Of a stretch of DNA of 64,000 nucleotides, positions 1-64,000 are shown in pieces. The notes under the pieces were generated by a model. It ran no database searches and had not been told where the DNA came from. It saw only the letters and a program-made list of their open reading frames with translations. The DNA comes from Amycolatopsis alba DSM 44262 (lineage in GTDB: Bacteria > Actinomycetota > Actinomycetes > Mycobacteriales > Pseudonocardiaceae): contig NZ_KB913032.1 in NCBI RefSeq assembly GCF_000384215.1, forward strand, positions 1,947,021 to 2,011,020, in the 5' to 3' direction. How positions within the stretch are numbered: the first letter of the stretch is position 1; every line of letters starts with the position of its first letter. A program made the translations under genes and the position numbers.

Positions 1-348
1 GGCATCGGGGTGACCGCGCATCTGCTGAAGGTGTACACACTCACCGGTTTCCTGGCCGGTGTCGCCGGTTTCCTCTCGCTGGCGTACTACGCGTCGACGA
101 CGATTTCGGCGCACACCACCGACAACCTCAACGCCATCGCCGCCACGGTGATGGGCGGCACGAGCCTCTTCGGCGGTGTCGGTTCGGTGCTGGGCACGGT
201 GATCGGCGTGTTCATCCCGGCCGTGCTGAAGAAGGGCTTCAACATCACGCAGGTCCAGGACTTCTGGCAGATGATCGCGGTCGGCGCGGTGCTGATCGCC
301 GCGGTCTGGTTCGACCAGCGGCGCCGTCGTCGCCGCAACTCTCGTTAG
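1..348 (+). CDS. Sugar ABC transporter permease, C-terminal part (RbsC-like)
   Basis: This is the last 115 codons of an inner-membrane permease; the frame is open from base 1 and the start lies outside the window. The segment has three to four hydrophobic stretches and the motif NAIAATVMGGTSLFGG followed by GSVLGTVIGVFIPAVLKKGF, typical of the C-terminus of ribose/xylose-type (CUT2, BPD_transp_2) permeases. It ends in an arginine-rich cytoplasmic tail. A matching substrate-binding lipoprotein starts 31 bases downstream, so the two belong to one importer. The ATPase would be expected upstream, outside the window. The sugar cannot be told from the sequence. Confidence 0.85.
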   Translation, partial: GIGVTAHLLKVYTLTGFLAGVAGFLSLAYYASTTISAHTTDNLNAIAATVMGGTSLFGGVGSVLGTVIGVFIPAVLKKGFNITQVQDFWQMIAVGAVLIAAVWFDQRRRRRRNSR

Positions 349-379
349 TTCTCCCTACGCACAAAGAGGTGCAATCCCC

Positions 380-1369
380 ATGAAGAAGACCCTGCTCGTC
401 ACCGGCGCCGTCCTGTCCGCCGCCGCTCTGCTGACCGCCTGCGGTGGCGGCACGGTCGGCGGATCGTCCTCTGGCGACTCCGGCGCCAAGACCACCAGTA
501 AGAAGCTGTCGCTGATTCCCGGTGTGCAGGCCGAGCCGTTCTACATCTCGATGCAGTGCGGTGCCGAGGCCGAGGCCAAGAAGTCCGGCTACGAGATCAC
601 CACGCAGGCGCCGCAGAAGTTCGACGCGGCCATGCAGACCCAGCTGGTCAACGCGCTGGGCTCCAACCCGCCCGCCGCGCTGCTGATCGCGCCGACCGAC
701 GCGCAGGCGATGCTCGCGCCGATCCAGCAGGTCAAGACCCGCGGCGCGAAGATCATCGAGGTCGACACCGCGCTGAAGGACACCAGCGTCGCGGAGTCGT
801 CGATCTCCTCGGACAACGCCGAAGGCGGCAAGCTCGCCGCCAAGACGATGTCGGAACTGGCCGCGGGCAAGACCGGTTCGGTGCTGGTGCTCGACACCAT
901 CGCGGGCACCTCGACCACGAACACCCGCGCGAAGGGCTTCGAGGACGAGCTGAAGAACTACCCGAACCTGAAGTCGGCGGGCGTGCAGTTCACCCAGAAC
1001 GAGCCCGACCAGGCCGCGTCCAAGGTGACCGCCGCGCTGGCGTCCACCCCGGACCTGATCGGCATCTTCGCGACCAACCTCAACACCGGTGAGGGCGCGG
1101 CGACCGGCCTGCGGAACGCGGGCAAGATCGGCGCCGTCAACCTGATCGGCTTCGACGCTTCGCCGTCGGAGATCGAGGGCCTGAAGAAGGGCGAGTACCA
1201 GGGCCTCATCGCGCAGGACCCGGCCGCCATCGGGCAGCAGGGTGTGCAGCAGGCCATCGCGGCGCTGGAGGGCAAGCCGGTGACGCGGAACCTGACCGCT
1301 TCGCTGCACTCGATCACGAAGGCGAACATGGACGCGAACGCGCAGTACTTCTACAAGCAGAGCTGCTGA
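380..1369 (+). CDS. Sugar-binding lipoprotein of CUT2 ABC importer (RbsB-like)
   Basis: A 329-residue extracytoplasmic binding protein. Residues 1-21 are a lipoprotein signal peptide ending in the lipobox LTAC (Cys21), followed by a Gly/Ser linker. The mature part has the type I periplasmic-binding fold seen in ribose-type proteins: an N-terminal lobe with repeated 'ALLIAPTDAQAM' and 'IEVDTAL' segments, then 'GIFATNLNTGEGAATGL' and 'NLIGFDASPSEIEGLKKG' in the second lobe, and a C-terminal 'QQGVQQAIAALEG' helix. It directly follows the permease fragment and is probably the last gene of that operon, because a stem-loop comes 26 bases after the stop. The ligand is not predictable beyond a monosaccharide or related polyol. 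Confidence 0.9.
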   Translation: MKKTLLVTGAVLSAAALLTACGGGTVGGSSSGDSGAKTTSKKLSLIPGVQAEPFYISMQCGAEAEAKKSGYEITTQAPQKFDAAMQTQLVNALGSNPPAALLIAPTDAQAMLAPIQQVKTRGAKIIEVDTALKDTSVAESSISSDNAEGGKLAAKTMSELAAGKTGSVLVLDTIAGTSTTNTRAKGFEDELKNYPNLKSAGVQFTQNEPDQAASKVTAALASTPDLIGIFATNLNTGEGAATGLRNAGKIGAVNLIGFDASPSEIEGLKKGEYQGLIAQDPAAIGQQGVQQAIAALEGKPVTRNLTASLHSITKANMDANAQYFYKQSC

Positions 1370-1395
1370 CCCGCTTCCGGTCCCTGCCGTGCCGT

Positions 1396-1438
1396 GAAGG
1401 CCTCCTTGCCTACCCTGAAGGTAGGGAAGGAGGCCTTC
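1396..1438. terminator. Hairpin element 1 (19-bp arms), between convergent genes
   Basis: Left arm 1396-1414 pairs with 1420-1438 with a single mismatch around the loop CTGAA. The arm core is AAGGCCTCCTT. It sits between the binding-protein gene (+) and the convergent membrane-protein gene (-), one base from the latter's stop codon. It could terminate both transcripts, but it also belongs to a dispersed family with members at 27863 and 62016 sharing the same arm core. Confidence 0.75.
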
Positions 1439-1439
1439 G

Positions 1440-1916
1440 CTACTTGCGGGCGACCACCCCAGCGGGCGCGAAGAGCGTCAGAGCCGCGTACAGCGCAGCG
1501 CCCCCACCAAGGTGCCCCAGCGCGTACACGTACTCGCCGTCCTCAAGCAGGTCCTCGGGCCCGGAACCGGTCCATTCGAGCCGGTAGTGCCACCAGTGCA
1601 TCCACCGCCCCACCCGGCGCTTCTCGCGCCACACCCGCAGCCGCGTCACCTCGGTCCACCGGACGTCGAAGATCCCCGCGACCGACAATCCTGAAGCGGA
1701 GATCACCAGAGAGACGGCCGACCGCCGGAGAGCGAGCAGGATCAACCCCGCGAAAACCACGCTGAGCAGGCCGAACACCTCCCCGGTCACCCCAGGCGTC
1801 GACAGCGCCACGACGACGGCCACCACCCCACCCACGCCGAAGACCACGAAACCGACCAGCGCGAGCCGACGCATCACGACGTCCAGGCGCAGCACCACAG
1901 CATCACCGGGGACCAT
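1440..1916 (-). CDS. Membrane protein of unknown function, PH-like
   Basis: A 158-residue protein not assigned to a named family. Two hydrophobic segments occur at about residues 17-37 and 44-63, followed by a soluble part with alternating strands (SLVISASGLSVAG, TEVTRLRVWREKRRVG, HWWHYRLEWTG), which resembles bacterial PH-like (bPH) membrane proteins; this is inference from pattern only. The frame opens ten codons earlier, but the ATG at 1916 is preferred because a TACGCT hexamer lies 6 nt upstream on the minus strand (1923-1928), as expected for a leaderless message. It is divergent from the kinase gene at 1988. Confidence 0.6.
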   Translation of the reverse strand: MVPGDAVVLRLDVVMRRLALVGFVVFGVGGVVAVVVALSTPGVTGEVFGLLSVVFAGLILLALRRSAVSLVISASGLSVAGIFDVRWTEVTRLRVWREKRRVGRWMHWWHYRLEWTGSGPEDLLEDGEYVYALGHLGGGAALYAALTLFAPAGVVARK

Positions 1917-1987
1917 GTCCGGAGCGTAACCGGCGAAACCACGCACCGAGGTTAGGATCCAGTCTTCGACGTCGCGGAGGAGGCCGG

Positions 1988-3028
1988 ATGACCACCCGTC
2001 TGCCCTGGCGTCCCGCCGCGAGCGCGGATCCGGTGCCGGTACTCGCCGCGGCCCAGCGAGTCGCCGACGACCTCATGGACGGCCTCGCCGGGCCCCGCGC
2101 CCGCCACGCCACGCACGGCCTCCGGCGGCTGTTCGGGGTCCCCGGCCTCGGGCTCGGCGATCTCTCCGGCTCGCTCGTCTGGTCGGGTCGCCCGGCGGCC
2201 GACGACGTCGTGGTCGCCGCGCTCGACGAGGTCCTCCATTCCGAGACTCCGGTGTCCGAGCCGGGGCTGCTGGCGTTGCCGCTGCACGTCCACGACGAAT
2301 TGGCCGGGGTACTCCTGGTCACCGGCGGGAAGAGCGCCGTCGCCCGTCAGGCCGCCGAACTCGTCGTCCACGCGCTCGAACGCGGGCGGCTGGAGGCCTC
2401 CGCCGAGCAGGCCGCGGAGGCGGAACTGCGCGCGCTGCGGGCCGAGATCTCCCCGCATTTCGTCTACAACGCGCTCACCGTGATCTCGTCGCTGGTCCGC
2501 TCCGATCCGGACCGCGCCCGCGACCTGATGCTCGACTTCGCCGACTACACGCGCTACAGCCTCGCCCGGCACGGCGAGTACACGATGGTCGCCGAGGAGT
2601 TCCGCGCCATCGAGACGTATCTGGCGTTGCAGCGCGCGGTGCTCGGCGACCGGCTCCGGGTGCAGGTACGGGTCGCGCCGGAGGTGCTGGCGGTCGCGGT
2701 GCCGTATCTCGTGCTGGAACCGTTGGTGGAGAACGCGATCCGGCACGGCATCGAGCAGCGCGCGGAGGCCGGGTTCATCCAGGTGCAGGGAATGGCGGAA
2801 GGGAACGACTGCGTGATCAGCGTCGAGGACGACGGTCCCGGCATGGACCCGGCCCGCGCGGCGGCGATACTGGCAGGCCGCGGCGACGGCGTCGGACTGG
2901 CCAATGTGGACAGACGACTGCGCAGCGTCTACGGGCCGTGGTACGGCCTGACGGTCGAGACCGAGACCGGCGCGGGCACCAGGGTCGTGGTGCGCGTGCC
3001 CCGTTTCCAGCCGGGGGTGCTGCCGTGA
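1988..3028 (+). CDS. LytS/BtsS-type sensor histidine kinase
   Basis: A 346-residue kinase of the HisKA_7TM-independent LytS family (His_kinase plus HATPase). An N-terminal GAF-like input region (about residues 1-125) is joined by a short coiled coil to the phosphoacceptor motif LRAEISPHFVYNALTVIS with His157. The N box is PLVENAIRHGIE (Asn249), with 'DDGPGM' and 'GVGLANVDRRLR' completing the ATP site. No membrane segment is evident, so it is probably cytosolic, unlike most LytS kinases. A GGAGG site precedes the ATG. The stop overlaps the GTG of the response regulator (GTGA, 3025-3028). Association with downstream symporters suggests it senses a carboxylate such as acetate or pyruvate (inference). 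Confidence 0.9.
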   Translation: MTTRLPWRPAASADPVPVLAAAQRVADDLMDGLAGPRARHATHGLRRLFGVPGLGLGDLSGSLVWSGRPAADDVVVAALDEVLHSETPVSEPGLLALPLHVHDELAGVLLVTGGKSAVARQAAELVVHALERGRLEASAEQAAEAELRALRAEISPHFVYNALTVISSLVRSDPDRARDLMLDFADYTRYSLARHGEYTMVAEEFRAIETYLALQRAVLGDRLRVQVRVAPEVLAVAVPYLVLEPLVENAIRHGIEQRAEAGFIQVQGMAEGNDCVISVEDDGPGMDPARAAAILAGRGDGVGLANVDRRLRSVYGPWYGLTVETETGAGTRVVVRVPRFQPGVLP

Positions 3029-3795
3029 CGAACGGGTTGCGGGTGCTGGCGGTCGACGACGTCCCGCCCGCCCTCGACGAACTGTGCAGCCTGCTGCGCG
3101 AGGCACCGGAAGTCGCCGAGGTGGTCGCGGCCGGCGACGCGCTCACCGCGCTCAAGATGTTGCAGGGCAGTCATTTCGACGCCGTCTTCCTTGACATCTC
3201 CATGCCCGGCCTCGACGGGCTCGAACTCGCCTCGCTGCTGGCCCGGCTCAGCGTGCCGCCGGTGATCGTGTTCGTCACCGCGCACGACGGTCACGCCGTC
3301 GCCGCGTACGGCATCGGCGCTGTCGACTATCTCCTGAAGCCGGTCCGCGCGGAACGGCTGTCCGCCGCACTGTCCAAAGTGGTCAGAATGGCGGGCAACC
3401 AGGCCGACGAGCCGAAACCCGCGCCGGACGCGATGTCCGCGCTGCCGGTGGAATCCGGCGGCCGCACACGGTACGTCCGGCGCGACGACGTCCAGTTCGT
3501 CGAGGCGCACGGCGACTACGTCCGGCTGCACACGAAATCCGGCGTCCACGTCACGCGGATGCCGATCTCCCGGCTCGAAGAGTATTGGGAGGGAACGGGA
3601 TTCACCCGCGTGCACCGGGGTTTCCTGCTGGCCGTGGACGCGGTGCTCGAACTGCGCAGCGACACCACCGGCGGGCTGCTCGCGCATACCGAGGCAGGCG
3701 ACGTCCCGGTGAGCCGCCGCCACGCCCGTGACCTGCGTGACCGGCTGCTCGCCGCCGCGCAACGCGGTGAACTCGGCCGGGGGAGCCGCGCGTGA
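3025..3795 (+). CDS. LytTR-family response regulator
   Basis: A 256-residue regulator with an N-terminal receiver (residues about 5-118; acidic pocket Asp11/Asp12, phosphoacceptor Asp57 in FLDISMPGLDG, conserved Lys105 in YLLKP) and a C-terminal LytTR DNA-binding domain (about 150-245; 'RRDDVQFVEAHGDYVRLHT' and 'FTRVHRGFLLAVDAV'). The GTG start at 3025 is chosen because it overlaps the kinase stop and begins exactly at the receiver; the frame is open further upstream. It overlaps the next gene by GTGA at 3792-3795. By analogy with BtsSR/YpdAB systems of E. coli, where the pair controls a transporter for the sensed acid, it probably regulates the downstream symporter genes (inference). Confidence 0.93.
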   Translation: MTNGLRVLAVDDVPPALDELCSLLREAPEVAEVVAAGDALTALKMLQGSHFDAVFLDISMPGLDGLELASLLARLSVPPVIVFVTAHDGHAVAAYGIGAVDYLLKPVRAERLSAALSKVVRMAGNQADEPKPAPDAMSALPVESGGRTRYVRRDDVQFVEAHGDYVRLHTKSGVHVTRMPISRLEEYWEGTGFTRVHRGFLLAVDAVLELRSDTTGGLLAHTEAGDVPVSRRHARDLRDRLLAAAQRGELGRGSRA

Positions 3796-4142
3796 GCCGC
3801 GTCAAACGGGTGGCCGTCACCAGCCCGCAGACCCGGCTCGCGCATTCGCGGCGCCGGGCACGCGGGCGCTGGCGTGTCCCCCGGCTGGCGGCGGGCGACG
3901 CCGAACGCGCGGATCAACTGTACCGGGCCCAGCGCCGTCGCGGGCTTCCCGCGCTGGCCGGGATGTTCGGGCTGGTGTTCGGGCTCCCGCTGGTGTTCGG
4001 GCTGTTCCCCGGTCTGGATTCGGTGCGGCTGCTGGGGATCCCGCTGTCCTGGCTGATGATCGCCGTCCTCCCGTACCCGGCCATGGCGCTGCTTTCGTGG
4101 TGGCAATTGCGCCGGGCCGAAAAGATCGAGGACGAACGGTGA
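3792..4142 (+). CDS. Small two-helix membrane protein of the kinase-symporter operon
   Basis: A 116-residue protein starting at a GTG that overlaps the response-regulator stop. The N-terminal half is highly basic (many Arg between residues 1 and 50); two membrane segments follow, about residues 54-74 (LAGMFGLVFGLPLVFGLF) and 82-104. The tail is charged (RRAEKIEDER). The topology resembles the DUF485 proteins that accompany acetate-type symporters, and its place directly before the first symporter suggests an accessory subunit. The family is not firmly recognised. Confidence 0.6.
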   Translation: MSRVKRVAVTSPQTRLAHSRRRARGRWRVPRLAAGDAERADQLYRAQRRRGLPALAGMFGLVFGLPLVFGLFPGLDSVRLLGIPLSWLMIAVLPYPAMALLSWWQLRRAEKIEDER

Positions 4143-4314
4143 ACCGGCCACACGGTCTTCACAAGCGCGCCAGCGCTGACGAAGACTTCACCGTCGCGCG
4201 CCCTCGGTCGGCCGACAGGCCCCGCGATCGCGGCGGCAGGGTGCGCCGCAATCAGTCAACCACCGTCTCGATCAAGGCGCGCCCTGGCGACGGGATCGCG
4301 GAAGCGCGCGACAG

Positions 4315-6051
4315 ATGAGCACCGCGGCTTTCGCGGTGGCCCCCGTCGTGCTGGTCACCTTGCTGATCGGGTTGCGCGGTGTCGCCGCCATGCGCACGAC
4401 GTCGGATTTCCTGGTCGCCTCGCGCCGGATCTCGCCGCTGGTCAACTCCGCCGCCGTCTCGGGCGAGTACCTGTCCGCGGCGTCGTTCCTCGGCGTCGCG
4501 GGGCTGGTGGTGAAGGACGGCATCGGCGCGCTCTGGTATCCGGTCGGGTTCACCGCCGGGTACATCGCGATGCTGGTGCTCGTCGCGGCGCCGATGCGGC
4601 GCTCCGGCGCGCTCACCGTGCCGGATTTCGCCGAAGCCCGGCTCGCCTCCCCCGCGTTGCGCCGCCTCGCCGCGTTCGTCGTGCTGGTGATCGGAACCCT
4701 TTACCTGGTACCGCAATTCCGCACCGCGGGGCTCGTGCTGACCGCCGTGGGCGGCACACCGTACTGGGTCGGCGTCGTCATCGCGGGCGCCGCCGTCAGC
4801 GCGACACTGGCGCTCGGCGGGATGCGCGCGGCGACCTACGTCCAGGCGTTCCAGTTCGTGCTGAAACTGCTGCTGTTCCTCGTCCCCGCGATCTGGCTGG
4901 TCTCCCAGGTCTCTCCCGAGGAACGTTCGGCTTCGGTGCACCCGGTGGAGTTCACCCACTTCGCGCGCGACACCAGCCTGTCTTTCGAGATCGACGTGAC
5001 GCTGACCCTGCGCGAGCCGACCACCCTGCTCACCCCGGAAAAGCATGTCGTGCCGCCGGGAGAGCTCGTGGCCAGGAGCGGTGAGACGGTGGAATTCGCC
5101 GCGGGTGCACCGGTTCCCGCCGTCCGGGGCGGTGCCCCGCTCGGCGGGCCGGACTGGCAGCGGCCACTGCTCGACCTCGGCGACCACGGCTACCCGCTGC
5201 TGGGCACGTGGGCGATCCTGATCGCCACCATGCTCGGCACGATGGGCCTGCCGCATGTCCTGATGCGCTTCCACACCAGCCCGGACGGCCGCGCCGCCCG
5301 CCGGACCGCGGCGATCACCGTCGCCCTGCTCGGCGTTTTCTACCTGTTCCCAGGGGTTTACGGCGTTTTCGGCCGGGTGCTGGTGCCTGAGCTGTACGTC
5401 TCCGGCGCGACGGACACCGTCGTCGTCGCGCTGCCGGCGCAGGTCGACGACGGCTGGGCGGGGTCACTGTTCACCGGCCTGCTGACCGCGGGCGCGTTCG
5501 CCGCGTTCCTGGCGACGTCGCTCGGGCTGCTGCTGGTGATCTCCGGCGCGATCGCGCACGACCTGGCGCCCGGCGGCCTCCGGAGACTGCGGTGGTCGGT
5601 GCTCGGGGCCGCGGCGGTGATGGTCCTGCTCGCGCTGCCGTCGGCAAGGTTGGACGCGGGCGTCCTGGTCACCTGGGGTTTCACCGTGGCCGCGTCGACG
5701 TTCTGCCCGTTGCTGGTACTCGGGATCTGGTGGAACCGGCTCACCGCGGCAGGCGCGATCAGCGGTGTCCTCACCGGACTGGTCGCGTCTTCGGGCTCGA
5801 TTCTCGTCGCCCTGTTCGCCCCGAGCCTGAGCGGCCTGCCCGCGATCCTGATCTCACAGCCCGCGCCGTGGTCGGTTCCACTGGCATTCGGCGTAATGAT
5901 CGTGGTTTCCTGGCGGGGCAGGCCTCCTGCCTGGTCCACGGCCGCCATGCTGCGGCTGCATTTGGACGATCGCACAGCCGAGACCCCTTCGTCGTGGTCC
6001 GAGTACCGTTCGTCGACCGTTCGTCGTCTCGGCAGGCGTTTGAACCGCTGA
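4315..6051 (+). CDS. Sodium:solute symporter (SSS family), carboxylate type
   Basis: A 578-residue transporter with about 13 membrane segments. The signature 'DFLVASRRISPLVNSAAVSGEYLSAASFLG' is cut short here but matches the N-terminal Na+/substrate region of ActP/MctC-type SSS proteins, and 'GTMGLPHVLMRFHTSP' is the conserved mid-protein motif. A hydrophilic insertion of roughly 80 residues (about 205-285) lies between two membrane segments and is absent from the second symporter downstream. The only plausible start is the ATG at 4315; 172 bases separate it from the preceding gene. It probably imports a short carboxylate together with or instead of the ActP paralogue at 6457. Confidence 0.85.
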   Translation: MSTAAFAVAPVVLVTLLIGLRGVAAMRTTSDFLVASRRISPLVNSAAVSGEYLSAASFLGVAGLVVKDGIGALWYPVGFTAGYIAMLVLVAAPMRRSGALTVPDFAEARLASPALRRLAAFVVLVIGTLYLVPQFRTAGLVLTAVGGTPYWVGVVIAGAAVSATLALGGMRAATYVQAFQFVLKLLLFLVPAIWLVSQVSPEERSASVHPVEFTHFARDTSLSFEIDVTLTLREPTTLLTPEKHVVPPGELVARSGETVEFAAGAPVPAVRGGAPLGGPDWQRPLLDLGDHGYPLLGTWAILIATMLGTMGLPHVLMRFHTSPDGRAARRTAAITVALLGVFYLFPGVYGVFGRVLVPELYVSGATDTVVVALPAQVDDGWAGSLFTGLLTAGAFAAFLATSLGLLLVISGAIAHDLAPGGLRRLRWSVLGAAAVMVLLALPSARLDAGVLVTWGFTVAASTFCPLLVLGIWWNRLTAAGAISGVLTGLVASSGSILVALFAPSLSGLPAILISQPAPWSVPLAFGVMIVVSWRGRPPAWSTAAMLRLHLDDRTAETPSSWSEYRSSTVRRLGRRLNR

Positions 6052-6118
6052 AGGTTCCGGTCCTCATGCCCCCTCCCTAACGTGTCGCGGAACACATTCG
6101 CGGCGCGAGGAGAGCACG

Positions 6119-6460
6119 ATGAGTACCGAAACGGACGCTCCCAGTCCGCCTGAGGTGGACTGGGACAAGGCCCACGACAGCCCCGAGTTCAAGGAGCTGC
6201 GCTCGCGACTGCGCCGGTTCGTCTTCCCCGTCTCGGCGCTGTTCCTCGTCTGGTATCTGCTCTACGTGCTGCTCGCCGACTACGCGCACGGCTTCATGAG
6301 CACGAAGCTGGTCGGCAACATCACCGTCGGCCTGGTCTTCGGTCTGCTGCAGTTCGTTTCGACGTTCGTGATCACCGGGCTCTATGTCCGCTACGCGAAC
6401 AAGAAACTCGACCCCATCGCGGAGAAGATCCGCACGGACCTCGAGAGTGAGACCAAATGA
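6119..6460 (+). CDS. DUF485 membrane protein, symporter partner (YjcH-like)
   Basis: A 113-residue DUF485 protein. The N-terminus is acidic and cytoplasmic (VDWDKAHDSPEFKELRSRLRRF), then two membrane segments (about 33-53 and 68-93), ending with 'YVRYANKKLDPIAEKIR', the hallmark of the family. In many bacteria yjcH-like genes precede actP. Here its stop overlaps the ATG of the ActP-like gene (ATGA, 6457-6460), so translation is coupled. The start has a GAGAG site upstream. Confidence 0.9.
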   Translation: MSTETDAPSPPEVDWDKAHDSPEFKELRSRLRRFVFPVSALFLVWYLLYVLLADYAHGFMSTKLVGNITVGLVFGLLQFVSTFVITGLYVRYANKKLDPIAEKIRTDLESETK

Positions 6461-8085
6461 CACTCGCCGCCGGAGTCGAGGGAAGCAACCCCGCACTCAA
6501 CATCACCATCTTCGGCCTCTTCGTGGTGGTGACGCTGTTCGTCGTGTTCCGCGCCAGCCGCAACACGAAGACGGCGTCGGACTACTACGCCGCGGGCCGC
6601 GCGTTCACCGGTCCGCAGAACGGTGTCGCCATCGCCGGTGACTACCTGTCCGCCGCGTCGTTCCTCGGGATCGCGGGCGCGATCGCCGTCTACGGCTACG
6701 ACGGTTTCCTCTACTCCATCGGTTTCCTGGTGGCGTGGCTGGTCGCGCTGCTGCTGGTCGCGGAACTGCTGCGCAACACCGGCAAGTTCACCATGGGCGA
6801 CGTGCTCGCGTTCCGGATGAAGCAGCGGCCGGTGCGGGCCGCGGCGGCGACGTCCACCATGGCCGTCTCATTCTTCTACCTGCTTGCGCAGATGGCGGGC
6901 GCCGGTGGCCTCGTCGCACTGCTGCTCGGGATCGAGAGCAAGGCCGGGCAGGCCGTGATCATCGTGATCGTCGGCATCATCATGATCGCCTACGTGCTCA
7001 TCGGCGGCATGAAGGGCACCACCTGGGTCCAGATCATCAAGGCGGCGCTGCTCATCGTCGGCGCGCTGGCGATGACGCTGTGGGTACTCGGCATGTACGG
7101 CTTCAACCTTTCCGCGCTGCTGCAGGGCGCCGTGGACAAGGCGGGCAAGGCAGGCGAGGCGCTGCTCGGACCGGGCAACCAGTACGGCAAGACCGGCACG
7201 ACGAAGCTGGACTTCCTGTCGCTCGGCATCGCGCTGGTGCTCGGCACCGCGGGCCTGCCGCATGTCCTGATGCGCTTCTACACCGTGCCGACGGCGAAGG
7301 AAGCCCGTCGTTCCGTGGTGTGGGCGATCGGCCTGATCGGCGTCTTCTACCTGTTCACCCTGGTGCTCGGCTACGGCGCGGGCGCGCTTGTCGGCGCGGA
7401 CAAGATCAAGGCGGCGCCCGGTGGCGTGAACTCGGCGGCTCCGCTGCTGGCGCTGGAGCTCGGCGGGCCGATCCTGCTCGGTCTGATCGCGGCGATCGCC
7501 TTCGCGACGATCCTCGCGGTGGTCGCGGGACTGACGATCACCGCGTCGGCGTCCTTCGCGCACGACGTCTACGCCAACGTGATCAAGAAGGGCAAGGCGA
7601 CACCGGCTTCGGAGGTGAAGGTCGCCCGGATCACCGCGCTGGTGATCGGCGCGGTCGCGATCCTCGGCGGCATCCTCGCCAACGGACAGAACATCGCCTT
7701 CCTCGTGGCGCTCGCGTTCGCGGTGGCGGCGTCGGCGAACCTGCCGACGATCCTCTACTCGCTGTTCTGGAAACGCTTCAACACCCAAGGCGCGCTATGG
7801 AGCATCTACGGCGGTCTCGCGGTCTGCATCATCCTGATCGTCTTCTCACCGGCGGTCTCGGGCAAGCCCGTCGACGCGAAGACCGGCAAGAGCGCCTCGA
7901 TGATCCAGGGCGTCGACTTCCACTGGTTCCCGCTCGACAACCCCGGCATCGTCTCGATCCCGATCGCCTTCTTCCTCGGCTGGCTCGGGACCGTGCTGTC
8001 CAAGGAGCACAACCAGAAGAAGTACGCCGAGATGGAGGTCCGCTCCCTCACCGGTGCGGGCGCCGAAAAGGCGGTCTCCCACTAG
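6457..8085 (+). CDS. Cation/acetate symporter, ActP-like
   Basis: A 542-residue SSS transporter with about 13 membrane segments. It carries 'DYYAAGRAFTGPQNGVAIAG' followed by DYLSAASFLG, 'GLPHVLMRFYTVPTAKEARRS', and 'ASASFAHDVYANVIKKG', all standard for ActP-type acetate/propionate/pyruvate permeases. Length matches the family (about 540-550). It is the last gene of the run that begins with the LytS/LytTR pair and is followed by a strong bidirectional stem-loop. Substrate range (acetate, propionate, pyruvate) cannot be decided from sequence; the nearby methylmalonyl-CoA genes make propionate or acetate sensible. Confidence 0.9.
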   Translation: MTLAAGVEGSNPALNITIFGLFVVVTLFVVFRASRNTKTASDYYAAGRAFTGPQNGVAIAGDYLSAASFLGIAGAIAVYGYDGFLYSIGFLVAWLVALLLVAELLRNTGKFTMGDVLAFRMKQRPVRAAAATSTMAVSFFYLLAQMAGAGGLVALLLGIESKAGQAVIIVIVGIIMIAYVLIGGMKGTTWVQIIKAALLIVGALAMTLWVLGMYGFNLSALLQGAVDKAGKAGEALLGPGNQYGKTGTTKLDFLSLGIALVLGTAGLPHVLMRFYTVPTAKEARRSVVWAIGLIGVFYLFTLVLGYGAGALVGADKIKAAPGGVNSAAPLLALELGGPILLGLIAAIAFATILAVVAGLTITASASFAHDVYANVIKKGKATPASEVKVARITALVIGAVAILGGILANGQNIAFLVALAFAVAASANLPTILYSLFWKRFNTQGALWSIYGGLAVCIILIVFSPAVSGKPVDAKTGKSASMIQGVDFHWFPLDNPGIVSIPIAFFLGWLGTVLSKEHNQKKYAEMEVRSLTGAGAEKAVSH

Positions 8086-8090
8086 TCGCC

Positions 8091-8134
8091 GGGGCGGTGC
8101 GGCCGGCATCCAACGCCCCCGGCCGCACCGTCCC
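8091..8134. terminator. Bidirectional stem-loop terminator
   Basis: A 12-bp perfect GC-rich stem (8095-8106 with 8119-8130) extended by a GGGG/TCCC pairing to 16 bp, loop of 12 nt. It lies between the convergent actP-like (+) and PEP-mutase-family (-) genes. No U-run follows, as is common in actinobacteria. Confidence 0.75.
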
Positions 8135-8139
8135 GGTTC

Positions 8140-8883
8140 TCAATACGGCAGCTTCCCCGCTGCCATCCCGGCCAGTTTCGCCTCGATGTCCGCGCGAACG
8201 GACTTCCACAGCCCGGTGCCCAGGGAGATCCGCGCTACCCCCAGTGCGGCGAGCGCGGCGAGATCGGGGCCTCCCGGCAGCGGCGCGACGTTGACCGCGC
8301 CCGGCGCGACCGCCTTCACGAACTCGCCGAGCACGTCCGGCGACTTCACCAGGATCGGATAGACGCAGTCCGCCCCGGCCTCGAAATACGCCTTGGCCCG
8401 CGCGATCGCGTCGTCCAGCACGGCCCGCTCGTCGGACGCGCCGAGGAAGACGTCGACACGGGCGTTGATCACCAGTGCGTCCCCGGCGGCCTTGCGCAGC
8501 TCCGCGACCCGCTCCGCCTGCTCCTCCAGCGGGCGGAGTCCACCGGAAGCGTGATCGGTGTCCTCGTAGTTGCAGCCGACGGCGCCCGCCTCGGCCAGGC
8601 TCGACGCGAGTTCCCCCGCTTCGAGGCCATACCCGCCTTCCGCGTCGACGGTCACCGGGACCGAGACCGCGCGCGCGATCCTCGCCGCCGCGGCGAACAT
8701 CTCGTCGACGGGCGCGGCTTCCCCGTCGTCGTAGCCGAGGACCTTGGCGACGGCGAAAGAACTCGTCGCCACGACCGGGAAACCCGCGGCTTCCACGAGA
8801 CGCGCGCTGTCGGCGTCCCACGCGTTCGGCAGGAGGAGCGGCTCGCCAGGGACGTGCAGCTCCCGCAGCCGGGCTGCGGTCAT
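8140..8883 (-). CDS. Isocitrate lyase/PEP mutase superfamily enzyme
   Basis: A 247-residue TIM-barrel protein. The opening 'LLLPNAWDADSARLVEAAGF' and the metal-site motif VDAEGGYG (D-x-E-GYG), then 'GCNYEDTDH' and 'INARVDVFLG', place it in the PEP mutase/isocitrate-lyase-like family, whose members cleave or form C-C or C-P bonds in 2-oxo/3-carboxylate substrates. It lacks the KKCGH-type catalytic loop of true isocitrate lyase, so oxaloacetate or methylisocitrate-like cleavage is only a guess. The ATG at 8883 is chosen because it overlaps the stop of the upstream AhpD-like gene (ATGA, 8880-8883). Confidence 0.85.
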   Translation of the reverse strand: MTAARLRELHVPGEPLLLPNAWDADSARLVEAAGFPVVATSSFAVAKVLGYDDGEAAPVDEMFAAAARIARAVSVPVTVDAEGGYGLEAGELASSLAEAGAVGCNYEDTDHASGGLRPLEEQAERVAELRKAAGDALVINARVDVFLGASDERAVLDDAIARAKAYFEAGADCVYPILVKSPDVLGEFVKAVAPGAVNVAPLPGGPDLAALAALGVARISLGTGLWKSVRADIEAKLAGMAAGKLPY

Positions 8884-9344
8884 TCGGCGCGCTCGGGCAG
8901 CGGCGCGTGGCTGGTCACGCACATCCGGTTCCAGCTGTTGATCGCGATGATCTCCCACGCGACGGCGCGGTACTGCGCCTCGTCGAAGACACGGGTCGCC
9001 TCCTCGTAGACGTCGTCCGGGACGTCGTGGAGGGTGGCGACGTTGGTCATCGCCTCGGTCAGCGCCAGCGCGGCGCGCTCCTGCTCGGTGAAGAGCTCGG
9101 TCTCGCGCCAGCCCTGGAGCACGTACAGCCGCCTCGGCGACTCGCCCTGCTGCACCGCGTCGTGGGAGTGCATGTCGAGGCAGAAGGCACAGTGGTTGAT
9201 CTGCGACGCGCGCATCTTCACCAGTTCGAGGATCTTCTGGTCGACACCGGCGTTGACGGCGGCTTTTTCGACTTCGGCCTGCAGTTTCGCCATGGCCTGG
9301 TAGATCTCGGGCACTCGCTTGCCCAGGTGGATTCGCTCTGTCAT
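8880..9344 (-). CDS. AhpD-like/carboxymuconolactone decarboxylase family protein
   Basis: A 154-residue all-helical protein with the alkylhydroperoxidase core: Cys52-x-x-Cys55 and His59 in 'INHCAFCLDMHSHDA', preceded by 'LELVKMRASQ'. This CxxC-xxx-H arrangement is the peroxidatic site of AhpD-type proteins, so a peroxidase or disulfide-reductase function is likely. The upstream frame is open for another 77 codons, but the ATG at 9344 matches the family N-terminus. It is divergent from the MocR regulator, with only 46 bases between start codons, and is co-transcribed with the PEP-mutase-family gene. Confidence 0.9.
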   Translation of the reverse strand: MTERIHLGKRVPEIYQAMAKLQAEVEKAAVNAGVDQKILELVKMRASQINHCAFCLDMHSHDAVQQGESPRRLYVLQGWRETELFTEQERAALALTEAMTNVATLHDVPDDVYEEATRVFDEAQYRAVAWEIIAINSWNRMCVTSHAPLPERAE

Positions 9345-9376
9345 ACCTGCGAATCTAGTGCCAACTGGCCCACGAG

Positions 9377-9411
9377 TATGGTCCAGTCGCATGGCGGAAT
9401 CTTGGTCCAGT
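9377..9411 (+). promoter_or_regulatory. Probable leaderless promoter and MocR operator
   Basis: A TATGGT hexamer (9377-9382) lies 8 nt before the ATG at 9391. The 9-mer TGGTCCAGT occurs at 9379-9387, overlapping that -10, and again 24 nt later at 9403-9411, inside codons 5-7. An inverted copy with one mismatch (ACTGGCCCA) is at 9364-9372. Direct repeats around the -10 are typical of MocR/PdxR autorepression sites (family knowledge); binding itself is inferred. Confidence 0.5.
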
Positions 9412-10770
9412 TCGGGAATGGACGTCCACCTGGACTGGCGGCCCGAAAGCGGCCGGACCGGGCTCGCGGCGGCGATCCGCGCGGCCATCCGGGAGGGACG
9501 CTGGCAGCCGGGCGCGGCGGTGCCCTCGACCAGGGCGCTGGCCCAGGACCTCGGGGTGGCCAGAGGAACGGTCACCCGCGTCTACGCCGATCTCGCCGCC
9601 GAGGGGTACTTGCGGACCGCGCAAGGCGCGCCGACCCGTGTCGCGACGGCGGGCGCGCTTCCAGCGTCGCCGCCGAGGCCCGTCCCCCGCGACCCGGCCC
9701 CGCGCTGGGACCTGCGTCCCGGAAGGCCGAACCTGTCGGCGTTCCCCCGTTCGGCCTGGCTCGCGGCGACCCGCCGGGCCCTGCACCGGGCACCGAATTC
9801 GGCGTTCGACTACCAGTCGGACTCCGGTTCGGCGGAACTGCGCGAGACACTGGCCGCGTATCTGGCCAGGAGCCGTGGCGTGGTCGCCGACCCCGAACGC
9901 ATCCTGGTGTGCTCCGGGTTCTCCCACGCGATCGCGATCCTGGCGCGGGTCCTGCATGCGCGCGGCGCGGACGAGATCGCGTTCGAGAACCCGTCGCTGC
10001 ACATCTACCGGAACATCACCGCCGCCAACGGTCCGCGGGTGGTCGGCGTGCCGGTCGACGACCACGGGATCACGGTGTCCGCTTTGGACAGTCCGGCGGT
10101 GGTGGTCACCCCGGCGCACCAGTACCCGCTGGGCGTCACCCTCGCTCCAGGGCGCCGGGCGGAACTCACCCGATGGGCGGAGGAGACCGGCGCCGTCGTC
10201 ATCGAGGACGACTACGACGGCGAGTTCCGGTTCGACCATCAACAGGTCGGCGCGTTGCAGGCGCTGGCACCGGAACGGGTCGTGTACGTGGGGACGACGA
10301 GCAAGACGCTCGCGCCCGCCCTGCGCCTCGGCTGGATGGTGCTGCCGCGGTTCCTGGTCGAGCCGGTGCGCGCGGCGATGGTCGCGAGCGGCGCGCGGCC
10401 CGCGCTGCTGGACCAGCTGGCGATGGCGGAGCTGATCGAATCGGGCGCCTACGACCAGCACATCCGCCGCTGCCGCGCCGAGTACCGCTCCCGGCGGGAC
10501 AGGCTGCTCGCGGCGTTACCGGATTCCGTGCTGCCACAGGGAATCTCCGCCGGGCTGCATCTGGTCCTCCAGTTCCCCGGTGAGCTCCCCCGTGAAATGG
10601 AGGTGATCGCCGCCTGCCGCCGTCGGGCGATCGGGGTCGAAGGCCTCAGCAACTACTGGATCGGCGAGCCGCAGCGCGAAGGGCTCATCATCGGGTACGG
10701 CGCCGCCGCGAAGCACGCTTTCGGCGGCGCCACCCAGGCCTTGCGTGAGGCCATCTTCGAGGTCACCTAG
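9391..10770 (+). CDS. MocR/PdxR-family regulator (GntR HTH + aminotransferase fold)
   Basis: A 459-residue chimera: a winged-helix GntR domain (about residues 18-80; 'GLAAAIRAAIREGRWQPGAA', 'STRALAQDLGVARGTVTRVYADL') fused to a fold-type I aminotransferase domain. PLP-site motifs are 'VIEDDYDGEFRF' (Asp pairing the pyridine nitrogen) and 'YVGTTSKTLAPALRLGW' (Schiff-base Lys). Such proteins bind PLP or an amino compound and regulate a divergent gene. The ATG at 9391 is preferred over one at 9418 because many homologues begin with an 'ESW..' segment before the 'DVHLDW' strand. Likely targets are itself and the divergent AhpD-like/PEP-mutase genes. Its stop codon shares CTAG (10767-10770) with the convergent cyclophilin gene. 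Confidence 0.88.
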   Translation: MAESWSSSGMDVHLDWRPESGRTGLAAAIRAAIREGRWQPGAAVPSTRALAQDLGVARGTVTRVYADLAAEGYLRTAQGAPTRVATAGALPASPPRPVPRDPAPRWDLRPGRPNLSAFPRSAWLAATRRALHRAPNSAFDYQSDSGSAELRETLAAYLARSRGVVADPERILVCSGFSHAIAILARVLHARGADEIAFENPSLHIYRNITAANGPRVVGVPVDDHGITVSALDSPAVVVTPAHQYPLGVTLAPGRRAELTRWAEETGAVVIEDDYDGEFRFDHQQVGALQALAPERVVYVGTTSKTLAPALRLGWMVLPRFLVEPVRAAMVASGARPALLDQLAMAELIESGAYDQHIRRCRAEYRSRRDRLLAALPDSVLPQGISAGLHLVLQFPGELPREMEVIAACRRRAIGVEGLSNYWIGEPQREGLIIGYGAAAKHAFGGATQALREAIFEVT

Positions 10771-11495
10771 CAGAACCAGGGGCGTGCCCGGAGGATGTCG
10801 GTCTTCAGGACCGGGGCGCCGTCGACCGGTGCGGGGTTCTCCGGGGTCGGCTTGATCCCGCCGGCGGCGACGTCGTCGAGGGTTTCGAGGCCTTCGTGAC
10901 CGACCGTGCCGAAGATCGTGTAGTTCGGGCGCAGCGCGGAGTCGCCGTACACGACGAAGAACTGGCTCCCGTTCGTCGCCGGGCCCGCGTTGGCCATCGC
11001 GAGGACGCCACGCGAGTACACCTTGCGCTCGCCGGTCGGGTCGGTCGGCGCGGGCGGGAGACCGACGGGCAGTTCGTCCTTGTACTTGTAGCCGGGGCCG
11101 CCCTCGCCGGTGCCGCTCGGGTCACCGCACTGCAACACCTTCAACGTCGGGTACGAGGTCAGCCGGTGGCACGTCGTGCGGTCGTAGAACCGGTGCGTCG
11201 CCAGATGCAGGAAACTCTGCACCGTGCAGGGCGCCTTCGCCCGATCGAGGGTCAGGTCGATCTTGCCCTGGTTCGTCTTCAGCTGCACCGGCACCTTGCC
11301 CCGGCTCGGCGTGTGACGGGGGTCCGGCGGCAGCGGGACCGGGCGCACGGCCGGGTCCTCCGGGGTCTGCGTGTACTGACAGGGCCCCTTCGTGACCTTC
11401 GGCGGAACACCCTCCGCGGACGCCGTTCCGGTACCGGCCGCGAGCATCAGCCCGGCGCCCAGCACAGCCACAAAGACTTTCGCGATCCTCTGCAC
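10767..11495 (-). CDS. Secreted peptidyl-prolyl cis-trans isomerase (cyclophilin)
   Basis: A 242-residue exported cyclophilin. The GTG at 11495 has a GGGAGG site 8-9 nt upstream and gives a signal peptide of about 27 residues (VAVLGAGLMLAAGTGTASA). The isomerase core is recognisable in 'KTNQGKIDLTLDRAKAPCTV', 'FYDRTTCHRLT', 'GVLAMANAGPATNGSQFFVV' and 'YTIFGTV'; the strong FxMANxGPxTNGSQFF motif is conserved. Six cysteines suggest extracellular disulfides. It probably folds secreted proteins. The longer frame upstream to 11555 lacks a ribosome site. Confidence 0.9.
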   Translation of the reverse strand: MQRIAKVFVAVLGAGLMLAAGTGTASAEGVPPKVTKGPCQYTQTPEDPAVRPVPLPPDPRHTPSRGKVPVQLKTNQGKIDLTLDRAKAPCTVQSFLHLATHRFYDRTTCHRLTSYPTLKVLQCGDPSGTGEGGPGYKYKDELPVGLPPAPTDPTGERKVYSRGVLAMANAGPATNGSQFFVVYGDSALRPNYTIFGTVGHEGLETLDDVAAGGIKPTPENPAPVDGAPVLKTDILRARPWFC

Positions 11496-11580
11496 GGTTC
11501 CTGCCTCCCAGCCGTGGACGAAGAAGAGAGCATAGGGTGAATCCCCTCCACTCACACAGGTCCGGAAGTAGGTGCGCGGT

Positions 11581-11586
11581 TAGGGT
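11581..11586 (+). promoter_or_regulatory. -10-like hexamer TAGGGT, leaderless arrangement
   Basis: TAGGGT ends 7 nt before the GTG at 11594, with no Shine-Dalgarno sequence between. The same hexamer at the same distance precedes the oligoribonuclease gene. Confidence 0.45.
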
Positions 11587-11593
11587 CGGGATC

Positions 11594-12181
11594 GTGGAGA
11601 TCGCCGAACGGAACCAGTGGCAGCTGAACGCGCTGACCTTCCTCTACGCGTACACGCAGTACGTCCTGGTGCACGAGAGGGTCATGGCGGGGCTGCCGCC
11701 GGACAAACCGGCCGACCTCGACAAACCGCGTATGCTCCGGCTCGCCAAGGTCGTCGACGACATGATCCTCGACTTCCGCAGGGAGGACGGGCTGACCGAC
11801 CTCGAACGGCGCCGGGTCATCCGGCTCGCCAGGGAGATCAAGTCGCACGTCCGGGAGAAGTGGCCGCCTCGCGAGCCGTCGCTGACCGAGTGGGTCGCCT
11901 CCGCCGCGGCGCACTTCTACTGCGAGGAGCACATCAACAACGGCTACGTCCGGATGGGCCGCGTCTTCGACCCCGACATGGCCGACAGGTTCCTGGAACG
12001 CGTCGAATTCTGCCGGGGGCAGACGGTCACGATCACGAAATACGCGAACAAGGTCGCCGACGGCGAACAACTCACCTACGGCGAGACCAACCAGCTCGAG
12101 GTCTGGAAAGAGGACGCGATCTCCCATCTGGACAACCTCGACAGCGACTTCGGCGACATCAAGATGTACGTCGAATTCTGA
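11594..12181 (+). CDS. Conserved protein of unknown function
   Basis: A 195-residue soluble protein that I cannot place in a named family. It is mostly helical, charged, rich in Glu/Arg, without signal peptide or membrane segment. Recurrent features are 'QWQLNALTFLYAYTQYVLVHERVM' (shortened), a 'REDGLTDLERRRVIRLAREIKSH' helix and a C-terminal 'EDAISHLDNLDSDFGDI'. The GTG at 11594 is chosen over an earlier ATG at 11537 because TAGGGT lies 7 nt upstream, suggesting a leaderless mRNA, and because the earlier start would run into the divergent cyclophilin promoter. Confidence 0.6.
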   Translation: MEIAERNQWQLNALTFLYAYTQYVLVHERVMAGLPPDKPADLDKPRMLRLAKVVDDMILDFRREDGLTDLERRRVIRLAREIKSHVREKWPPREPSLTEWVASAAAHFYCEEHINNGYVRMGRVFDPDMADRFLERVEFCRGQTVTITKYANKVADGEQLTYGETNQLEVWKEDAISHLDNLDSDFGDIKMYVEF

Positions 12182-12316
12182 CCGCTGCACGGACGGCCAG
12201 ACTTGCCTGTCCCAACGCACCCTGGAAACCGCCGGGAAATTGACACCGCCACACCTGATCGAGATGCTCGAAAGCGCACGATGCACCTCCTTTTCCGTTT
12301 ACTAAAGGAGAATTCC

Positions 12317-12670
12317 GTGATCTCGAGCAAGAAGACAGCCGGCCGCGTCATGGCCGTGGCGGCCGCGGCCGCCGCCACGTTCACCATGGTCGTCCCGACC
12401 GGGACGTCGTTCGCCATCGACCACATCCCTTGCCGCGCCGGGGAGAGCTTCCTGAAGATCTGGTCGCATCTCGGCGGCCGGGACAGCGTGGACTGCTACG
12501 CCAACCGCGGCAAGATCGGGTTCGGCGGCTGGTGGGTCGACAAGATCGAGACGGGCAACAACGACCTGATCTACAGCGACGCCAACGGCGATTCGGTGAG
12601 AGTCAACCGGTGGACGATCATCACGTACCCGAACCGCCCGCCGCGCGTGAACTACATCGAGATCCTCTGA
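12317..12670 (+). CDS. Secreted beta/gamma-crystallin-like small protein, copy 1
   Basis: A 117-residue exported protein: signal peptide of about 33 residues ending SFA, then a mature domain of 84 residues with two cysteines (PC and DCYAN motifs), probably one disulfide. The pattern 'LKIWSHLGG..SVDCYANRG' and 'TGNNDLIYSDANGDSVRVNRW' resembles short secreted beta/gamma-crystallin-fold proteins of streptomycetes (killer-toxin-like group). GTG start with AAAGGAG 7 nt upstream. It is followed 21 bases later by a paralogue with the same length. Function (antifungal, inhibitor or structural) is not established. Confidence 0.75.
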   Translation: MISSKKTAGRVMAVAAAAAATFTMVVPTGTSFAIDHIPCRAGESFLKIWSHLGGRDSVDCYANRGKIGFGGWWVDKIETGNNDLIYSDANGDSVRVNRWTIITYPNRPPRVNYIEIL

Positions 12671-12691
12671 CCTCGCACTGAAGGAGAAACC

Positions 12692-13045
12692 GTGATCTCG
12701 ACCAAGAAGACGGCGCGGCGCGTTCTGGCCGCGGCGGCCGCCGCTGCCGCCGCGTTCAGCCTGCTCGTGCCGACCGGCACGTCTTTCGCCATCGACCACA
12801 TCCCTTGCCGGGACGGGGAGAACTTCCTCAAGATCTGGTCGCATCTCGGCGGTAGCAGCAGCGTGGACTGCTACGCCAACCGCGGCAGGATCAGCTTCGG
12901 CGACTGGTGGATCGACCGGATCTACACCGGCAACAACGACCTGATCTATTACGACAGCAATGGTTCCGACGTCAGAATCAACCGGTGGACCGACATCAGT
13001 TTCCCGAATCGCCCGCCGAAGGTCCGCGTCATCGAAATCCTCTGA
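12692..13045 (+). CDS. Secreted beta/gamma-crystallin-like small protein, copy 2
   Basis: A tandem duplicate of the preceding gene, also 117 residues with a GTG start and a GAAGGAG site. By eye about three quarters of the mature residues are identical; both cysteines and the 'IWSHLGG', 'DCYANRG' and 'FPNRPPKV' motifs are kept, while surface residues differ (for example KIE/RIY before TGNNDL). The two genes are probably one transcription unit. Two family hairpins follow the stop before the convergent meaB gene. Confidence 0.75.
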   Translation: MISTKKTARRVLAAAAAAAAAFSLLVPTGTSFAIDHIPCRDGENFLKIWSHLGGSSSVDCYANRGRISFGDWWIDRIYTGNNDLIYYDSNGSDVRINRWTDISFPNRPPKVRVIEIL

Positions 13046-13065
13046 GTAAAGCTCCTCGGGGAGGG

Positions 13066-13118
13066 GTTGTGAAAGCCACTTTCGTAACCTTCAGCGTTGC
13101 GAAAGTGGCTTTCACAAC
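13066..13118. terminator. Hairpin element 2 (19-23 bp stem)
   Basis: Arms 13066-13084 and 13100-13118 are exactly complementary; four more pairs (one G-U) extend inward, leaving a 7-nt loop CTTCAGC. The arm core is AAAGCCACTTT. It lies between the convergent crystallin-like copy 2 (+) and meaB (-). Confidence 0.7.
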
Positions 13119-13173
13119 ACGCTGGCACGTAACCACGCAACCCCACCCCTGCCGACGCCTCACCACCACCGCA

Positions 13174-13232
13174 GGTGTCGCGAAAGCCACTTTCGGGACA
13201 TCACACGTCCCGAAAGTGGCTTTCGCGACACC
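13174..13232. terminator. Hairpin element 3 (26-bp perfect stem)
   Basis: Arms 13174-13199 and 13207-13232 are perfectly complementary around a 7-nt loop. It shares the AAAGCCACTTTCG core with element 2, 56 bases upstream. Two copies of one subfamily in the same 250-bp convergent gap is unusual. Confidence 0.75.
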
Positions 13233-13297
13233 CGAAGCCGACAAGACACCCGAGAAGCCGGGCACGACGTGTTCGCCCTGCCCCTCAATAGCCGTAC

Positions 13298-14266
13298 TCA
13301 CGAGTCGCGAAGGTCCCCGATCAATTCTTCGGCCGCCGCGAACGGGTCGAGCTTCCGCGCCACCACGCGTTCGGCCAGTTCGGTGAGCCGGTCGCCGGAG
13401 CGCAGGTCGACGATCTCCGCGCGCAACCGCTGCACGGCGATCGCCTCGACCTCGTCACGGGCCCGTGCCGCGCGGCGACGGGGCAGTTCGTCGCGCTGGA
13501 CCAGCCACTCGTGGTGTTCACCCAGTGCGCGGACGACGTCCTCGACGCCCTCACCGCGCGAGGCCACCGTCCGCACGATCGGCTGGCGCCAGCTCGGACC
13601 GCGAATTTCCCTGCGTACCAAGGAGATCATCTGCTTGAGGTCGTGGACGGTCGCGTCCGCGCCCTCACGGTCGGCCTTGTTGACCACGAACACGTCCGCG
13701 ATCTCCAGCACGCCTGCCTTGGCCGCCTGGATCCCGTCACCCATCCCCGGCGCGAGCAGGACCACCGTGGTGTCGGCCAGTTTCACGACGTCCACTTCGG
13801 ACTGTCCGACGCCGACGGTCTCGATCAGCACGACGTCGAAACCGGCCGCGTCGAGTACACGGACGGCCTGCGGCGTCGCCCACGAAAGCCCGCCGAGATG
13901 CCCGCGGGTGGCCATCGAACGGATGAACACACCGGGATCGGTGGCGTGTTCGGTCATCCGGATCCGGTCGCCGAGCAGCGCCCCGCCGGAGAACGGCGAC
14001 GACGGGTCGATCGCCAGCACACCGACCCGCAGCCCCTGCGCTCGCAGGGCTGTGAGCAGCGCGGACGTCGATGTCGACTTGCCGACACCGGGCGGACCGG
14101 TCAGCCCGACGACCCGCGCGTTGCCGGTATGCGGCGTCAGCTTCGCCGCGACCTCGGGCAACTGCGGATGAGCGTCCTCGACCAGCGACAGCAACCGGGC
14201 GATCGCGCGGGGAACGCCGTCCCGCGCGCGACCGACCAGTTCGTCGATGTCCAGCTGTACCGGCAA
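13298..14266 (-). CDS. meaB: Methylmalonyl-CoA mutase-associated GTPase MeaB
   Basis: A 322-residue G3E-family P-loop GTPase that guards and loads adenosylcobalamin into methylmalonyl-CoA mutase. Walker A is GPPGVGKST (residues 57-65), followed by 'VLAIDPSSPFSGGALLGDRIRM', 'IETVGVGQSEVDV' (Walker B region) and the guanine-specificity motif NKAD. Length is typical. The start appears to be a TTG at 14266, six bases after the stop of the thiolase gene, since no ATG/GTG fits the family N-terminus; this makes a two-gene operon. The mutase subunits are not in the window. Confidence 0.93.
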   Translation of the reverse strand: MPVQLDIDELVGRARDGVPRAIARLLSLVEDAHPQLPEVAAKLTPHTGNARVVGLTGPPGVGKSTSTSALLTALRAQGLRVGVLAIDPSSPFSGGALLGDRIRMTEHATDPGVFIRSMATRGHLGGLSWATPQAVRVLDAAGFDVVLIETVGVGQSEVDVVKLADTTVVLLAPGMGDGIQAAKAGVLEIADVFVVNKADREGADATVHDLKQMISLVRREIRGPSWRQPIVRTVASRGEGVEDVVRALGEHHEWLVQRDELPRRRAARARDEVEAIAVQRLRAEIVDLRSGDRLTELAERVVARKLDPFAAAEELIGDLRDS

Positions 14267-14271
14267 GGGCT

Positions 14272-15453
14272 TTACGGGACGCGGAGCAGCAGCGCGTCGC
14301 CCTGGCCGCCACCGCCGCAGAGAGCGGCCGCGCCGAGGCCGCCACCGCGACGGCGGAGTTCGTGGATCAGGTGCACGGCGAGCCGGGCGCCGGACGCGCC
14401 GATCGGGTGACCGAGCGCGATGGCGCCGCCGTCGACGTTGACCTTCTCCGGGTCGAGCCCGAGCTTGTCGGCCGAAACCAGGCCGACGGCGGCGAACGCC
14501 TCGTTGATCTCGACGAGGTCGAGCGCGTCCGCGGTCAGCTTCTCCTTGGCCAGCGCGGCCAGGATCGCGTTCGACGGCTGCTCGTGCAGGCTGGCGTCCG
14601 GGCCGGCGACCACGCCGTGCGCGCCGATCTCGGCGAGCGGTGTCAGGCCCAGCTCCTCGGCCTTGGCCTTGCTCGCGACGATGACCGCGGCCGCGCCGTC
14701 GGAGATCTGCGAGGCCGAACCGGCGGTGATGGTGCCGTCGGAGGCGAAGGCGGGACGCAGCTTCGCGAGACCTTCGGCGGTCGTGTCGGCGCGGACGCCT
14801 TCGTCCTGGGAGAAGACGACCGGGTCGCCCTTGCGCTGCGGGATCGACACCGGCGCGATCTCGGCGTCGAACCGGCCTGCCTCGATGGCGGCGGCGGCGC
14901 GCTGGTGCGAACGCGCGGAGAACTCGTCCTGCTGCTCACGGGTGAGGCCGTAGCGGCTGTTGTACTTCTCCGTCGAGGAGCCCATCGCGACCTGGTCGAA
15001 GGCGCAGAACAGACCGTCGTAGGCCATGTGGTCCACGAGCGTGGTGTCGCCGTATTTGAAGCCCGCGCGGGACTTCGGCAGCAGATGCGGCGACTGGGTC
15101 ATCGACTCCTGGCCGCCCGCGACGATCAGGTCGAACTCGCCCGCGCGGATGAGCTGGTCGGCGAGCGCGATGGCGTCGAGACCGGAGAGGCAGACCTTGT
15201 TGATGGTCAGCGCCGGGACGCTCATCGGGATTCCGGCGGCGACCGCGGCCTGGCGGGCCGGGATCTGGCCCGCGCCGGCGGTGAGCACCTGGCCCATGAT
15301 CGTGTACTGGACCGCGTCCGGGGAGACACCGGCCTGCTCCAGCGCCGCCTTGATGGCGATGCCGCCGAGTTGCGCGCCCGAGAAGTCCTTCAGGGAACCG
15401 AGCAATCGCCCGATCGGTGTACGGGCGGCACCCAGGATCACGGAACCGGACAC
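14272..15453 (-). CDS. Acetyl-CoA C-acetyltransferase (thiolase)
   Basis: A 393-residue thiolase that condenses two acetyl-CoA or cleaves acetoacetyl-CoA. Catalytic residues are visible: nucleophilic Cys in '[13 protein letters not shown]', His in 'EINEAFA' neighbourhood and the C-terminal '[17 protein letters not shown]' plus '[15 protein letters not shown]' with the second Cys. The GTG at 15453 has GGAGG five bases upstream; an upstream open frame is ignored. It is co-transcribed with meaB. In Streptomyces the same thiolase-meaB-epimerase trio is adjacent, supporting a role in feeding acetyl-CoA into the ethylmalonyl-CoA route with ccr at 17182. Confidence 0.93.
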
Positions 15454-15571
15454 GGCGTCCTCCAAGCATCGGCGCAAGGGCAAAGGGGGTCTCGGCGACC
15501 ATACCCGGCTCACGGGCGTCTTGATGGAGCCAGTGTGAGGCGGCGCACGCCGGTCCGCCCGCCCGCGCACC

Positions 15572-15577
15572 TATCCT
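15572..15577 (+). promoter_or_regulatory. -10-like hexamer TATCCT, leaderless arrangement
   Basis: TATCCT ends 7 nt before the ATG of the epimerase gene at 15585; no ribosome site lies between. Confidence 0.5.
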
Positions 15578-15584
15578 GCTGTGC

Positions 15585-16034
15585 ATGAACCAGGCGCTGA
15601 AACCGTTCGTGACCGCCATCGACCACGTCGGCATCGCGGTGCCCGACCTCGACGCCGCGATCGCCTTCCACGCCGAGCATTTCGGCCTGGAGGTCGCGCA
15701 CGAGGAGATCAACGAGGAGCAGGGGGTCCGCGAGGCGATGCTGCGCGCGCCGGGCACCGCCGGTACCGAGACCGCGATCCAGCTCCTCGCGCCGCTGCGC
15801 GACGATTCCGCGATCGGCAAGTTCCTCGCGAAGAGCGGTCCGGGGTTGCAGCAGCTGGCGTATCGGGTGTCCGATGTGGACGCTGCCGCGGCGGCCCTGC
15901 GCGCGCAGGGACTCCGGCTGCTCTACGACGAGGCGAAGCGGGGCACGTCCAACAGCCGGGTGAACTTCGTCCACCCCAAGGACGCCGGCGGTGTGCTGGT
16001 GGAACTGGTCGAGCCCGCGAAAGACGGTCACTGA
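15585..16034 (+). CDS. mce: Methylmalonyl-CoA epimerase
   Basis: A 149-residue VOC-fold enzyme that interconverts (2R)- and (2S)-methylmalonyl-CoA. Diagnostic motifs are 'AIDHVGIAVPDLD' (metal ligand His14), 'EEINEEQGVREAML', 'AIQLLAP', 'KRGTSNSRVNFVHPKDAGGV' and 'LVELVEP' (Glu ligand). Where the Propionibacterium enzyme has a His ligand, this one reads GLQQLAYRV, as I recall for mycobacterial homologues. The ATG sits 7 nt after a TATCCT hexamer, so the mRNA may be leaderless. Divergent from the thiolase-meaB operon; its 3' end overlaps the convergent TetR gene by 7 bases. Confidence 0.93.
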   Translation: MNQALKPFVTAIDHVGIAVPDLDAAIAFHAEHFGLEVAHEEINEEQGVREAMLRAPGTAGTETAIQLLAPLRDDSAIGKFLAKSGPGLQQLAYRVSDVDAAAAALRAQGLRLLYDEAKRGTSNSRVNFVHPKDAGGVLVELVEPAKDGH

Positions 16035-16591
16035 CCCCGCGTCAACGCTTCGGCGATGAAGGCGACCTCGCGATCGATCTCGGCGGGGTCGCCGTCTTCG
16101 TTGTGCCGCGCTGTCGCGTGCCGATGGCTGACGGCCCGCGCGAGCAGGCCCGACGCCGAATCGACGTCGGCGATCGCGAGTTTGCCGCCGGTCGCGGCGA
16201 CGATCACCGCCTTCACCTGGCGGACGAGCTGCTGGAACCGTTCGGCCAGCGCGTCGCGGACCGCGCGGTGCGTGTCGGCCTCGCGCCACAGCAGGTGTGA
16301 CAGCGCCAAGGACCGGTTGAACCGCCTGTCCAGTTCCACGACGAGGCCGCGCAGGCTGCCCGCGAGGTCGCCGGGGACCACCACGACCGCCGGTTCGATA
16401 CGGGCGTCCGGAAGTTCGGCGACCAGCGCGGCCAGCAGATCCGACTTGCGCCGGAAGTAGTAGTGCACCAGGCCCTTGGGCACGCCCGCCTGTTCGGCGA
16501 TCCGTGACGTGGGCGTGGCGTCGAAACCGGACTCGGCGAACAGCGCCTCCGCGGCCCGCAGGATGCGCTGTTTCGCCGAATCCTCTTTCAC
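16028..16591 (-). CDS. TetR-family transcriptional regulator
   Basis: A 187-residue repressor with an N-terminal TetR HTH (residues about 7-53; 'RILRAAEALFAESGFDATPTS', shortened, and 'AGVPKGLVHYYFRRKSDLL') and a divergent ligand-binding domain. GTG start at 16591. It overlaps the epimerase gene by 7 bases on the other strand and precedes the SPW-repeat gene's 3' end in the same direction (the SPW gene lies upstream on the minus strand, 17 bases away), so the two may be co-transcribed. Ligand unknown. Confidence 0.9.
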   Translation of the reverse strand: MKEDSAKQRILRAAEALFAESGFDATPTSRIAEQAGVPKGLVHYYFRRKSDLLAALVAELPDARIEPAVVVVPGDLAGSLRGLVVELDRRFNRSLALSHLLWREADTHRAVRDALAERFQQLVRQVKAVIVAATGGKLAIADVDSASGLLARAVSHRHATARHNEDGDPAEIDREVAFIAEALTRGQ

Positions 16592-16607
16592 GCCTTCTCC
16601 TCTGGGG

Positions 16608-16976
16608 TCAGTGCTGTCCCGCCGTCTTGTGCGTGGCCTGCGCGATCGGCATCGCGGCCGCCCCGGCCACCACGGTCAGGACACCACCCACCCAGGCGGT
16701 CCAGGACGCGCCCATGAAGGTGGCGAAGCCCATCACCCATGGCGAAATGAACAGCAGCGCGCCCAGGACGATCTGGATGCCTTCGCCGTAGACCATGCCA
16801 GGCATCGCGAGCGACGCGAGGCCGTCGAGAGCGATCAGCGCGCCGAGGACGACGAGCGACCACATGGCGATGTTGTCCGTGGTCATCCAGAGGGGTGAAA
16901 GCGCGACGACGACACCGATGACCACCTCCGCCCAGTCATGGGGGCGGGTCCAGGGGCGCGTCGTGGGTTCGTTCAT
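16608..16976 (-). CDS. SPW repeat membrane protein
   Basis: A 122-residue protein with four membrane segments arranged as two SPW repeats: 'WAEVVIGVVVALSPLW' and 'GIQIVLGALLFISPWVMGF', each followed by a second helix. SPW-repeat (PF03779-type) proteins are short membrane proteins of unknown function common in actinobacteria. The ATG has a GGAGG-like site upstream (minus strand, near 16987). Upstream of the TetR gene on the same strand. Confidence 0.85.
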   Translation of the reverse strand: MNEPTTRPWTRPHDWAEVVIGVVVALSPLWMTTDNIAMWSLVVLGALIALDGLASLAMPGMVYGEGIQIVLGALLFISPWVMGFATFMGASWTAWVGGVLTVVAGAAAMPIAQATHKTAGQH

Positions 16977-17181
16977 GCGTGCTCACCTCCGAAATTCGAC
17001 TGAACCTGCAGGTCGGAGAGATCTCCACCACCCATGGTCCGCTTGGTTGGCCAGCCGGTCAAGACCGGTCGATAACGCTTCGGGATGTGGACGTGCTCCA
17101 CGTCTCGTACAGTTGTGGTCTTGGTTACCCGTGAGTAATTTAAGGCGCCACAACGCCGTCACCCCTTTCGCGGAGGTTCCG

Positions 17182-18522
17182 ATGTCGCAGCTCGGCGAGA
17201 TCCAGCAGGCCATTCTGAACGATGACCTCGGCGCCGTGGCGTCGCTCGACGTGCCGGAGTCCTATCGCGGCGTCACCGTGCACAAGGACGAGGCCGACAT
17301 GTTCCACGGCCTCGAAAGCCGGGACAAGGACCCGCGCAAGTCGCTGCACGTGGACGAGGTCCCGACCCCGGAACTCGGCCCCGGCGAGGCGCTGATCGCG
17401 GTCATGGCGAGCGCGATCAACTACAACACCGTTTGGACCTCGATCTTCGAGCCGGTCTCGACCTTCAAGTTCCTGGAGCGCTACGGGCGGCTTTCGCCGC
17501 TGGCCAAGCGCCACGACCTGCCGTACCACGTCGTCGGTTCGGACCTGTCCGGCGTCGTGCTGCGCACCGGTGTCGGCGTGCACAACTGGAAGGCGGGCGA
17601 CGAGGTCGTCGCGCACTGCCTCAACGTCGAGCTCGAGGGCCCGGACGGGCACAACGACACGATGCTCGACACCGAGCAGCGGATCTGGGGCTTCGAAACG
17701 AACTTCGGCGGCCTCGCCGAAGTCGCGCTGGTGAAGGCGAACCAGCTGATGCCGAAGCCGGACCACCTCACCTGGGAAGAGGCCGCCTCCCCCGGTCTGG
17801 TGAATTCCACGGCCTATCGCCAGCTCGTGTCGCGCAACGGCGCGGACATGAAGCAGGGCGACGTCGTGCTGATCTGGGGTGCCTCGGGCGGCCTCGGCTC
17901 CTACGCGACGCAGTACGCACTCAACGGCGGCGCGATCCCGGTGTGCGTGGTCTCCAGCCCCGAAAAGGCCGAGATCTGCCGGAAACTGGGCGCGGAACTG
18001 ATCATCGACCGCAATGCCGAGGGCTACCGGTTCTGGAAGGACGAGAACAACCAGGACCCGAAGGAGTGGCAGCGGTTCGGCAAGAAGATCCGCGAGCTGA
18101 CCGGCGGCGAGGACCCGGACATCGTCTTCGAGCACCCTGGCCGCGAGACCTTCGGCGCGTCGGTCTACGCCGCGCGCAAGGGCGGGACGATCGTCACGTG
18201 CGCGTCGACGTCCGGGTTCATGCACCAGTACGACAACCGCTATCTGTGGATGAACCTGAAGCGGATCATCGGCAGCCACTTCGCGAACTACCGCGAATCG
18301 TGGGAAGCGAACCGGCTGATCGCCAAGGGCCTGATCCACCCGACGCTGTCGAAGACCTACACGCTGGAAGACACCGGCCAGGCCGCGCTGGACGTGCACC
18401 GCAACGCCCACCAGGGCAAGGTCGGCGTGCTCGCCCTTGCGCCGGAAGAAGGTCTGGGCGTCCGGAACCACGAGTTGCGCGAGAAGCACATCGACGGGAT
18501 CAACGCTTTCCGGAACGTTTAG
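17182..18522 (+). CDS. ccr: Crotonyl-CoA carboxylase/reductase
   Basis: A 446-residue medium-chain dehydrogenase/reductase that reductively carboxylates crotonyl-CoA to ethylmalonyl-CoA with NADPH. Recognised by 'INYNTVWTSIFEPVSTF', 'HVVGSDLSGVVLRTG', the NADP motif 'VVLIWGASGGLGSYATQYA', 'EHPGRETFGASVYAARKGG' and 'CASTSGFMHQYDNRYLWM'. Length matches Streptomyces Ccr. The ATG at 17182 has GGAGG 6 nt upstream; the frame is open further back but those codons lie in the divergent promoter region. Ethylmalonyl-CoA supports acetate assimilation and supplies unusual polyketide extender units; with thiolase, epimerase and meaB nearby, this is the acetyl-CoA to methylmalonyl-CoA arm. Confidence 0.95.
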   Translation: MSQLGEIQQAILNDDLGAVASLDVPESYRGVTVHKDEADMFHGLESRDKDPRKSLHVDEVPTPELGPGEALIAVMASAINYNTVWTSIFEPVSTFKFLERYGRLSPLAKRHDLPYHVVGSDLSGVVLRTGVGVHNWKAGDEVVAHCLNVELEGPDGHNDTMLDTEQRIWGFETNFGGLAEVALVKANQLMPKPDHLTWEEAASPGLVNSTAYRQLVSRNGADMKQGDVVLIWGASGGLGSYATQYALNGGAIPVCVVSSPEKAEICRKLGAELIIDRNAEGYRFWKDENNQDPKEWQRFGKKIRELTGGEDPDIVFEHPGRETFGASVYAARKGGTIVTCASTSGFMHQYDNRYLWMNLKRIIGSHFANYRESWEANRLIAKGLIHPTLSKTYTLEDTGQAALDVHRNAHQGKVGVLALAPEEGLGVRNHELREKHIDGINAFRNV

Positions 18523-18587
18523 CGCGCCGGAACGCACTTTCGCCGCGCGTTGCGTGGGTGCTCACCCTTCCGTGACCGCTGCTCGAC

Positions 18588-18593
18588 TACGGT
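18588..18593 (+). promoter_or_regulatory. -10-like hexamer TACGGT, leaderless arrangement
   Basis: TACGGT ends 6 nt before the ATG at 18600. An AGAAGG sequence occupies that interval but is too close to the start to act as a normal ribosome site. Confidence 0.4.
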
Positions 18594-18599
18594 AGAAGG

Positions 18600-19736
18600 A
18601 TGAGCCTTGGCGAGGAACGGGAGCTAGTGCCGCTGGGAGCCGGCTTCGACGTGGCGAAGCGCGGTTACAGCCGTGCGCAGGTCGACGAGCATCTCGAACG
18701 GCTTGACGCCGATCTGAAGATGCTCACCGCCGATCGCGATGCCGCCATCGGGCAGTCGGGCGACCTGGCACGGCAGCTGGAGATCGCGCGCGGCGAGATC
18801 GCGGATCTGCGCGGGCAGGTCGACAGGCTCGCGCAGCCGCCGACGAGCGTCGAGGGCCTGTCCGAGCGGCTGCAGCGCATGCTGCGGCTCGCGCAGGACG
18901 AGTCAGCCGACACCAAGGCGCGCGCGGAAGCCGAAGCCGGGCACATCCGCGCCAAGGCGGAGACCGACGCGAGCGCCATGCGGGCCCGCTACGAGCAGCT
19001 GCTCAACGAGCTCGACCTCCGCCGCAAGGAGATGGAGGCCGAGCACCGCGGTGTGCTCGAGACGGCCCGCGCCGAGGCGAAGGACATCACCGACAAGGCG
19101 AAGGCCGAGCGCGACAAGCTCGACGCCGAGTCGCAGCAGCGCCGCACGCAGGTCGAAGAGGACTTCGAGATCGCGATGGCGTCTCGGCGCACCGAGGCCA
19201 TGCACGCGCTGGCCGAGCAGGAGGCCGCGAGCAAGGCCGAGGCAGCCCGCCGCGTCCGCGAGGCCACCGAGGACGCCGCCACCATCCGCGCGAAGGTGCT
19301 CGAAGAGGAGACAACGGCCAAGGCCGACATCGAGCGCCGCCAGCGGGAGTCGGTCGCCGACGCCAACAAGCGCAAGCAGGACTCGATCACCGAGGCCAAC
19401 GCCCGGCTCGCCGAGGCGGCCGACGAGGCACGCCGCCGCGTCCGGCAGGCCACCGAAGAGTCCAACCGGCGGATCACCCAGGCCACCGAACGGGTGGAAG
19501 CGCTCCGCAAGGTGCGCTCCAGCCTCGCCGAGCAGGTCCGCACCGCGCGGACCGCGCTCGCCGAGGCGACACACGTGCTCGGCGACGAACCGCACGTCCC
19601 GGCGGACCTGAAGGCGAAGCCGTCGCCCGACTCGGAAGCCACCGTGCAGCTCCGCACGGCCGATGTGCCGAAGGCCACATCCGGCGCGAAGCCTTCACCG
19701 CGACCTGCGGCAGCGCAGAAACCGACTGGCGAGTAA
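18600..19736 (+). CDS. DivIVA-like coiled-coil protein (Scy/FilP/Wag31-type)
   Basis: A 378-residue protein that is almost entirely coiled coil (about residues 30-320, heptad-rich in Ala, Glu, Arg, Lys). The N-terminus 'FDVAKRGYSRAQVDEHLERLDADL' (shortened) has the DivIVA-type membrane-targeting pattern, and the C-terminus is a disordered Pro/Ser/Lys tail. Proteins of this kind organise polar growth or form cytoskeletal filaments in actinomycetes. In Streptomyces coelicolor the scy/filP genes lie beside mce-thiolase-meaB, and the same neighbourhood here supports that assignment. TACGGT lies 6 nt before the ATG, so the message may be leaderless. Confidence 0.85.
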   Translation: MSLGEERELVPLGAGFDVAKRGYSRAQVDEHLERLDADLKMLTADRDAAIGQSGDLARQLEIARGEIADLRGQVDRLAQPPTSVEGLSERLQRMLRLAQDESADTKARAEAEAGHIRAKAETDASAMRARYEQLLNELDLRRKEMEAEHRGVLETARAEAKDITDKAKAERDKLDAESQQRRTQVEEDFEIAMASRRTEAMHALAEQEAASKAEAARRVREATEDAATIRAKVLEEETTAKADIERRQRESVADANKRKQDSITEANARLAEAADEARRRVRQATEESNRRITQATERVEALRKVRSSLAEQVRTARTALAEATHVLGDEPHVPADLKAKPSPDSEATVQLRTADVPKATSGAKPSPRPAAAQKPTGE

Positions 19737-19841
19737 CCTTCTCACCCGACCGAGCTCACGACGGCCTGCGAGGCCGTCGTCGAGCGGTTATCGTCGCTGC
19801 TCGCGCGCAGGCGCGGGCTGTCAGATCGGTGGAGGTTGCGG

Positions 19842-20291
19842 ATGGCTGCATATCGGACCGTGGTCGTGGGCACGGACGGCTCGGATTCTTCGTTCGCCGC
19901 GGTCGACCGGGCGGCGGGTGTCGCCGGGGACTCCGGAGCGACCCTGGTCATCGTGTGCGCCTACTACCCCGCCAACAAGGGCGACGTGGAGAAGGCGCAG
20001 GACGTCCTCGGTGACGAGGCGTACCAGGTGGTGGGCTCGGCACCGGCCGAGGACACCCTCCTGTCCGCCCGCGACAGGGCGGCGAAGGCCGGCGCGAAGA
20101 ACATCGAGACCGCCGCGGTCGTCGGCGACCCTGTCGATGCGCTGCGCAAGGTCGTCGCCGACCGTTCCGCGGACCTGCTGGTGGTCGGCAACCGCGGGCT
20201 GAACACGCTCGCGGGCCGCATCCTGGGCTCCGTACCGTCCGAGGTCGCGCGAAAGTCCGGGGTGGACGTGCTCATCGTCCACACCACCTGA
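19842..20291 (+). CDS. Universal stress protein (UspA family)
   Basis: A 149-residue single-domain Usp. It has the N-terminal 'TVVVGTDGSDSSFAAVDRA' strand-helix and the ATP-binding signature G-x2-G-x9-G-S in 'VVGNRGLNTLAGRILGSVPS', so it is of the nucleotide-binding type. A GGAGG site at 19831-19835 precedes the ATG. Its stop overlaps the adenylate cyclase start by one base (TGATG), so the two are translationally coupled; a link between an ATP-binding stress protein and cAMP production is plausible. Confidence 0.92.
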   Translation: MAAYRTVVVGTDGSDSSFAAVDRAAGVAGDSGATLVIVCAYYPANKGDVEKAQDVLGDEAYQVVGSAPAEDTLLSARDRAAKAGAKNIETAAVVGDPVDALRKVVADRSADLLVVGNRGLNTLAGRILGSVPSEVARKSGVDVLIVHTT

Positions 20292-21433
20292 TGCCCGAAC
20301 CCGGCGAGATCTCGTCCGACGCGCTGCAACAGCGTCTCGAACGGATCCTGCTCGGCGGAAAGCGCAAGTACACCCGGCTCGAAGTCGCCGAGAAGGCAGG
20401 CGTTTCCGAGGAACGCTCTCGGCGGCTTTGGCGTGCGCTGGGCTTCGCGACCGTCGAGGACGACGAGGTCGTCTTCACCGACGCCGACGTGGAGGCGATC
20501 CGCACGGCGGACCAGCTGATGAGCTCGGGGCTGGTCGACCCGAGCATCGAGCTGGCGGTGACGCGCGCGCTGGGCCAGCACCTTTCGCGGCTCGCGGAAT
20601 GGCAAGTCCACATGCTGTGGACGATGATCACCGAGAACAAGGAGATCGGCAGCAGCGAACGCCAGATCGGGCGGCTCGTCGACAGGCTGCTTCCCGAACT
20701 GCAGAAGGTGCAGGACTTCGTCTGGCGCCGCCACCTCGCCGCCTACGCCGGCCGCGCGCTGGCCCTGCCCGACGAAGACCTCGAAGCGAGGACAGAGGTG
20801 GTCGGGTTCGTCGACATGGTCGGCTACACCCGGCTGACCAGGCAGGTCGGCGAGGACGAGCTGACCGACATCCTCGACCGGTTCGAATCCGTCGCCAGCG
20901 AGGTGGTCGCCGATCACCACGGGCGGATCGTGAAGATGATCGGCGACGAGGTCCTGTTCGTCGCCGACTCCGCCGTCGACGGCGCCGAGATCGCCCTCGC
21001 CCTGTCCGAACGCGCCGACGCCGACGAGACCCTGCCCGCCGTGCGCGCCGGCCTCGCTTCGGGCCGGATCCTCAGCCGGTTCGGCGACGTCTACGGCTCG
21101 GTCGTGAACCTCGCCGCCCGCCTCACCTCGACCGCGCGGCCGGGCACCATCCTGGTGGACAAGGAACTCGCCACCGAACTCCTGGGGCTCCCGCAGTACG
21201 AGGTCCGCACGCGGCGGCCGGTTTCGGTGCGGGGCTACAACCGGCTTCGGCCTTCTTCCCTGCGTCGAGCGCGGGAGCGGCCTTCGGGCATGTTCGCGTC
21301 TTCGCAGCAGCTTGCCTCGGAGATGCTGGGGCTGGGTGACTCAACTCCTGCTCCTGACCCTGTCGTGGACGAGGTCGAGGACGCCACCGCGGCCTCCTTG
21401 CCGCCCCGGCCCAAGCGACGTCGACGCCGCTGA
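20291..21433 (+). CDS. Class III adenylate cyclase with N-terminal regulatory domain
   Basis: A 380-residue cytosolic cyclase making cAMP. Residues about 10-150 form an N-terminal helical regulatory domain with an HTH-like start ('RLEVAEKAGVSEERSRRLWRA'), like the autoinhibitory region of mycobacterial Rv1264/Rv2212. The catalytic domain (about 165-330) has a complete set: metal Asp175 ('VGFVDMVGYT') and Asp219 ('KMIGDEVLF'), purine-specifying Lys215 and Asp266, transition-state Asn273 and Arg277. The tail is disordered and ends RRRRR. The size and domains match S. coelicolor Cya (SCO4928, from memory). Coupled to the Usp gene upstream. Confidence 0.92.
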   Translation: MPEPGEISSDALQQRLERILLGGKRKYTRLEVAEKAGVSEERSRRLWRALGFATVEDDEVVFTDADVEAIRTADQLMSSGLVDPSIELAVTRALGQHLSRLAEWQVHMLWTMITENKEIGSSERQIGRLVDRLLPELQKVQDFVWRRHLAAYAGRALALPDEDLEARTEVVGFVDMVGYTRLTRQVGEDELTDILDRFESVASEVVADHHGRIVKMIGDEVLFVADSAVDGAEIALALSERADADETLPAVRAGLASGRILSRFGDVYGSVVNLAARLTSTARPGTILVDKELATELLGLPQYEVRTRRPVSVRGYNRLRPSSLRRARERPSGMFASSQQLASEMLGLGDSTPAPDPVVDEVEDATAASLPPRPKRRRRR

Positions 21434-21449
21434 CTCCCTGCCAGCCTTC

Positions 21450-21508
21450 GTGTCCCGAGCGCCACGCTTGAGACGTTGAGTGTCCCGAGCGTGGCGCTCG
21501 GGACACTC
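21450..21508. terminator. Hairpin element 4, two mutually exclusive stems
   Basis: A 19-bp perfect stem pairs 21450-21468 with 21488-21506. The intervening loop contains a second copy of the left-arm start (GTGTCCCGAG), which allows an alternative 14-bp stem, 21478-21491 with 21495-21508, loop TGG. Between the convergent cyclase (+) and proA (-) genes. Confidence 0.7.
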
Positions 21509-21545
21509 AAGTGAGGAGCCGCGGAGCCGCCGGAGTGAAGCGAGT

Positions 21546-22778
21546 TCAGGCGGGGAGAACGGCGTATTGCCGCACGTAGAGGTCGGTGTAGGTGACCGGA
21601 CCGCGCGGGCCAGGGACCTTGTCCAGGTTGATGCCGGTCTCGGGGACGGCGAGGAGTTTGAAGCCGTCGAGCAGCCGGGTGGGCGCGTTCCAGAACACGC
21701 CGGTGCCGGTGTACGCGTCGAAGAACGCGTCGGCGGCCTCGCTGCTTTCAGTGGCGATGCCAGCGGCCAGGCCCGAGGTGCGCTCGTTGGCGATCTCGGC
21801 CGCTTCGGGCAGGCCCGAGACCTTCGCGACGGTGACGGTCGCTTCGCGGTCGGAGTCGAGCGCCCATTCGTAGCCGATGGCGTGCTCGTGCGGGGCGAGC
21901 GACGGCGTCACGCCGCGTTCGGCCAGCGCGCCCGAGATACCGGGCCAGACGCGGTCGTGGGCGTCTTCGTGGATCAGCAGCAGGTTCAGCCGGTTGCAGA
22001 CGCCCAGCCTGTCGAGGCTGTTGAAGACCAGGTCACTCACCTTGTCGGTGTCGGCGGCCTCGTCGACGTACAGGACGCCACCGCCGTCGGCGTGGGCGAG
22101 CGTGCGGACGCCGTGGACGGCCGCCTCGGTGGCCAGCGCACGGGTGCTGTCACCGCTGCCGCGCAGGATGACCAGCGGCACGAGCGCGGGGAACCGGACC
22201 AGCGCGGAAGCCGCTTCGCGCTCGGCGCGCGGCACCAGCTGGATGACGTCCGCGTCGATACCCGCTTCGGCGAGCGCGGGGGCGATCACGGTCTCGCGCA
22301 GGCGCTGGGCCGAACCGAGCGCGGCGGAACCCGTGCGGAGCACGCCACCGTTGCGTGACTTCACCAGCTGCGAGGCGACGTCGACCGTGACGTTCGGGCG
22401 CGCCTCGTAGTTCGCGCCGATCACGCCGACCGGGCGGCGGCGTTCCACCAGCCGCAGTCCACCGTCCAAAGTGGACACGTCGACGGACCGCTCCTGGTGC
22501 GGCGCACCGGCCAGGAGACGGAGCTGCTCGGCCATGCCTGTCAGCCGCTCGGGGGTGATGGTGAGCCTGTCGAGCAGGCCCGCGCTCATGCCGTCCTCGC
22601 GCGCCTTGGCGATGTCGGCCTGGTTCGCCTCGAGCACGACGTCGGCGTGCTCGACCAGCTTGTCCGCCATGGCGTTCAGCGCGGCGTCGATCGCCTCCGC
22701 GGAGGCGGCGGCCAGCGACGGCGCGGCCCGTTTCGCCGACCGAGCGCATTCCTCGACGGCCTTGGCGACCTCGTCCAT
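21546..22778 (-). CDS. proA: Gamma-glutamyl phosphate reductase
   Basis: A 410-residue enzyme of proline synthesis reducing gamma-glutamyl phosphate to glutamate semialdehyde with NADPH. Family motifs: 'RRPVGVIGANYEARPNVTVD', 'SRNGGVLRTGSAAL', the catalytic Cys in 'LDRLGVCNRLN' and C-terminal 'GPVTYTDLYVRQYAVL'. The canonical 'RGG' before the Cys loop is read as 'LRGSGDSTRAL'. The ATG at 22778 is chosen over one ten codons earlier because AAGGAG lies 6 nt upstream. proB is not in the window; the next genes on this strand are the M50 protease and a glycosylase. Confidence 0.95.
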   Translation of the reverse strand: MDEVAKAVEECARSAKRAAPSLAAASAEAIDAALNAMADKLVEHADVVLEANQADIAKAREDGMSAGLLDRLTITPERLTGMAEQLRLLAGAPHQERSVDVSTLDGGLRLVERRRPVGVIGANYEARPNVTVDVASQLVKSRNGGVLRTGSAALGSAQRLRETVIAPALAEAGIDADVIQLVPRAEREAASALVRFPALVPLVILRGSGDSTRALATEAAVHGVRTLAHADGGGVLYVDEAADTDKVSDLVFNSLDRLGVCNRLNLLLIHEDAHDRVWPGISGALAERGVTPSLAPHEHAIGYEWALDSDREATVTVAKVSGLPEAAEIANERTSGLAAGIATESSEAADAFFDAYTGTGVFWNAPTRLLDGFKLLAVPETGINLDKVPGPRGPVTYTDLYVRQYAVLPA

Positions 22779-22829
22779 CTCCGACTCCTTCCGCGCGGAA
22801 CGAGCCATCAGTCTGCCGTACCGCCCCGG

Positions 22830-23543
22830 TCAGGCGACGGTCGGCTCCAGCAGCCACAACCCGCCTGCGAAGAGACAGCTCACCGTCAGCACGGCCATCA
22901 CCAGCACCCACAGCACCGCGGGCACCGCGGTGAGCCTGCCGAGCTGATCGGCGTCCGAATCCCTCGCCGCTCCCCGGCGCCGCTTGATCTGCAGCTCGAC
23001 CACCGGCCGGACGCCGCCGAACAGCAGGAACCAGGTCAGCAGGTAGACGAAGATCGCCTGGAACCACGACGGCGCCACCAGCGCGACCAGTCCGAGCACC
23101 ACCGAGCTGGCGACCACGGCGAACACGCCGTAGGTGTTGCGCACCATCACCAGCACGCCCAGCAGCATCAGCGCCATCACGATCAGCACGACGGTGATCA
23201 GATCCGACGAGAGCAGTCCGGCGAACACCAGTCCGAGCACCGCGGCCGCCGGGTACCCGGCCAGCGCGGTGAACGCCATCCCCGGTCCCTCCGGCTTGCC
23301 GCGGGAGACGGTGACCCCGGAGGTGTCCGAGTGCAGCTTGATGCCCTGCAGCCGACGGCCGACCAGCACCGCCGCGAGCGCGTGGCCCGCCTCGTGGACG
23401 AGCGTGATCAGGTTGCGGGCGATCCGCCATGGCCTGCCCGACAGCACCACGAGCAGTGCGAGACCACCGGTGACCAGAGTGATCGTGCCGGGCGGGGTGG
23501 ACTGGGCGATGTCGGAAACCGTTTCGGCGGGAGACGAGCTCAC
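22830..23543 (-). CDS. M50-family membrane metalloprotease
   Basis: A 237-residue integral membrane protein with about six membrane segments. The zinc-binding HEAGH (residues 50-54) lies in a membrane-embedded helix ('NLITLVHEAGHALAAVLVGR'), as in the M50B-like group found in actinobacteria. The 'GKPEGPGMAFTALAGYPAAAVLG' segment after it is typical of this family. A third zinc ligand (NPDG-type Asp) is not obvious, so activity is uncertain. It lies between the alkA-like gene upstream and proA downstream on the same strand, with gaps of 43 and 51 bases. Confidence 0.85.
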   Translation of the reverse strand: MSSSPAETVSDIAQSTPPGTITLVTGGLALLVVLSGRPWRIARNLITLVHEAGHALAAVLVGRRLQGIKLHSDTSGVTVSRGKPEGPGMAFTALAGYPAAAVLGLVFAGLLSSDLITVVLIVMALMLLGVLVMVRNTYGVFAVVASSVVLGLVALVAPSWFQAIFVYLLTWFLLFGGVRPVVELQIKRRRGAARDSDADQLGRLTAVPAVLWVLVMAVLTVSCLFAGGLWLLEPTVA

Positions 23544-23586
23544 CCCACCAGCTCACCACAGACCGGATATGTCCCGTGTCAGGCGG

Positions 23587-24519
23587 TCATCGAACCTCCG
23601 TTCCCGCGCGTGCGAAACTCCGGTCGTTCCGCAGGGCGAAGGCCACCCAGCTCCGGAACGGCCGCCACACAGCGGACAGCTCCTCCAGTTCCTCCGGTGG
23701 CGCCTCCGGCAGGTCGTACGCGGCCCGCATGGCTTCCTGCAGCCGAGGCTCGCCCGTGGGGAAGACGTCCGGATGCCCGGCGCCCCGGATCAGGATCAGC
23801 TGCGCCGAGAACGGGCCGATCCCCGGCAATCGCTGCAGCCAGCGCAACGCGTCCGGGACCGGCATCGCGCGCAGGTACGCGGCGTCGAGCAGACCGTCCT
23901 TGGCGGCGTTGGCCACCGCGCGCAACCGCTCGGCCTTCACCTCCGGCAGTCCGCGCCCGGCTTCCGGCCCGGCCAGGACGTCGGGCGCCGGGAACGACAT
24001 GAGGACCTTCCCGCCGACGTCCACCGGCCTGCCGAACTCCTCGGCGAGCCGTCGTTTCACCGTGGCGGCCTGCGACATCTGCGTCCGGTGACTCAGGATC
24101 GCCCAGCAGGCCGCTTCGTACGGGGAGTGGAACAGGACGGGCCGCAGCCCTGGGAACGTCTGCTGCAGGCGGCGGACCACCGGATCCGCGGTGCCGATCT
24201 TGGCGAAGCCGACGCCGTCGACGTCCACGGAGAGGATCCGCCGCACTTGGGCGCCGACCTCGACGGCGAGCCCTTCTTCGGCGAAGACCTCCACCTCGAT
24301 CGAGCCCGGCGATCTCTGTCTGACGGCCGCACCGACGTGCTCCCAACCCGCTTCGGCGGGGAAGGCGAAGCGCAGGGTGCCGGGTTCGGCGGCGGCGTCC
24401 GTGCGGCACGCGGGCGGGAAATCGGTCAGGAAGCGGATGGACTTGTCGAGATCGAACGGGCCGCGCACCGGGATGCGAAGCGTGGTCGAGGCGGTGTGCT
24501 GCAGGATCGAGCCGGTCAT
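23587..24519 (-). CDS. AlkA-like DNA glycosylase (HhH-GPD superfamily)
   Basis: A 310-residue protein resembling 3-methyladenine DNA glycosylase II. An N-terminal AlkA-type beta domain (about 1-110) is followed by a helical HhH-GPD domain with the hairpin 'LQRLPGIGPFSAQLILIRG'. The position of the catalytic Asp (DVF-LPDD in E. coli AlkA) reads DVFPTGEPRL, so Glu may replace it. It would excise alkylated bases if active. The ATG at 24519 has AAGGAG upstream and is preferred over the longer frame. First gene of the alkA-M50-proA run and divergent from the methyltransferase. Confidence 0.85.
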   Translation of the reverse strand: MTGSILQHTASTTLRIPVRGPFDLDKSIRFLTDFPPACRTDAAAEPGTLRFAFPAEAGWEHVGAAVRQRSPGSIEVEVFAEEGLAVEVGAQVRRILSVDVDGVGFAKIGTADPVVRRLQQTFPGLRPVLFHSPYEAACWAILSHRTQMSQAATVKRRLAEEFGRPVDVGGKVLMSFPAPDVLAGPEAGRGLPEVKAERLRAVANAAKDGLLDAAYLRAMPVPDALRWLQRLPGIGPFSAQLILIRGAGHPDVFPTGEPRLQEAMRAAYDLPEAPPEELEELSAVWRPFRSWVAFALRNDRSFARAGTEVR

Positions 24520-24658
24520 TTCGGGCTCCTTTGGCTGGGAACGGCGACTCACGGGAGATTAGAGACGGCCACCGACAGTTTCGGGTCGCGGCGGCGGGAA
24601 TGTCGCGAACGGGCCGGTCATGGCAGATTCTCGGGTGACCACCGTGAAGGGAGCAGTC

Positions 24659-25429
24659 ATGCCGGACCATCGCGAACGTCTTCAGAGCCTGCTGCGGCCG
24701 GGCATCACGACTGCCGGGCCGGAGCAGGATTTCCTGGATCTGCTGGGCGAAATCCCGCAGGCGGGACCGCCGACCGGACTCGCGCAGCGGCTGATGCGCA
24801 CCTCCGCCGTGCCGATGATCTACGAGCGGTACTGGCGGCCGACGCTGGGCAGGGTCGCGAAAGGACTGACCGGCCCGAGCATGGCGGACGAGGTCCGGAT
24901 CGCGATCGAAGCGCTCGGCCTCGGCCAAGGCCAAGTCGCGCTGGACGTCGCCTGCGGCACCGGCCGGTTCACCCGCGCGTTCGGCGAAGCGGTCGGCCCG
25001 GACGGGCTGTCCATCGGGCTCGACGGTTCGGTCACCATGCTGGAGAAGGCGCTCGCCGCGCCCAATCCGGCCGCGGTGACCTATCTGCGTGCCGACGCCG
25101 TCGACCTTCCGCTCGAAGATTCCACTGTGGACGCCGTCTGCTGTTTCGCCGCGCTGCACATGTTCGCCGACCCCGACGCGGCACTGGACTCCTTCACCCG
25201 CGTGCTGAAGCCCGGTGGCTCACTGGTGCTGCTGACCAGCGCCCGGCACAGTGACCAGCCGATGCGGCTGGCGGACACCTTCCTCGGCAGGCTGAGCGGA
25301 CAGCGGATGTTCGACCGCGGCGAGATCGCGCTGAAGCTGTTCCGGCGCGGATTCGGCCACGTCGACGAGCGGTATTCCGGTGTCACGCAGATCGTCGCGG
25401 GGCAGCTACCGGTTAACATCCGGAAATGA
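24659..25429 (+). CDS. Class I SAM-dependent methyltransferase
   Basis: A 256-residue methyltransferase with a Rossmann core: motif I 'ALDVACGTGRFTRAF', motif II-like 'GLDGSVTMLEKAL', 'ADAVDLPLEDSTVDAVCC' and 'FTRVLKPGGSLVLLT', all typical of the UbiE/Methyltransf_11 group. Substrate unknown. An N-terminal helix-rich stretch (1-75) precedes the core. The ATG at 24659 has AGGGAG 7 nt upstream, favoured over an in-frame ATG at 24620. Its stop overlaps the start of the amidohydrolase gene (ATGA, 25426-25429), so the two form an operon. Confidence 0.9.
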   Translation: MPDHRERLQSLLRPGITTAGPEQDFLDLLGEIPQAGPPTGLAQRLMRTSAVPMIYERYWRPTLGRVAKGLTGPSMADEVRIAIEALGLGQGQVALDVACGTGRFTRAFGEAVGPDGLSIGLDGSVTMLEKALAAPNPAAVTYLRADAVDLPLEDSTVDAVCCFAALHMFADPDAALDSFTRVLKPGGSLVLLTSARHSDQPMRLADTFLGRLSGQRMFDRGEIALKLFRRGFGHVDERYSGVTQIVAGQLPVNIRK

Positions 25430-26754
25430 TCCGCTCTGAGCACGCTTCGCCGACTCCTCCCGACGACAGCTACCTCCGTTCGCTGGTCGACGCGACCGCG
25501 GACGCCGTCGCCGCGGCCGAACCGCTCGGCTCACCGCACGAGGGCGCGGACCCCGCTACCCGTGACGCCGTAAGCGCCGAGATCCGCGCGCTGACCGCGG
25601 ATCTGGTGGGGCTGAGCCAAGACCTTCACGCTCATCCGGAAGAGGGTTTCGCCGAGCACCGCTCGGTTCGCGCTCTCGGGGACCTGCTCCGGCGGCACGG
25701 TCACGAGGTGACGATCGGCGCGGGCGGGCTGGACACCGCCCTGGTCGCGACCACTCCAGGAAGCGGCCCGCACATCGCGGTCCTCTCCGAGTACGACGCC
25801 CTTCCCGGACTCGGGCACGGCTGCGGGCACAACGTCATCTGCACCGCGGGCGCGGGCGGTTTCCTCGGCGCCGCGGCGGTCGCCGAGCGGCTGGGCGGCC
25901 GGGTCTCGCTGATCGGCACGCCTGCGGAGGAGGGCGGTGGCGGCAAGGAGACGATGGCCCGCGCGGGCGTCTTCGACGACGTCGACGCGGTGGTCATGCT
26001 GCACCCGTTCAGCCACGACATCGCCATGCATCCGTTCCTCGGCAGGCGGCAGCTGGAAATGGTGTTCCACGGTGTCGGCGCGCACGCTTCGGCTCAGCCG
26101 TTCATGGGACGCAACGCGCTCGACGCCGCCGTCGCCGCGTACCAGGGTGTCGCGGCACTCCGGCAGCATCTGCCCTCCAGCGACCGCGCGCACGGCGTCT
26201 TCACCGACGGTGGAGCGCGGCCGAATGTCGTTCCCGAACGCGCGGCGCTGCTGTTCTACCTCCGGTCGGCACAGCCGGACACGTTGCGCGACCTCGCCGA
26301 GCGGGTTTCCGCGATCGCGCGCGGCGCGGCGGAGATGACCGGTTGCGGTGTCGAACTGAAATGGGACGCCCAGCCCGCGTACCTGCCGATCCGGTTCAAC
26401 ACCACGCTCGCCGGGCGCTGGTCGGTGCATCAGGTGGACGCCGGCCGCAAACCGCTGCCGCCGGGGATCGTGCCCGAGTTTCTCACCGGCTCGACCGATC
26501 TCGGAAACCTTTCCTATCGGATGCCCGCGATCCACCCGATGATCGCCATCGCCGGGCCGACGACCGCCTTGCACACCAAGGAATTCGCGGCCGCGGCCGG
26601 TTCTCCGGACGGTGATCGCGCGGTCGTCGACGGCGCGCTGGGACTGGCACTGACCGCCGTCGACTATCTGGCCGACGCGGAACTCCGCGCCGCGGTGCAC
26701 GAGGAATTCGAGGCGTCGGGCGGCGCCCTGGACGTGCCCACGTTCTTTGGCTGA
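25426..26754 (+). CDS. M20-family amidohydrolase/peptidase
   Basis: A 442-residue metal-dependent hydrolase of the M20D/ACY1L2 type. It contains 'DLHAHPEEGFAEHRS', 'VLSEYDALPGLGHGCGHNVI' (metal-binding), 'GTPAEEGGGGK' (catalytic Glu and Gly-rich loop), 'VFHGVGAHASAQPFMGRNA' (dimerisation domain) and C-terminal 'ALHTKEFAAAAGS'. Such enzymes cleave N-acyl amino acids or short peptides, or dimer-type dipeptides. Coupled to the methyltransferase gene. The physiological substrate is unknown. Confidence 0.9.
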   Translation: MIRSEHASPTPPDDSYLRSLVDATADAVAAAEPLGSPHEGADPATRDAVSAEIRALTADLVGLSQDLHAHPEEGFAEHRSVRALGDLLRRHGHEVTIGAGGLDTALVATTPGSGPHIAVLSEYDALPGLGHGCGHNVICTAGAGGFLGAAAVAERLGGRVSLIGTPAEEGGGGKETMARAGVFDDVDAVVMLHPFSHDIAMHPFLGRRQLEMVFHGVGAHASAQPFMGRNALDAAVAAYQGVAALRQHLPSSDRAHGVFTDGGARPNVVPERAALLFYLRSAQPDTLRDLAERVSAIARGAAEMTGCGVELKWDAQPAYLPIRFNTTLAGRWSVHQVDAGRKPLPPGIVPEFLTGSTDLGNLSYRMPAIHPMIAIAGPTTALHTKEFAAAAGSPDGDRAVVDGALGLALTAVDYLADAELRAAVHEEFEASGGALDVPTFFG

Positions 26755-26767
26755 GGAACGCTTAGTT

Positions 26768-26792
26768 TTCTCAGGAAATTCTTCTCAGGAAA
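26768..26792. promoter_or_regulatory. Tandem direct repeat upstream of htrA-like gene
   Basis: TTCTCAGGAAA occurs twice, 26768-26778 and 26782-26792, separated by 3 nt and ending 52 bases before the start at 26845. The arrangement looks like a binding site for a response-regulator dimer. From memory, the MprA boxes near mycobacterial pepD/htrA are also two direct repeats with a 3-nt gap; the match needs checking. Confidence 0.4.
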
Positions 26793-26844
26793 GCACAGGG
26801 GTTTTCCACAGGAGGTTCACAAGTACGGGCGCGAATCTTGTTCC

Positions 26845-27816
26845 ATGACCGAGAACGAGAGTCGGCCCGGCCCCGCCTCCACCGGTGGGCACCAGCCGCC
26901 GCATCAGCAGCAGTACCCCGGTTACACCCCTTGGCAGGCCGCGCCGAATCCGCTCTTCACGCCGCAGCAGGCCCAGACCCAGGCGCCGACACCGCCGCCG
27001 CGCAAGAAGGGCGGCCGGGTCGCCGTCCTCGTCAGCGCGACGGCGCTCGCCGCCGCCCTCGTCGGCGGGGTCGGCGGCGCGGCGCTCGTCGGTTTCAACT
27101 CCGCGTCGTCGGCGTCCGGCACGGGCTCGTCCACGGTGGCCACCGGGCAGTCCGTCGGGAACACCACTTCGGGTGACGTCAGCGGGGTCGCCGCGAAGGT
27201 GACGCCGAGCGTCGTCCAGGTGAACGTGACCACCGCGCAGGGTGAGGCTGTCGGCTCCGGCGTCATCCTGACGGCGGACGGGCGCATCCTGACCAACGCC
27301 CACGTGGTCGCCGACGCCCAAGGCGACGTCACCGTCACACTGTCGGATGGCAAGCAGTACAAGGCGAGCGTGGTCGGCGCCGACACGAAGGCCGACATCG
27401 CCGTCCTGCAGGCGAAGGGCGCGAGCGGGCTGACAGCGGCTTCGCTCGGCGATTCCGGCAAGCTCGCCGTCGGCCAGCAGGTCGTCGCGATCGGCTCGCC
27501 CGGTGGGCTGCAGAACACCGTGACCACCGGCATCGTAAGCGCGCTGAACCGCAAGCTCGACGAGCTCAGCAGCGGCCAGGAACGGCGCTCGCCGTACAGC
27601 AGGACCACGAACGAAGCCGGGCCGAGCTACACCGCGATCCAGACCGACGCCCCGATCAACCAGGGCAACTCGGGCGGAGCGCTGGTGGACGCGCAAGGGA
27701 ACGTCATCGGCATCAACTCGGCGCTGTACAACCCGTCCTCGACGGGCAGCATCGGCATCGGTTTCGCGATCCCCATCAACGACGCGAAGAAGATCGTCGA
27801 GCAGATCGTCGGCTGA
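26845..27816 (+). CDS. HtrA/DegP-like membrane-anchored serine protease lacking PDZ
   Basis: A 323-residue S1C protease. A Pro/Gln-rich cytoplasmic region (1-55) precedes a single membrane helix (about 59-84) and an extracytoplasmic trypsin-like domain with the triad His153 ('TNAHVV'), Asp184 ('KADIAVL') and Ser276 ('GNSGGALVD'). The protein ends about 45 residues after the serine at 'AKKIVEQIVG', so the usual PDZ domain (about 90 residues) is missing. No frameshift remnant of PDZ follows. Presumably an envelope-stress protease. A tandem repeat sits in its promoter, and a family hairpin follows. Confidence 0.9.
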   Translation: MTENESRPGPASTGGHQPPHQQQYPGYTPWQAAPNPLFTPQQAQTQAPTPPPRKKGGRVAVLVSATALAAALVGGVGGAALVGFNSASSASGTGSSTVATGQSVGNTTSGDVSGVAAKVTPSVVQVNVTTAQGEAVGSGVILTADGRILTNAHVVADAQGDVTVTLSDGKQYKASVVGADTKADIAVLQAKGASGLTAASLGDSGKLAVGQQVVAIGSPGGLQNTVTTGIVSALNRKLDELSSGQERRSPYSRTTNEAGPSYTAIQTDAPINQGNSGGALVDAQGNVIGINSALYNPSSTGSIGIGFAIPINDAKKIVEQIVG

Positions 27817-27862
27817 CCCGGCCGTCTGGACCGCTGTCAGGGGGCGGCCCAGCAGGCGATGT

Positions 27863-27913
27863 CCGTGAAGGCCTCCTTCCCTACCTTCAGGGTAGGGAAG
27901 GAGGCCTTCACGG
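27863..27913. terminator. Hairpin element 5 (23-bp perfect stem)
   Basis: Arms 27863-27885 and 27891-27913 are perfectly complementary around loop TTCAG. The arm core AAGGCCTCCTTCCCTACC is that of element 1 with its mismatch repaired. It lies between the convergent htrA-like (+) and DUF3224 (-) genes, 4 bases from the latter's stop. Confidence 0.75.
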
Positions 27914-27916
27914 ATT

Positions 27917-28294
27917 TCAGAGTTCGTACGTGAGGGTGAAGGTGTGGTTTCCCTCGTCGTCCTGGACGATCTCCGCCGTCCCGGTGATGCCGGCCAGTTC
28001 ACCGTGACCGGAGCCCGGCAAGACGATCAGGTGATGCCCGTTCTCCCCCGCCGAGTGATGCAGGACGAAGCCACCTTTGCGGCCGTCGACGGACACGGTC
28101 AGCCGCTCGAAGGCGACGTACGCCGACGACGTCTCGTTCACCGCCGTGAGCATCTCGACGGCGCTGGTCCCCTCGACGGCTCCGGTGAACGTCTTGGTCA
28201 GCAGCACACGCGAGAACTCGGTGCCTTCGGGCTTCTCGGTGGCTTGCGGGTCCCAGCCGTCCACGGTGAACGCGGCTGTCGCGGTGTTGGTCAT
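27917..28294 (-). CDS. DUF3224 domain protein
   Basis: A 125-residue soluble protein covering one DUF3224 domain: 'TAAFTVDGWDPQ', 'SRVLLTKTFTGAVEGTSAVEML', 'YVAFERLTVSVDGRKGGFVLHHS' (each shown in part), 'LPGSGHGELAGITGTAEI' and a final beta strand. The fold is a small beta-barrel related to allene-oxide-cyclase-like proteins; the biochemical role is unknown. Seven earlier in-frame codons exist, but the ATG at 28294 fits the family start. No operon partner. Confidence 0.8.
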   Translation of the reverse strand: MTNTATAAFTVDGWDPQATEKPEGTEFSRVLLTKTFTGAVEGTSAVEMLTAVNETSSAYVAFERLTVSVDGRKGGFVLHHSAGENGHHLIVLPGSGHGELAGITGTAEIVQDDEGNHTFTLTYEL

Positions 28295-28340
28295 GACTCC
28301 GAGTCTGCCGGACATACCTGACAGAACGCGTCAGGTATTT

Positions 28341-29870
28341 TCACCGCCTCCGGTTCCCGAACAGGCCGCGCGTGATCTCCCGCCCGAGCGCGCTCGCCGC
28401 CGAGCGGAGGAACGACTTCACCGCCGGGTTGCTCATCGCCTGCTCGACCATTCCCGGCGCTTCCTTCTCCGGTTTCGGAGCGGGAGGCGCTTCCGGCGGC
28501 GGAGCCTCACCGGCGGGCGGCGCCGCCACTTTCGCGGCGAGCTTCTCGTAGGCCGACTCACGGTCGATCGTCTCGGCGTACTTCGCGTGCAGGTCCGAAG
28601 AGGCCGTCGCCGCGGAGATGGCCTCGGCGCCGATGGACCCCATCTTCGAACGCGGCGCGCGCAGGCGGGTCCACGCGACCGGCGTCGGAGCACCACGCTC
28701 GGACAGCACGGTGACGATCGCTTCGCCGATACCGAGCGAAGTCAGCGCCGAGTCCAGTTCATAGTGCTTCGTCTTCGGGTATGTCTTCACCGTCTTCGTC
28801 AGCGCCGCCTGGTCCTCGGGCGTGAACGCGCGCAACGCGTGCTGCACCCGCGCGCCCAGCTGGGACAGGACGTTGTTCGGGATGTCCGTCGGAAGCTGCG
28901 TGCAGAAGAACACGCCGACGCCCTTCGACCGGATCAGCTTCACGGTCTGCTCGATACGCTCCAGGAACGCCTTCGACGCCCCGTTGAACAGCAGGTGTGC
29001 CTCGTCGAAGAAGAACACCAGCTTCGGCTTGTCGAGGTCACCCTCTTCGGGCAGCTCCTCGAACAACTCGGCCAGCAGCCACATGAGGAACGTCGAGAAC
29101 AGCGCGGGCTTCGACTGGAGGTTGTCCAGCTCCAGCAGGGTCACCATCGCCTTGCCGTCGACCTCGCGCATCAGGTCGTGGACGTCCAGCTCAGGCTCGC
29201 CGAAGAAGTCCTCGCCGCCCTGAGCCTCCAGATTGGACAACGACCGGAGGATCACCCCGGCCGTCGCGGCCGAGACGCCGCCGATGCCCTTGAGGTCCTC
29301 CTTGCCCTCGTCACTGGTCAGGTGCGTGATGACCGAGCGGAGGTCCTTCGTGTCCAGCAGCGCCAAGCCGCGCTGATCGGCCCAGTGGAAGATCAGGCCG
29401 AGCGTCGACTCCTGGGTATCGTTGAGCCCCAGCACCTTCGACAGCAGGATCGGGCCGAAACTCGTGATCGTCGCCCGGATCGGCGCCCCCTTGCCACCCG
29501 TCCCCAGCGACAGGAACTGCACGGGGAACGCGGCAGGCTCCCAGGAGTCCCCCAGCTCGTCCGCGCGTTTGGCGATCTTGTCGTTGCTCTCGCCCTGCGC
29601 GGCCAGACCCGACAGGTCGCCCTTCACATCCGCCAGCATCACCGGCACACCGGCGGCCGACAGCTGTTCGGCGATCAGCTGCAAGGTCTTGGTCTTGCCG
29701 GTACCGGTCGCGCCCGCGACCAGCCCGTGCCGGTTCAGCGTCGCCAGCGGCAGCCGGACCGTCGCCCCGGCGTCGGCCTTCCCGTCGATCACGACGGCGC
29801 CGAGCTCCACCGCCGCCCCCTCGCTCACGTAACCCTGCGCGATCTCCTGGGCTGGACCCTGTTCGGCCAC
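28341..29870 (-). CDS. HerA-like ATPase (DUF853/YjgR family)
   Basis: A 509-residue P-loop ATPase. Walker A is GATGTGKT (residues 53-60), Walker B is 'KPKLVFFFDEAHLLF', and 'IRSKGVGVFFCTQLPTDIP' plus 'GARVQHALRAFTPED' are the family's sensor and arginine-finger regions. The C-terminus has a Pro/Ala/Glu linker (about 430-465) and a basic end. YjgR-like proteins are related to HerA/FtsK translocases, but their function is not established. The GTG at 29870 has GGGAG 6 nt upstream and is preferred over the longer frame. It is divergent from orn. Confidence 0.88.
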   Translation of the reverse strand: MAEQGPAQEIAQGYVSEGAAVELGAVVIDGKADAGATVRLPLATLNRHGLVAGATGTGKTKTLQLIAEQLSAAGVPVMLADVKGDLSGLAAQGESNDKIAKRADELGDSWEPAAFPVQFLSLGTGGKGAPIRATITSFGPILLSKVLGLNDTQESTLGLIFHWADQRGLALLDTKDLRSVITHLTSDEGKEDLKGIGGVSAATAGVILRSLSNLEAQGGEDFFGEPELDVHDLMREVDGKAMVTLLELDNLQSKPALFSTFLMWLLAELFEELPEEGDLDKPKLVFFFDEAHLLFNGASKAFLERIEQTVKLIRSKGVGVFFCTQLPTDIPNNVLSQLGARVQHALRAFTPEDQAALTKTVKTYPKTKHYELDSALTSLGIGEAIVTVLSERGAPTPVAWTRLRAPRSKMGSIGAEAISAATASSDLHAKYAETIDRESAYEKLAAKVAAPPAGEAPPPEAPPAPKPEKEAPGMVEQAMSNPAVKSFLRSAASALGREITRGLFGNRRR

Positions 29871-29970
29871 TGTCGCTCCCTGGTCTGTGATATGGCTCAC
29901 CTGAGGATGCACACGCTGCCAGCAACGCGCCGAACCCGCACGTCGCGCGCCGCGAATCCCCGTGTCGGGT

Positions 29971-29976
29971 TAGGGT
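29971..29976 (+). promoter_or_regulatory. -10-like hexamer TAGGGT, leaderless arrangement
   Basis: TAGGGT ends 6 nt before the GTG of orn at 29983, with no ribosome site; identical hexamer to that before the 11594 gene. Confidence 0.5.
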
Positions 29977-29982
29977 TTCGGA

Positions 29983-30591
29983 GTGAACGACCGCCTAGTC
30001 TGGATCGACTGCGAGATGACGGGGCTCGACCTCGGCAAGGACGCGTTGATCGAAATAGCCGCGCTGGTGACCGACGCCGAGCTCAACGTCCTCGGCGAAG
30101 GCGTCGACATCGTCATCCACACCGACGACGAAACCCTCGACGGCATGCCGGAGGTCGTCCGCGAAATGCACGCCCGCTCCGGCCTCACCGAAGAGGTACG
30201 GCGCTCCACCGTCACCATGGAAGAAGCCGAGCAGCGCGTGCTCGAGTACATCCGAGCGCACGTGCCCGAGGCCAACGTCGCCCCGCTCGCCGGCAACTCC
30301 ATCGCCACCGACCGCGGCTTCATCACCCGCGACATGCCCGCCCTGGACGGGCACCTGCACTACCGCATGGTCGACGTCTCGTCGGTGAAGGAACTCGTCC
30401 GGCGCTGGTACCCGCGGATCTACTACGCCAAGCCCGAAAAGGGCCTCGCGCACCGCGCCCTCGCCGACATCAAGGAGTCCATCGGCGAGCTCGACTACTA
30501 CCGGCGCGCCGCCTTCGTCCCGCAGCCCGGCCCGACCACCGAACAGGCCAAGGCCGCGGCCGCTGAAGTGCAGGAACGCCACGAACGGTAA
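29983..30591 (+). CDS. orn: Oligoribonuclease
   Basis: A 202-residue 3'-5' exoribonuclease of the DEDDh class that degrades di- to pentanucleotides, including pGpG from c-di-GMP turnover. The catalytic set is present: Asp9 and Glu11 ('[12 protein letters not shown]'), '[10 protein letters not shown]' and '[18 protein letters not shown]' with the His and Asp of ExoIII. Length is slightly above E. coli Orn owing to an Ala/Glu tail. The GTG start is 6 nt after TAGGGT. A tRNA-His gene follows 76 bases downstream. Confidence 0.95.
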
Positions 30592-30595
30592 CCCG

Positions 30596-30626
30596 TTGCG
30601 AGCCCCGGAAACGGGCACGCTAATAT
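30596..30626 (+). promoter_or_regulatory. Probable promoter of the tRNA-His gene
   Basis: TAATAT (30621-30626) is a near-consensus -10, with TTGCGA (30596-30601) 19 nt upstream as a weak -35. The tRNA starts 42 bases downstream. Confidence 0.5.
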
Positions 30627-30667
30627 AGTGCGGCCGAGGTGATGGGAAGCTTCCCGAGCCCGGCGAT

Positions 30668-30744
30668 GGTGGGCGTAGCTCAGCTGGTAGAGCACCTGGT
30701 TGTGGTCCAGGAGGTCGCGGGTTCGAAACCCGTCGCTCACCCCA
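30668..30744 (+). tRNA. tRNA-His (GTG)
   Basis: A complete cloverleaf. Anticodon GTG at 30702-30704 in a seven-base loop closed by CCTGG/CCAGG. The acceptor stem is GTGGGCG with CGCTCAC (one G-U), the T-loop is TTCGAAA, and CCA is encoded (30742-30744). The G at 30668 would be the extra G(-1) that pairs with C73, specific to tRNA-His. Followed by a terminator. Confidence 0.95.
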
Positions 30745-30747
30745 TCA

Positions 30748-30791
30748 CCCCAGTTCGGCCGGTCTTTCCGGCAGGCTGGGGTTTCGCTTTT
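30748..30791 (+). terminator. Rho-independent terminator after tRNA-His
   Basis: CCCCAG (30748-30753) pairs with CTGGGG (30776-30781), with an inner GCCGG/CCGGC stem, and is followed by TTTCGCTTTT. A strong terminator directly after the CCA end. Confidence 0.85.
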
Positions 30792-30858
30792 CCAGGGGTA
30801 CCGGTAACGCGGCGTGGCCCTCACGCGAGTTCAGAGGAGAACTCGCGCGGAGGACGCC

Positions 30859-31269
30859 ATGGGACGATGGCCGGTCTTGATGATCTCGGGACTCTTCGTA
30901 CTGGCCGGGGCCTGCACGGCCTACCCGCCGGACCAAGTACCAGCACCAGCGAAGGCGTCGACACCCGTCACGACCGTGACAGCGACGCCGTCCACTTCGG
31001 CGCCGCCGCCGGTGACCGTGACGGTGAGCCCGCCCAAACCGGCGAAGCCGTCGACCTCGGCGCTGAAGTCACCGTGGCGATGCGAGCCCGGTTATCCGAA
31101 CTGCACGAAGGCTCAGTCCCAGAAGTACCTCGCCGACCTCGAGTACCAGAAGTGCCGACGCGATCCGGAGAAGATCTGGGACACCCACACACAGAAGTGC
31201 CGCTACAAGACCAGCGGCGAGACACAGTGGGAACACTTCAACGGAACACCTCTGCCCGGAACGCCATGA
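30859..31269 (+). CDS. Small lipoprotein of unknown function
   Basis: A 136-residue predicted lipoprotein: signal peptide with lipobox LAGAC (Cys at about residue 19), a Thr/Pro/Ser-rich linker of about 45 residues (TTVTATPSTSAPPPVTVTVS), and a compact C-terminal part with four cysteines ('RCEPGYPNC', 'QKCRRDPEKIW', 'QKCRY'). No family recognised. The ATG at 30859 has GGAGGA 5 nt upstream and gives a clean signal peptide, so the longer frame is rejected. The stop codon lies within a family hairpin. Confidence 0.65.
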   Translation: MGRWPVLMISGLFVLAGACTAYPPDQVPAPAKASTPVTTVTATPSTSAPPPVTVTVSPPKPAKPSTSALKSPWRCEPGYPNCTKAQSQKYLADLEYQKCRRDPEKIWDTHTQKCRYKTSGETQWEHFNGTPLPGTP

Positions 31270-31311
31270 GGGGTCCCCTTGGGACGGAAATCGTCCTAAG
31301 GGGACCCCTCA
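31267..31311. terminator. Hairpin element 6 (20-bp stem)
   Basis: Arms 31267-31286 and 31292-31311 pair with one G-U around loop GAAAT. The arm begins TGAGGGGTCCCCTT, whose first bases are the stop codon of the lipoprotein gene. Between convergent genes. Confidence 0.75.
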
Positions 31312-31321
31312 GGGGATCAGG

Positions 31322-32542
31322 TCAGTTCCGGTCGCCGCCGGTCTTCCAGTCGTCCCACGACATCTGCCACACCGACCAGCCGTCGGTCGGCTCCAGCACC
31401 TGCGGGCCGGAGTTGGCGACCGTGATGATGTCGCCCTTCTTGGAAGTGTCCATCAGCCACTTCGCGTTCTCGGTCGACAGGTTGATGCAGCCGTGGCTCA
31501 CGTTCCGTTTGCCCTGCGAGCCGACCGACCACGGCGCCGAGTGGTAGAAGATGCCGCTGTTCGACATCCGCACCGCGTACTTCACGAACGTCCGGTAACC
31601 GGCCTTGCTGTCCGACGGGACGCCGTAGGTGCCCGAGTCCATCGTGTACCCGGTGTGCTCGCTCATCACCGTGTAGGTCCCGGCCGGGGTGCTGCTCGAC
31701 GGCTTGCCCATCGAGATCGGCATCTGCTTGACCTCTTGGTCGTTCACCACGACCTTCATCTGGTGCGTGCCACCGTCCGCGGTCGCGACCAGCTTGTCGC
31801 CGACGACCACCTTGGCGGGCTTGTCCTCACGGCCGAAGGTGTTGTTGCCGAGGTTCTTGCCGTAGATCGCCGCGTTGACCGAGATCTTCGTGCCCGGCTT
31901 GAAGTACTCCTTGGGCCGCCACATCACGGTCTTCTCGCCGAACCAGTGGAACGCGCCCTCGGCCTGCGGCTCGGTGACGATCTTCAGCGCCTTCTCGGTC
32001 GCCGCCTTGTCCGGCACGTTGCCGGTGAAGGTGAAGATCAACGGCAACCCGACACCGACGGTCTCCCCCTCGACCAGGTTGATCGAGACACCGATCTGCT
32101 TGCCCGGCTTGGACGTCGAGAACGTCGAGGTCGCGGTGACCGGCTTGCCGTCGGTCCCGGTCGCGGCCGCGGTGACGGTGTAGGTCTTGCCGTAGCCGAG
32201 CGGTTCCGCCGACTCCCAGCCCGAACCGTCCTCCTTCGGCTTGCCCGCGACGACCTTGCCGTCGGCGCCGGCCAGCTTGACCTCGCCCACCTTGCCGTCG
32301 GCGACGGCGACCGTGACCGGCTCGCCGGGCGCCACGTCCGCCGCACCCTGCGCCGGGGTCAGCGTCACCGCGGCGGGCCTCGGCTCGGGAGCGGGCGCGC
32401 CGCTCTGCTGCGAGCCACCAGGAGCGCCACCCGGAGACGGCGTTTCACCCGACGGTGTACTGGTGCAGGCCGCCAGTGTGAACCCGGCCACCAAAGCCAC
32501 CAACGCCACCCGCGACCGCCCCGTCGCTCCCCAGACCCTCAT
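31322..32542 (-). CDS. L,D-transpeptidase (YkuD domain), Ig-like, lipoprotein
   Basis: A 406-residue peptidoglycan cross-linking enzyme that makes 3-3 links. Signal peptide with lipobox LAAC, a Gly/Ser/Pro linker, two Ig-like beta domains as in mycobacterial LdtMt2 (about 60-250), and a C-terminal YkuD domain with the active-site motif SHGCINLS (Cys352) and 'SNSGIFYHSAPW'. Trp-rich C-terminal segment as in the actinobacterial enzymes. The ATG at 32542 gives the signal peptide; the extra upstream codons do not. It is monocistronic, with a hairpin after its stop. Confidence 0.93.
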   Translation of the reverse strand: MRVWGATGRSRVALVALVAGFTLAACTSTPSGETPSPGGAPGGSQQSGAPAPEPRPAAVTLTPAQGAADVAPGEPVTVAVADGKVGEVKLAGADGKVVAGKPKEDGSGWESAEPLGYGKTYTVTAAATGTDGKPVTATSTFSTSKPGKQIGVSINLVEGETVGVGLPLIFTFTGNVPDKAATEKALKIVTEPQAEGAFHWFGEKTVMWRPKEYFKPGTKISVNAAIYGKNLGNNTFGREDKPAKVVVGDKLVATADGGTHQMKVVVNDQEVKQMPISMGKPSSSTPAGTYTVMSEHTGYTMDSGTYGVPSDSKAGYRTFVKYAVRMSNSGIFYHSAPWSVGSQGKRNVSHGCINLSTENAKWLMDTSKKGDIITVANSGPQVLEPTDGWSVWQMSWDDWKTGGDRN

Positions 32543-32737
32543 GCACACCGCCCGTTTCGCGTGGTACCAACCCCAACGTCTGGCTATAGTGTGCCTGACC
32601 GGCCGCAACGCCTGCGGCCGGATGGCCGAATCCAGGCAGGCCCGCCGTAAGGGGACCCCCCTGAAACGGGCCTCTGCAACCCTGTGTTAATGTTTTCCAC
32701 GTCGCCAAGGGGAACACCAAAGCGACGGAACAAGCAG

Positions 32738-32810
32738 GCGCCATTAGCTCAATTGGCAGAGCAGCTGGCTCTTAACCAGCGGGTTCGGGGTTCGAGTCCC
32801 TGATGGCGCA
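32738..32810 (+). tRNA. tRNA-Lys (CTT)
   Basis: A complete cloverleaf with anticodon CTT (32771-32773) in loop CTCTTAA closed by GCTGG/CCAGC. Acceptor stem GCGCCAT with ATGGCGC, discriminator A at 32810, T-loop TTCGAGT. CCA is not encoded. Divergent from the L,D-transpeptidase gene. Confidence 0.95.
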
Positions 32811-33109
32811 CAGTAAGAAACCAAAGCCCACCTGCAGGATTTCTCCTTGAAGAGGATCTTGCCGGTGGGCTTTGCTCATGAGTGGGGCCGTACCAGCCAC
32901 TCTTTTATTTCTTGGCCTTCTTTGCGTCGACTCCGGTCTCCTTTGTCGCCGGGCGTGTTTCTTGCCTGCCTGGCCGCGCATACGGGCCGCTTCCAGTGCC
33001 AGCTCCGCCGTTATGCGCCAAGCAGGGCAACACGCTGGTGTCGTCTGCCGCGGCACGCGGTCTGCCCGCCCGCGCGACTCCGGATCGCGAGCGGGCAGAC
33101 CACCTGTTG
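32811..33109. other. Non-coding gap after tRNA-Lys with two stem-loops
   Basis: 299 bases with no convincing gene. A long imperfect hairpin follows the tRNA: AAAGCCCACC (32823-32832) pairs with GGTGGGCTTT (32864-32873), and inner bases pair as well; a likely tRNA terminator. Near the other end, GGTCTGCCCGC (33059-33069) pairs with GCGGGCAGACC (33091-33101), which could end the sortase-anchored-protein transcript (-). Between them a minus-strand frame ends in a Lys-rich tail (VDAKKAKK) at about 32915; it has no start, ribosome site or family match and may be a remnant. Confidence 0.6.
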
Positions 33110-35605
33110 TCAGCCTTGCTTGGCGCGGCGTTTCCGGCTCAGCAACGCGAGTGTCGCGCCTGTGCCGAGGAGCAGGACACCGAGGAGGAGAATCCACGGC
33201 AGGCCGGAGATGCCGGTGGAGGCCAGTGGCCCCGAGGCTTTCCCGGACGGGGCCGGTGTTGTCGGCGGGACGGACGTCGGTGGTGTCGACGCGGGTGGTG
33301 TCGACGTCGGAGGTGCCTGTGGGATGTAGACACCGGCGTCGATCGTGTGATCAACGCCTCCGGGGATTGCCGGTGCCGTGACCGGGGCATATCCGTCGCA
33401 GAGTCGCCCGGTGGTCGGCGGGTCCACATTGGAGTCGTGTACCCGGTCGGTCTTGACCAGCGGAAGCGTGAACCGAAGGTCGGTGGCCGGCGGGCGGCCT
33501 GGCACCTTGCCGGTGTCCACGGTGCAGACGTCGAACTGCACGGTGTACTTGGCGCCTGGCTCGAGTTGGTAGGCGGCACCGACACCACCGAAGTAGTACT
33601 CGCCCGCCGCATCGGTCTTGGTCGTGGCGACCTTCTTACCGGTGGAGTCCACCAGGCTGATCGTCGCGCCCGGTAGCCGCACGTCCGCCGGATCCTGGAT
33701 GCCGTTGTGGTCGCCGTCGAACCACACCAGGTTGCCGATCTGGATCGGCGCGTTCGCCGCCTGGTACGCGATGGCCCCGAGCCCACCGGCCTTGCCGAAC
33801 CCGTGGCTCGGGTTTCGACCGACGAACTCGTGGGCGTTGGCGGCAGGGTTGTTACCGGGCCCCACCCCGGTCTTGATGTCGTAGTAACCGGTCCCGGCGG
33901 TGGCGACGTTGACGGTCGGGTCCATCTGCGTGCTGACGACCCATTGCTGCTGCGGAATGTAGGCGACCGATCCCAGTGCGGATTCCTGGTGCGCTGCCGG
34001 GCGCCGGAAGTAGTCACCGGGGAAGTACTCGACCACGTCGCCTGTCTGGCCGCCGGTGATGTCGTTGTTCGCGTGGTTGGGGCAGTTCCCGGTGCCTTCC
34101 CAGGAGTACCCACCGGCGGGGTTGACACAGGCCATGTTGATGTCACCACCGGCAAAGCCGCGTTCCGTGGTGTCCCTGCCCGGACGGGGGTCCAGCGAAT
34201 CCCAGCCCACCACGTCCATGAACCGGTCGCGGAAGCCGAGGATCATCGACCCGTCACGCGCGAAGGCCAGGCTGGCCAGTGCCGGCTGCGGACCGATCAT
34301 CGTGCCGCCACTGCCCACGGCGTGTTCGTCCCAGGTCGCCAGGTCGTTGTTCCACGGGTTCCAGTGGTCGGTCTGGCCGGGAGCCGACCGGCCGCTGAGG
34401 ACCTCGCCGCGCTTGAAGTCGAGCGGCTGGGTCAGCACGGTGGTGAACCGCGTGCCGTCGTAGGCGTAGACGACAGCCTTCAGATCCGCGCGGTTCTGCG
34501 TGCTTTCCGCGCTGCACACACCACCGACGTACACGGTGCTGTCGTGTGCGGCGACAGCGAAGGGCCGCCAGTCGGTGGGCGCCGCGCAGCCAGGGTCCGG
34601 GACCGGGACCGTGGCCCGTGCTGCCGGCGCGGTGGCACTGGTGGCGTCGAAGCTGACCAGGCTCCGGGTCAACATGTTCAGCGCGTACAGCGAGGAGCCG
34701 TCCTCTGAGAGGGCCAGGCCGCCGATGCTTTCCTTGCCCGGCGCGTCGACGAACCCGCCGTCCTTGATCATGTTGGTGGTTTCATGGGGCGTCACCGCGG
34801 TGCCCGGCACCTTCGCGAACAGGGTCGGTGCGCCGCCGCCGTCGACCGGCACGGTGTAGATCGCGTCCCCGCCACCCGGCCCGTACAAGGCGTGCCGCCG
34901 GGCGAACGCGCTCTGGAACAACTGGCGACGGTGCTTGTCGTAGGCCAGCCCGAACGTCGTGCCCACTTGGGCTTGGGTGGCGAGCGTGGTCGGGCACGCG
35001 ACATCCTCAGGACACGTACCGCGGGTGTTCACCCCGAACGCCACCAGCGCCCGTGTGTCCGCCCCGCCGGCACCGTTCTGGATCGGCACGAAATACCGGG
35101 TATCCGGCAGGCTGTAATCGGCGGGATTCCAGACCCCGGTGATCACCGAATCGTTCTCGCCGTTCGACACGTCCACAAAGGTCGTGAAGCTGTCGAAATG
35201 ATTGGCCGCCGTCGAGGCAGGTGCTGCCCGCAAATAGTTGCTGTAGGGCGCCGGGACAGTGACGTCGACGCGGTAGTGGCCACCGTTCAGCACGGCGGAC
35301 GGCGGCACGACGACCTTTCCGGTGGCATCGGTGACGCCGGTGACGTGACGACCTTCAGGGTCGGAGACGTCGACCCGCATGCCTTGCTGCGGCACGTCCA
35401 TCGTCGTGTTGATCACGCCGGTGCCGAAGAAGTCCCGTAACACCTGGACCGTCAGCGTTCCGTCAGCAGGCGACGCGGCGGCTGTCCCGGCCGTCGCCCC
35501 GGTGGTGGCGCTGCTTGCCAACAACAGACCAGCCAACCCCACCCGCGCCGGCAAACCCATACGCGCCAGGGTTCTCCGGCTCACTCTCCTGCCGGCTCGG
35601 CTCAT
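33110..35605 (-). CDS. Sortase-anchored surface protein with SdrD B-like domains
   Basis: An 831-residue exported cell-wall protein. A long signal peptide (about 1-48) is followed by a B-type strand-rich domain ('TLTVQVLRDFFGTGVIN'), a large central region with propeller-like repeats (about 200-620; 'IGGLALSEDGSSLYALN', 'ALASLAFARDGSMILG'), then a classical SdrD_B domain ('IGNLVWFDGDHNGIQDPAD' to 'DAAGEYYFGG'). A Pro/Thr wall-spanning stretch leads to the sorting signal LASTG, a hydrophobic helix and RKRRAKQG. LAxTG is the class E sortase motif of actinobacteria. The ATG at 35605 has AAGGGG upstream. The ligand is unknown. Confidence 0.85.
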   Translation of the reverse strand: MSRAGRRVSRRTLARMGLPARVGLAGLLLASSATTGATAGTAAASPADGTLTVQVLRDFFGTGVINTTMDVPQQGMRVDVSDPEGRHVTGVTDATGKVVVPPSAVLNGGHYRVDVTVPAPYSNYLRAAPASTAANHFDSFTTFVDVSNGENDSVITGVWNPADYSLPDTRYFVPIQNGAGGADTRALVAFGVNTRGTCPEDVACPTTLATQAQVGTTFGLAYDKHRRQLFQSAFARRHALYGPGGGDAIYTVPVDGGGAPTLFAKVPGTAVTPHETTNMIKDGGFVDAPGKESIGGLALSEDGSSLYALNMLTRSLVSFDATSATAPAARATVPVPDPGCAAPTDWRPFAVAAHDSTVYVGGVCSAESTQNRADLKAVVYAYDGTRFTTVLTQPLDFKRGEVLSGRSAPGQTDHWNPWNNDLATWDEHAVGSGGTMIGPQPALASLAFARDGSMILGFRDRFMDVVGWDSLDPRPGRDTTERGFAGGDINMACVNPAGGYSWEGTGNCPNHANNDITGGQTGDVVEYFPGDYFRRPAAHQESALGSVAYIPQQQWVVSTQMDPTVNVATAGTGYYDIKTGVGPGNNPAANAHEFVGRNPSHGFGKAGGLGAIAYQAANAPIQIGNLVWFDGDHNGIQDPADVRLPGATISLVDSTGKKVATTKTDAAGEYYFGGVGAAYQLEPGAKYTVQFDVCTVDTGKVPGRPPATDLRFTLPLVKTDRVHDSNVDPPTTGRLCDGYAPVTAPAIPGGVDHTIDAGVYIPQAPPTSTPPASTPPTSVPPTTPAPSGKASGPLASTGISGLPWILLLGVLLLGTGATLALLSRKRRAKQG

Positions 35606-35710
35606 CGGTATCCCCTTGTGAAGTCGTCGTGAACCGTCATAGCCAACCAGAGCGGCGTTGTCCCGTGTGTCGGAAATCGGGTGAATCAGGGGGTGAATCA
35701 GCGAACCTGT

Positions 35711-35716
35711 TAACGT
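35711..35716 (+). promoter_or_regulatory. -10-like hexamer TAACGT, leaderless arrangement
   Basis: TAACGT ends 8 nt before the GTG at 35725; no ribosome site is present. Confidence 0.4.
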
Positions 35717-35724
35717 CGCGCCGC

Positions 35725-36498
35725 GTGCGGACCACGAGAACCCGGCGACGTTTCCCACTGCACCGACGGCTGCGGCCGCGCTGGGTGGTGGCCGTCATCG
35801 TCATCGCGGCGGTCGGCGTTGCCACGTTCGTCGTCATCGGCGGCGATTCCGGGCCTTCTGGTCCGCGTGCGCTGACCTCGGACGAGGTGAACCGGCTGGC
35901 GATCACGCGGTTCCGCAACTACGAGGCGGGAGGCCGCGCGGTGACGATCACCGTGCCGACCACCGCCGGCGGGCTGGTCATCACCGGATCCATCGACTAC
36001 CGGGCCAAACTCGGTTACGGAGTGGTGCGCGGCACCGGGCGGGATACGTCCGGCGACGGGCTGATCCAATGGGATACCGCCACCGTGTTCGTCCATCCGA
36101 TGACGAACGCGCCGACGGAGGCACCGGCATCGCCACCCGGATCTGCTTGGCATCGCCGCCCTTTGCAAACGGCAGGCAGTTCGCTGGACAGTTCGTTGCT
36201 CATCGCGCTCGGTCTCGGTAGCGACCGGCCGGACAACGCCGAACTGTTGCCGCAGAACGGCGCCGCCTGGGTTGGTCCGGACCAGGTGAGCGGCCATCAG
36301 GTGGACGTGATGTCCGGGCCGGGCACTCCTGCCAAGCCCGGTACAGCGGGCAACGTCCGCTACTGGATCGGCTCGGACGGCACCATGCACCGGGTTCAGG
36401 CCGACGTGGCTTCCGAGCCGCAGCCGGTGACCATCGACTTCGACACCAGGGCCTACGTTCCGGTCCAGCCGGCACCCGGAGTCACCCCGGCGCGGTAG
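35725..36498 (+). CDS. Membrane-anchored extracytoplasmic protein, unknown
   Basis: A 257-residue protein not assigned to a family. A basic N-terminus (RTTRTRRRFPLHRRLRPR) leads into one membrane helix (about 23-44), then an exported domain rich in beta strands ('AVTITVPTTAGGLVITGSIDY', trimmed) with 'GAAWVGPDQVSGHQVDVM' and 'WIGSDGTMHRVQADV'. The pattern of lipid-carrier-like LppX/LprG proteins is possible, but not supported by motifs. The GTG at 35725 is chosen over a longer frame that overlaps the divergent surface-protein gene. Confidence 0.6.
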   Translation: MRTTRTRRRFPLHRRLRPRWVVAVIVIAAVGVATFVVIGGDSGPSGPRALTSDEVNRLAITRFRNYEAGGRAVTITVPTTAGGLVITGSIDYRAKLGYGVVRGTGRDTSGDGLIQWDTATVFVHPMTNAPTEAPASPPGSAWHRRPLQTAGSSLDSSLLIALGLGSDRPDNAELLPQNGAAWVGPDQVSGHQVDVMSGPGTPAKPGTAGNVRYWIGSDGTMHRVQADVASEPQPVTIDFDTRAYVPVQPAPGVTPAR

Positions 36499-36505
36499 CC
36501 GCCGC

Positions 36506-37840
36506 TCAGGATGTCCGCACCAGCGCGCCATCGGCCAGCAGTGACGCCGACGGCAGCGGGATCTTCGCGATGTCCGGTAGCACGGGAACGGCCGGAACAG
36601 CGGTGGCGCCGGTGGCGGCATTCGGGAACAGCGGCTGCGGGGCGGGCGCGGCCACGTCGGTGAACGGGATACCGCGAGGCGGCTTCGGGCTCGTCCACGT
36701 GCCGGACGGCGCGGACGACCGGTCGGCGACCGGGCAGGACGCGGTCGTCGCGAGCTGAGCGGGCACCGTCGTCGCGAGACCGTTGCCGCGCAGGCAGTTG
36801 CCCTGTCCCTGGGTGGCGGTGGGGAACGTCCAGCCGACATCGACACCGTTGGCGGCGAAGGTGTTGTCCACGATCTGGTTGCCGTTCGGCGGGATGTCGG
36901 CGGTCGCGGTGAGCACCAGCCCGGCGTTGACATTGCCGTCGATCCGGTTGCGGACGACCTGATTGTCACTGCCGCCATCGATGCCGATGCCGATCCCCCA
37001 CCCGCCGTCCGCCTGTTCGGGAGTCGGGGTCTGCTGGTTGGCCGCGATCAGGTTGCCTGCGACATGGGCACCCTGCTGCGGGAGAAGCTTCTCCTGATGG
37101 TCGGAGTTGGTGGTGAGCCCGACCCGGTTACCGACGAACCGGTTACCGACCACGTACATGTCCCCGCTGGCGTTGGTGCCTTCGTAACCGACCGCGTTGA
37201 GTTCGGCGATGTTGTCCCGCACCACGATGCGACAGGGCTTGCACTGCCCGACATAGATCCCGGAGTCAGCCGAACCTGACGCGTACGAGTGTTCGATGAC
37301 ACCGTCTTGGGCGGAGAACGCGTAGATGCCGTACAGCCCGTTGCGGGTGGCGGTCACGTGGGAAACCAGGAACGACTTCAGGAAGGCGACCGGCTCGTCG
37401 CCGGTGTCGTAGCCGCCCTGCCCCGGAGTTCCGGTGGCCGCCTTCGCCGAACCGGTGACCAGAACCCCGTTCTGCGTATTGTTCTTCACGGTCAGGTTCT
37501 CCACGGCCACCCCTGGCGCGGTGACGACGATCCCGTTCGGCTGCCGCACTTGCCCGTCGATCACGACCGTGTCGCGTGACTCGCCGCGAAGAGTGATCTG
37601 AGCCGTGCCGACCTTGACCGACTCGTGGTAGACACCGGGCGCGACCAAGACCAGGTCGCCGGGCTGGGCGAGGGATACCGCGGCGGAGATCGTCGAGGCG
37701 TCGGACGGCACTCGGATCGTCACGTGCGCACCGGCCGGCCTGCTGCCCTGGCCCGATCCGGCATCGACGGCGCAGCCCGCCACCATGAGGGTCAGTGTGC
37801 CGAATACCGCCACGATCACGCGAAAACCGAAACGAGGCAT
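36506..37840 (-). CDS. Right-handed beta-helix repeat lipoprotein (NosD/pectate-lyase-like)
   Basis: A 444-residue lipoprotein: lipobox MVAGC (Cys at about 23), then 'IRVPSDASTISAAVSLAQPGDLVLVAPGVYHESV' (here trimmed), the usual opening of beta-helix proteins, and about ten PbH1 coils ('GIVVTAPGVAVENLTVKNNT', 'GLYGIYAFSAQDGVIEHS', 'GIYVGQCKPCRIVVRDN', 'NQVVRNRIDGNVNAGLVL', 'NQIVDNTFAANGVDVG'). Four cysteines may form disulfides in the helix. Polysaccharide binding or cleavage is typical of the fold, but no catalytic triad could be identified. Proline-rich tail. GGAGAG precedes the ATG. Confidence 0.85.
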   Translation of the reverse strand: MPRFGFRVIVAVFGTLTLMVAGCAVDAGSGQGSRPAGAHVTIRVPSDASTISAAVSLAQPGDLVLVAPGVYHESVKVGTAQITLRGESRDTVVIDGQVRQPNGIVVTAPGVAVENLTVKNNTQNGVLVTGSAKAATGTPGQGGYDTGDEPVAFLKSFLVSHVTATRNGLYGIYAFSAQDGVIEHSYASGSADSGIYVGQCKPCRIVVRDNIAELNAVGYEGTNASGDMYVVGNRFVGNRVGLTTNSDHQEKLLPQQGAHVAGNLIAANQQTPTPEQADGGWGIGIGIDGGSDNQVVRNRIDGNVNAGLVLTATADIPPNGNQIVDNTFAANGVDVGWTFPTATQGQGNCLRGNGLATTVPAQLATTASCPVADRSSAPSGTWTSPKPPRGIPFTDVAAPAPQPLFPNAATGATAVPAVPVLPDIAKIPLPSASLLADGALVRTS

Positions 37841-37888
37841 GCTCTCCAGTTTGGCACCACCGCCGAATTCGCCCGCGGCTGGGCGGAT

Positions 37889-39058
37889 ATGGCACGCTCC
37901 ACATCCGTGCGCCAAGCCGAAAACAACCCGTCACGCCGTGCGTTTCTCGGTGCCACCGCCACCGTGCTGGCCGCCGGCCTCACCGCGGGGTGTGAATCGG
38001 ATTCCGCCCAGCCGGGCCGGGCCGACACTTCCGCGTCGACCACGCCGGTGCCGCCGGCAGGTCTTCATCAAGCTGGAATCACGCTCCCGCAACAAGCCCA
38101 GCCCAACCTGCTGGCCGTCGTGGCCGACGTCGCCGATGGTGTGGCGGTGGGCCCGTTACTGGCCGAACTCGGCGAGGCCGTCGGCACCCTCACCGCGGGG
38201 ACCGACACACGACTTCTCGGCCTGTCACCGGGCGATCTCACCGTGACGATCGGGGTGGGCCCCCGGCTGGTGCGCATGGCCGATCCTGCCTTACCCGGCA
38301 CCACGGAACTCCCCGAGTTCTCCCGCGAACGGATCGCCCCACAGGCACGTGGCGGGGACCTGCTGATGCAGATCTGTGCCGGCGACGCCGTCGTCATACC
38401 GGTCGTCGCGGCCGCACTCCTGCACCAGGCAGGCGACAGGGTCCGCGAACGCTGGCGCCAGTCCGGGCGTCGCGGTTCGACCATTCCAGTGGCTCCGGGC
38501 CTTACCGCGCCCCGAAACGTGTTCGGTTTCATCGACGGCATCGTGGGTCCGCACACCGCCGCCGAACAGGAACGAGACCTGTGGCTGGCCGGGCCGTCCC
38601 CGGTCACCCACGGCACCATCGCCGTGCTCCGGCGCATGGAACTCGACCTGTCACGGTTCGCCGCGTTGCCCGTCGCCGCACAGGAGGCGGTCTTCGGTCG
38701 ACGCCGGGACACCGGCACCCCCCTCTCCGGCGGCGCCATCGCCGCCGATCCAGACCTCGGCGCCAAAACGCCGGACGGGCGCTATCTGATCCCGGCCGAT
38801 GCCCACCTGCGCAGAGCGCACCCCACCGCGGTCGGCGTCGGCCTCATGCTGCGCCGCTCCTACAACATCGACGAACCCGCACCCGGCCTGCTCTTCGTCA
38901 GCTTCCAGAACGACATCCGAACATTCACCAACACCCTCACCCGGATGGACAGCGGCGACGCGCTGCTGCCGTTCACCACCACCACCGTCGGCGCGAGCTT
39001 CCTGATCCTCCCAGGGTTCGACCGGCAAAAGCCGCTTGGCGCCACGCTCTTCCGCTAG
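37889..39058 (+). CDS. Dyp-type haem peroxidase, Tat-exported lipoprotein
   Basis: A 389-residue DyP peroxidase. The N-terminus has a twin-arginine signal ('NPSRRAFLGATATVLAAGL') with a lipobox (LTAGC), so the enzyme is folded and cofactor-loaded before export and membrane-tethered. The catalytic Asp lies in the GxxDG motif ('NVFGFIDGIVGP'), and the proximal haem ligand is the His in 'HLRRAHPTAVGV'; the distal Arg is in 'MLRRSYNID'. A/B-type length. The start could also be GTG at 37907. Its stop shares a CTAG (39055-39058) with the convergent LuxR gene. Confidence 0.92.
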   Translation: MARSTSVRQAENNPSRRAFLGATATVLAAGLTAGCESDSAQPGRADTSASTTPVPPAGLHQAGITLPQQAQPNLLAVVADVADGVAVGPLLAELGEAVGTLTAGTDTRLLGLSPGDLTVTIGVGPRLVRMADPALPGTTELPEFSRERIAPQARGGDLLMQICAGDAVVIPVVAAALLHQAGDRVRERWRQSGRRGSTIPVAPGLTAPRNVFGFIDGIVGPHTAAEQERDLWLAGPSPVTHGTIAVLRRMELDLSRFAALPVAAQEAVFGRRRDTGTPLSGGAIAADPDLGAKTPDGRYLIPADAHLRRAHPTAVGVGLMLRRSYNIDEPAPGLLFVSFQNDIRTFTNTLTRMDSGDALLPFTTTTVGASFLILPGFDRQKPLGATLFR

Positions 39059-40662
39059 AGCACGCCGAGTTCGTAAGCCCGCATCAGCGCGTCCTCGCGG
39101 CTGGACGCGTTCAGCTTGCGGTAGGCGCTTTTCACCTGCGTGCGCACGGTGTTGACGGACACGACGAGCTTGCGCGCGACCTCCGCGATGGTCAGGCCCG
39201 CGTCCAGTTCGCCGAGGACCACCTGCTCCCGGTTGGTCAGCTCCACCAGCTCGACGCGTTCCGGGAACACCGGACGGGCCCGCGCCAGACGCTGTACCGC
39301 CTCATCGGTCAGGGGAAGCTCGCCCAGCCGGATCACCTCATCGCGATCGCCCGGCGACAACGAGGCGAGCGAGAGCACCTCATCCGGCGTCCGCACGCGG
39401 CGGACCGGCACGAGCGACCGGCGTGCCTCGTCCTCGTCACCCATACGCAGTGCGGCGATCGCCTTGAGCAGCAGCATCTGCCGGACGTCCCGGCGCGATG
39501 TGGTTTCGTGCCAGGACGTACGCGAGGCCATCGCGCGGACCACCTCGTATTCGCCGTTGAGCAGGCGGAGCCGGGCGGTCGGCAGCGCCAGCCACGATCC
39601 CTGCGGGTCCGCCTCCTTGATCAACCGCAGTGCGCGGGTGGCCTGGCCGGTGGCGATCAGCAGCTCGATGTGGGCACGTCGGATCACCTGGAAGGCGGTG
39701 CCCTGCTCGACGAGCTCGGGCGCGTGGCCGAACGGGAGCGTGCCCAGATGGGCCAGCGACGTCGCCGGATCTCCGAGGTACAACCCGTGCGCGAACGTCA
39801 AGGCCGCCACGAACGGCCAGACCTCCAGTTGCTTCGTACCGTCCCCGGTGATCTCCAGGCAGTCCGCGAGGCCCGCCTGGTCGTGGCGGTCCAGCGCGTC
39901 CCAGCCCTCGGCGATCGTCCCGCCGACGGTGAGCAAGAAACGGACCCGCTCGGAGGGCGACTCGAAACCACGCATCCGTTCAAGCCACTGATGAGCGAGG
40001 GCACCGTGACCGAGATGCGCGAAGATCATGGCGAGATTCGCGGCGGCGTTGAGGGCGGTGGCCGCCGTTTCCGGCGCGACCGTCGCGCGCTCGTACGCCT
40101 GGCGGTACCACCCCACCGCGGCCGGGAAGTCGTCCATCAGCGAACGCGTCAGACCTCGTTGCATGGCAAGCCATCCGGTGCGCGGTTCCACATCGGCGCC
40201 GGGCAGCGAGCTGAGCTGCGCCGCACGGACCATGAGGCGCTCGCCCAGCTCCTCGGCCTCGGCGCTCGCCCCTCGCATACGCAACCCGATCATCGCCGCG
40301 GTGCCGACGGTGACGAGTGTCGCCACCGAAGTCTCGCCCGCGATGTCCATCGTCGCGGCCAAGCGGGTGCCGAGCTCCGTGTAGTGGCGCAGATAGGGCC
40401 TGAGTTCGCTGACGTGGGGTTGGTTCATCGCGTGGTAGGCGCTGATCCACGAGATCATCAGGCGCGGACGAGCGCGCAGCTCCTCGTCCGGCACCTGGCT
40501 GAGCACGAAAAGCAGCCGACCGGCGAGGTCACCCTCCACGGCGAGGATGTGCTGGTCGCACAAGGCTTCGAGCGCGGACCAGTCACCGTCCTCGGCGATC
40601 CTGGCCAGCGTTTCCGGTAACTCGGCAACCGACACACCAGCGGGTTGCGTTCTGGACGGCAC
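39055..40662 (-). CDS. LuxR-family transcriptional regulator with helical repeat domain
   Basis: A 535-residue regulator. Residues 1-470 are helical, TPR-like repeats ('AAVGWYRQAYERATVAP', 'ALNAAANLAMIFAHLGHGALAHQW'), without the N-terminal ATPase of the LAL family. The C-terminal LuxR HTH is at about 472-530 ('LTNREQVVLGELDAGLTIAEVARKLVVSVNTVRTQ', trimmed). The GTG at 40662 has a GGGGAGGGG stretch upstream. Targets unknown; the convergent DyP peroxidase is the nearest gene. Confidence 0.88.
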   Translation of the reverse strand: MPSRTQPAGVSVAELPETLARIAEDGDWSALEALCDQHILAVEGDLAGRLLFVLSQVPDEELRARPRLMISWISAYHAMNQPHVSELRPYLRHYTELGTRLAATMDIAGETSVATLVTVGTAAMIGLRMRGASAEAEELGERLMVRAAQLSSLPGADVEPRTGWLAMQRGLTRSLMDDFPAAVGWYRQAYERATVAPETAATALNAAANLAMIFAHLGHGALAHQWLERMRGFESPSERVRFLLTVGGTIAEGWDALDRHDQAGLADCLEITGDGTKQLEVWPFVAALTFAHGLYLGDPATSLAHLGTLPFGHAPELVEQGTAFQVIRRAHIELLIATGQATRALRLIKEADPQGSWLALPTARLRLLNGEYEVVRAMASRTSWHETTSRRDVRQMLLLKAIAALRMGDEDEARRSLVPVRRVRTPDEVLSLASLSPGDRDEVIRLGELPLTDEAVQRLARARPVFPERVELVELTNREQVVLGELDAGLTIAEVARKLVVSVNTVRTQVKSAYRKLNASSREDALMRAYELGVL

Positions 40663-40879
40663 CGTCTCTGCCCCTCCCCAGGCCAGGCCGATGGATCTTG
40701 ATCACAAGTATGAGGTGCTTGGGTTTTCCGCCCCACTCAACCCTGTGGACAAGAGATCACCTTGGCACGCAGACGCAGCAGCCGTCATGTCCTACAACCG
40801 GGTGAACTTGCCCCCCAACCGGAGCAACGGAACAACGCGGTGATCGGCACCCGAGCCTGACTTCCGACGGTGGGGCACC

Positions 40880-40942
40880 GTGTCTCGAAGGCCCCCTTTG
40901 AGACGTTCAACGTCCTGAAGGCCCCCTTTGAGACATCCCGAA
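40880..40942. repeat. Element 7: direct-repeat variant of the hairpin family
   Basis: GAAGGCCCCCTTTGAGAC occurs at 40887-40904 and again at 40918-40935, separated by GTTCAACGTCCT. The first copy can fold by itself (GTCTCGAAGG with CCTTTGAGAC). Unlike the other elements, the two halves are parallel and not inverted. It lies between two minus-strand genes. Confidence 0.6.
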
Positions 40943-40973
40943 GTGCGGCCGAGGGCACCAGAACCGGCAGGGC

Positions 40974-41909
40974 TCACTGTCCATTGTGGCCGGTTCCGCG
41001 CCGGTACTCGCTGGGGCTGCAACCGTGTTCTCTGCGGAAAGTGCGCGAGAAGTAGAACGCGTCGTTGTAGCCGATGGTCCTGGCGATCTCGGAGATGTCG
41101 CGGGACGTGGTGGCCAGCAGTTCGCGCGCTCGGGCCATCCGCAGGCGTTTGGCGTATTCGACCACGCCGCAGCCCGCCGCCATCCGGAACAGGGCCGCGA
41201 AGTGCGAGGGAGACAGTCCCGCCGTGCGCGCCAGCTCCTTGACGATCACCGGCTTCGCGAAGTTGTGCCGCAGGTACTCCAGCGCCTGGCGAACCGGCTC
41301 GGTGGGCCGGTGGACCTCGGTCAGCGCGTCCGCGGCCAGCTGCGACAGCAGGGTCCAGCCCGCGCCGGAGGCCGAGATGAGGTGCGGGAAGGTCTCGTCC
41401 CGTTCGAGGAAGCCGATGGCGTCGTCGATCGCCGCGACGGCCCGGTAGGCGTCGCGCACCTCGACGATGGCTGCTCCGCCGTCCGGCGTGACGACCGAGA
41501 GCAGTTCCGAGACCTGGGAGCCCGCGGCGTGCAGCCACCAGATCGTCCAGGGGTCGCGCGAGTCCGCCCAGTAGAAATGCGGGCGGGACGGGGGCAGGAC
41601 CAGGGCGTTTCCCGGCCTGATCACGCTCACCCTGCCGTCGACCTCGCAGTGCCCGACCCCGTCGGTGCAGACGATCACGATGGCTTCCGGCGCGCTGCGC
41701 GGGCGGCGCATGCCGTGGTTGGCCGCGCTGGGGAAGTACCCGGCGTCGGTGACGAGCAGGCCCGAGGTCGGGGCCCTGCGCAGGGCCGACGCCACCAGCG
41801 GCCGCGGCACCACGCGCAACCGCTGACCTGGGAAGCCATCGGGCAGCAGCATCCGCTCACCGTACAGCCGGCAGTCGAATCGTCCAGGTGACTCGGTCGA
41901 ATCGGCCAT
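40974..41909 (-). CDS. AraC-family regulator with cupin sensor domain
   Basis: A 311-residue regulator: an N-terminal AraC-type cupin (about 10-165; 'AIVIVCTDGVGHCEVDGRVSVIRPGNALVLPPSRPHFYW' region) and a C-terminal double HTH (about 205-305; 'VKELARTAGLSPSHFAALFR', 'RARELLATTSRDISEIARTIGY', 'FSRTFRREHGCSPSEYRR'). ATG at 41909 or 41933; the former is preferred since the latter overlaps the TAGCGT promoter of the divergent gene. It probably senses a sugar and controls the adjacent glycan locus. Confidence 0.88.
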   Translation of the reverse strand: MADSTESPGRFDCRLYGERMLLPDGFPGQRLRVVPRPLVASALRRAPTSGLLVTDAGYFPSAANHGMRRPRSAPEAIVIVCTDGVGHCEVDGRVSVIRPGNALVLPPSRPHFYWADSRDPWTIWWLHAAGSQVSELLSVVTPDGGAAIVEVRDAYRAVAAIDDAIGFLERDETFPHLISASGAGWTLLSQLAADALTEVHRPTEPVRQALEYLRHNFAKPVIVKELARTAGLSPSHFAALFRMAAGCGVVEYAKRLRMARARELLATTSRDISEIARTIGYNDAFYFSRTFRREHGCSPSEYRRGTGHNGQ

Positions 41910-41932
41910 CCCGCCGAACGGGTGCCCCGGCA

Positions 41933-41938
41933 TAGCGT
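41933..41938 (+). promoter_or_regulatory. -10-like hexamer TAGCGT, leaderless arrangement
   Basis: TAGCGT ends 6 nt before the ATG at 41945, inside the narrow AraC/DUF5107 divergent gap. Confidence 0.45.
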
Positions 41939-41944
41939 TGCCGC

Positions 41945-44900
41945 ATGTCACAGGGTGAATCGACGCTGATCCTGCCGCCCCGACCCGCCGAGCACGCCGA
42001 GGCCGGGGTCGCGGCGTGGCGGGCGGGGGTGACGATCGACAGCTACCTTCCCGAGGCGCCCGGCCGGTATCCCGCCTACCTGGACCGGCGCGTCTATCAG
42101 GGCTCCTCCGGGCGGGTGTACCCACTGCCGTTCCATGACCGGATCAGCCCGGTGAAGGCCCCGGCGGAGTGGGACGCGGTGCACCTGGAGAACCGCTGGC
42201 TGCGGCTGATGGTGCTGCCCGAACTCGGTGGCCGCATCCACGTCGCTTTCGACCGCACCCGGAACTACGACTTCTTCTACCGCAATCAGGTGATCAAGCC
42301 CGCTCTCGTCGGCCTGGCCGGTCCGTGGGTCTCCGGCGGGGTCGAGTTCAACTGGCCGCAGCACCATCGCCCCGCCACGTTCCTGCCTGCCGACGTCGAG
42401 ATCGAGCACGAGCCCGATGGTGCCGTGACCGTGTGGTGCTCCGACCACGACCCCTTCGACCGGATGAAGGGGATGCACGGCGTCCGGATGCGGCCCGACA
42501 GCGCCGTCATGGAGTTGCGGGTGCGGCTGTACAACCGCGGCGAGCGGACCCGGACGTTCCTGTGGTGGACGAATATCGCCGCGCGAGCGGACGAGAACTA
42601 CCAGTCGTTCTTCCCCCGTGACGTGCGCGTGGTCGCCGATCACGCCAAGCGCGCGACGACCGGCTTCCCCGCCGCGGATAGGCCCTACTACGGGGTCGGC
42701 TACCCGGCCCGGCACGACGAGGTCGGCACGGTCGCCGGTGGCGCGCGGGTCCGCGGCGACCGCCTCGACTGGTACCGCAACATCCCGGTGCCGACCTCGT
42801 ACATGTGCGTGGGCAGCAAGGAAACGTTCTTCGGCGGCTACGACCATGCCGCGCGGGCCGGGTTCGTGCACGTCGCCGACCGGCATATCGCCGTCGGGAA
42901 GAAGCAGTGGACCTGGGGCGCTTCGGAGTTCGGTGACGCGTGGGGCCGCAATCTGACCGACGACGGCTCGGCCTACGTCGAACTGATGGCCGGGGTCTTC
43001 ACCGACAACCAGCCGGACTTCTCCTTCATCGCGCCTGGGGAGACGAAGGTGTTTTCCCAGTTCTGGTATCCGATCCAGGAGATCGGCCCGGTGCAGGCGG
43101 CGACCGTGGACGCCGCCGTGCGGGTGGACCTCCGGGAAACGAGCGCGCGGGTCGGAGTCGCAGTGACAGCTGACCGCCCCGGCTGCCGCATGGTGCTCGT
43201 CGACGGCGCTGGGGCCGAGGTCGCCGAGGTGCGCGCCGACCTCGCGCCGGGCAAGCCCTTCCAGGAGAGCATCCCGCTGCCACAGCCCGCCGATCGACTC
43301 GTGCTGCGCGTCCTCCACGGTGACGAACTGCTGGTGGAGTGGGATTCCGTGGTCCCCAGCGCGGACGATCAAGTCACCCCGGCGCGCGAGCCGGCGGCGC
43401 CCGAGGACGTGCCGACCGTGGAAGAGCTGGCCGTGATCGGCGCGCACCTCGATCAGTACCGGCACGCGACGCGCTCGCCGGAGCTGTACTGGCGTGAGGC
43501 GGTGCGCCGCGATCCCGCACAGGTCGCGGCCAATGTCGGGCTCGCCGGGCGCGCGTATCAGCGTGGCGACTTCGCCGAGGCGGAGAAGTCGTTGCGGGTG
43601 GCCGTTTCCCGGCTGACGACGCTGAACCCGAATCCGGTCGACACGACCGCGCTGTACTGTCTCGGTCTCGTGCTGGAGCGGCTCGGCCGGGCCGAAGAGG
43701 CTTACGACGCCTACGGTTCCAGCTCCTGGGCGCGGGCGTGGCGGGCGCCGGCGGGCTATCGCATGGCACGCATCGACACCGCACACGGGCGGAACGAGGA
43801 GGCACTGGCCCGGCTTCAGGATGTGCTGCGCACCGAGCCGGAGCACCTCCAAGCCCGTGCGCTCCGGGTGATCGTGTTGCGCCGTATCGGAAAAGACGGT
43901 CAAGCGGCAGAACTCGCCGAAGCCACCCATGCGCTCGATCCCCTGGACTGGTGGACGCGCGATCTGCTCGGCCTGCCTCTCGGCACGGACGCGCAGACCT
44001 GCCTTGACATCGCGCTGGAGTACATCGGCGTCGGTGAGCGCGATGCGGCGCTGCGGGTGCTCGACGTCGCCCGCGAGCGGGAGGGTGTTCGCGCGATCGG
44101 ACAGACAGCGGCCGGGCCGTTGCTGGAGTACTACCGAGCCGAGGTGCTGCGCGAGCTGGGCAGGGACCGCGAGGCGCGCGAAGCCGTTGAGAGGGCGCAA
44201 AGTCTCGACGCGACGTGGTGTTTTCCTTCGCGGTTGGACGACGCGTTGACGCTGGAGCGTGCGGCGGCCTCCGACGACACGGACGCGCGGGCCCGCGCGC
44301 TGCTCGGACACTGGCTCTACGCCAACGGACGCCCCGATGACGCGTGCACGGCCTGGAACGCCGCGGCGGCGATCGACCCGGATGATCCCGTGGTGTGGCG
44401 GAACCTGGGGCTCGCGGCCTTCAACCACCTCGGTGACGCCGACCAGGCGTGCGCGGCCTACGACACCGCGCTCGCCGTCGCGGGGGACGACGCCAGATTG
44501 ATCTTCGAGCGTGACCAGCTCAGTGCGAGGCTCGGCGTGCCGCCCGCGCAACGGCTGGACTGGCTCCTGCGGAACCGCGCCCTGGTCGAGACGCGGGACG
44601 ACGCCACCATCGAGCTCGCGCATCTCCTGATCACCGCCGACCGGCTCGACGAGGCCCGCGAACTGCTGCTCGGCCGCACCTTCCAACCGTGGGAGGGCGG
44701 TGAGGGCGACGTGCTGCGCGTGTGGGACCGGCTGTGCCGCTCACAATCCACAGTGGACGATGCGCTGGCACCGCCGGAATCCCTCAGCGAGGCAAGGCAT
44801 CCGCTCGCGAACACCGCGCAGCTGCACCTGATGCGGGGTGACCTGCTTGGCGACCGGGCGGCGTGGGAGCTGGCCGCCGCGCAGCAGGGCGACTTCCTGG

Positions 44901-45259
44901 GAATGAGCGCTCAGCCCTACTCCGAGGCGACCTACTCTTCGGTGCTCGCGCTGCGCAGGCTTGGTCGCACCGAGGAAGCCGACCGGCTCACCGAGTCCTT
45001 GCGCGCCTTCTGCGACACGTTGGAGGCGAGCCCGGCGACCGTGGACTACTTCGCGACTTCGCTGCCGTCGATGTTGTTGTTCACCGAGGACCTGGCCGCC
45101 GCGCAGCTGCGCCGAGTCCGCTTTCTGCGGGCGCAGCTCGACATTCTCGACGGGCAGCACGCACACGCGGGTGACCGGCTGGCCGCGCTGCTGGTCGAGG
45201 ATCCGCACCACGTCGACGCGCTGGACCTCGCCCGATCGATCCGGACTCCGACGCGGTGA
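41945..45259 (+). CDS. DUF5107 protein with C-terminal TPR repeats
   Basis: A 1104-residue protein. The N-terminal DUF5107 region (about 35-400) has 'VHLENRWLRLMVLPELGGRI', 'NYDFFYRNQVIKPALVG', 'WVSGGVEFNWPQHH', 'RVRLYNRGERTRTFLWWTN' and 'KKQWTWGASEFG', a galactose-mutarotase-like supersandwich fold found next to carbohydrate enzymes. Residues about 480-1100 are tandem TPRs. No signal peptide, so cytosolic. DUF5107-TPR proteins are of unknown biochemical function; the context points to intracellular oligosaccharide or sugar-phosphate handling. Divergent from AraC; a hairpin overlaps its stop. Confidence 0.85.
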   Translation: MSQGESTLILPPRPAEHAEAGVAAWRAGVTIDSYLPEAPGRYPAYLDRRVYQGSSGRVYPLPFHDRISPVKAPAEWDAVHLENRWLRLMVLPELGGRIHVAFDRTRNYDFFYRNQVIKPALVGLAGPWVSGGVEFNWPQHHRPATFLPADVEIEHEPDGAVTVWCSDHDPFDRMKGMHGVRMRPDSAVMELRVRLYNRGERTRTFLWWTNIAARADENYQSFFPRDVRVVADHAKRATTGFPAADRPYYGVGYPARHDEVGTVAGGARVRGDRLDWYRNIPVPTSYMCVGSKETFFGGYDHAARAGFVHVADRHIAVGKKQWTWGASEFGDAWGRNLTDDGSAYVELMAGVFTDNQPDFSFIAPGETKVFSQFWYPIQEIGPVQAATVDAAVRVDLRETSARVGVAVTADRPGCRMVLVDGAGAEVAEVRADLAPGKPFQESIPLPQPADRLVLRVLHGDELLVEWDSVVPSADDQVTPAREPAAPEDVPTVEELAVIGAHLDQYRHATRSPELYWREAVRRDPAQVAANVGLAGRAYQRGDFAEAEKSLRVAVSRLTTLNPNPVDTTALYCLGLVLERLGRAEEAYDAYGSSSWARAWRAPAGYRMARIDTAHGRNEEALARLQDVLRTEPEHLQARALRVIVLRRIGKDGQAAELAEATHALDPLDWWTRDLLGLPLGTDAQTCLDIALEYIGVGERDAALRVLDVAREREGVRAIGQTAAGPLLEYYRAEVLRELGRDREAREAVERAQSLDATWCFPSRLDDALTLERAAASDDTDARARALLGHWLYANGRPDDACTAWNAAAAIDPDDPVVWRNLGLAAFNHLGDADQACAAYDTALAVAGDDARLIFERDQLSARLGVPPAQRLDWLLRNRALVETRDDATIELAHLLITADRLDEARELLLGRTFQPWEGGEGDVLRVWDRLCRSQSTVDDALAPPESLSEARHPLANTAQLHLMRGDLLGDRAAWELAAAQQGDFLGMSAQPYSEATYSSVLALRRLGRTEEADRLTESLRAFCDTLEASPATVDYFATSLPSMLLFTEDLAAAQLRRVRFLRAQLDILDGQHAHAGDRLAALLVEDPHHVDALDLARSIRTPTR

Positions 45260-45284
45260 CGGCGTCTGTGCACCGTCACCGCGT
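45251..45284. terminator. Bidirectional stem-loop between DUF5107 and GH20 genes
   Basis: A 12-bp perfect stem (ACGCGGTGACGG, 45251-45262, with 45273-45284), loop of 10 nt, which includes the TGA of the DUF5107 gene. Convergent genes on both sides. Confidence 0.7.
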
Positions 45285-45294
45285 GCGGGATTCC

Positions 45295-46977
45295 TTACAC
45301 GTCAGGGCTGTCCGCCACGGTTCCGGTCGCGGCCGCGTCGGCGTAGTTCGCGAGACGCTCGGCCATCGGGACCCCGGCGCGATGGGCTCGCCTGCCGGTG
45401 CCGCCGCGCTGCCACGGCGCCGGACCGGTCAGCGGGCGGAACTCGACTCCGGCCGCCGCCAGCCGGTCGAGGTGACGGGGCAGCCGCCGGTGGAGATCCT
45501 GCGTGCCGGAGCCCCAGGCGATCTCCGCGAAGGCACACGTTCGCGGGTACAGGAGGTAGTCGACCAGTCGCGGGTCCTCGACGAACTCGGTCCACATCTG
45601 GCACTGGATCCCTTGCACACGAACACTTTCGGCCTCGGACCAGTCCTGCGGGACCGGTTCCCACGAGGTGACGTCGCCAAGGGTGACCGGGCCGCCGATC
45701 GCGAGCGGCTCGTCGGGGTGGGCCTCCTGGAAGTAGTCGAAGTAGGTCGGCATGACCGGCGAGAGCACGACGTCGTGACCGGCCGCCGCCGCCCGGCGGG
45801 CGACCTCCGCGCCACGCCACGCCATGACCAGCGTGGTGGTCGATTCCGCGTCGGCGGCGGTTCCTTGCGCGGCGAAGCTGTCGTCCCAAGTGACCGGTGT
45901 TTTGCCGTGCTCGGCCAGCATCTGCCGCACTTCGGCCATCAGAGCAGCGAAGATTTCGGCGCTCCCGGAAAGCCTCCGCTCGTCGGCGAACGCACGCACC
46001 ACCGGATCGTCGTCCCACGCCCGCAGGACGGACTCGTCGCCGCCCACGTGCACGTAAGGGGAAGGGAACAGCGGGAGCAGCTCGTCGAACAGGAGGCGCA
46101 GGAACTCCAGGGACCGCTCCGACGGGGCCAGGAGCGCGTCGTGCACACCCCAGTCCGTGTGCACCGCGCGATCCGGCACGGCCGGGGAACCGAACTCCGG
46201 GTAGGCGGCCAGCAAGGCGCCGGTGTGGCCGGGAACGCCGATCTCCGGGACGACCGTGATCGCGCGGTCCGCCGCGTAGGTGACGATCTCGGCGAGGTCG
46301 TCGCGGGTGTAGTAGCCGCCGTGCGGTGTGCCGTCGTGGACGGCCTCGTCGGAGTAGTGGCTGACCTGGCTCGTCGCCCGCCAGCTACCGACCTCGTGCA
46401 GGCGGGGGAAGCGCAGGCTCTCCACCCGCCAGCCCTGGTCGTCGCTGAGGTGCAGGTGCAGGGTGTTCAGCTTGTGCGCGCTCATCAGGTCGAGGTGGCG
46501 CAACACCTCCCGCTTGGGCAGGAAGTGCCGGGCGACGTCGAGGAGCATTCCGCGCCAGCGGAATCGCGGGCTGTCCTCGACGCGGACGACCGGTGCGACC
46601 CACTGGACGTCCGACGGCGCGGCCTGCCGGTAAGCGGCGTCGGGCAGGAGCTGGCGCAGGGTCTGCACGGCGTGCACGACACCGGAACGGTCCGCCGCGG
46701 TGATGGTCACGCCGGCCTCGGTCACGTCGAGCACGTAACCCTCGGGAGGGGTCGCGCCCGCGCGGAGCAGCACCTGCAGGACTGCGGGTTCGGTGACGAC
46801 CTTGCTGGTCACGGGCAGCAGCGCGATCGCCCGAAGGACCGCCGCCAGTTCCTCCGACGGCACGTCCAGGCGTACCAGGAGTTCGGCCGGAAGCTGGAGC
46901 ACCCCCGCGCCGAGCAACACCGAATCCGGTTGAGGAACAAGGTGCGCCGCCCGCTTTCGCGCGTCGTCGTGGCTCAT
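45295..46977 (-). CDS. Beta-N-acetylhexosaminidase (GH20)
   Basis: A 560-residue GH20 enzyme that releases terminal GlcNAc or GalNAc. An N-terminal GH20b-type domain (about 15-130; 'PQPDSVLLGAGVLQLP', 'EGYVLDVTEAGVTITAADRSGVVHAVQTLRQLL' region) precedes the barrel: 'RFRWRGMLLDVARHFLP', 'LNTLHLHLSDDQGWR', 'EIGVPGHTGALLAAYPE' and the catalytic pair Asp-Glu in 'YVHVGGDESVLRAW'. There is no signal peptide, so it acts inside the cell on imported oligosaccharides. AAGGAGG precedes the ATG at 46977. Divergent from the GH36-ABC operon. Confidence 0.93.
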   Translation of the reverse strand: MSHDDARKRAAHLVPQPDSVLLGAGVLQLPAELLVRLDVPSEELAAVLRAIALLPVTSKVVTEPAVLQVLLRAGATPPEGYVLDVTEAGVTITAADRSGVVHAVQTLRQLLPDAAYRQAAPSDVQWVAPVVRVEDSPRFRWRGMLLDVARHFLPKREVLRHLDLMSAHKLNTLHLHLSDDQGWRVESLRFPRLHEVGSWRATSQVSHYSDEAVHDGTPHGGYYTRDDLAEIVTYAADRAITVVPEIGVPGHTGALLAAYPEFGSPAVPDRAVHTDWGVHDALLAPSERSLEFLRLLFDELLPLFPSPYVHVGGDESVLRAWDDDPVVRAFADERRLSGSAEIFAALMAEVRQMLAEHGKTPVTWDDSFAAQGTAADAESTTTLVMAWRGAEVARRAAAAGHDVVLSPVMPTYFDYFQEAHPDEPLAIGGPVTLGDVTSWEPVPQDWSEAESVRVQGIQCQMWTEFVEDPRLVDYLLYPRTCAFAEIAWGSGTQDLHRRLPRHLDRLAAAGVEFRPLTGPAPWQRGGTGRRAHRAGVPMAERLANYADAAATGTVADSPDV

Positions 46978-47000
46978 GGTCGCTGCCTCCTTAGCTGCGT

Positions 47001-47072
47001 AAACATGTTTCTTTCTGTTCATTCACCCTCTAGAGTAAGCACATAATGCGCATTTCAGGCACTTTATGCGCA
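47001..47072. promoter_or_regulatory. Divergent AT-rich control region with repeated motifs
   Basis: The gap between GH20 (start 46977) and GH36 (start 47106) contains the palindrome AAACATGTTT (47001-47010) and two direct copies of ATGCGCA (47046-47052 and 47066-47072) whose starts are 20 bp apart, two helical turns. Base composition is markedly more AT-rich than the flanking genes. These are candidate operators for coordinated control of both transcripts. Confidence 0.45.
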
Positions 47073-47105
47073 GAAATAAACGAAAACCATCACGAAGGGA
47101 CGACG

Positions 47106-48413
47106 ATGTACCTTCCGATCGCCGAGGTCGCCTGCGTGCCGGCCCGAGCACGCGTCTTCGAGCAGGGCTGGCAGTCCTGGAGTCCCACCGGCACCTACCC
47201 CGGTGACGCGACCTCGCCCCGGCCGTCCTCGGCGCAGATCGCGGCGAGCTGCTTCCGCTTCGACCGTCCGATGCCGGAGTCCGGTTTCCAGGGCGAGGGA
47301 CTCGTCGTGATCGACCCTGGCGACGGCGGCCCGGTGCGGTCGTGGTCCGCGGTGGATCACTCCGCCGAAGTCCCCTCCATCCGCGTGCAGGCGCTCACGG
47401 ACCGGCTCGTCGTCTCCAGCCTGGGTGCTGTCCGGGAGGCCGAGCACGCCGACCTCCCGCGCGCGCTCGCCGCCTGGGCCGAGGAGGTGGCGGCCGCCGG
47501 TGGCGTGACCGCGGTCGGTCCGCTCGGTCCGGGGTGGAGCAGCTGGTACGGGCACTGGAACAAGGTCACCGAGCAGGACATCGCCGACACCCTGGTGCAC
47601 GCCGATCGGCTGGAGCTGCCACTGGAGATCATCCAGCTCGACGACGGCTACCAGAACGCGATCGGGGACTGGCTCGACATCCGGCCGGGCTTCGGATCCC
47701 TTGAAGGAGTGACGAAACGCGTCGCCGACACCGGGCGGCGCGCGGGCATCTGGCTGACGCCCTTCTTCGTCGCCGCCGACAGCCGGGTGGCGACAGAGCA
47801 TCCGGACTGGCTGGTGCGGGACACGCCCGCGATGCGCGAATGGGACCGGGACATCGCGGTGCTCGACGTGACGCACCCGGAGGCGGCGGAGCATCTCGGC
47901 GGCGTGTTCAGATCCCTGGTGGCGACCGGGTTTTCGTTCTTCAAGATCGACTACATCTACGCCGGAGCGCACCCAGGCAGGCGGCACGCCGACGTGTCGG
48001 GGCACGACGCCTACGTGGCGGGGATGCGGATCATCCGCGAGGCTGTCGGGCCGGACTCGACCGTTCTCGGTTGCGGCGCACCGATGCTGCCCAGTGTGGG
48101 ACTCGTCGACGCCATGCGGGTCAGCCCGGACACCGCGGTCGCCGTCGAACCCAAGTCCGGGGACGTCAGTCAGCCCTCGCAGCTCGGTGCGCGGCTGGCC
48201 GGGGCCGCGCGGGAATTCATGCACGGCCGGTTGTGGGTCAACGATCCCGACTGCCTGCTGGTGTCCCCGCGCGTGGAAGACCGCGCCGGCTGGGCGGATC
48301 ACGTTGCCTCCAGCGGTGGGTGGAGGTGTTCGAGCGATCGCCTCGCCGACCTCGACGAATGGGGAGCCGCGCGCACCCGCGAGCTGCTCACGCCGTCGAC
48401 CGGTCCCGCCTGA
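47106..48413 (+). CDS. Alpha-galactosidase-like glycoside hydrolase (GH36)
   Basis: A 435-residue melibiase-type TIM barrel. Motifs: 'PGWSSWYGHWNKVTEQDI', 'IIQLDDGYQNAIGDWL', 'GIWLTPFFVAADS', the nucleophile Asp282 in 'FSFFKIDYIYAGA' and the acid/base Asp342 in 'DAMRVSPDTA'. It is far shorter than classical GH36 enzymes (about 700) because the N-terminal beta-supersandwich is reduced to about 120 residues. No signal peptide, so cytosolic. AAGGGA precedes the ATG at 47106; an in-frame ATG at 47046 lies in the operator. First gene of the GH36-ABC operon. Confidence 0.85.
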   Translation: MYLPIAEVACVPARARVFEQGWQSWSPTGTYPGDATSPRPSSAQIAASCFRFDRPMPESGFQGEGLVVIDPGDGGPVRSWSAVDHSAEVPSIRVQALTDRLVVSSLGAVREAEHADLPRALAAWAEEVAAAGGVTAVGPLGPGWSSWYGHWNKVTEQDIADTLVHADRLELPLEIIQLDDGYQNAIGDWLDIRPGFGSLEGVTKRVADTGRRAGIWLTPFFVAADSRVATEHPDWLVRDTPAMREWDRDIAVLDVTHPEAAEHLGGVFRSLVATGFSFFKIDYIYAGAHPGRRHADVSGHDAYVAGMRIIREAVGPDSTVLGCGAPMLPSVGLVDAMRVSPDTAVAVEPKSGDVSQPSQLGARLAGAAREFMHGRLWVNDPDCLLVSPRVEDRAGWADHVASSGGWRCSSDRLADLDEWGAARTRELLTPSTGPA

Positions 48414-48435
48414 TCTCTCCGGAAGGGAGTCCGCC

Positions 48436-49386
48436 ATGGCTCAGATCCTCACGGTGCCGACCCCGCCGCCACCGGTCTCGACCCGGACGGCGCCACCACG
48501 GGGACGTCGACGGCGGGTGCGGGAAACCCTGACGGCATATGCCTTCGTGGCCCCGAGCCTGTTCGGCGTCGTCGCGTTCCTGTTGCTGCCGGTACTGATC
48601 GTCGCCGGGCTGAGCCTGTTCGACTGGAAACTGCTGGCCACACCGGAGTTCGTCGGGCTGGCCAACTACGAGCGGCTCTTCGCCGACGGCGGGATCGGCC
48701 ACTCGCTGCTGGTGACCGTCGCCTACGTGGTCCTGACCATCCCGGTGCAGACGGTGCTGGCCCTGTTGCTCGCGCTGCTGCTCAACCAGCGAGTGCGCGG
48801 CGTGAAGATCTTCCGCGCGCTGTTCGTCCTGCCCTGGATGGCGACGCCGGTGGTGATGGGCCTGGTGTGGGGCTGGATCTTCGACCCGGCCAACGGCGCG
48901 GTCAACTCCTTCCTGGGGCTCTTCGAGATCGACGGGCCGAGCTGGCTGTCCTCGGCGGGCCTCGCGCTGCCCGCGGTGGCGGCGACGCAGGTGTGGCAGT
49001 TCGCGGGCTACAACATGCTGTTCTTCCTCGCCGGGTTGCAGTCGATCCCGAAGGACTACTACCAGGCGGCCGCGCTGGACGGCGCGTCGCCGGTCCGGCA
49101 GTTCTTCTCGATCACGCTGCCGCTGTTGCGCCCGACGCTGTTCTTCGTCCTCGTCACCAACGTGATCGGCTCGTTCCAGGTGTTCGACACCGTTTTCGTG
49201 ATGACCAACGGCGGCCCCGCCAACAGCACCGAGGTCATCAACTACACGATCTACCAGACCGCGTTCCGGCAGTTCGATTTCGGCTACGCCTCCGCCATCG
49301 CGATGGTGCTGTTCCTGATCATCCTCGCGGTCACCATGGCGCAGGTCCGGTACTTCAACCGCACCACGACCTACGACCTCACCTGA
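48436..49386 (+). CDS. Sugar ABC transporter permease (CUT1, MalF-type)
   Basis: A 316-residue inner-membrane permease with six membrane helices. The EAA loop is 'YYQAAALDGASPVRQFFSITLPLL', trimmed here, and the 'NPA'-type end 'MTNGGPANSTEVINYTIYQTAF' is characteristic of MalF/UgpA proteins. The ATG at 48436 has GAAGGGAG upstream and lies 22 bases after the GH36 stop. With the next two genes it makes a complete importer except for the ATPase. Confidence 0.92.
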   Translation: MAQILTVPTPPPPVSTRTAPPRGRRRRVRETLTAYAFVAPSLFGVVAFLLLPVLIVAGLSLFDWKLLATPEFVGLANYERLFADGGIGHSLLVTVAYVVLTIPVQTVLALLLALLLNQRVRGVKIFRALFVLPWMATPVVMGLVWGWIFDPANGAVNSFLGLFEIDGPSWLSSAGLALPAVAATQVWQFAGYNMLFFLAGLQSIPKDYYQAAALDGASPVRQFFSITLPLLRPTLFFVLVTNVIGSFQVFDTVFVMTNGGPANSTEVINYTIYQTAFRQFDFGYASAIAMVLFLIILAVTMAQVRYFNRTTTYDLT

Positions 49387-49398
49387 GAGGGGCCGACC

Positions 49399-50235
49399 GT
49401 GACCACGACCACCCGGCGACGGCGGCCCTCCCGCCGCGCCGCCCTCTACGCGACGCTGATCATCGGGGCGGCCATGTCGGTCTTCCCGTACTGGCTGATC
49501 GTCTCGACCGCGTTGAAACCGCGCGGTGAGCTCTTCGAGGCGGCACCGTGGGCGCCGCCGTCCTCGCCGACGCTGGAGAACCTCGGCGCGCTGCTGAGCT
49601 CGGACTTCGCGCGGTCCATTCTCAACACCTTCCTCTTCGTCACCGTCCTCACCGTGGGGCAGCTGATCTTCACCACGCTGGCGGCGTACGCGTTCGCGCG
49701 GTTGGACTTCCGGGGCCGCAACTCGCTGTTCTGGCTGTACCTGGCCACCCTGATGGTGCCCAACGTGGTGACCCTGATCCCGCTGTTCCTGATCATGCGC
49801 GAGCTGGGCCTGGTGAACAGCTGGTACGGGCTCGTCGCGCCGTACGTCTTCGGCACGCCGTACGGGATTTTCCTGATGCGCCAGTTCTTCCGCAGCATCC
49901 CGCGCGAGATCGAGGAGGCCGCGCGGGTGGACGGCGCGGGGCACCTGACCATCCTGTGGCGGATCATCCTGCCGATGAGCAGGCCGATCCTGGCCACGCT
50001 GGCGATCGTCACGGTGATCTCGTCCTGGAACAACTTCCTGTGGCCGCTGATCATCACCAGCAGCGAGGACACCCGCGTAGTCACCGTCGCGATCGCCGCC
50101 CTGCGCTCGGAGATCGGCATCGACTACACCCGGATGATGGCGGGCAGCCTGCTCACGCTGCTGCCGATGCTGCTCGTCTTCGTCTTCTTCCAGCGCTACA
50201 TCGTCCGGTCGGTCGCCCTGACCGGACTCAAGTGA
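49399..50235 (+). CDS. Sugar ABC transporter permease (CUT1, MalG-type)
   Basis: A 278-residue permease with six membrane helices, a GTG start 12 bases after the first permease, and the EAA motif 'IEEAARVDGAGHLTILWRIILP'-like loop (trimmed). 'FGTPYGIFLMRQFF' and 'WNNFLWPLII' are standard MalG-type signatures. Partner of the MalF-type protein in the inner membrane. Confidence 0.92.
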   Translation: MTTTTRRRRPSRRAALYATLIIGAAMSVFPYWLIVSTALKPRGELFEAAPWAPPSSPTLENLGALLSSDFARSILNTFLFVTVLTVGQLIFTTLAAYAFARLDFRGRNSLFWLYLATLMVPNVVTLIPLFLIMRELGLVNSWYGLVAPYVFGTPYGIFLMRQFFRSIPREIEEAARVDGAGHLTILWRIILPMSRPILATLAIVTVISSWNNFLWPLIITSSEDTRVVTVAIAALRSEIGIDYTRMMAGSLLTLLPMLLVFVFFQRYIVRSVALTGLK

Positions 50236-50252
50236 CACAAAGGAGTGTCCTC

Positions 50253-51593
50253 ATGAAGCTCTCGGCTTTCCGGCGGAAGATTTTCAGCGTGCTGACGGTC
50301 GGCATGCTGGCCGGGCTGGTCGCCGCCTGTGGCGGCAGCGGCGACAGCGACGGCAAGACGACGCTGACCTACCGAATCTGGGACGAGCAGCAGGAGAAGG
50401 GCTACGAGAAGGTCTTCGCGGCGTTCAAGGCCAAGCACCCGAACATCGACGTCAAGATCGAGCTTCAGCCCTACGACCAATACTGGACCAAGCTCGTCAC
50501 CGAGATGGTCTCCGGCACCGCGCCCGACGTGTTCTGGATGACGCCCGCGAACTTCCCCGAACTGGCGACGCAGGGCGGGTTGATGGACGTCTCCGACGCG
50601 GTGGAGCAGTCCGGCACGGCCAAGGACAAGTACCACCCCAACGTGGTGGATTCGTTCACCTACAAGGGAAAGATGTACGCCGTCCCCAAGGACTGGGGCG
50701 TGCCGGGGATGCTCTACAACAAGAAGGTCTTCGCCGAGGCAGGCGTCGAGATGCCCACCGAGCCACTGACCTGGGCACCCGACGGATCCGGGACGTTCCT
50801 GCCGCTGATGCGGAAGCTCACCGTCGACGCGAACGGCAAGCACCCCGATGAACCCGGCTTCGATCCGGCCAAGGTCAAGCGGTGGGGCTTCGCCTCCTGG
50901 AACCACTCTGGCACGCAGTGGCTGAACTGGATCCCGAGCAACGGCGGCACGACGATCACCAAGCCCTACGGCACGTTCAACTTCGATCAACCCGCTTCGG
51001 TCGAGGCGCTGCAGTGGGGCGTCGACCTGATCAAGAAGTGGCACGTGTCCCCGCCTGCCGAGCAGACCAACCCGCCCGCGGGCCGGGCGACCGAGATGTT
51101 CCAGCGCGGCGAGGTCGCGGTCTTCCCGGCCAACAACGCGCTGCTGCCCTTCGTCGCTCCCGGCTCGGCCTTCCCGATCGGCACCGCGTCGCTTCCCGCG
51201 GGCAAGGCGGGCCGCGTCGTGATCATCAACGGCCTCGGCGAGTCGGTCTACTCCCGCACCGAGCATCCAGACCAGGCCAAGCAGCTCGTGTCGTTCCTGG
51301 CCACCCCGGAGGCTCAGTCGATCATGGCCGAGGGCGGCTACGTCTTCCCGGCCATCAACGACCTCGCCCCGCGCTACGTCGAGCACTGGAAGGCCAAGGG
51401 CATCGACACCCAGCCGTTCCTGGACGAGGCGCGCGGCAAGACGGTGAACTTCCCGATCGTGTCAGGCTTCACCGCGGCGGAACCCAAGATCAACCAGATC
51501 TTCAACGACATGTACCTCGGATCGGGCAAGGTCTCCGATGCCGCCAGCGCGGCCGTCAAAGAGGGCAACGCCCTGCTCAAGCCCGAGAAGTAA
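50253..51593 (+). CDS. Sugar-binding lipoprotein (CUT1 ABC importer)
   Basis: A 446-residue extracellular solute-binding protein family 1. Signal peptide with lipobox LVAAC (about Cys26), then 'KTTLTYRIWDEQQEKGYEKVFAAFKAKHPNIDVKIE' (trimmed) and 'VSGTAPDVFWMTPANFPELATQGGLMDVSD', typical of oligosaccharide binders. Aromatic residues such as the Trp in 'FASWNHSGTQWLNW' likely line the sugar site. AAGGAG lies 8 nt before the ATG. Neighbouring GH20 and GH36 suggest ligands containing HexNAc and galactose (inference). Confidence 0.92.
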   Translation: MKLSAFRRKIFSVLTVGMLAGLVAACGGSGDSDGKTTLTYRIWDEQQEKGYEKVFAAFKAKHPNIDVKIELQPYDQYWTKLVTEMVSGTAPDVFWMTPANFPELATQGGLMDVSDAVEQSGTAKDKYHPNVVDSFTYKGKMYAVPKDWGVPGMLYNKKVFAEAGVEMPTEPLTWAPDGSGTFLPLMRKLTVDANGKHPDEPGFDPAKVKRWGFASWNHSGTQWLNWIPSNGGTTITKPYGTFNFDQPASVEALQWGVDLIKKWHVSPPAEQTNPPAGRATEMFQRGEVAVFPANNALLPFVAPGSAFPIGTASLPAGKAGRVVIINGLGESVYSRTEHPDQAKQLVSFLATPEAQSIMAEGGYVFPAINDLAPRYVEHWKAKGIDTQPFLDEARGKTVNFPIVSGFTAAEPKINQIFNDMYLGSGKVSDAASAAVKEGNALLKPEK

Positions 51594-51603
51594 GGAGGTC
51601 GCC

Positions 51604-53376
51604 ATGTCCGCATCACCCAAAAGATGGCGCGGGGCGGCGATCGCCATCGCCGCGTCGCTCGCCGTCTCACTGGCACCGGCCGCGACGGCCGAGCCCGCGC
51701 CGGGGGTGCCCGTGCAGCTGCTGTCGATCACCGACCTGCACGGCTACTTCGGCGAGTACACCACGACCGTGCCCGGCTCGCGTGCCGGTGAGCCCGCGAA
51801 AACCGTCGGTGGCGGGGCGTACCTCGCCTCGCACCTCGACCGGCTGCGCGCACCGGAGAACTCCGTCCTGTTCTCCGCGGGCGACGACTTCTCCGGCTGG
51901 CCGCCGGAGACCGCGTGGTTCTGGAACGAGCCGACGATCGAATACATGAACATGCTCGGCGTCGAATTCTCCACCGTGGGCAACCACGAGATCGACCGGA
52001 AACCGGCCTATCTCAAGCACATGATGGAGGGCACCTGCCAGGGCCGCCCCGATCGCGACCTCTGCTTCACCGACTCGACCGGGAAACGCTTCCGGGGCGC
52101 GGACTTCGACTACTACTCCGCGAACGTGGTCAACGAAGCCACCGGCAGGCCGCTGGTCAAGCCGTACCACGTGCGGCAGGTCGACGACGGCCGCGGCGGC
52201 ACGCTCCCGGTGGGATTCATCCACGCCACGACCACCCACACGCCGGAAGAGCAGCTCTCCTACTGGCCGAGCGAACTGAAGTTCCTGCCCGAGGTGGAGA
52301 CGATCAACCGCTACGCCGAGGAGCTGCGCGGGCAGGGCGTCGAGGCCATCGTCGCCGTTGTGCACGAAGGGTTCTCGCAAGCGGACGGGGCGGGCTTCAA
52401 CGACTGCACCGCACCGTTCGGCCCGCTCGCCGACATGAACAAGCGGATCAGCCCGGCGGTGGACGCCATCGTCGGCGGGCACTGGCACGCGCTGGTGAAC
52501 TGCATGCTGCCCGACCCGGCCGGTCATCCCCGCCCCGTGGTGGACGCGGCGAACCACGGCAGGCTGATCAACGAGATCAACCTGGAGCTGGACCCGGCGA
52601 CCGGCGATGTCCGCCGGGACCGGACGAAGTCGGTCAGCCACGCCAACACCCGTGATGTCGCGCCGGATCCCGAGGTGCAGCGGATGGCGAAGTACTGGAA
52701 GGACCGGCTCCCCGCGCGGGGTGACCAGCGGGTCGCCACGGTCACCGGCGATCTCACCCGCACCTCCGGCACCGACGAGGAGTCCACGCTCGGCAATGTC
52801 ACCGCCGACGCGTTCCTCTGGGCGGCCAACAAGGACGGACGAGCCGATCTCGCGGTCGCGATGCCGGGAATCTTGTTACGCGACATACCTTTCGCTCCCG
52901 ATCCAGCCAAACCCGCGGACGCTCCGGGACGGGTGCTGTTCTCCGAACTGGTCTTCGGCACGGTCTACGAGAACGGCATCGGCCCGGCCGTCGTGCGCGG
53001 GACGATCACCGGCGAGAAACTCGACGAGCTGATCGAGAGCCAATGGCAGCGAGGCGCCGACGGTGCCGTGAAGTATCGGCACATGGCCGTTTCCGGCAAC
53101 GTTTCCTACACCTACGACCCCGGCGCCCCGCTCGGGCAGCACGTCGACATCAAGAAGATCCGGGTCAACGGGAAGTCGGTGAAGGCGGGCCGCGAGTACC
53201 GGATCGCGACCCTGGCCAACAACTTCTTCGCCCGCAACGCCACACCGGGGTTCACGGCGCTTTTCGATGCCAGGAACCAGGATCGGAGCATCTACTCCGG
53301 TGCGGACGCGCTCTGGAAGTACATGGAGGCGAAGTCGCCGGTCCGGCCGCCGAAGCTCGACCGGGTCCGGCCCTAG
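51604..53376 (+). CDS. Exported 5'-nucleotidase/UshA-like metallophosphoesterase
   Basis: A 590-residue secreted enzyme. Signal peptide of about 29 residues (ending ATA), a calcineurin-like N-terminal domain with metal motifs 'SITDLHGYF', 'FSAGDDFSGW', 'FSTVGNHEID' and 'IVGGHWHAL', and a C-terminal 5_nucleotid_C domain ('GDLTRTSGTDEESTLGNVTADAFLWA', trimmed; 'YENGIGPAVVRGTITGEKL'). The usual 'GND' is SAGDD, with Asn absent at that step. AAGGAGG lies 5 nt before the ATG, 10 bases after the binding-protein gene, so it is in the sugar operon. It may strip phosphate from nucleotides or nucleotide sugars. Confidence 0.9.
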   Translation: MSASPKRWRGAAIAIAASLAVSLAPAATAEPAPGVPVQLLSITDLHGYFGEYTTTVPGSRAGEPAKTVGGGAYLASHLDRLRAPENSVLFSAGDDFSGWPPETAWFWNEPTIEYMNMLGVEFSTVGNHEIDRKPAYLKHMMEGTCQGRPDRDLCFTDSTGKRFRGADFDYYSANVVNEATGRPLVKPYHVRQVDDGRGGTLPVGFIHATTTHTPEEQLSYWPSELKFLPEVETINRYAEELRGQGVEAIVAVVHEGFSQADGAGFNDCTAPFGPLADMNKRISPAVDAIVGGHWHALVNCMLPDPAGHPRPVVDAANHGRLINEINLELDPATGDVRRDRTKSVSHANTRDVAPDPEVQRMAKYWKDRLPARGDQRVATVTGDLTRTSGTDEESTLGNVTADAFLWAANKDGRADLAVAMPGILLRDIPFAPDPAKPADAPGRVLFSELVFGTVYENGIGPAVVRGTITGEKLDELIESQWQRGADGAVKYRHMAVSGNVSYTYDPGAPLGQHVDIKKIRVNGKSVKAGREYRIATLANNFFARNATPGFTALFDARNQDRSIYSGADALWKYMEAKSPVRPPKLDRVRP

Positions 53377-53377
53377 C

Positions 53378-54289
53378 TCACCTGAACCGGGACGGAGGGG
53401 TCGGCACATGTTCGCTCATCGAGTCGAACTTGCGGACATAGGTCAGCCCCTCCGGGATCTCGACACTGGTCGTCGAGGTCCAGCCACGGGTCAGGGTGGG
53501 CCAGTCGGGCACGTCGGGGTGGAAGTGCGGCCGGAACGGCTCGTAGCCGTCGATGAAGGCGGCCGGTTCCGACCTCGCCTGCCACCGGATGTCCGCCGAC
53601 AACCGCAGCCGGTCGCTGAGGTTGGGGCGGGCCCCGTGCACGGTGAGGCTGGTGAACATGAGCACGTCCCCCTGGCCGAAGTGGGTGCTGCGCCAGTCGT
53701 CCACACCGCTGCCCGCCACCTGCGCGGTGACCCCGCCGGGGCCCTCCGCCCGTGACACACCGAGCACGCCGAGCTTGTGCGATCCGGCGAGGACCTCGAG
53801 CCCGCCGGCGTCGGCGGGACAGTCGGCGAGGGGGATCCACATGGTCAGGGTGTCGACCGCGCCCTGGATGAGGCGGTAGTCCTGGTGAGCGGGCGTGGGC
53901 GTGGCCCGCGGCGTCGGCGCCGTGACGCGGGCGATGTGCATCGGGTGGCAGAAGACCTCCTCGCCGAGCAGCCGCTGAGCCAGGCCGCGCAGCTCCTCCC
54001 GTTCGCAGAGCTCGTGGAAGGACTGCGTCGCCTGCACGGCGGAGTACATGCCGAAGAAGGTGGACTTGCCCTCCTCGACCGCCCGGTCGGACGCCCGCAG
54101 CTCGTGCGGTTCGGTGCCGGAGGCCAGCCACCTGCTGTCGTGGAGCACGGCCGCGATGTCGGCGCGGACACCGGTGACGTAGTCGCCGGGCAGCAGACGG
54201 GGGAAGTAGAGGTAGCCGTCCTCGGACATGCGCTCCCGCAGCGTCGCGACGTCGTCGGCGATGTCGCTGGAATCGATCAACTGCTTCAT
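53378..54289 (-). CDS. Phytanoyl-CoA dioxygenase (PhyH) family oxygenase
   Basis: A 303-residue Fe(II)/2-oxoglutarate oxygenase. The facial triad is visible: His135 and Asp137 in 'PAHQDYRL' and His218 in 'LTVHGARPNLS'; Arg229 or Arg235 would bind 2-oxoglutarate. An N-terminal 'LRERMSEDGYLYFPRLLP' is typical of the family. The substrate is unknown. GGAGG precedes the ATG at 54289. Divergent from an AraC regulator. PhyH-AraC pairs are common in actinobacterial sugar and secondary-metabolite loci, and here it abuts the sugar operon's end (gap of one base, convergent). Confidence 0.9.
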   Translation of the reverse strand: MKQLIDSSDIADDVATLRERMSEDGYLYFPRLLPGDYVTGVRADIAAVLHDSRWLASGTEPHELRASDRAVEEGKSTFFGMYSAVQATQSFHELCEREELRGLAQRLLGEEVFCHPMHIARVTAPTPRATPTPAHQDYRLIQGAVDTLTMWIPLADCPADAGGLEVLAGSHKLGVLGVSRAEGPGGVTAQVAGSGVDDWRSTHFGQGDVLMFTSLTVHGARPNLSDRLRLSADIRWQARSEPAAFIDGYEPFRPHFHPDVPDWPTLTRGWTSTTSVEIPEGLTYVRKFDSMSEHVPTPPSRFR

Positions 54290-54352
54290 GTTCTGCCTCC
54301 ACAATGGGGGTCTCGACGGATTCGACTGTAGGAAGGGCGGGGCATCGCGGAC

Positions 54353-55234
54353 ATGGCTGAACCTGCCGGGGAGATGACAGATCCTGCTGCGACGCCCTCG
54401 CCTCCGGCCGGGTTGCTCGTCGTCGGCGAGAGCACCTTCACCAAACGCTTCGAGGCGATCCGGCCGACCGGCTCGCCGAGCTGGCTGCTCATGTGGACGA
54501 CGCGGGGGCACGGCGCCGTGCAGCACGGGGACACGGCCCTGACCACCGGCGCGGGGCAGCTCGTGCTGATCGAACCCGGCGTGCGGCACAGCTACGGAGT
54601 CGCGCCCGGCGCCGCGGAATGGTCGCTGCAGTGGGCACATTTCCGGGCACCACGAGGGAACTGGCTCGGGACGAGCCGCCGGCTGACCCCGGCGGCGAGT
54701 GGCGCCGCGGAGGCCATCGACGCCGCCTTCGACCGGCTCCGCCGTTACGCCCGGCTCACCGGTGATCACATCCCGCCGTCGCCGGTCCGCCTCCCGGCCT
54801 TCGCCACCCGCCCCGACCAGCAGGCCCTCGCCCTGTGCGCGCTCGAAGAGATCGTGCGCCTGGCCGACCTCGCCGGTGCCCCCGCCGCGCCGCCGGGCCC
54901 TGACCCGCGCATCGCCCGCGTGCAGCGGCTCATCGCCGAGACACCGGAGGCCCCGCACACCCTGAACTCGCTCGCCGCCATCGCCGGGCTGTCACCGTCG
55001 CGCTTCAGTCACCTCTACGCGAAGACCACCGGCCACAGCCCCATGCAGGAGGTGCGCGCCCGCCGCCTGCACCGCGCGGCCCGGCTGCTGACCGGCACGG
55101 GAATGTCCGTCGCCGCTGTCGCCGTCACCGTCGGCTACGTCGACCAGTTCCACTTCAGCCGCGCGTTCCGCCGCGAGTTCGGCCTGCCGCCGAGCAGCTA
55201 CCGGGACAACGGCGAGGTTCCCGGCTGGGACTGA
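54353..55234 (+). CDS. AraC-family regulator
   Basis: A 293-residue regulator with a cupin-type N-terminal domain (about 20-130; 'GHGAVQHGDTALTTGAGQLVLIEPGVRHSYG', trimmed) and a C-terminal AraC HTH pair ('TLNSLAAIAGLSPSRFSHLY', 'RAARLLTGTGMSVAAVAVTVGY', 'FSRAFRREFGLPPSSYRD'). Start ATG at 54353 or 54374. It lies 63 bases from the divergent PhyH gene and probably controls it. Its last 80 bases overlap, on the opposite strand, the unusual tail of the VOC gene at 55155. Confidence 0.9.
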   Translation: MAEPAGEMTDPAATPSPPAGLLVVGESTFTKRFEAIRPTGSPSWLLMWTTRGHGAVQHGDTALTTGAGQLVLIEPGVRHSYGVAPGAAEWSLQWAHFRAPRGNWLGTSRRLTPAASGAAEAIDAAFDRLRRYARLTGDHIPPSPVRLPAFATRPDQQALALCALEEIVRLADLAGAPAAPPGPDPRIARVQRLIAETPEAPHTLNSLAAIAGLSPSRFSHLYAKTTGHSPMQEVRARRLHRAARLLTGTGMSVAAVAVTVGYVDQFHFSRAFRREFGLPPSSYRDNGEVPGWD

Positions 55235-55661
55235 CGCTTTCCGGGAAGGGCCGGCCGTAGTCCTGGACCCGGACATCGCCCGCGCCGAACTCGGCGTCGG
55301 GAAGCACGTCCGCAACGCGTTTTTGGCTGAACCGCAGCACGTTCCCCGAGGGGTCGAAGAACGCGCAGTCGCGGACACCGTCGGGCCGGTCGATGGGTTC
55401 TTGCATCACTTCGGCGCCGGAGGCTTCGATGTGCTCGAAGGTGGCGTCGCAGTTGTCGGTCACGAAGCCGAGACCGCCCAGCGGCACGTGCTCCACGTCC
55501 GACGGCGTGAGGACGATCCGCAGGTCTGGCTGGGACGGCGGGCCGACGCTCACCAGCCGGCCGTCGTCGCGGACCTCGAAGCCGAGCACGTCACGGTAGA
55601 AACCGATCGCCTCGTCCAGGTCGTGGACGACGAGAGCGCAGCACGTGAGCGTGAGTTCCAC
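55155..55661 (-). CDS. VOC/glyoxalase-fold protein with an antisense-overlapping tail
   Basis: A 168-residue protein. Residues 1-125 are one VOC module: 'CALVVHDLDEAIGFYRDVLGF', 'GPPSQPDLRIVLTP', 'DCAFFDPSGNVLRFSQK'. Such proteins bind a metal and act in glyoxalase-type or resistance reactions; substrate unknown. After 'RFSQK' where relatives usually end, an extra 43-residue basic, low-complexity tail runs 80 bases into the convergent AraC gene, suggesting a lost stop codon. The GTG start is 4 bases beyond the sigma-factor stop, so it forms an operon with the sigma gene. Confidence 0.75.
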   Translation of the reverse strand: MELTLTCCALVVHDLDEAIGFYRDVLGFEVRDDGRLVSVGPPSQPDLRIVLTPSDVEHVPLGGLGFVTDNCDATFEHIEASGAEVMQEPIDRPDGVRDCAFFDPSGNVLRFSQKRVADVLPDAEFGAGDVRVQDYGRPFPESVSPSREPRRCPGSCSAAGRTRGGTRG

Positions 55662-55665
55662 GCGG

Positions 55666-56535
55666 TCACGCCCCACCGAGATAGACGACGTCGAGGTCGC
55701 GGAGGAGGTCCGGATCCGCCTGCAGTTCGATGCCGGCGATCTGCCCGTCGGTGACGGTGAACGTGAAGACGACCTGCGGCCTGCCGCGGTGTGCCCAGAC
55801 CGCGGCCGGAACGCCGTCGACCAGGGCGAGCCGGGCGGCCTCGGCCCGACCGGCGAAGACGGCCGCCACCGCGTCGGCGCCACGGGCTTCGGCGGTCGCG
55901 CCCATCCGCACGGCCGCCGGGTCAGCGACGAGGACGGCGTTCGCGTCGAGCAGCGAGAGCAGGGCGGCGAAATCCCCGTCGCGGGAGGCGGCCAGGAACG
56001 CGGCGACGATCTCTCGTTTCCGGGATCTCGCGGCATCGGACGCGGCGGCCGCTCCCTGCACCCGCCGCCGGGCCCGGCTGGCAAGCTGCCGGGCCGCCGC
56101 CGGGGAGCGGTCGATGATCTCACCGATCTCGCCGAACGAAACGGCGAAGATGTCGTGCAGCACGAACGCCAGCCGCTCGGCGGGGGTCAGGGTGTCCAGC
56201 ACCACCATCAGCGCCACCCCGACCGAGTCGGCCAGCAGCGCGTCGTCCTCGGGGCCCGGATGCGGCGCGACGGGCTCGGGCGGCAGCGCCCCGGCGGGCT
56301 CCTCACGCCGGACCTGACGTGCCTCGAGCATGTTCAGGCAGACGCGGGCGACGACCGTGGTCAGCCATCCGCCGGGGTTCTCCACCTGTCCGGTGTCGGC
56401 GCGGCTGACCCGCAGCCATGCCTCCTGCACCGCGTCCTCGGCGTCACCGGGAGAGCGAAGCATCCGGTAGGCCACCGCCCGCAGGCGATCATGGTGCTCG
56501 GCGAACCGCTCGGTCAGCCAGTCCTGTTCGACCAT
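55666..56535 (-). CDS. ECF41-type RNA polymerase sigma factor
   Basis: A 289-residue sigma factor with region 2 ('HHDRLRAVAYRMLRSPGDAEDAVQEAWLRV', trimmed; 'WLTTVVARVCLNMLEARQVRRE'), region 4 ('LTPAERLAFVLHDIFAVSFGEIGEII', trimmed) and a SnoaL-like C-terminal domain (about 170-289) ending 'DPDLLRDLDVVYL', close to the NPDKL motif of ECF41. The DGGG-type linker motif is not evident ('LVADPAAVRMG' instead). In ECF41 the extension controls activity without an anti-sigma. Divergent from a VOC gene across a pair of TGTCACA elements. Confidence 0.9.
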   Translation of the reverse strand: MVEQDWLTERFAEHHDRLRAVAYRMLRSPGDAEDAVQEAWLRVSRADTGQVENPGGWLTTVVARVCLNMLEARQVRREEPAGALPPEPVAPHPGPEDDALLADSVGVALMVVLDTLTPAERLAFVLHDIFAVSFGEIGEIIDRSPAAARQLASRARRRVQGAAAASDAARSRKREIVAAFLAASRDGDFAALLSLLDANAVLVADPAAVRMGATAEARGADAVAAVFAGRAEAARLALVDGVPAAVWAHRGRPQVVFTFTVTDGQIAGIELQADPDLLRDLDVVYLGGA

Positions 56536-56536
56536 C

Positions 56537-56599
56537 TGTCACATTCCTCCGTCCGGGCCTGTCATTCCGATTGACCGGCGACGCCACGCCGATGTGACA
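56537..56599. promoter_or_regulatory. Facing ECF41-type promoters
   Basis: TGTCACA occurs on the plus strand at 56537-56543 and on the minus strand at 56599-56593 (TGTGACA on the plus strand). 16 nt after each is TGTC (56560-56563, +) or GGTC (56576-56573, -), each one base from CGTC. Published ECF41 promoters are TGTCACA, 16 nt, CGTC (from memory). One promoter would serve the VOC gene at 56618, the other the sigma gene itself; their start sites would fall within about 10 bases of each other. Confidence 0.65.
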
Positions 56600-56617
56600 G
56601 CACGAAGGAGACAGGGA

Positions 56618-57031
56618 ATGAAAGCGCACGTCAGCTCGATCCTCCTCGCCGTCGAGGACATGGACCGGGCCAAGCAGTTCTACACCGAGGGACTGGGCTG
56701 GAAGATCAAGAACAACTACGGCGTCTCCGTGTTCTTCGAATCGGACGGCGCGTCGCCTGTCGGTTTCTACCGGCGCGAAGGCCTGGCCGACCAGGTGGGC
56801 ACGAGCCCGGAAGGCAGCGGTTTCAGCGGGCTGGTGCTCACCTACGTCGTCCGCAGTGAGGCGCGCGTCGACGAGATCATCGCCGAAGCCGAGAAGGCGG
56901 GTGCCACCGTCCTCAAACCCGCCGGCGCGTTGCCGTGGGGCGGCTACGGCGGCACTTTCGCCGACCCGGACGGCTATGTCTGGAGCCTCGGCTACAGCTC
57001 CCAGGGCACAGACCAGCTCTACGCGGAGTAG
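56618..57031 (+). CDS. VOC/glyoxalase-fold protein
   Basis: A 137-residue single VOC module: 'HVSSILLAVEDMDRAKQFY', 'GVSVFFESDGASPVGFYRR', 'AEKAGATVLKPAGALPWGGY' and 'FADPDGYVWSLGYSSQ'. The metal ligands are not all obvious. GAAGGAG precedes the ATG at 56618; earlier in-frame codons lie in the promoter. Preceded by the plus-strand TGTCACA element, so a likely target of the divergent ECF41 sigma factor. A bidirectional hairpin follows. Confidence 0.88.
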   Translation: MKAHVSSILLAVEDMDRAKQFYTEGLGWKIKNNYGVSVFFESDGASPVGFYRREGLADQVGTSPEGSGFSGLVLTYVVRSEARVDEIIAEAEKAGATVLKPAGALPWGGYGGTFADPDGYVWSLGYSSQGTDQLYAE

Positions 57032-57039
57032 CCGGGTCC

Positions 57040-57076
57040 GGCCCGCCGAACCCGGCTCAACCGGGCTCGGCGGGCC
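57040..57076. terminator. Bidirectional stem-loop (16 bp)
   Basis: 57040-57055 pairs with 57061-57076 with one A-C mismatch, loop CTCAA. Between the VOC gene (+) and the 3' end of the HTH regulator (-); its right arm is inside the regulator's last codons. Confidence 0.7.
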
Positions 57077-58007
57077 AGGTCCAGGACATCCCCCGGATCC
57101 CTGGCCGCACCGCCGACGTGAACGTGATCGCCGGGGAGAGCGTCGAGAGCGGCACGTCGGTGACGTCTCGCTCCGGGCCGGAAGCGTGGTCCAGCCGATA
57201 GGAATGACAGCGCTCCGGCATCGCCTCCGGGGCGAAGTGGATCTCCAGGAGGTGCTCCGGCATCGAGTGGCGGAACCGGCGGTCGTAGCGGTCGTCGGGA
57301 ACACCGTCGGTGTACTCGAATTCGTATTCGAAGATCGCGGTCTCCCCTGGGGCGAGCAGCCTGTCCGACACCAGTTCGCTGACGATGAGCGCCTGATCGG
57401 GGAGCACCTCGGTGCGGCCGGGCACGCAGTAGCGGGTCGCCGACAGCCTCGGCGGGCTTCCCGGCGCGCAGCCGCGCAGGACCACGACCCTGGTCTGGAC
57501 CGGTTCGTCGGTGGCACGGACGACCTCGCGCACCCGCTGCCGGGTCAGCGCCCGGTCGGTCCCGATGTGCAGTGATTCGTGCAGGCTCAGCAACATGAGG
57601 GACGGTTCATCCGAAGACTCGAACGAATGCAGTACGGAAAGCACCGGCTCTCGCGGATCCCACAGCCGGTCCCAGCCGACCAGGCGACGGAACGCGGGGA
57701 GGTCGTCCTCCGGCCGGTGAAGCAGATCGAGCAACGATTTCGCGGGGAGACCGAGCAGTTCCTCCAGCAAGGCGACCGCCCGCAGCGACTCGGGCCGCTC
57801 GGGCCGGGTCCTCCCTGTCCGCCAATAACTCAGCGTCGTCGTACTGATAGACACGCCCGCTCTGGCGAGCCGCTCCTTCACCCTGCCCAGGCCCAGGCCG
57901 CTGTGGTCGATGGCCCGCGACAACGCCTTGCTGAACGGACCGGTGGCGAGCACGCGCGCCAGCTCCCCCTCGGCGCGGGCCCCTGGGGTGACGGAGAACA
58001 GCGACAT
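57057..58007 (-). CDS. HTH (XRE/Cro-like) transcriptional regulator, unknown family
   Basis: A 316-residue protein with an N-terminal HTH-like region (about 15-75; 'FSKALSRAIDHSGLGLGRVKERLARAGVSISTTTLSYWRTGR', trimmed: 'VSISTTTLSYWRTGRTRPER' is a typical recognition helix of XRE proteins) and a 230-residue C-terminal domain of unknown function with no match I can name. No signal or membrane segment. The ATG at 58007 is preferred; the frame opens further upstream (to 58094) over the operator element. Being divergent from two secreted proteases that share its upstream element, it is a candidate regulator of both. Confidence 0.7.
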   Translation of the reverse strand: MSLFSVTPGARAEGELARVLATGPFSKALSRAIDHSGLGLGRVKERLARAGVSISTTTLSYWRTGRTRPERPESLRAVALLEELLGLPAKSLLDLLHRPEDDLPAFRRLVGWDRLWDPREPVLSVLHSFESSDEPSLMLLSLHESLHIGTDRALTRQRVREVVRATDEPVQTRVVVLRGCAPGSPPRLSATRYCVPGRTEVLPDQALIVSELVSDRLLAPGETAIFEYEFEYTDGVPDDRYDRRFRHSMPEHLLEIHFAPEAMPERCHSYRLDHASGPERDVTDVPLSTLSPAITFTSAVRPGIRGMSWTWPAEPG

Positions 58008-58452
58008 CGGCTTCTCGACCTCCGCGGTGATCTTGGACTTCCTTTCGAGGGATGTGCAATCCGCAGAAAGTACTGTCCTTTTCCGTTGACGCACATAAGT
58101 CCCGGATACGGGGCATTCGATGATGACCGGCTGACAATTCCGGACAATTCGGAGAAACCATTACCGCGACACGCTTCCGGCCGTTCACGATCCCGGTGAG
58201 TCCGTGAACGTTCCTGGGTTTCGGCGGCGTCGACCGCAGTCCTGACCGGAAGCAGGAGGCAGTCGCCGTTCCGTGTACCTGCCTATGGCCGGAACGATCC
58301 CCGACTTTCGTCTCCCTACCTAGGAAGGTTTTCCGCGTCTCCCGTTGCCGGAAATCTTTGCTCACCGGCATCGAGCACCTCTGCCGGATTCCCGCATCAC
58401 CCTCGCTCAGCAACGACCAGCAGGCGGCTCGGCCGCCCGATTGTGAGCTAAC
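58008..58452. other. Long intergenic region with the protease element
   Basis: 445 bases without a gene. It contains the conserved element at 58057-58090 close to the regulator start, then about 360 bases before the protease gene. The rest is AT-richer than coding DNA and includes a CCTAGG at 58322-58327, and no open frame with a ribosome site was found. A long 5' leader for the protease mRNA or a small RNA is possible but unproven. Confidence 0.5.
58057..58090 (+). promoter_or_regulatory. Conserved 34-nt protease element, copy 1
   Basis: CAATCC, then the palindrome-like core GAAAGTACTGTCCTTTT (58066-58082), then CCGTTGAC ending at 58090. It matches copy 2 at 59253 in 29 of 34 positions without gaps. 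The TTGAC could be a -35, and the core an operator. It lies 50 bases from the regulator's start (-) and 363 bases before the protease start (+). Confidence 0.6.
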
Positions 58453-59172
58453 ATGCGAAAACTGGCTTCAGTCGCTCTCGGGATCCTGGCGGCGGCACTC
58501 GCGGTGTCCACGCCCGGAATCGCGAACGCGCAGACGGACTCGGGTGTCCAGCCCTCGATCATCGGGGGCGGCTCCGCCACGGAGACCTACAGCTTCATGG
58601 TCTCGCTCAACAACGGCTGTGGCGGCAGCCTCGTCGCACCCCAGTGGATCGTGACGGCCAACCACTGCGGCAGCGCGTCGCAGGGCCGGATCGGCTCGAT
58701 CAACAAGAACTCCGGCGGCGAGGTCGGCAGGATCGACCGCCGGGTCACCAAACCCGGCACGGACCTCACGCTCATGCACCTGTCCACGGCCGCCCGCTCC
58801 ACCCCGGTCCCGATGGCCACGAGCAACCCGGCGCCGAACACCACCGCGCGGCTCCTCGGCTGGGGCTGCACCAGCTGGCCGAGCTGCAGCACGCCGACCA
58901 CGCTGCGCCAGATCGACCTCCGGGTGCTGGCCAGCAGCTCCTGCCGCGCCGGCGGTGGCGGCGCCGGTGACGTCTGCATCTCCGGCGACCGCACGCATTC
59001 CGCCTGTCACGGCGACTCCGGCGGACCGGCGGTCGTCGGCACCACCGGACGCTGGACCCTGGTCGGGGAGACGCACGGCCCCGGCGACAACGGGGGCGAA
59101 TGCGCCACCTCCACCCTCTACACCGGCATCGCCCAGCACCTGAGCTGGATCAAGCAGCAGACCGGTCTCTGA
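58453..59172 (+). CDS. Secreted trypsin-like serine protease (S1), protease 1
   Basis: A 239-residue secreted protease. Signal peptide of about 26 residues (ending ANA), short pro-region, activation site before Ile36 ('IIGGG'). Triad: His71 ('VTANHCGS', Asn in place of the common Ala), Asp104 ('GTDLTLMHL') and Ser189 ('CHGDSGGPAV'). Eight or so cysteines would form disulfides. Substrate-pocket residue 189-equivalent cannot be assigned with confidence, so trypsin-like specificity is only suggested. A strong terminator follows. Confidence 0.9.
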   Translation: MRKLASVALGILAAALAVSTPGIANAQTDSGVQPSIIGGGSATETYSFMVSLNNGCGGSLVAPQWIVTANHCGSASQGRIGSINKNSGGEVGRIDRRVTKPGTDLTLMHLSTAARSTPVPMATSNPAPNTTARLLGWGCTSWPSCSTPTTLRQIDLRVLASSSCRAGGGGAGDVCISGDRTHSACHGDSGGPAVVGTTGRWTLVGETHGPGDNGGECATSTLYTGIAQHLSWIKQQTGL

Positions 59173-59186
59173 GTACCGAACAACGG

Positions 59187-59225
59187 AAAACGGCACGCCT
59201 CGATCACCGGGGCGTGCCGTTTTTC
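59187..59225 (+). terminator. Rho-independent terminator after protease 1
   Basis: AAAACGGCACGCC (59187-59199) pairs with GGCGTGCCGTTTT (59211-59223), perfect 13 bp, followed by a T. The A/T flanks give a U-run in the RNA. Confidence 0.85.
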
Positions 59226-59252
59226 GTCTATTTTGGACAATCGCGCGCCGCG

Positions 59253-59286
59253 CAATCCTCCGAAAGAACTGTTCTTTCCCGTTGAC
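59253..59286 (+). promoter_or_regulatory. Conserved 34-nt protease element, copy 2
   Basis: CAATCC, then the perfect palindrome GAAAGAACTGTTCTTTC (59262-59278), then CCGTTGAC ending at 59286. Spacing of every part equals copy 1. It is 91 bases before the protease 2 start. Confidence 0.65.
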
Positions 59287-59376
59287 CGGTTCGGGTCTTT
59301 TCGCGGATTTCCTGGGACACCTCGTCCGAATACGTTTGAAGCGTCCCCCTCCCCTGCGTTTTCCCGAGGAGTCCCC

Positions 59377-60144
59377 ATGCGTGAAAACACCGGCAGCGTC
59401 GCCCGTGCGATCGCTCTTCTCGCCGGCACCTGTGCCGCGTTCGCGACCTTGGCCGCGGCACCCGCGGCGGCGAGCACCCCGACCGCCCCGGTCTCGCCCG
59501 GTGCCGCGCCGTCGATCATCGGCGGCAGCACCGCGCAGAACCCCGGCTACATCACCCGGTTCAACGGCCACGCCAACGGTTACACGTTCTTCTGCACCAG
59601 CACGCTGATCAGCTCGCGCTGGGTGCTCACCGCCAAGCACTGCCTGTACGACAACAACGGGCAGCGTCTGAAGGACATCGACCTCTACATCGGTTCCAAC
59701 AGCGCTTCCGGTGGCGTGCACGCCAAGGCTTCGGCGACCTACCTGTACTCGGGCGGCGACCTCGCCCTGATCAAACTGAACGCCGACGGTGGAAGCACCT
59801 TCGCGCGGCTCGCGAGCAGCTCTTCCGACGCTCAGGAAGGCGACTCCGCCCGCGTGTACGGCTGGGGCGCGACCCAGGCCGACCACGAAGGCGACCACCA
59901 GTCGAAGGTGCTCAAGCAGGCGACGGTCCGCATCTCCGACACGAACGCCAGGGACAACTACGGCGGTCCGGCGATCGACGCCGACACCCCGAACGGCGCG
60001 GTCGCGGGCGGGGACTCCGGCGGCCCGATGATCGACGACGGCGTCCAGGTCGGCGTGTGCTCGACCAGCGACCGGTCCAGCACCACCAGCTATGGCAGCG
60101 TCGCCGCGGGCCGTGACTGGATCCGCCAGACCAGCGGGGTCTGA
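59377..60144 (+). CDS. Secreted trypsin-like serine protease (S1), protease 2
   Basis: A 255-residue secreted protease. Signal peptide of about 32 residues (ending AAA), pro-region, activation before Ile47 ('IIGGS'). Triad: His88 ('TAKHCLY'), Asp128 ('GGDLALIKL') and Ser214 ('AGGDSGGPMID'). Only three to four cysteines remain, and the Cys normally beside the active Ser is absent. GAGGA precedes the ATG at 59377. Paralogue of protease 1 in function and regulation, but low identity. Terminator after the stop. Confidence 0.9.
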   Translation: MRENTGSVARAIALLAGTCAAFATLAAAPAAASTPTAPVSPGAAPSIIGGSTAQNPGYITRFNGHANGYTFFCTSTLISSRWVLTAKHCLYDNNGQRLKDIDLYIGSNSASGGVHAKASATYLYSGGDLALIKLNADGGSTFARLASSSSDAQEGDSARVYGWGATQADHEGDHQSKVLKQATVRISDTNARDNYGGPAIDADTPNGAVAGGDSGGPMIDDGVQVGVCSTSDRSSTTSYGSVAAGRDWIRQTSGV

Positions 60145-60152
60145 CCGAGACG

Positions 60153-60180
60153 AAGCGGGCCGTCTGACGGCGGCCCGCTT
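60153..60180. terminator. Stem-loop between protease 2 and the small membrane gene
   Basis: AAGCGGGCCG (60153-60162) pairs with CGGCCCGCTT (60171-60180), loop of 8 nt. Convergent genes. Confidence 0.7.
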
Positions 60181-60193
60181 CCCCGGTGACCGG

Positions 60194-60451
60194 CTAGCGC
60201 CGGGCGAGGACGCGCTTGGCCAGCCATCCGGCGTAGACGGCCAGCCCGGCGACTCCGGCCTTCCGGGTGGGGCGGGCCGCGATCGCCAGTCCGATGGCGA
60301 GTTCGGTGGCGCCGTTGCGATAGGTCCAGTTGCGGACGTCGTCGGCGAAGGCCATCTTCGTCACGGGTTCGAAGGCCGCCGGAGCGGCGAAGTGGGCGAG
60401 ACCGGTCGCGGCGATGCCGAGGCCGAGGACCTTGCCGGTACGTGCGGACAT
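60194..60451 (-). CDS. Small hydrophobic protein
   Basis: An 85-residue protein with two or three weak membrane segments ('KVLGLGIAATGLAHFAAP', 'TELAIGLAIAA', 'AGVAGLAVYAGWLAK'). Family not recognised; DoxX-like membrane proteins are similar in pattern. The ATG at 60451 has GGAAGG upstream. It follows the AurF-like gene by 17 bases on the same strand, so is probably its operon partner. Confidence 0.6.
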   Translation of the reverse strand: MSARTGKVLGLGIAATGLAHFAAPAAFEPVTKMAFADDVRNWTYRNGATELAIGLAIAARPTRKAGVAGLAVYAGWLAKRVLARR

Positions 60452-60468
60452 GGAGTTGCCTTCCTTGT

Positions 60469-61359
60469 TCAGTCGAGGACGCCGGCGCGGCGCCAGAGCC
60501 GTCGGCTCGGGCCGCCGATGAGGCCGATTTCGGTGAAGTACTCGACGGCTTTGGCCGCCCACGCCGCCTTGGTCCGGCGCCAGTGCGGGTTCGCGTCGGC
60601 GATTTGACGGGCTTCACGCGGGTCGAGCCCGACGGAGGTGTACGCCTTGGGGTGCAGCAACTCCGACGTCGCGACGTACGCCATCCCGGCGATCGCCCAG
60701 CGGATCAGCTCACGGCCGATCCGGCCGTGCCGGGCCCAGGCGCGGCCCAGTTCGTCCTTGGCGAAGCTGATGTGACGGGCCTCTTCGATGACGTGGATGC
60801 GGGAGATCATCCGGATCATCGGCTGAAGACTGTCGTCGCGCATCATCTCGCGTTGCATGCCGTCGGCCAGCTCTTCGACGTAGATCGCCCCGGCGAACAG
60901 CAGCGCCGGACCGCAGATCGCGCCGAACACCTTGCCCGCCCGGTGCGCCGTGCGGCTCGGCCGCCGGACGACGCCGCCGCTCTTCTCGATCGAGCGGGCG
61001 AACATGGTGCTGTGACGGCATTCGTCGGCGATCTCGGTGAGCGCGTACTGGGCGTTCTGCGTCGTCGGGTCGCTGTTGTACACGTGGCGCACGAGGCCCT
61101 GCATCAGGATCAGCTCGAACCAGATACCCGACGCCGCCGCGGCCGCGGCCTCCTGACGGCTCAGCTCACCGCGCTGGTCTTCGTCGAGCCGGTCCCACAA
61201 CTCGGTGCCGTACAAGGAACACCGTTCCGGCGCCTTGCCGTAGGCGCCGTCGACCAGCGGTGCCAGCCAGTCGACGTCGACGTCCGGGTCGTACGAAAGG
61301 CGCGCGGAGGAGCGCTGCAGGCGTTCGGCGACGCGTTCGCTTTCGGTGTTCGCGGTCAT
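60469..61359 (-). CDS. AurF-like diiron oxygenase
   Basis: A 296-residue helical protein of the diiron AurF (p-aminobenzoate N-oxygenase) family. Metal-binding motifs: 'ALTEIADECRHSTMF' (Glu, Glu/His), 'GAIYVEELADGMQ', and 'IHVIEEARHISFAKDEL' (Glu and His). In Streptomyces AurF oxidises arylamines to nitro compounds. Here the substrate is unknown and there is no biosynthetic cluster, so membership in a broader metal-dependent hydrolase or oxygenase group is possible. Its start overlaps the TetR gene stop by ATGA (61356-61359). Confidence 0.85.
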   Translation of the reverse strand: MTANTESERVAERLQRSSARLSYDPDVDVDWLAPLVDGAYGKAPERCSLYGTELWDRLDEDQRGELSRQEAAAAAASGIWFELILMQGLVRHVYNSDPTTQNAQYALTEIADECRHSTMFARSIEKSGGVVRRPSRTAHRAGKVFGAICGPALLFAGAIYVEELADGMQREMMRDDSLQPMIRMISRIHVIEEARHISFAKDELGRAWARHGRIGRELIRWAIAGMAYVATSELLHPKAYTSVGLDPREARQIADANPHWRRTKAAWAAKAVEYFTEIGLIGGPSRRLWRRAGVLD

Positions 61360-61964
61360 GACGACCTCCTCGGATCGGAACTTCCCAGCGCGCGCAGGGT
61401 GAAGGTGACCAGATGCGGGATCGTGTCCGGGCCGCCGTCCCCGGCAAGGGGGCCGACCAGCGTTTCCGCGCCGGCGCCGACCAGTGCCGCGGCGGTCGCT
61501 TCCGCGTCCTGCGGGGGCAGCAGGCCTCTCGCGACGCCGTCGGCGATGGCCCTGGCGATGACCTCGCGGAACGCGCGGCGGAACACCAGGCGCTCGGCCT
61601 CCACGACGGCGTCGACCGGTTCGGCCAGCAACGCGTACGCCAGCCTCGGCGCCTTCAGCGCTCTGCCCGCGAAGGTCTCGACCACCGCGACCACCCGGTC
61701 CCGGACGTCGCCGTGCGCCGCGGCCGCCTCGACCGCGGAGATCTCACGGGAGACGACCTCGCGGAAGACCTCGACGACCAGGTCCGCCTTGGACGGGAAC
61801 TGCCGGTACACGCTGCCTGTGCCCACACCCGCCCGCGCGGCGACCGCGGCCATGGAGCAGCCCGTGTAGCCGGTCTCGGCCAGCAGGGCGATGGCCGCGG
61901 CCAGGATCTCGCCTCGCTGGGAGTCGAGCCTGGCCTGCGTCTTCTCGGTACGTCGGTACGGCAC
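61356..61964 (-). CDS. TetR-family transcriptional regulator
   Basis: A 202-residue repressor; HTH at about residues 18-60 ('ILAAAIALLAETGYTGCSMAAVAARAGVGTGSVYRQFPSKADL', trimmed: 'AARAGVGTGSVYRQFPSKAD'). The GTG at 61964 starts 'VPYRRTEKTQ' and is preferred since the open frame upstream runs through a 55-nt palindrome. It is followed by the AurF-like gene with ATGA overlap, so both form an operon with the small membrane protein. Ligand unknown. Confidence 0.88.
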   Translation of the reverse strand: MPYRRTEKTQARLDSQRGEILAAAIALLAETGYTGCSMAAVAARAGVGTGSVYRQFPSKADLVVEVFREVVSREISAVEAAAAHGDVRDRVVAVVETFAGRALKAPRLAYALLAEPVDAVVEAERLVFRRAFREVIARAIADGVARGLLPPQDAEATAAALVGAGAETLVGPLAGDGGPDTIPHLVTFTLRALGSSDPRRSS

Positions 61965-62015
61965 GGAAGGAGTGAAGCACGGATTCCGCACTTCAGCAAT
62001 GGGCTCTCGCCGGAA

Positions 62016-62070
62016 GTCCGTGAAGGCCTCCTTGAGGGACTCAGAGTCCCTCAAGGAGGCCTTCACGGAC
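62016..62070. repeat. Hairpin element 8: perfect 55-nt palindrome
   Basis: Arms 62016-62042 and 62044-62070 (27 nt) are exactly complementary around a single A. The arm core AAGGCCTCCTT is that of elements 1 and 5. It lies in a divergent gap between TetR (-) and the ribosome-protection gene (+), not between convergent ends, which makes a terminator role less obvious. Confidence 0.8.
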
Positions 62071-62169
62071 CTGGGCTGCGGTAAGCGCGGGGGGGTAAAT
62101 GGCGTGACTGGTTGGAAGTGCGCTGCTAGCGTCCGGCGCGACCAGGTGTCCCGGAAGAAGGAGAGCGGC

Positions 62170-62280
62170 GTGCGCCGAGCTGTCGAGTTCCCCAGTCGTA
62201 CGGACCTTTCGACAGCCCTGGAGCCGTTCATCCATGGAGTACCTGAACATCGGGATCCTCGCCCATGTCGACGCCGGTAA
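62170..62280 (+). CDS. Putative 36-codon leader ORF
   Basis: A GTG at 62170 has a strong AAGGAG 5-6 nt upstream and runs 36 codons to a stop at 62278-62280, overlapping the first 47 bases of the ribosome-protection gene out of frame. The sequence inside has an inverted repeat, GCTGTCGA (62179-62186) with TCGACAGC (62209-62216), ending 17 nt before the main ATG. Ribosomal-protection genes are often controlled by a translated leader; I infer that here. No homology to known leaders is claimed. Confidence 0.4.
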   Translation: MRRAVEFPSRTDLSTALEPFIHGVPEHRDPRPCRRR

Positions 62281-64000
62281 GACGAGCCTGACGGAGCGCC
62301 TGCTCCATCACACCGGTGCCATCGGCACCCTCGGCCGCGTCGACGCCGGGGACACCCGCACCGACACGATGGAGCTGGAACGCCGTCGCGGCATCACCAT
62401 CCGCTCGGCCGTCGTCGCCTTCCGCATCGGCGACCTGCGCGTCAACCTGATCGACACGCCCGGCCACCCGGACTTCATCGCCGAGGTCGAGCGTGCGCTG
62501 CGGGTGCTCGACGGCGTCGTCCTCGTCGTTTCCGCCGTCGAGGGGGTGCAGGCGCAGACACGGGTGCTCATGCGCGCGCTCGCGCGGCAGCGGATCCCCG
62601 TGCTGATCTTCGTCAACAAGGTCGACAGGGCGGGTGCCCGTCACGACGGCCTCCTCGCCGACCTCACCGAACGACTCGGCGTCGCGTGCGTGCCGATGTC
62701 CGACGTCGACGGCATCGGCACGACGACCGCGATGGTCCGGCCGCGCGACGTCTCACCGTCGGCGGTGCTGGCCGAACAGCTCGCCGAACACAGCGACGCT
62801 TTCCTCACCGCATACCTCGAAGACACGGTGACGACGGAGGACTACCGGGCCGAGGTCGTCCGCCAGACCCGGCTCGGCGTCGTCTCCCCCGTCTTCTTCG
62901 GTTCCGCCCGCAGTGGTGAGGGGATCGCCGAACTGACCTCCGGGGTTCGCGAATTCCTTGCCGGAGCGGGGAAGCCGGCGCTGGACGACCGGTTGCGCGC
63001 CTCGGTGTTCAAGATCGAACGCGGCCGCGCGCACGAGAAGATCGCCTATCTCCGCGTGTTCTCCGGCGAGATCGGCGCGCGGGACCACGTCGAGTTTCAT
63101 CGCCGCGGCCCTGGCGGGACGGTGACCGCGGAGGCGAAAGTGAGCGCGGTGCGCGTCTTCGAACTCGGCGACGGCACCGTCGAGGCCCGCGCGCGGGCCG
63201 GGCAGATCGCCAAGGTCACCGGGCTCAAGGAGATCCGGATCGGCGACGTCGTCGGTGTCCCCGACACCGGCGAGGCCGCCACCCGGTTTCCGCCGCCCGC
63301 CTTGGAAACCGTGGTCAGTCCCGCGCGGCCCGCGGAAACGCCGTCGGTGTTCGCCGCCCTGCAGGAGCTGGCGGAACAGGATCCGCTGATCACCGTCCGG
63401 CAGGACGACGAGACACGGCGGATCTCGGTGCGGCTCTACGGCGAGGTGCAGAAGGAGATCATCGCGGAGACCCTCGCCGCCCAGCACGGCCTCGACGTCG
63501 GGTTCAGTCTCACCCGGCCGGTCTGCGTCGAACGGCCGACCGGCACGGGGCACTCTGTATGGCTCATCACGGAGAAGCGGAATCCGTACTTCGCGACGCT
63601 CGGCCTGCGGGCAGGCCCCGGTACACCGGGCTCCGGGCTGACCTTCGGCCTGGACGTCGAACTCGGCTCTCTCCCGCTCGCCTTCCACAAGGCCATCGAG
63701 GAGACCGTGGACGCGACGCTCCGGCGGGGCCCGGACGGCCGGGAGGTGATCGACTGCGTGGTGACCGTCACCCATACCGGCTACTTCAGCCCGGTCAGCG
63801 CGGCGGGCGACTTCCGCAAGGTCGCCCCGCTCGTCCTGGCGGAAGCGCTCCGGGAGGCCGGGACCGAGGTGCTCGAACCGGTCAGCAACGTCGAGGTGGA
63901 ACTGCCTGCCGACTCGGTGACCGCGGCACTCTCCCGGCTGGTCGAACACGGTGGGACGATCACCGGCTCGACGACGCGCGGTGACCGGGCCGAACTGACC
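62234..64000 (+). CDS. Ribosome-protection GTPase, TetM/OtrA-like (truncated by window end)
   Basis: A translation-factor GTPase; 589 codons lie in the window, of about 640-650 expected. G-domain motifs: 'ILAHVDAGKTSLTERLL' (G1), 'RRGITIRSAV' (G2), 'NLIDTPGHPDF' (G3), 'VFVNKVDRAGA' (G4), 'FGSARSGEG' (G5). It lacks EF-G-specific insertions and follows TetM/OtrA throughout ('GVQAQTRVLMRALARQ', 'VTHTGYFSPV'). It would remove tetracycline-type drugs from the ribosome. ATG at 62234 with a weak GGAG 10 nt upstream. A leader ORF overlaps the start. Self-resistance or intrinsic resistance cannot be separated. Confidence 0.85.
   Translation, partial: MEYLNIGILAHVDAGKTSLTERLLHHTGAIGTLGRVDAGDTRTDTMELERRRGITIRSAVVAFRIGDLRVNLIDTPGHPDFIAEVERALRVLDGVVLVVSAVEGVQAQTRVLMRALARQRIPVLIFVNKVDRAGARHDGLLADLTERLGVACVPMSDVDGIGTTTAMVRPRDVSPSAVLAEQLAEHSDAFLTAYLEDTVTTEDYRAEVVRQTRLGVVSPVFFGSARSGEGIAELTSGVREFLAGAGKPALDDRLRASVFKIERGRAHEKIAYLRVFSGEIGARDHVEFHRRGPGGTVTAEAKVSAVRVFELGDGTVEARARAGQIAKVTGLKEIRIGDVVGVPDTGEAATRFPPPALETVVSPARPAETPSVFAALQELAEQDPLITVRQDDETRRISVRLYGEVQKEIIAETLAAQHGLDVGFSLTRPVCVERPTGTGHSVWLITEKRNPYFATLGLRAGPGTPGSGLTFGLDVELGSLPLAFHKAIEETVDATLRRGPDGREVIDCVVTVTHTGYFSPVSAAGDFRKVAPLVLAEALREAGTEVLEPVSNVEVELPADSVTAALSRLVEHGGTITGSTTRGDRAELT

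Follow-up and report, generated by a model that had tools for sequence, protein, structure and literature searches.

A duplicated 34-nt element and a putative one-component regulator with an unrecognised C-terminal domain accompany a secreted trypsin-like protease in Amycolatopsis alba

The sensing part of NprR from Bacillus is a TPR domain, and ropB and speB of Streptococcus are neighbouring genes. NprR, a member of the NprR-NprA-NprX system (RNPP/RRNPP), is described as a cytoplasmic one-component regulator that activates a secreted protease gene, and its peptide NprX is re-imported and then binds NprR (PMC3325205). RopB, of the Rgg family, is outlined as an N-terminal DNA-binding domain followed by a C-terminal peptide-binding domain, with residues 56-280 forming a TPR domain, and acts at operators within the promoter of the secreted protease SpeB (PMC6565748). 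In actinomycetes, expanded XRE regulators are exemplified by the XRE-DUF397 pairs of Streptomyces, where the partner is introduced as a small DUF397 protein (PMC10364602); DUF397 was absent among the neighbour families listed in our analysis. Here, we analyzed a window of 64,000 nt from the soil bacterium Amycolatopsis alba DSM 44262, in which a regulator gene is followed on the opposite strand by two genes for secreted trypsin-like serine proteases (proteases 1 and 2) and which holds two copies of a 34-nt element (Table 1). Both RopB-SpeB and the window locus combine a regulator with a secreted protease, while the C-terminal domain is TPR in RopB and all-beta in the window regulator. The same difference separates it from NprR, since the window regulator has an all-beta C-terminal domain with a predicted M1 domain-I-like fold in place of the TPR sensor. 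Indeed, the C-terminal TPR repeats of the RNPP/RRNPP regulators were not found, the C-terminal domain being all-beta in two structure models, which share alignment rows. By analogy, the window regulator may work like NprR or RopB, but it does not belong to their family. Between element 1 and protease 1, we saw no ATG-started signal-peptide ORF (8-61 residues) common to the six genomes that carry two elements.

Table 1. Features of the regulator-protease locus, with positions counted within the window.
Feature	Position	Strand	Remarks
Regulator, 316 aa	57057..58007	-	HTH helices 8-97 and all-beta C-terminal domain 137-310
Predicted -10 of regulator, CAAGAT	58030..58035	-	invariant in 6 two-element genomes; putative position
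Predicted -35 of regulator, TTGCAC	58054..58059	-	overlaps 5' end of element 1; 18-nt spacer to -10; putative position
Element 1	58057..58090	+	proposed operator for autoregulation; elements at orthologous locus in 19 other genomes
Promoter-like block of protease 1, GTTCCG ... CGGAACGATCC.CGACTTTCGTCT	58268..58327	+	kept in 6 two-element genomes
Protease 1, secreted trypsin-like serine protease	58453..59172	+	PF00089 1.6e-27
Terminator-like hairpin and T-rich sequence	59183..59227	+	inverted repeat I3, 20-nt arms, 90% complementary; putative function
Element 2	59253..59286	+	proposed upstream activating site of protease 2; fixed spacing to -10 in 19/19
Predicted -35 of protease 2, TTTCCT (TTACC in 63-67% group)	59308..59313	+	putative position
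Predicted -10 of protease 2, TACGTT	59331..59336	+	TAC[GT]TT 43 or 44 nt from element end, 19/19
Protease 2, secreted trypsin-like serine protease	59377..60144	+	PF00089 3.1e-24

The listed ORF of the regulator runs on to a GTG at 58094; we preferred the ATG at 58007. Its closest named relatives are found in A. azurea and A. oliviviridis (88%) and in A. thailandensis (86%), and some relatives are labelled XRE by their sources. HTH_31 matched 24 of 71 family members (best 2e-5), the window regulator itself being unmatched; this protein had no Pfam or NCBIfam match, and no PDB sequence relative of the family was found at E <= 0.1. According to fold matches of the AlphaFold2 model (pLDDT 90.5), the C-terminal domain is predicted to fold like domain I of M1 aminopeptidases, as in LTA4H, ERAP1 and the D. 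radiodurans M1 enzyme (PF17900). The first-pass annotation had assigned this domain to no recognised family, which agrees with the lack of a Pfam match but overlooks a predicted fold that is recognisable. Unlike M1 aminopeptidases, the window protein carries an HTH in front and no zinc catalytic domain behind, the chain ending right after the domain. Sequence-profile homology to Peptidase_M1_N (PF17900) was also lacking, with an hhalign probability of 0.3% and no PF17900 match at E <= 0.01 in any of the 71 family members. Two cysteines of the domain, at residues 194 and 267, are near-invariant (69/71 and 67/71) and could possibly form a disulfide or a metal pair. Among titles and abstract openings in open-licence PubMed Central, we found no paper on the regulator family or its protease neighbours, and a search there for an M1-like transcription factor of eukaryotes returned nothing.

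The two elements, which the first-pass annotation had placed next to the regulator start and just before protease 2, were confirmed in their coordinates, gene positions and similarity. They are identical at 29 of 34 positions, ungapped, and outside these 34 nt the similarity drops to scattered bases. A 16-nt core with up to 3 mismatches had six strand-wise matches in the window versus 0.76 expected, a number reached by 0 of 100 shuffles; the six correspond to elements 1 and 2 and a weak site at 26789, each on both strands. With a 25-nt core in which three positions are degenerate (<=3 mismatches), only elements 1 and 2 were recovered from the 9,811,274-bp genome of the strain (one contig), where the reversed control pattern had 0 matches. 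The 17-nt palindrome described initially is perfect in copy 2 but imperfect in copy 1, and is not strictly conserved across 23 orthologous elements. Only the elements before protease 2 in the window's own clade have a perfect dyad; over the 23 elements, the dyad pairs, from outside to centre, are kept in 3, 23, 5, 13, 19, 7, 16, and 20. Positions A3, C5, C6, G10-A12, G14, G19, T20, T25, C27, and G29-G32 are invariant, and TTGAC/TTGAT is conserved in 22 of the 23. We rejected the palindrome as the conserved core, as the flanks are conserved and the palindrome as such is not. On this evidence, asymmetry of the recognised sequence is probable, CCGTTGA being its firmest part.

Across 80 genomes of the genus, regulator relatives (E <= 1e-60) amounted to 38 matches in 29. 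When this set was scanned with a 23-row sequence model of the element, 26 strong matches (E <= 4.3e-5) were obtained in 20 genomes, all 26 at the regulator locus, followed by a gap to the next match at E 0.0285 (17.8 bits). These 20 genomes are all 19 with a regulator of at least 63% identity plus G021 (52%). Only three of the 26 strong matches were absent from the model and the remainder match by construction, so that the informative point is the absence of other strong matches. None occurred away from the regulator locus in the 80 genomes and none in a genome devoid of the regulator, in a search whose filters become stricter with so many genomes and which may lose weak matches. Thus, the element is tied to the regulator as had been proposed, and a widespread motif unrelated to the regulator was looked for in the 80 genus genomes and not found. 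Seven weak matches (E 0.18-0.20) fell in the gap between regulator and protease 2 at loci where the regulator is 49-52% identical; their place is suggestive only, because chance matches elsewhere score alike. Similarly, an element-like match (23/34) before protease 2 in Kutzneria viridogrisea (L097) has a suggestive place and was not counted, because matches of 22-23/34 were also seen at unrelated positions in other loci. Of the 13 genomes with 63-67% identical regulators, 10 (L018-L024, L028-L030) have a second conserved, dyad-like sequence, CCGACGAACGTCGG, that lies between the regulator and their only element; it is truncated in L025 and absent from L026 and L027.

The element was initially read as having a -35-like end. 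The motif in question, CCGTTGAC, is present in the sequence, but comparison indicates that it is probably not the -35 of protease 2. Upstream regions from the window and 18 genomes were aligned, and in all 19 TAC[GT]TT follows the element at 43 or 44 nt and is preceded, 17 nt upstream, by a TTACC- or TTTCC-like sequence, while the distance from the element to the start codon of protease 2 is variable (84 to 99 nt). If TAC[GT]TT is the -10, the element ends near -56 and its centre lies near -73. Class-I activators bind around -73. The conserved -10 and the position near -73 argue against TTGAC as the -35 of protease 2, an assignment we rejected, and the element probably marks an activator position instead. 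On the regulator side, the predicted -35 (TTGC.C), 17-18 nt from the invariant CAAGAT, overlaps the first bases of element 1 in all six two-element genomes, and the autoregulation suggested by the first-pass annotation is plausible from this position. No TAC[GT]TT was seen 43-44 nt after element 1, and no regulator -10 could be picked out in the 63-67% group.

Protease 2 follows the regulator closely. Its H, D and S catalytic motifs, TAKHC/DLAL/GDSGGP, were read from the sequence and its signal peptide was judged by eye. Its relatives at E <= 1e-70 comprise 29 matches in 28 of the 80 genus genomes, and each of the 29 is no more than 1.5 kb away from a regulator match: 23 directly beside it (<300 nt) and six at about 1.4 kb, with protease 1 in between. 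At the same threshold, protease 2 was found in none of the 51 genomes without the regulator. Nine further regulators (52-54% identity) have neither an adjoining protease 2 nor a strong element; eight of these nine genomes hold a second regulator copy beside protease 2, and G008 does not. Loci with a 52-54% paralogue and no protease 2 are L031-L039, L085-L089, and L115; at the two of these listed gene by gene, L086 and L087, the paralogue is followed by a small gene resembling an S4/Hsp15-type RNA-binding protein. Weak FusH and MarP matches of the proteases were rejected, being far under the NCBIfam cut-offs.

On balance, we consider it probable that a one-component unit at this locus controls a single secreted trypsin-like protease. 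For this, the XRE-like regulator would bind the 34-nt element. What may be the older layout, seen in 14 genomes (13 with 63-67% identical regulators, plus G021), has one element in the interval that separates the divergent genes for the regulator and protease 2. This element probably acts on both genes, being near the regulator's own start region and at about -73 of the protease-2 promoter, a class-I-like position from which protease 2 could be activated from upstream. In the window's clade (six genomes), protease 1, preceded by a promoter-like block of its own and followed by a terminator-like hairpin, stands between the two genes and the element is present twice, so that its jobs would be split: element 1, over the predicted -35 of the regulator, would allow autorepression, and element 2 would serve protease 2, which it precedes. 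The order of events in this operator doubling is one that we infer. The C-terminal domain, with its predicted M1 domain-I fold, would be the likely signal-sensing part and, with most caution, a peptide or peptide N-terminus may be favoured as the signal.

The original proposal was broader, with one regulator controlling both proteases and itself and each element acting as an operator at a -35. We regard this as quite unlikely: its protease 2 part is supported, with all copies near the regulator, whereas its protease 1 part is not. Both proteases are indeed present in the locus in the six two-element genomes. However, protease 1 (motifs TANHC/DLTL/GDSGGP read from the sequence, signal peptide judged by eye) has 22 relatives at E <= 1e-70 in 21 genomes, eight at the regulator locus and 14 elsewhere, and in G019 and G051, whose protease 1 is 92% and 87% identical, there is no regulator at E <= 1e-60. 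Element 1 also sits 362 nt upstream of protease 1 and is not followed by a -10 at the conserved spacing, and protease 1 keeps its own promoter-like block, which varies by a base or two across the six two-element genomes. CGGAACGATCCGCGACTTTCGTCT also precedes protease 1 at four other loci (four fetched of 14), and the element was not found at these four copies, where the best element-like match covers 19-22 of 34 positions. Based on its copies elsewhere and its own block, protease 1 was rejected as a dedicated target and is probably outside the regulon, and the terminator-like hairpin separates it from element 2 and protease 2. The best remaining argument for joint control is the arrangement in G041 and G069, where one element precedes both genes, protease 1 starts 3 and 95 nt past the protease 2 stop codon, and the two may be cotranscribed. 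Within the promoter-like block, GTTCCG and CGGAAC form an inverted repeat (58268-58295) also present at other protease-1 loci, and this may be the site of a different regulator.

A different possibility is that the regulator represses protease 2, blocking RNA polymerase at the element until a signal relieves it. XRE regulators are often repressors, and TTGAC/TTGAT recurs in nearly every element, but the predicted protease 2 promoter has its conserved -35 and -10 some 20 and 44 nt further downstream, making direct occlusion unlikely for protease 2. Repression may still occur by looping or at an unmapped upstream promoter, and overall we judge this reading unlikely, though less so than joint control of both proteases. 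Least probable of all, in our view, is that another factor binds the element and the regulator is merely a genomic neighbour. Binding by the regulator is itself a prediction, and nine 52-54% paralogues have neither protease 2 nor a strong element; yet strong elements occur in every genome with a regulator of at least 63% identity and in one at 52%, and in none that lacks it. We retain the one-protease control unit as the preferred reading.

Members of the regulator's family are often found beside secreted peptidases. The genome of the strain encodes 10 family members. Their peptidase neighbours are the window's two trypsins, subtilisins at L067 and L075, and a trypsin at L073; moreover, an alpha-lytic-prodomain protein is found beside the member at L069 and a papain-like C70 peptidase one gene away at L071. 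The neighbours at L070 and L068 are secreted-looking and phosphatase-like, and no peptidase or secreted-looking neighbour was recognised at L072 and L074. A trypsin or S8 match occurs no more than 2.5 kb away from four of the 10 members; leaving out the window, the number is three of nine versus 0.23 expected (P ~0.0009), a statistic that uses 57 of the 58 trypsin and S8 matches, the fragment at 381-512 being omitted. In the taxonomic family, members were detected at E <= 1e-20 in 22 of 25 genomes. From 20 other genomes, 72 loci (L116-L187) were fetched and 68 analysed; own-genome rows and rows at G097:C2, G097:C6, and G042:C9 are excluded, and close-together rows share a locus. L160, L181, L183, and L184 were left out because no regulator gene was called there, although L160 and L181 do hold peptidase genes.

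A peptidase-class match was the immediate neighbour at 31 of the 68 loci (one by S53-like assignment). Counting classes S8, S1A, S1E, M28, and C70, with 'M28' and 'S1E' partly assembled via a shared P-domain, peptidases made up 31 of 131 adjacent genes versus 10 of 378 genes three to seven places off (Fisher P 3e-12, which is not an independent test because the loci are related). Signal peptides, called by a simple hydrophobicity rule, were found in 53/131 adjacent genes versus 30/131, 29/127, 21/105, 22/79, and 7/48 genes at two to six places. Among the 25 most frequent Pfam families, a scope that makes small counts lower bounds, the 131 adjacent genes included at least 18 S8, 5 C70, 3 M23, 2 M28, 2 trypsin, and 2 pro-kumamolisin matches; a random 131 of the 184 genes four or five places away had at least 2 trypsin matches, and S8 did not appear among the 25 families listed for them. 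After grouping at 50% identity, half or more of the members had a peptidase neighbour in 13 of 31 groups (window included). Counting against the association, 37 of the 69 members of the same set have no peptidase neighbour. Since 10 of the survey's immediate neighbours are convergent with the regulator, a neighbouring gene is not always served by the same promoter. At L146, L148, and L180, the family member has two or three consecutive subtilisin-like genes nearby. Among the families listed for adjacent genes, at least 5 of 65 match class II (D, K, N) tRNA synthetase and at least 4 of the other 66 match adenosylhomocysteinase, pointing to some family members being tied to housekeeping genes rather than peptidases. 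In named genomes, 29 of 40 loci have a peptidase neighbour: protease 2 at 16, including L097 of Kutzneria viridogrisea; a trypsin next to an HTH-only relative at 11 Amycolatopsis loci (L103-L113); a subtilisin at L099 of Janibacter sp. Soil728; and a papain-family peptidase at L101 of Fodinicola feengrottensis. No peptidase neighbour was recognised, with neighbours partly Pfam-scanned, at L085-L089, L095, L096, L100, L102, L114, and L115.

In sum, we describe a protease-linked, putative one-component regulator with an unrecognised putative sensor domain, for which the models predict an M1 domain-I fold, and a duplicated candidate operator. The locus offers a compact, testable set of one regulator, one protease, and one defined operator, and the operator duplication is a natural case that may separate autoregulation from target control. 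It also leads to a family of regulators enriched next to secreted peptidases of different, unrelated types (subtilisin, trypsin, papain-like, and others). Their C-terminal domain, unassigned in Pfam, has a predicted peptidase-like fold. We tentatively suggest, while holding it doubtful, that this actinobacterial family pairs an HTH with an M1-aminopeptidase-like substrate-reading domain, each member being an intracellular sensor of peptides from the neighbouring secreted peptidase and hence a product-feedback switch. To our knowledge, the individual control of secreted peptidases in actinomycetes, which have many of them, is little understood. If this suggestion is true, each of many unrelated peptidases would have its own product-feedback switch.
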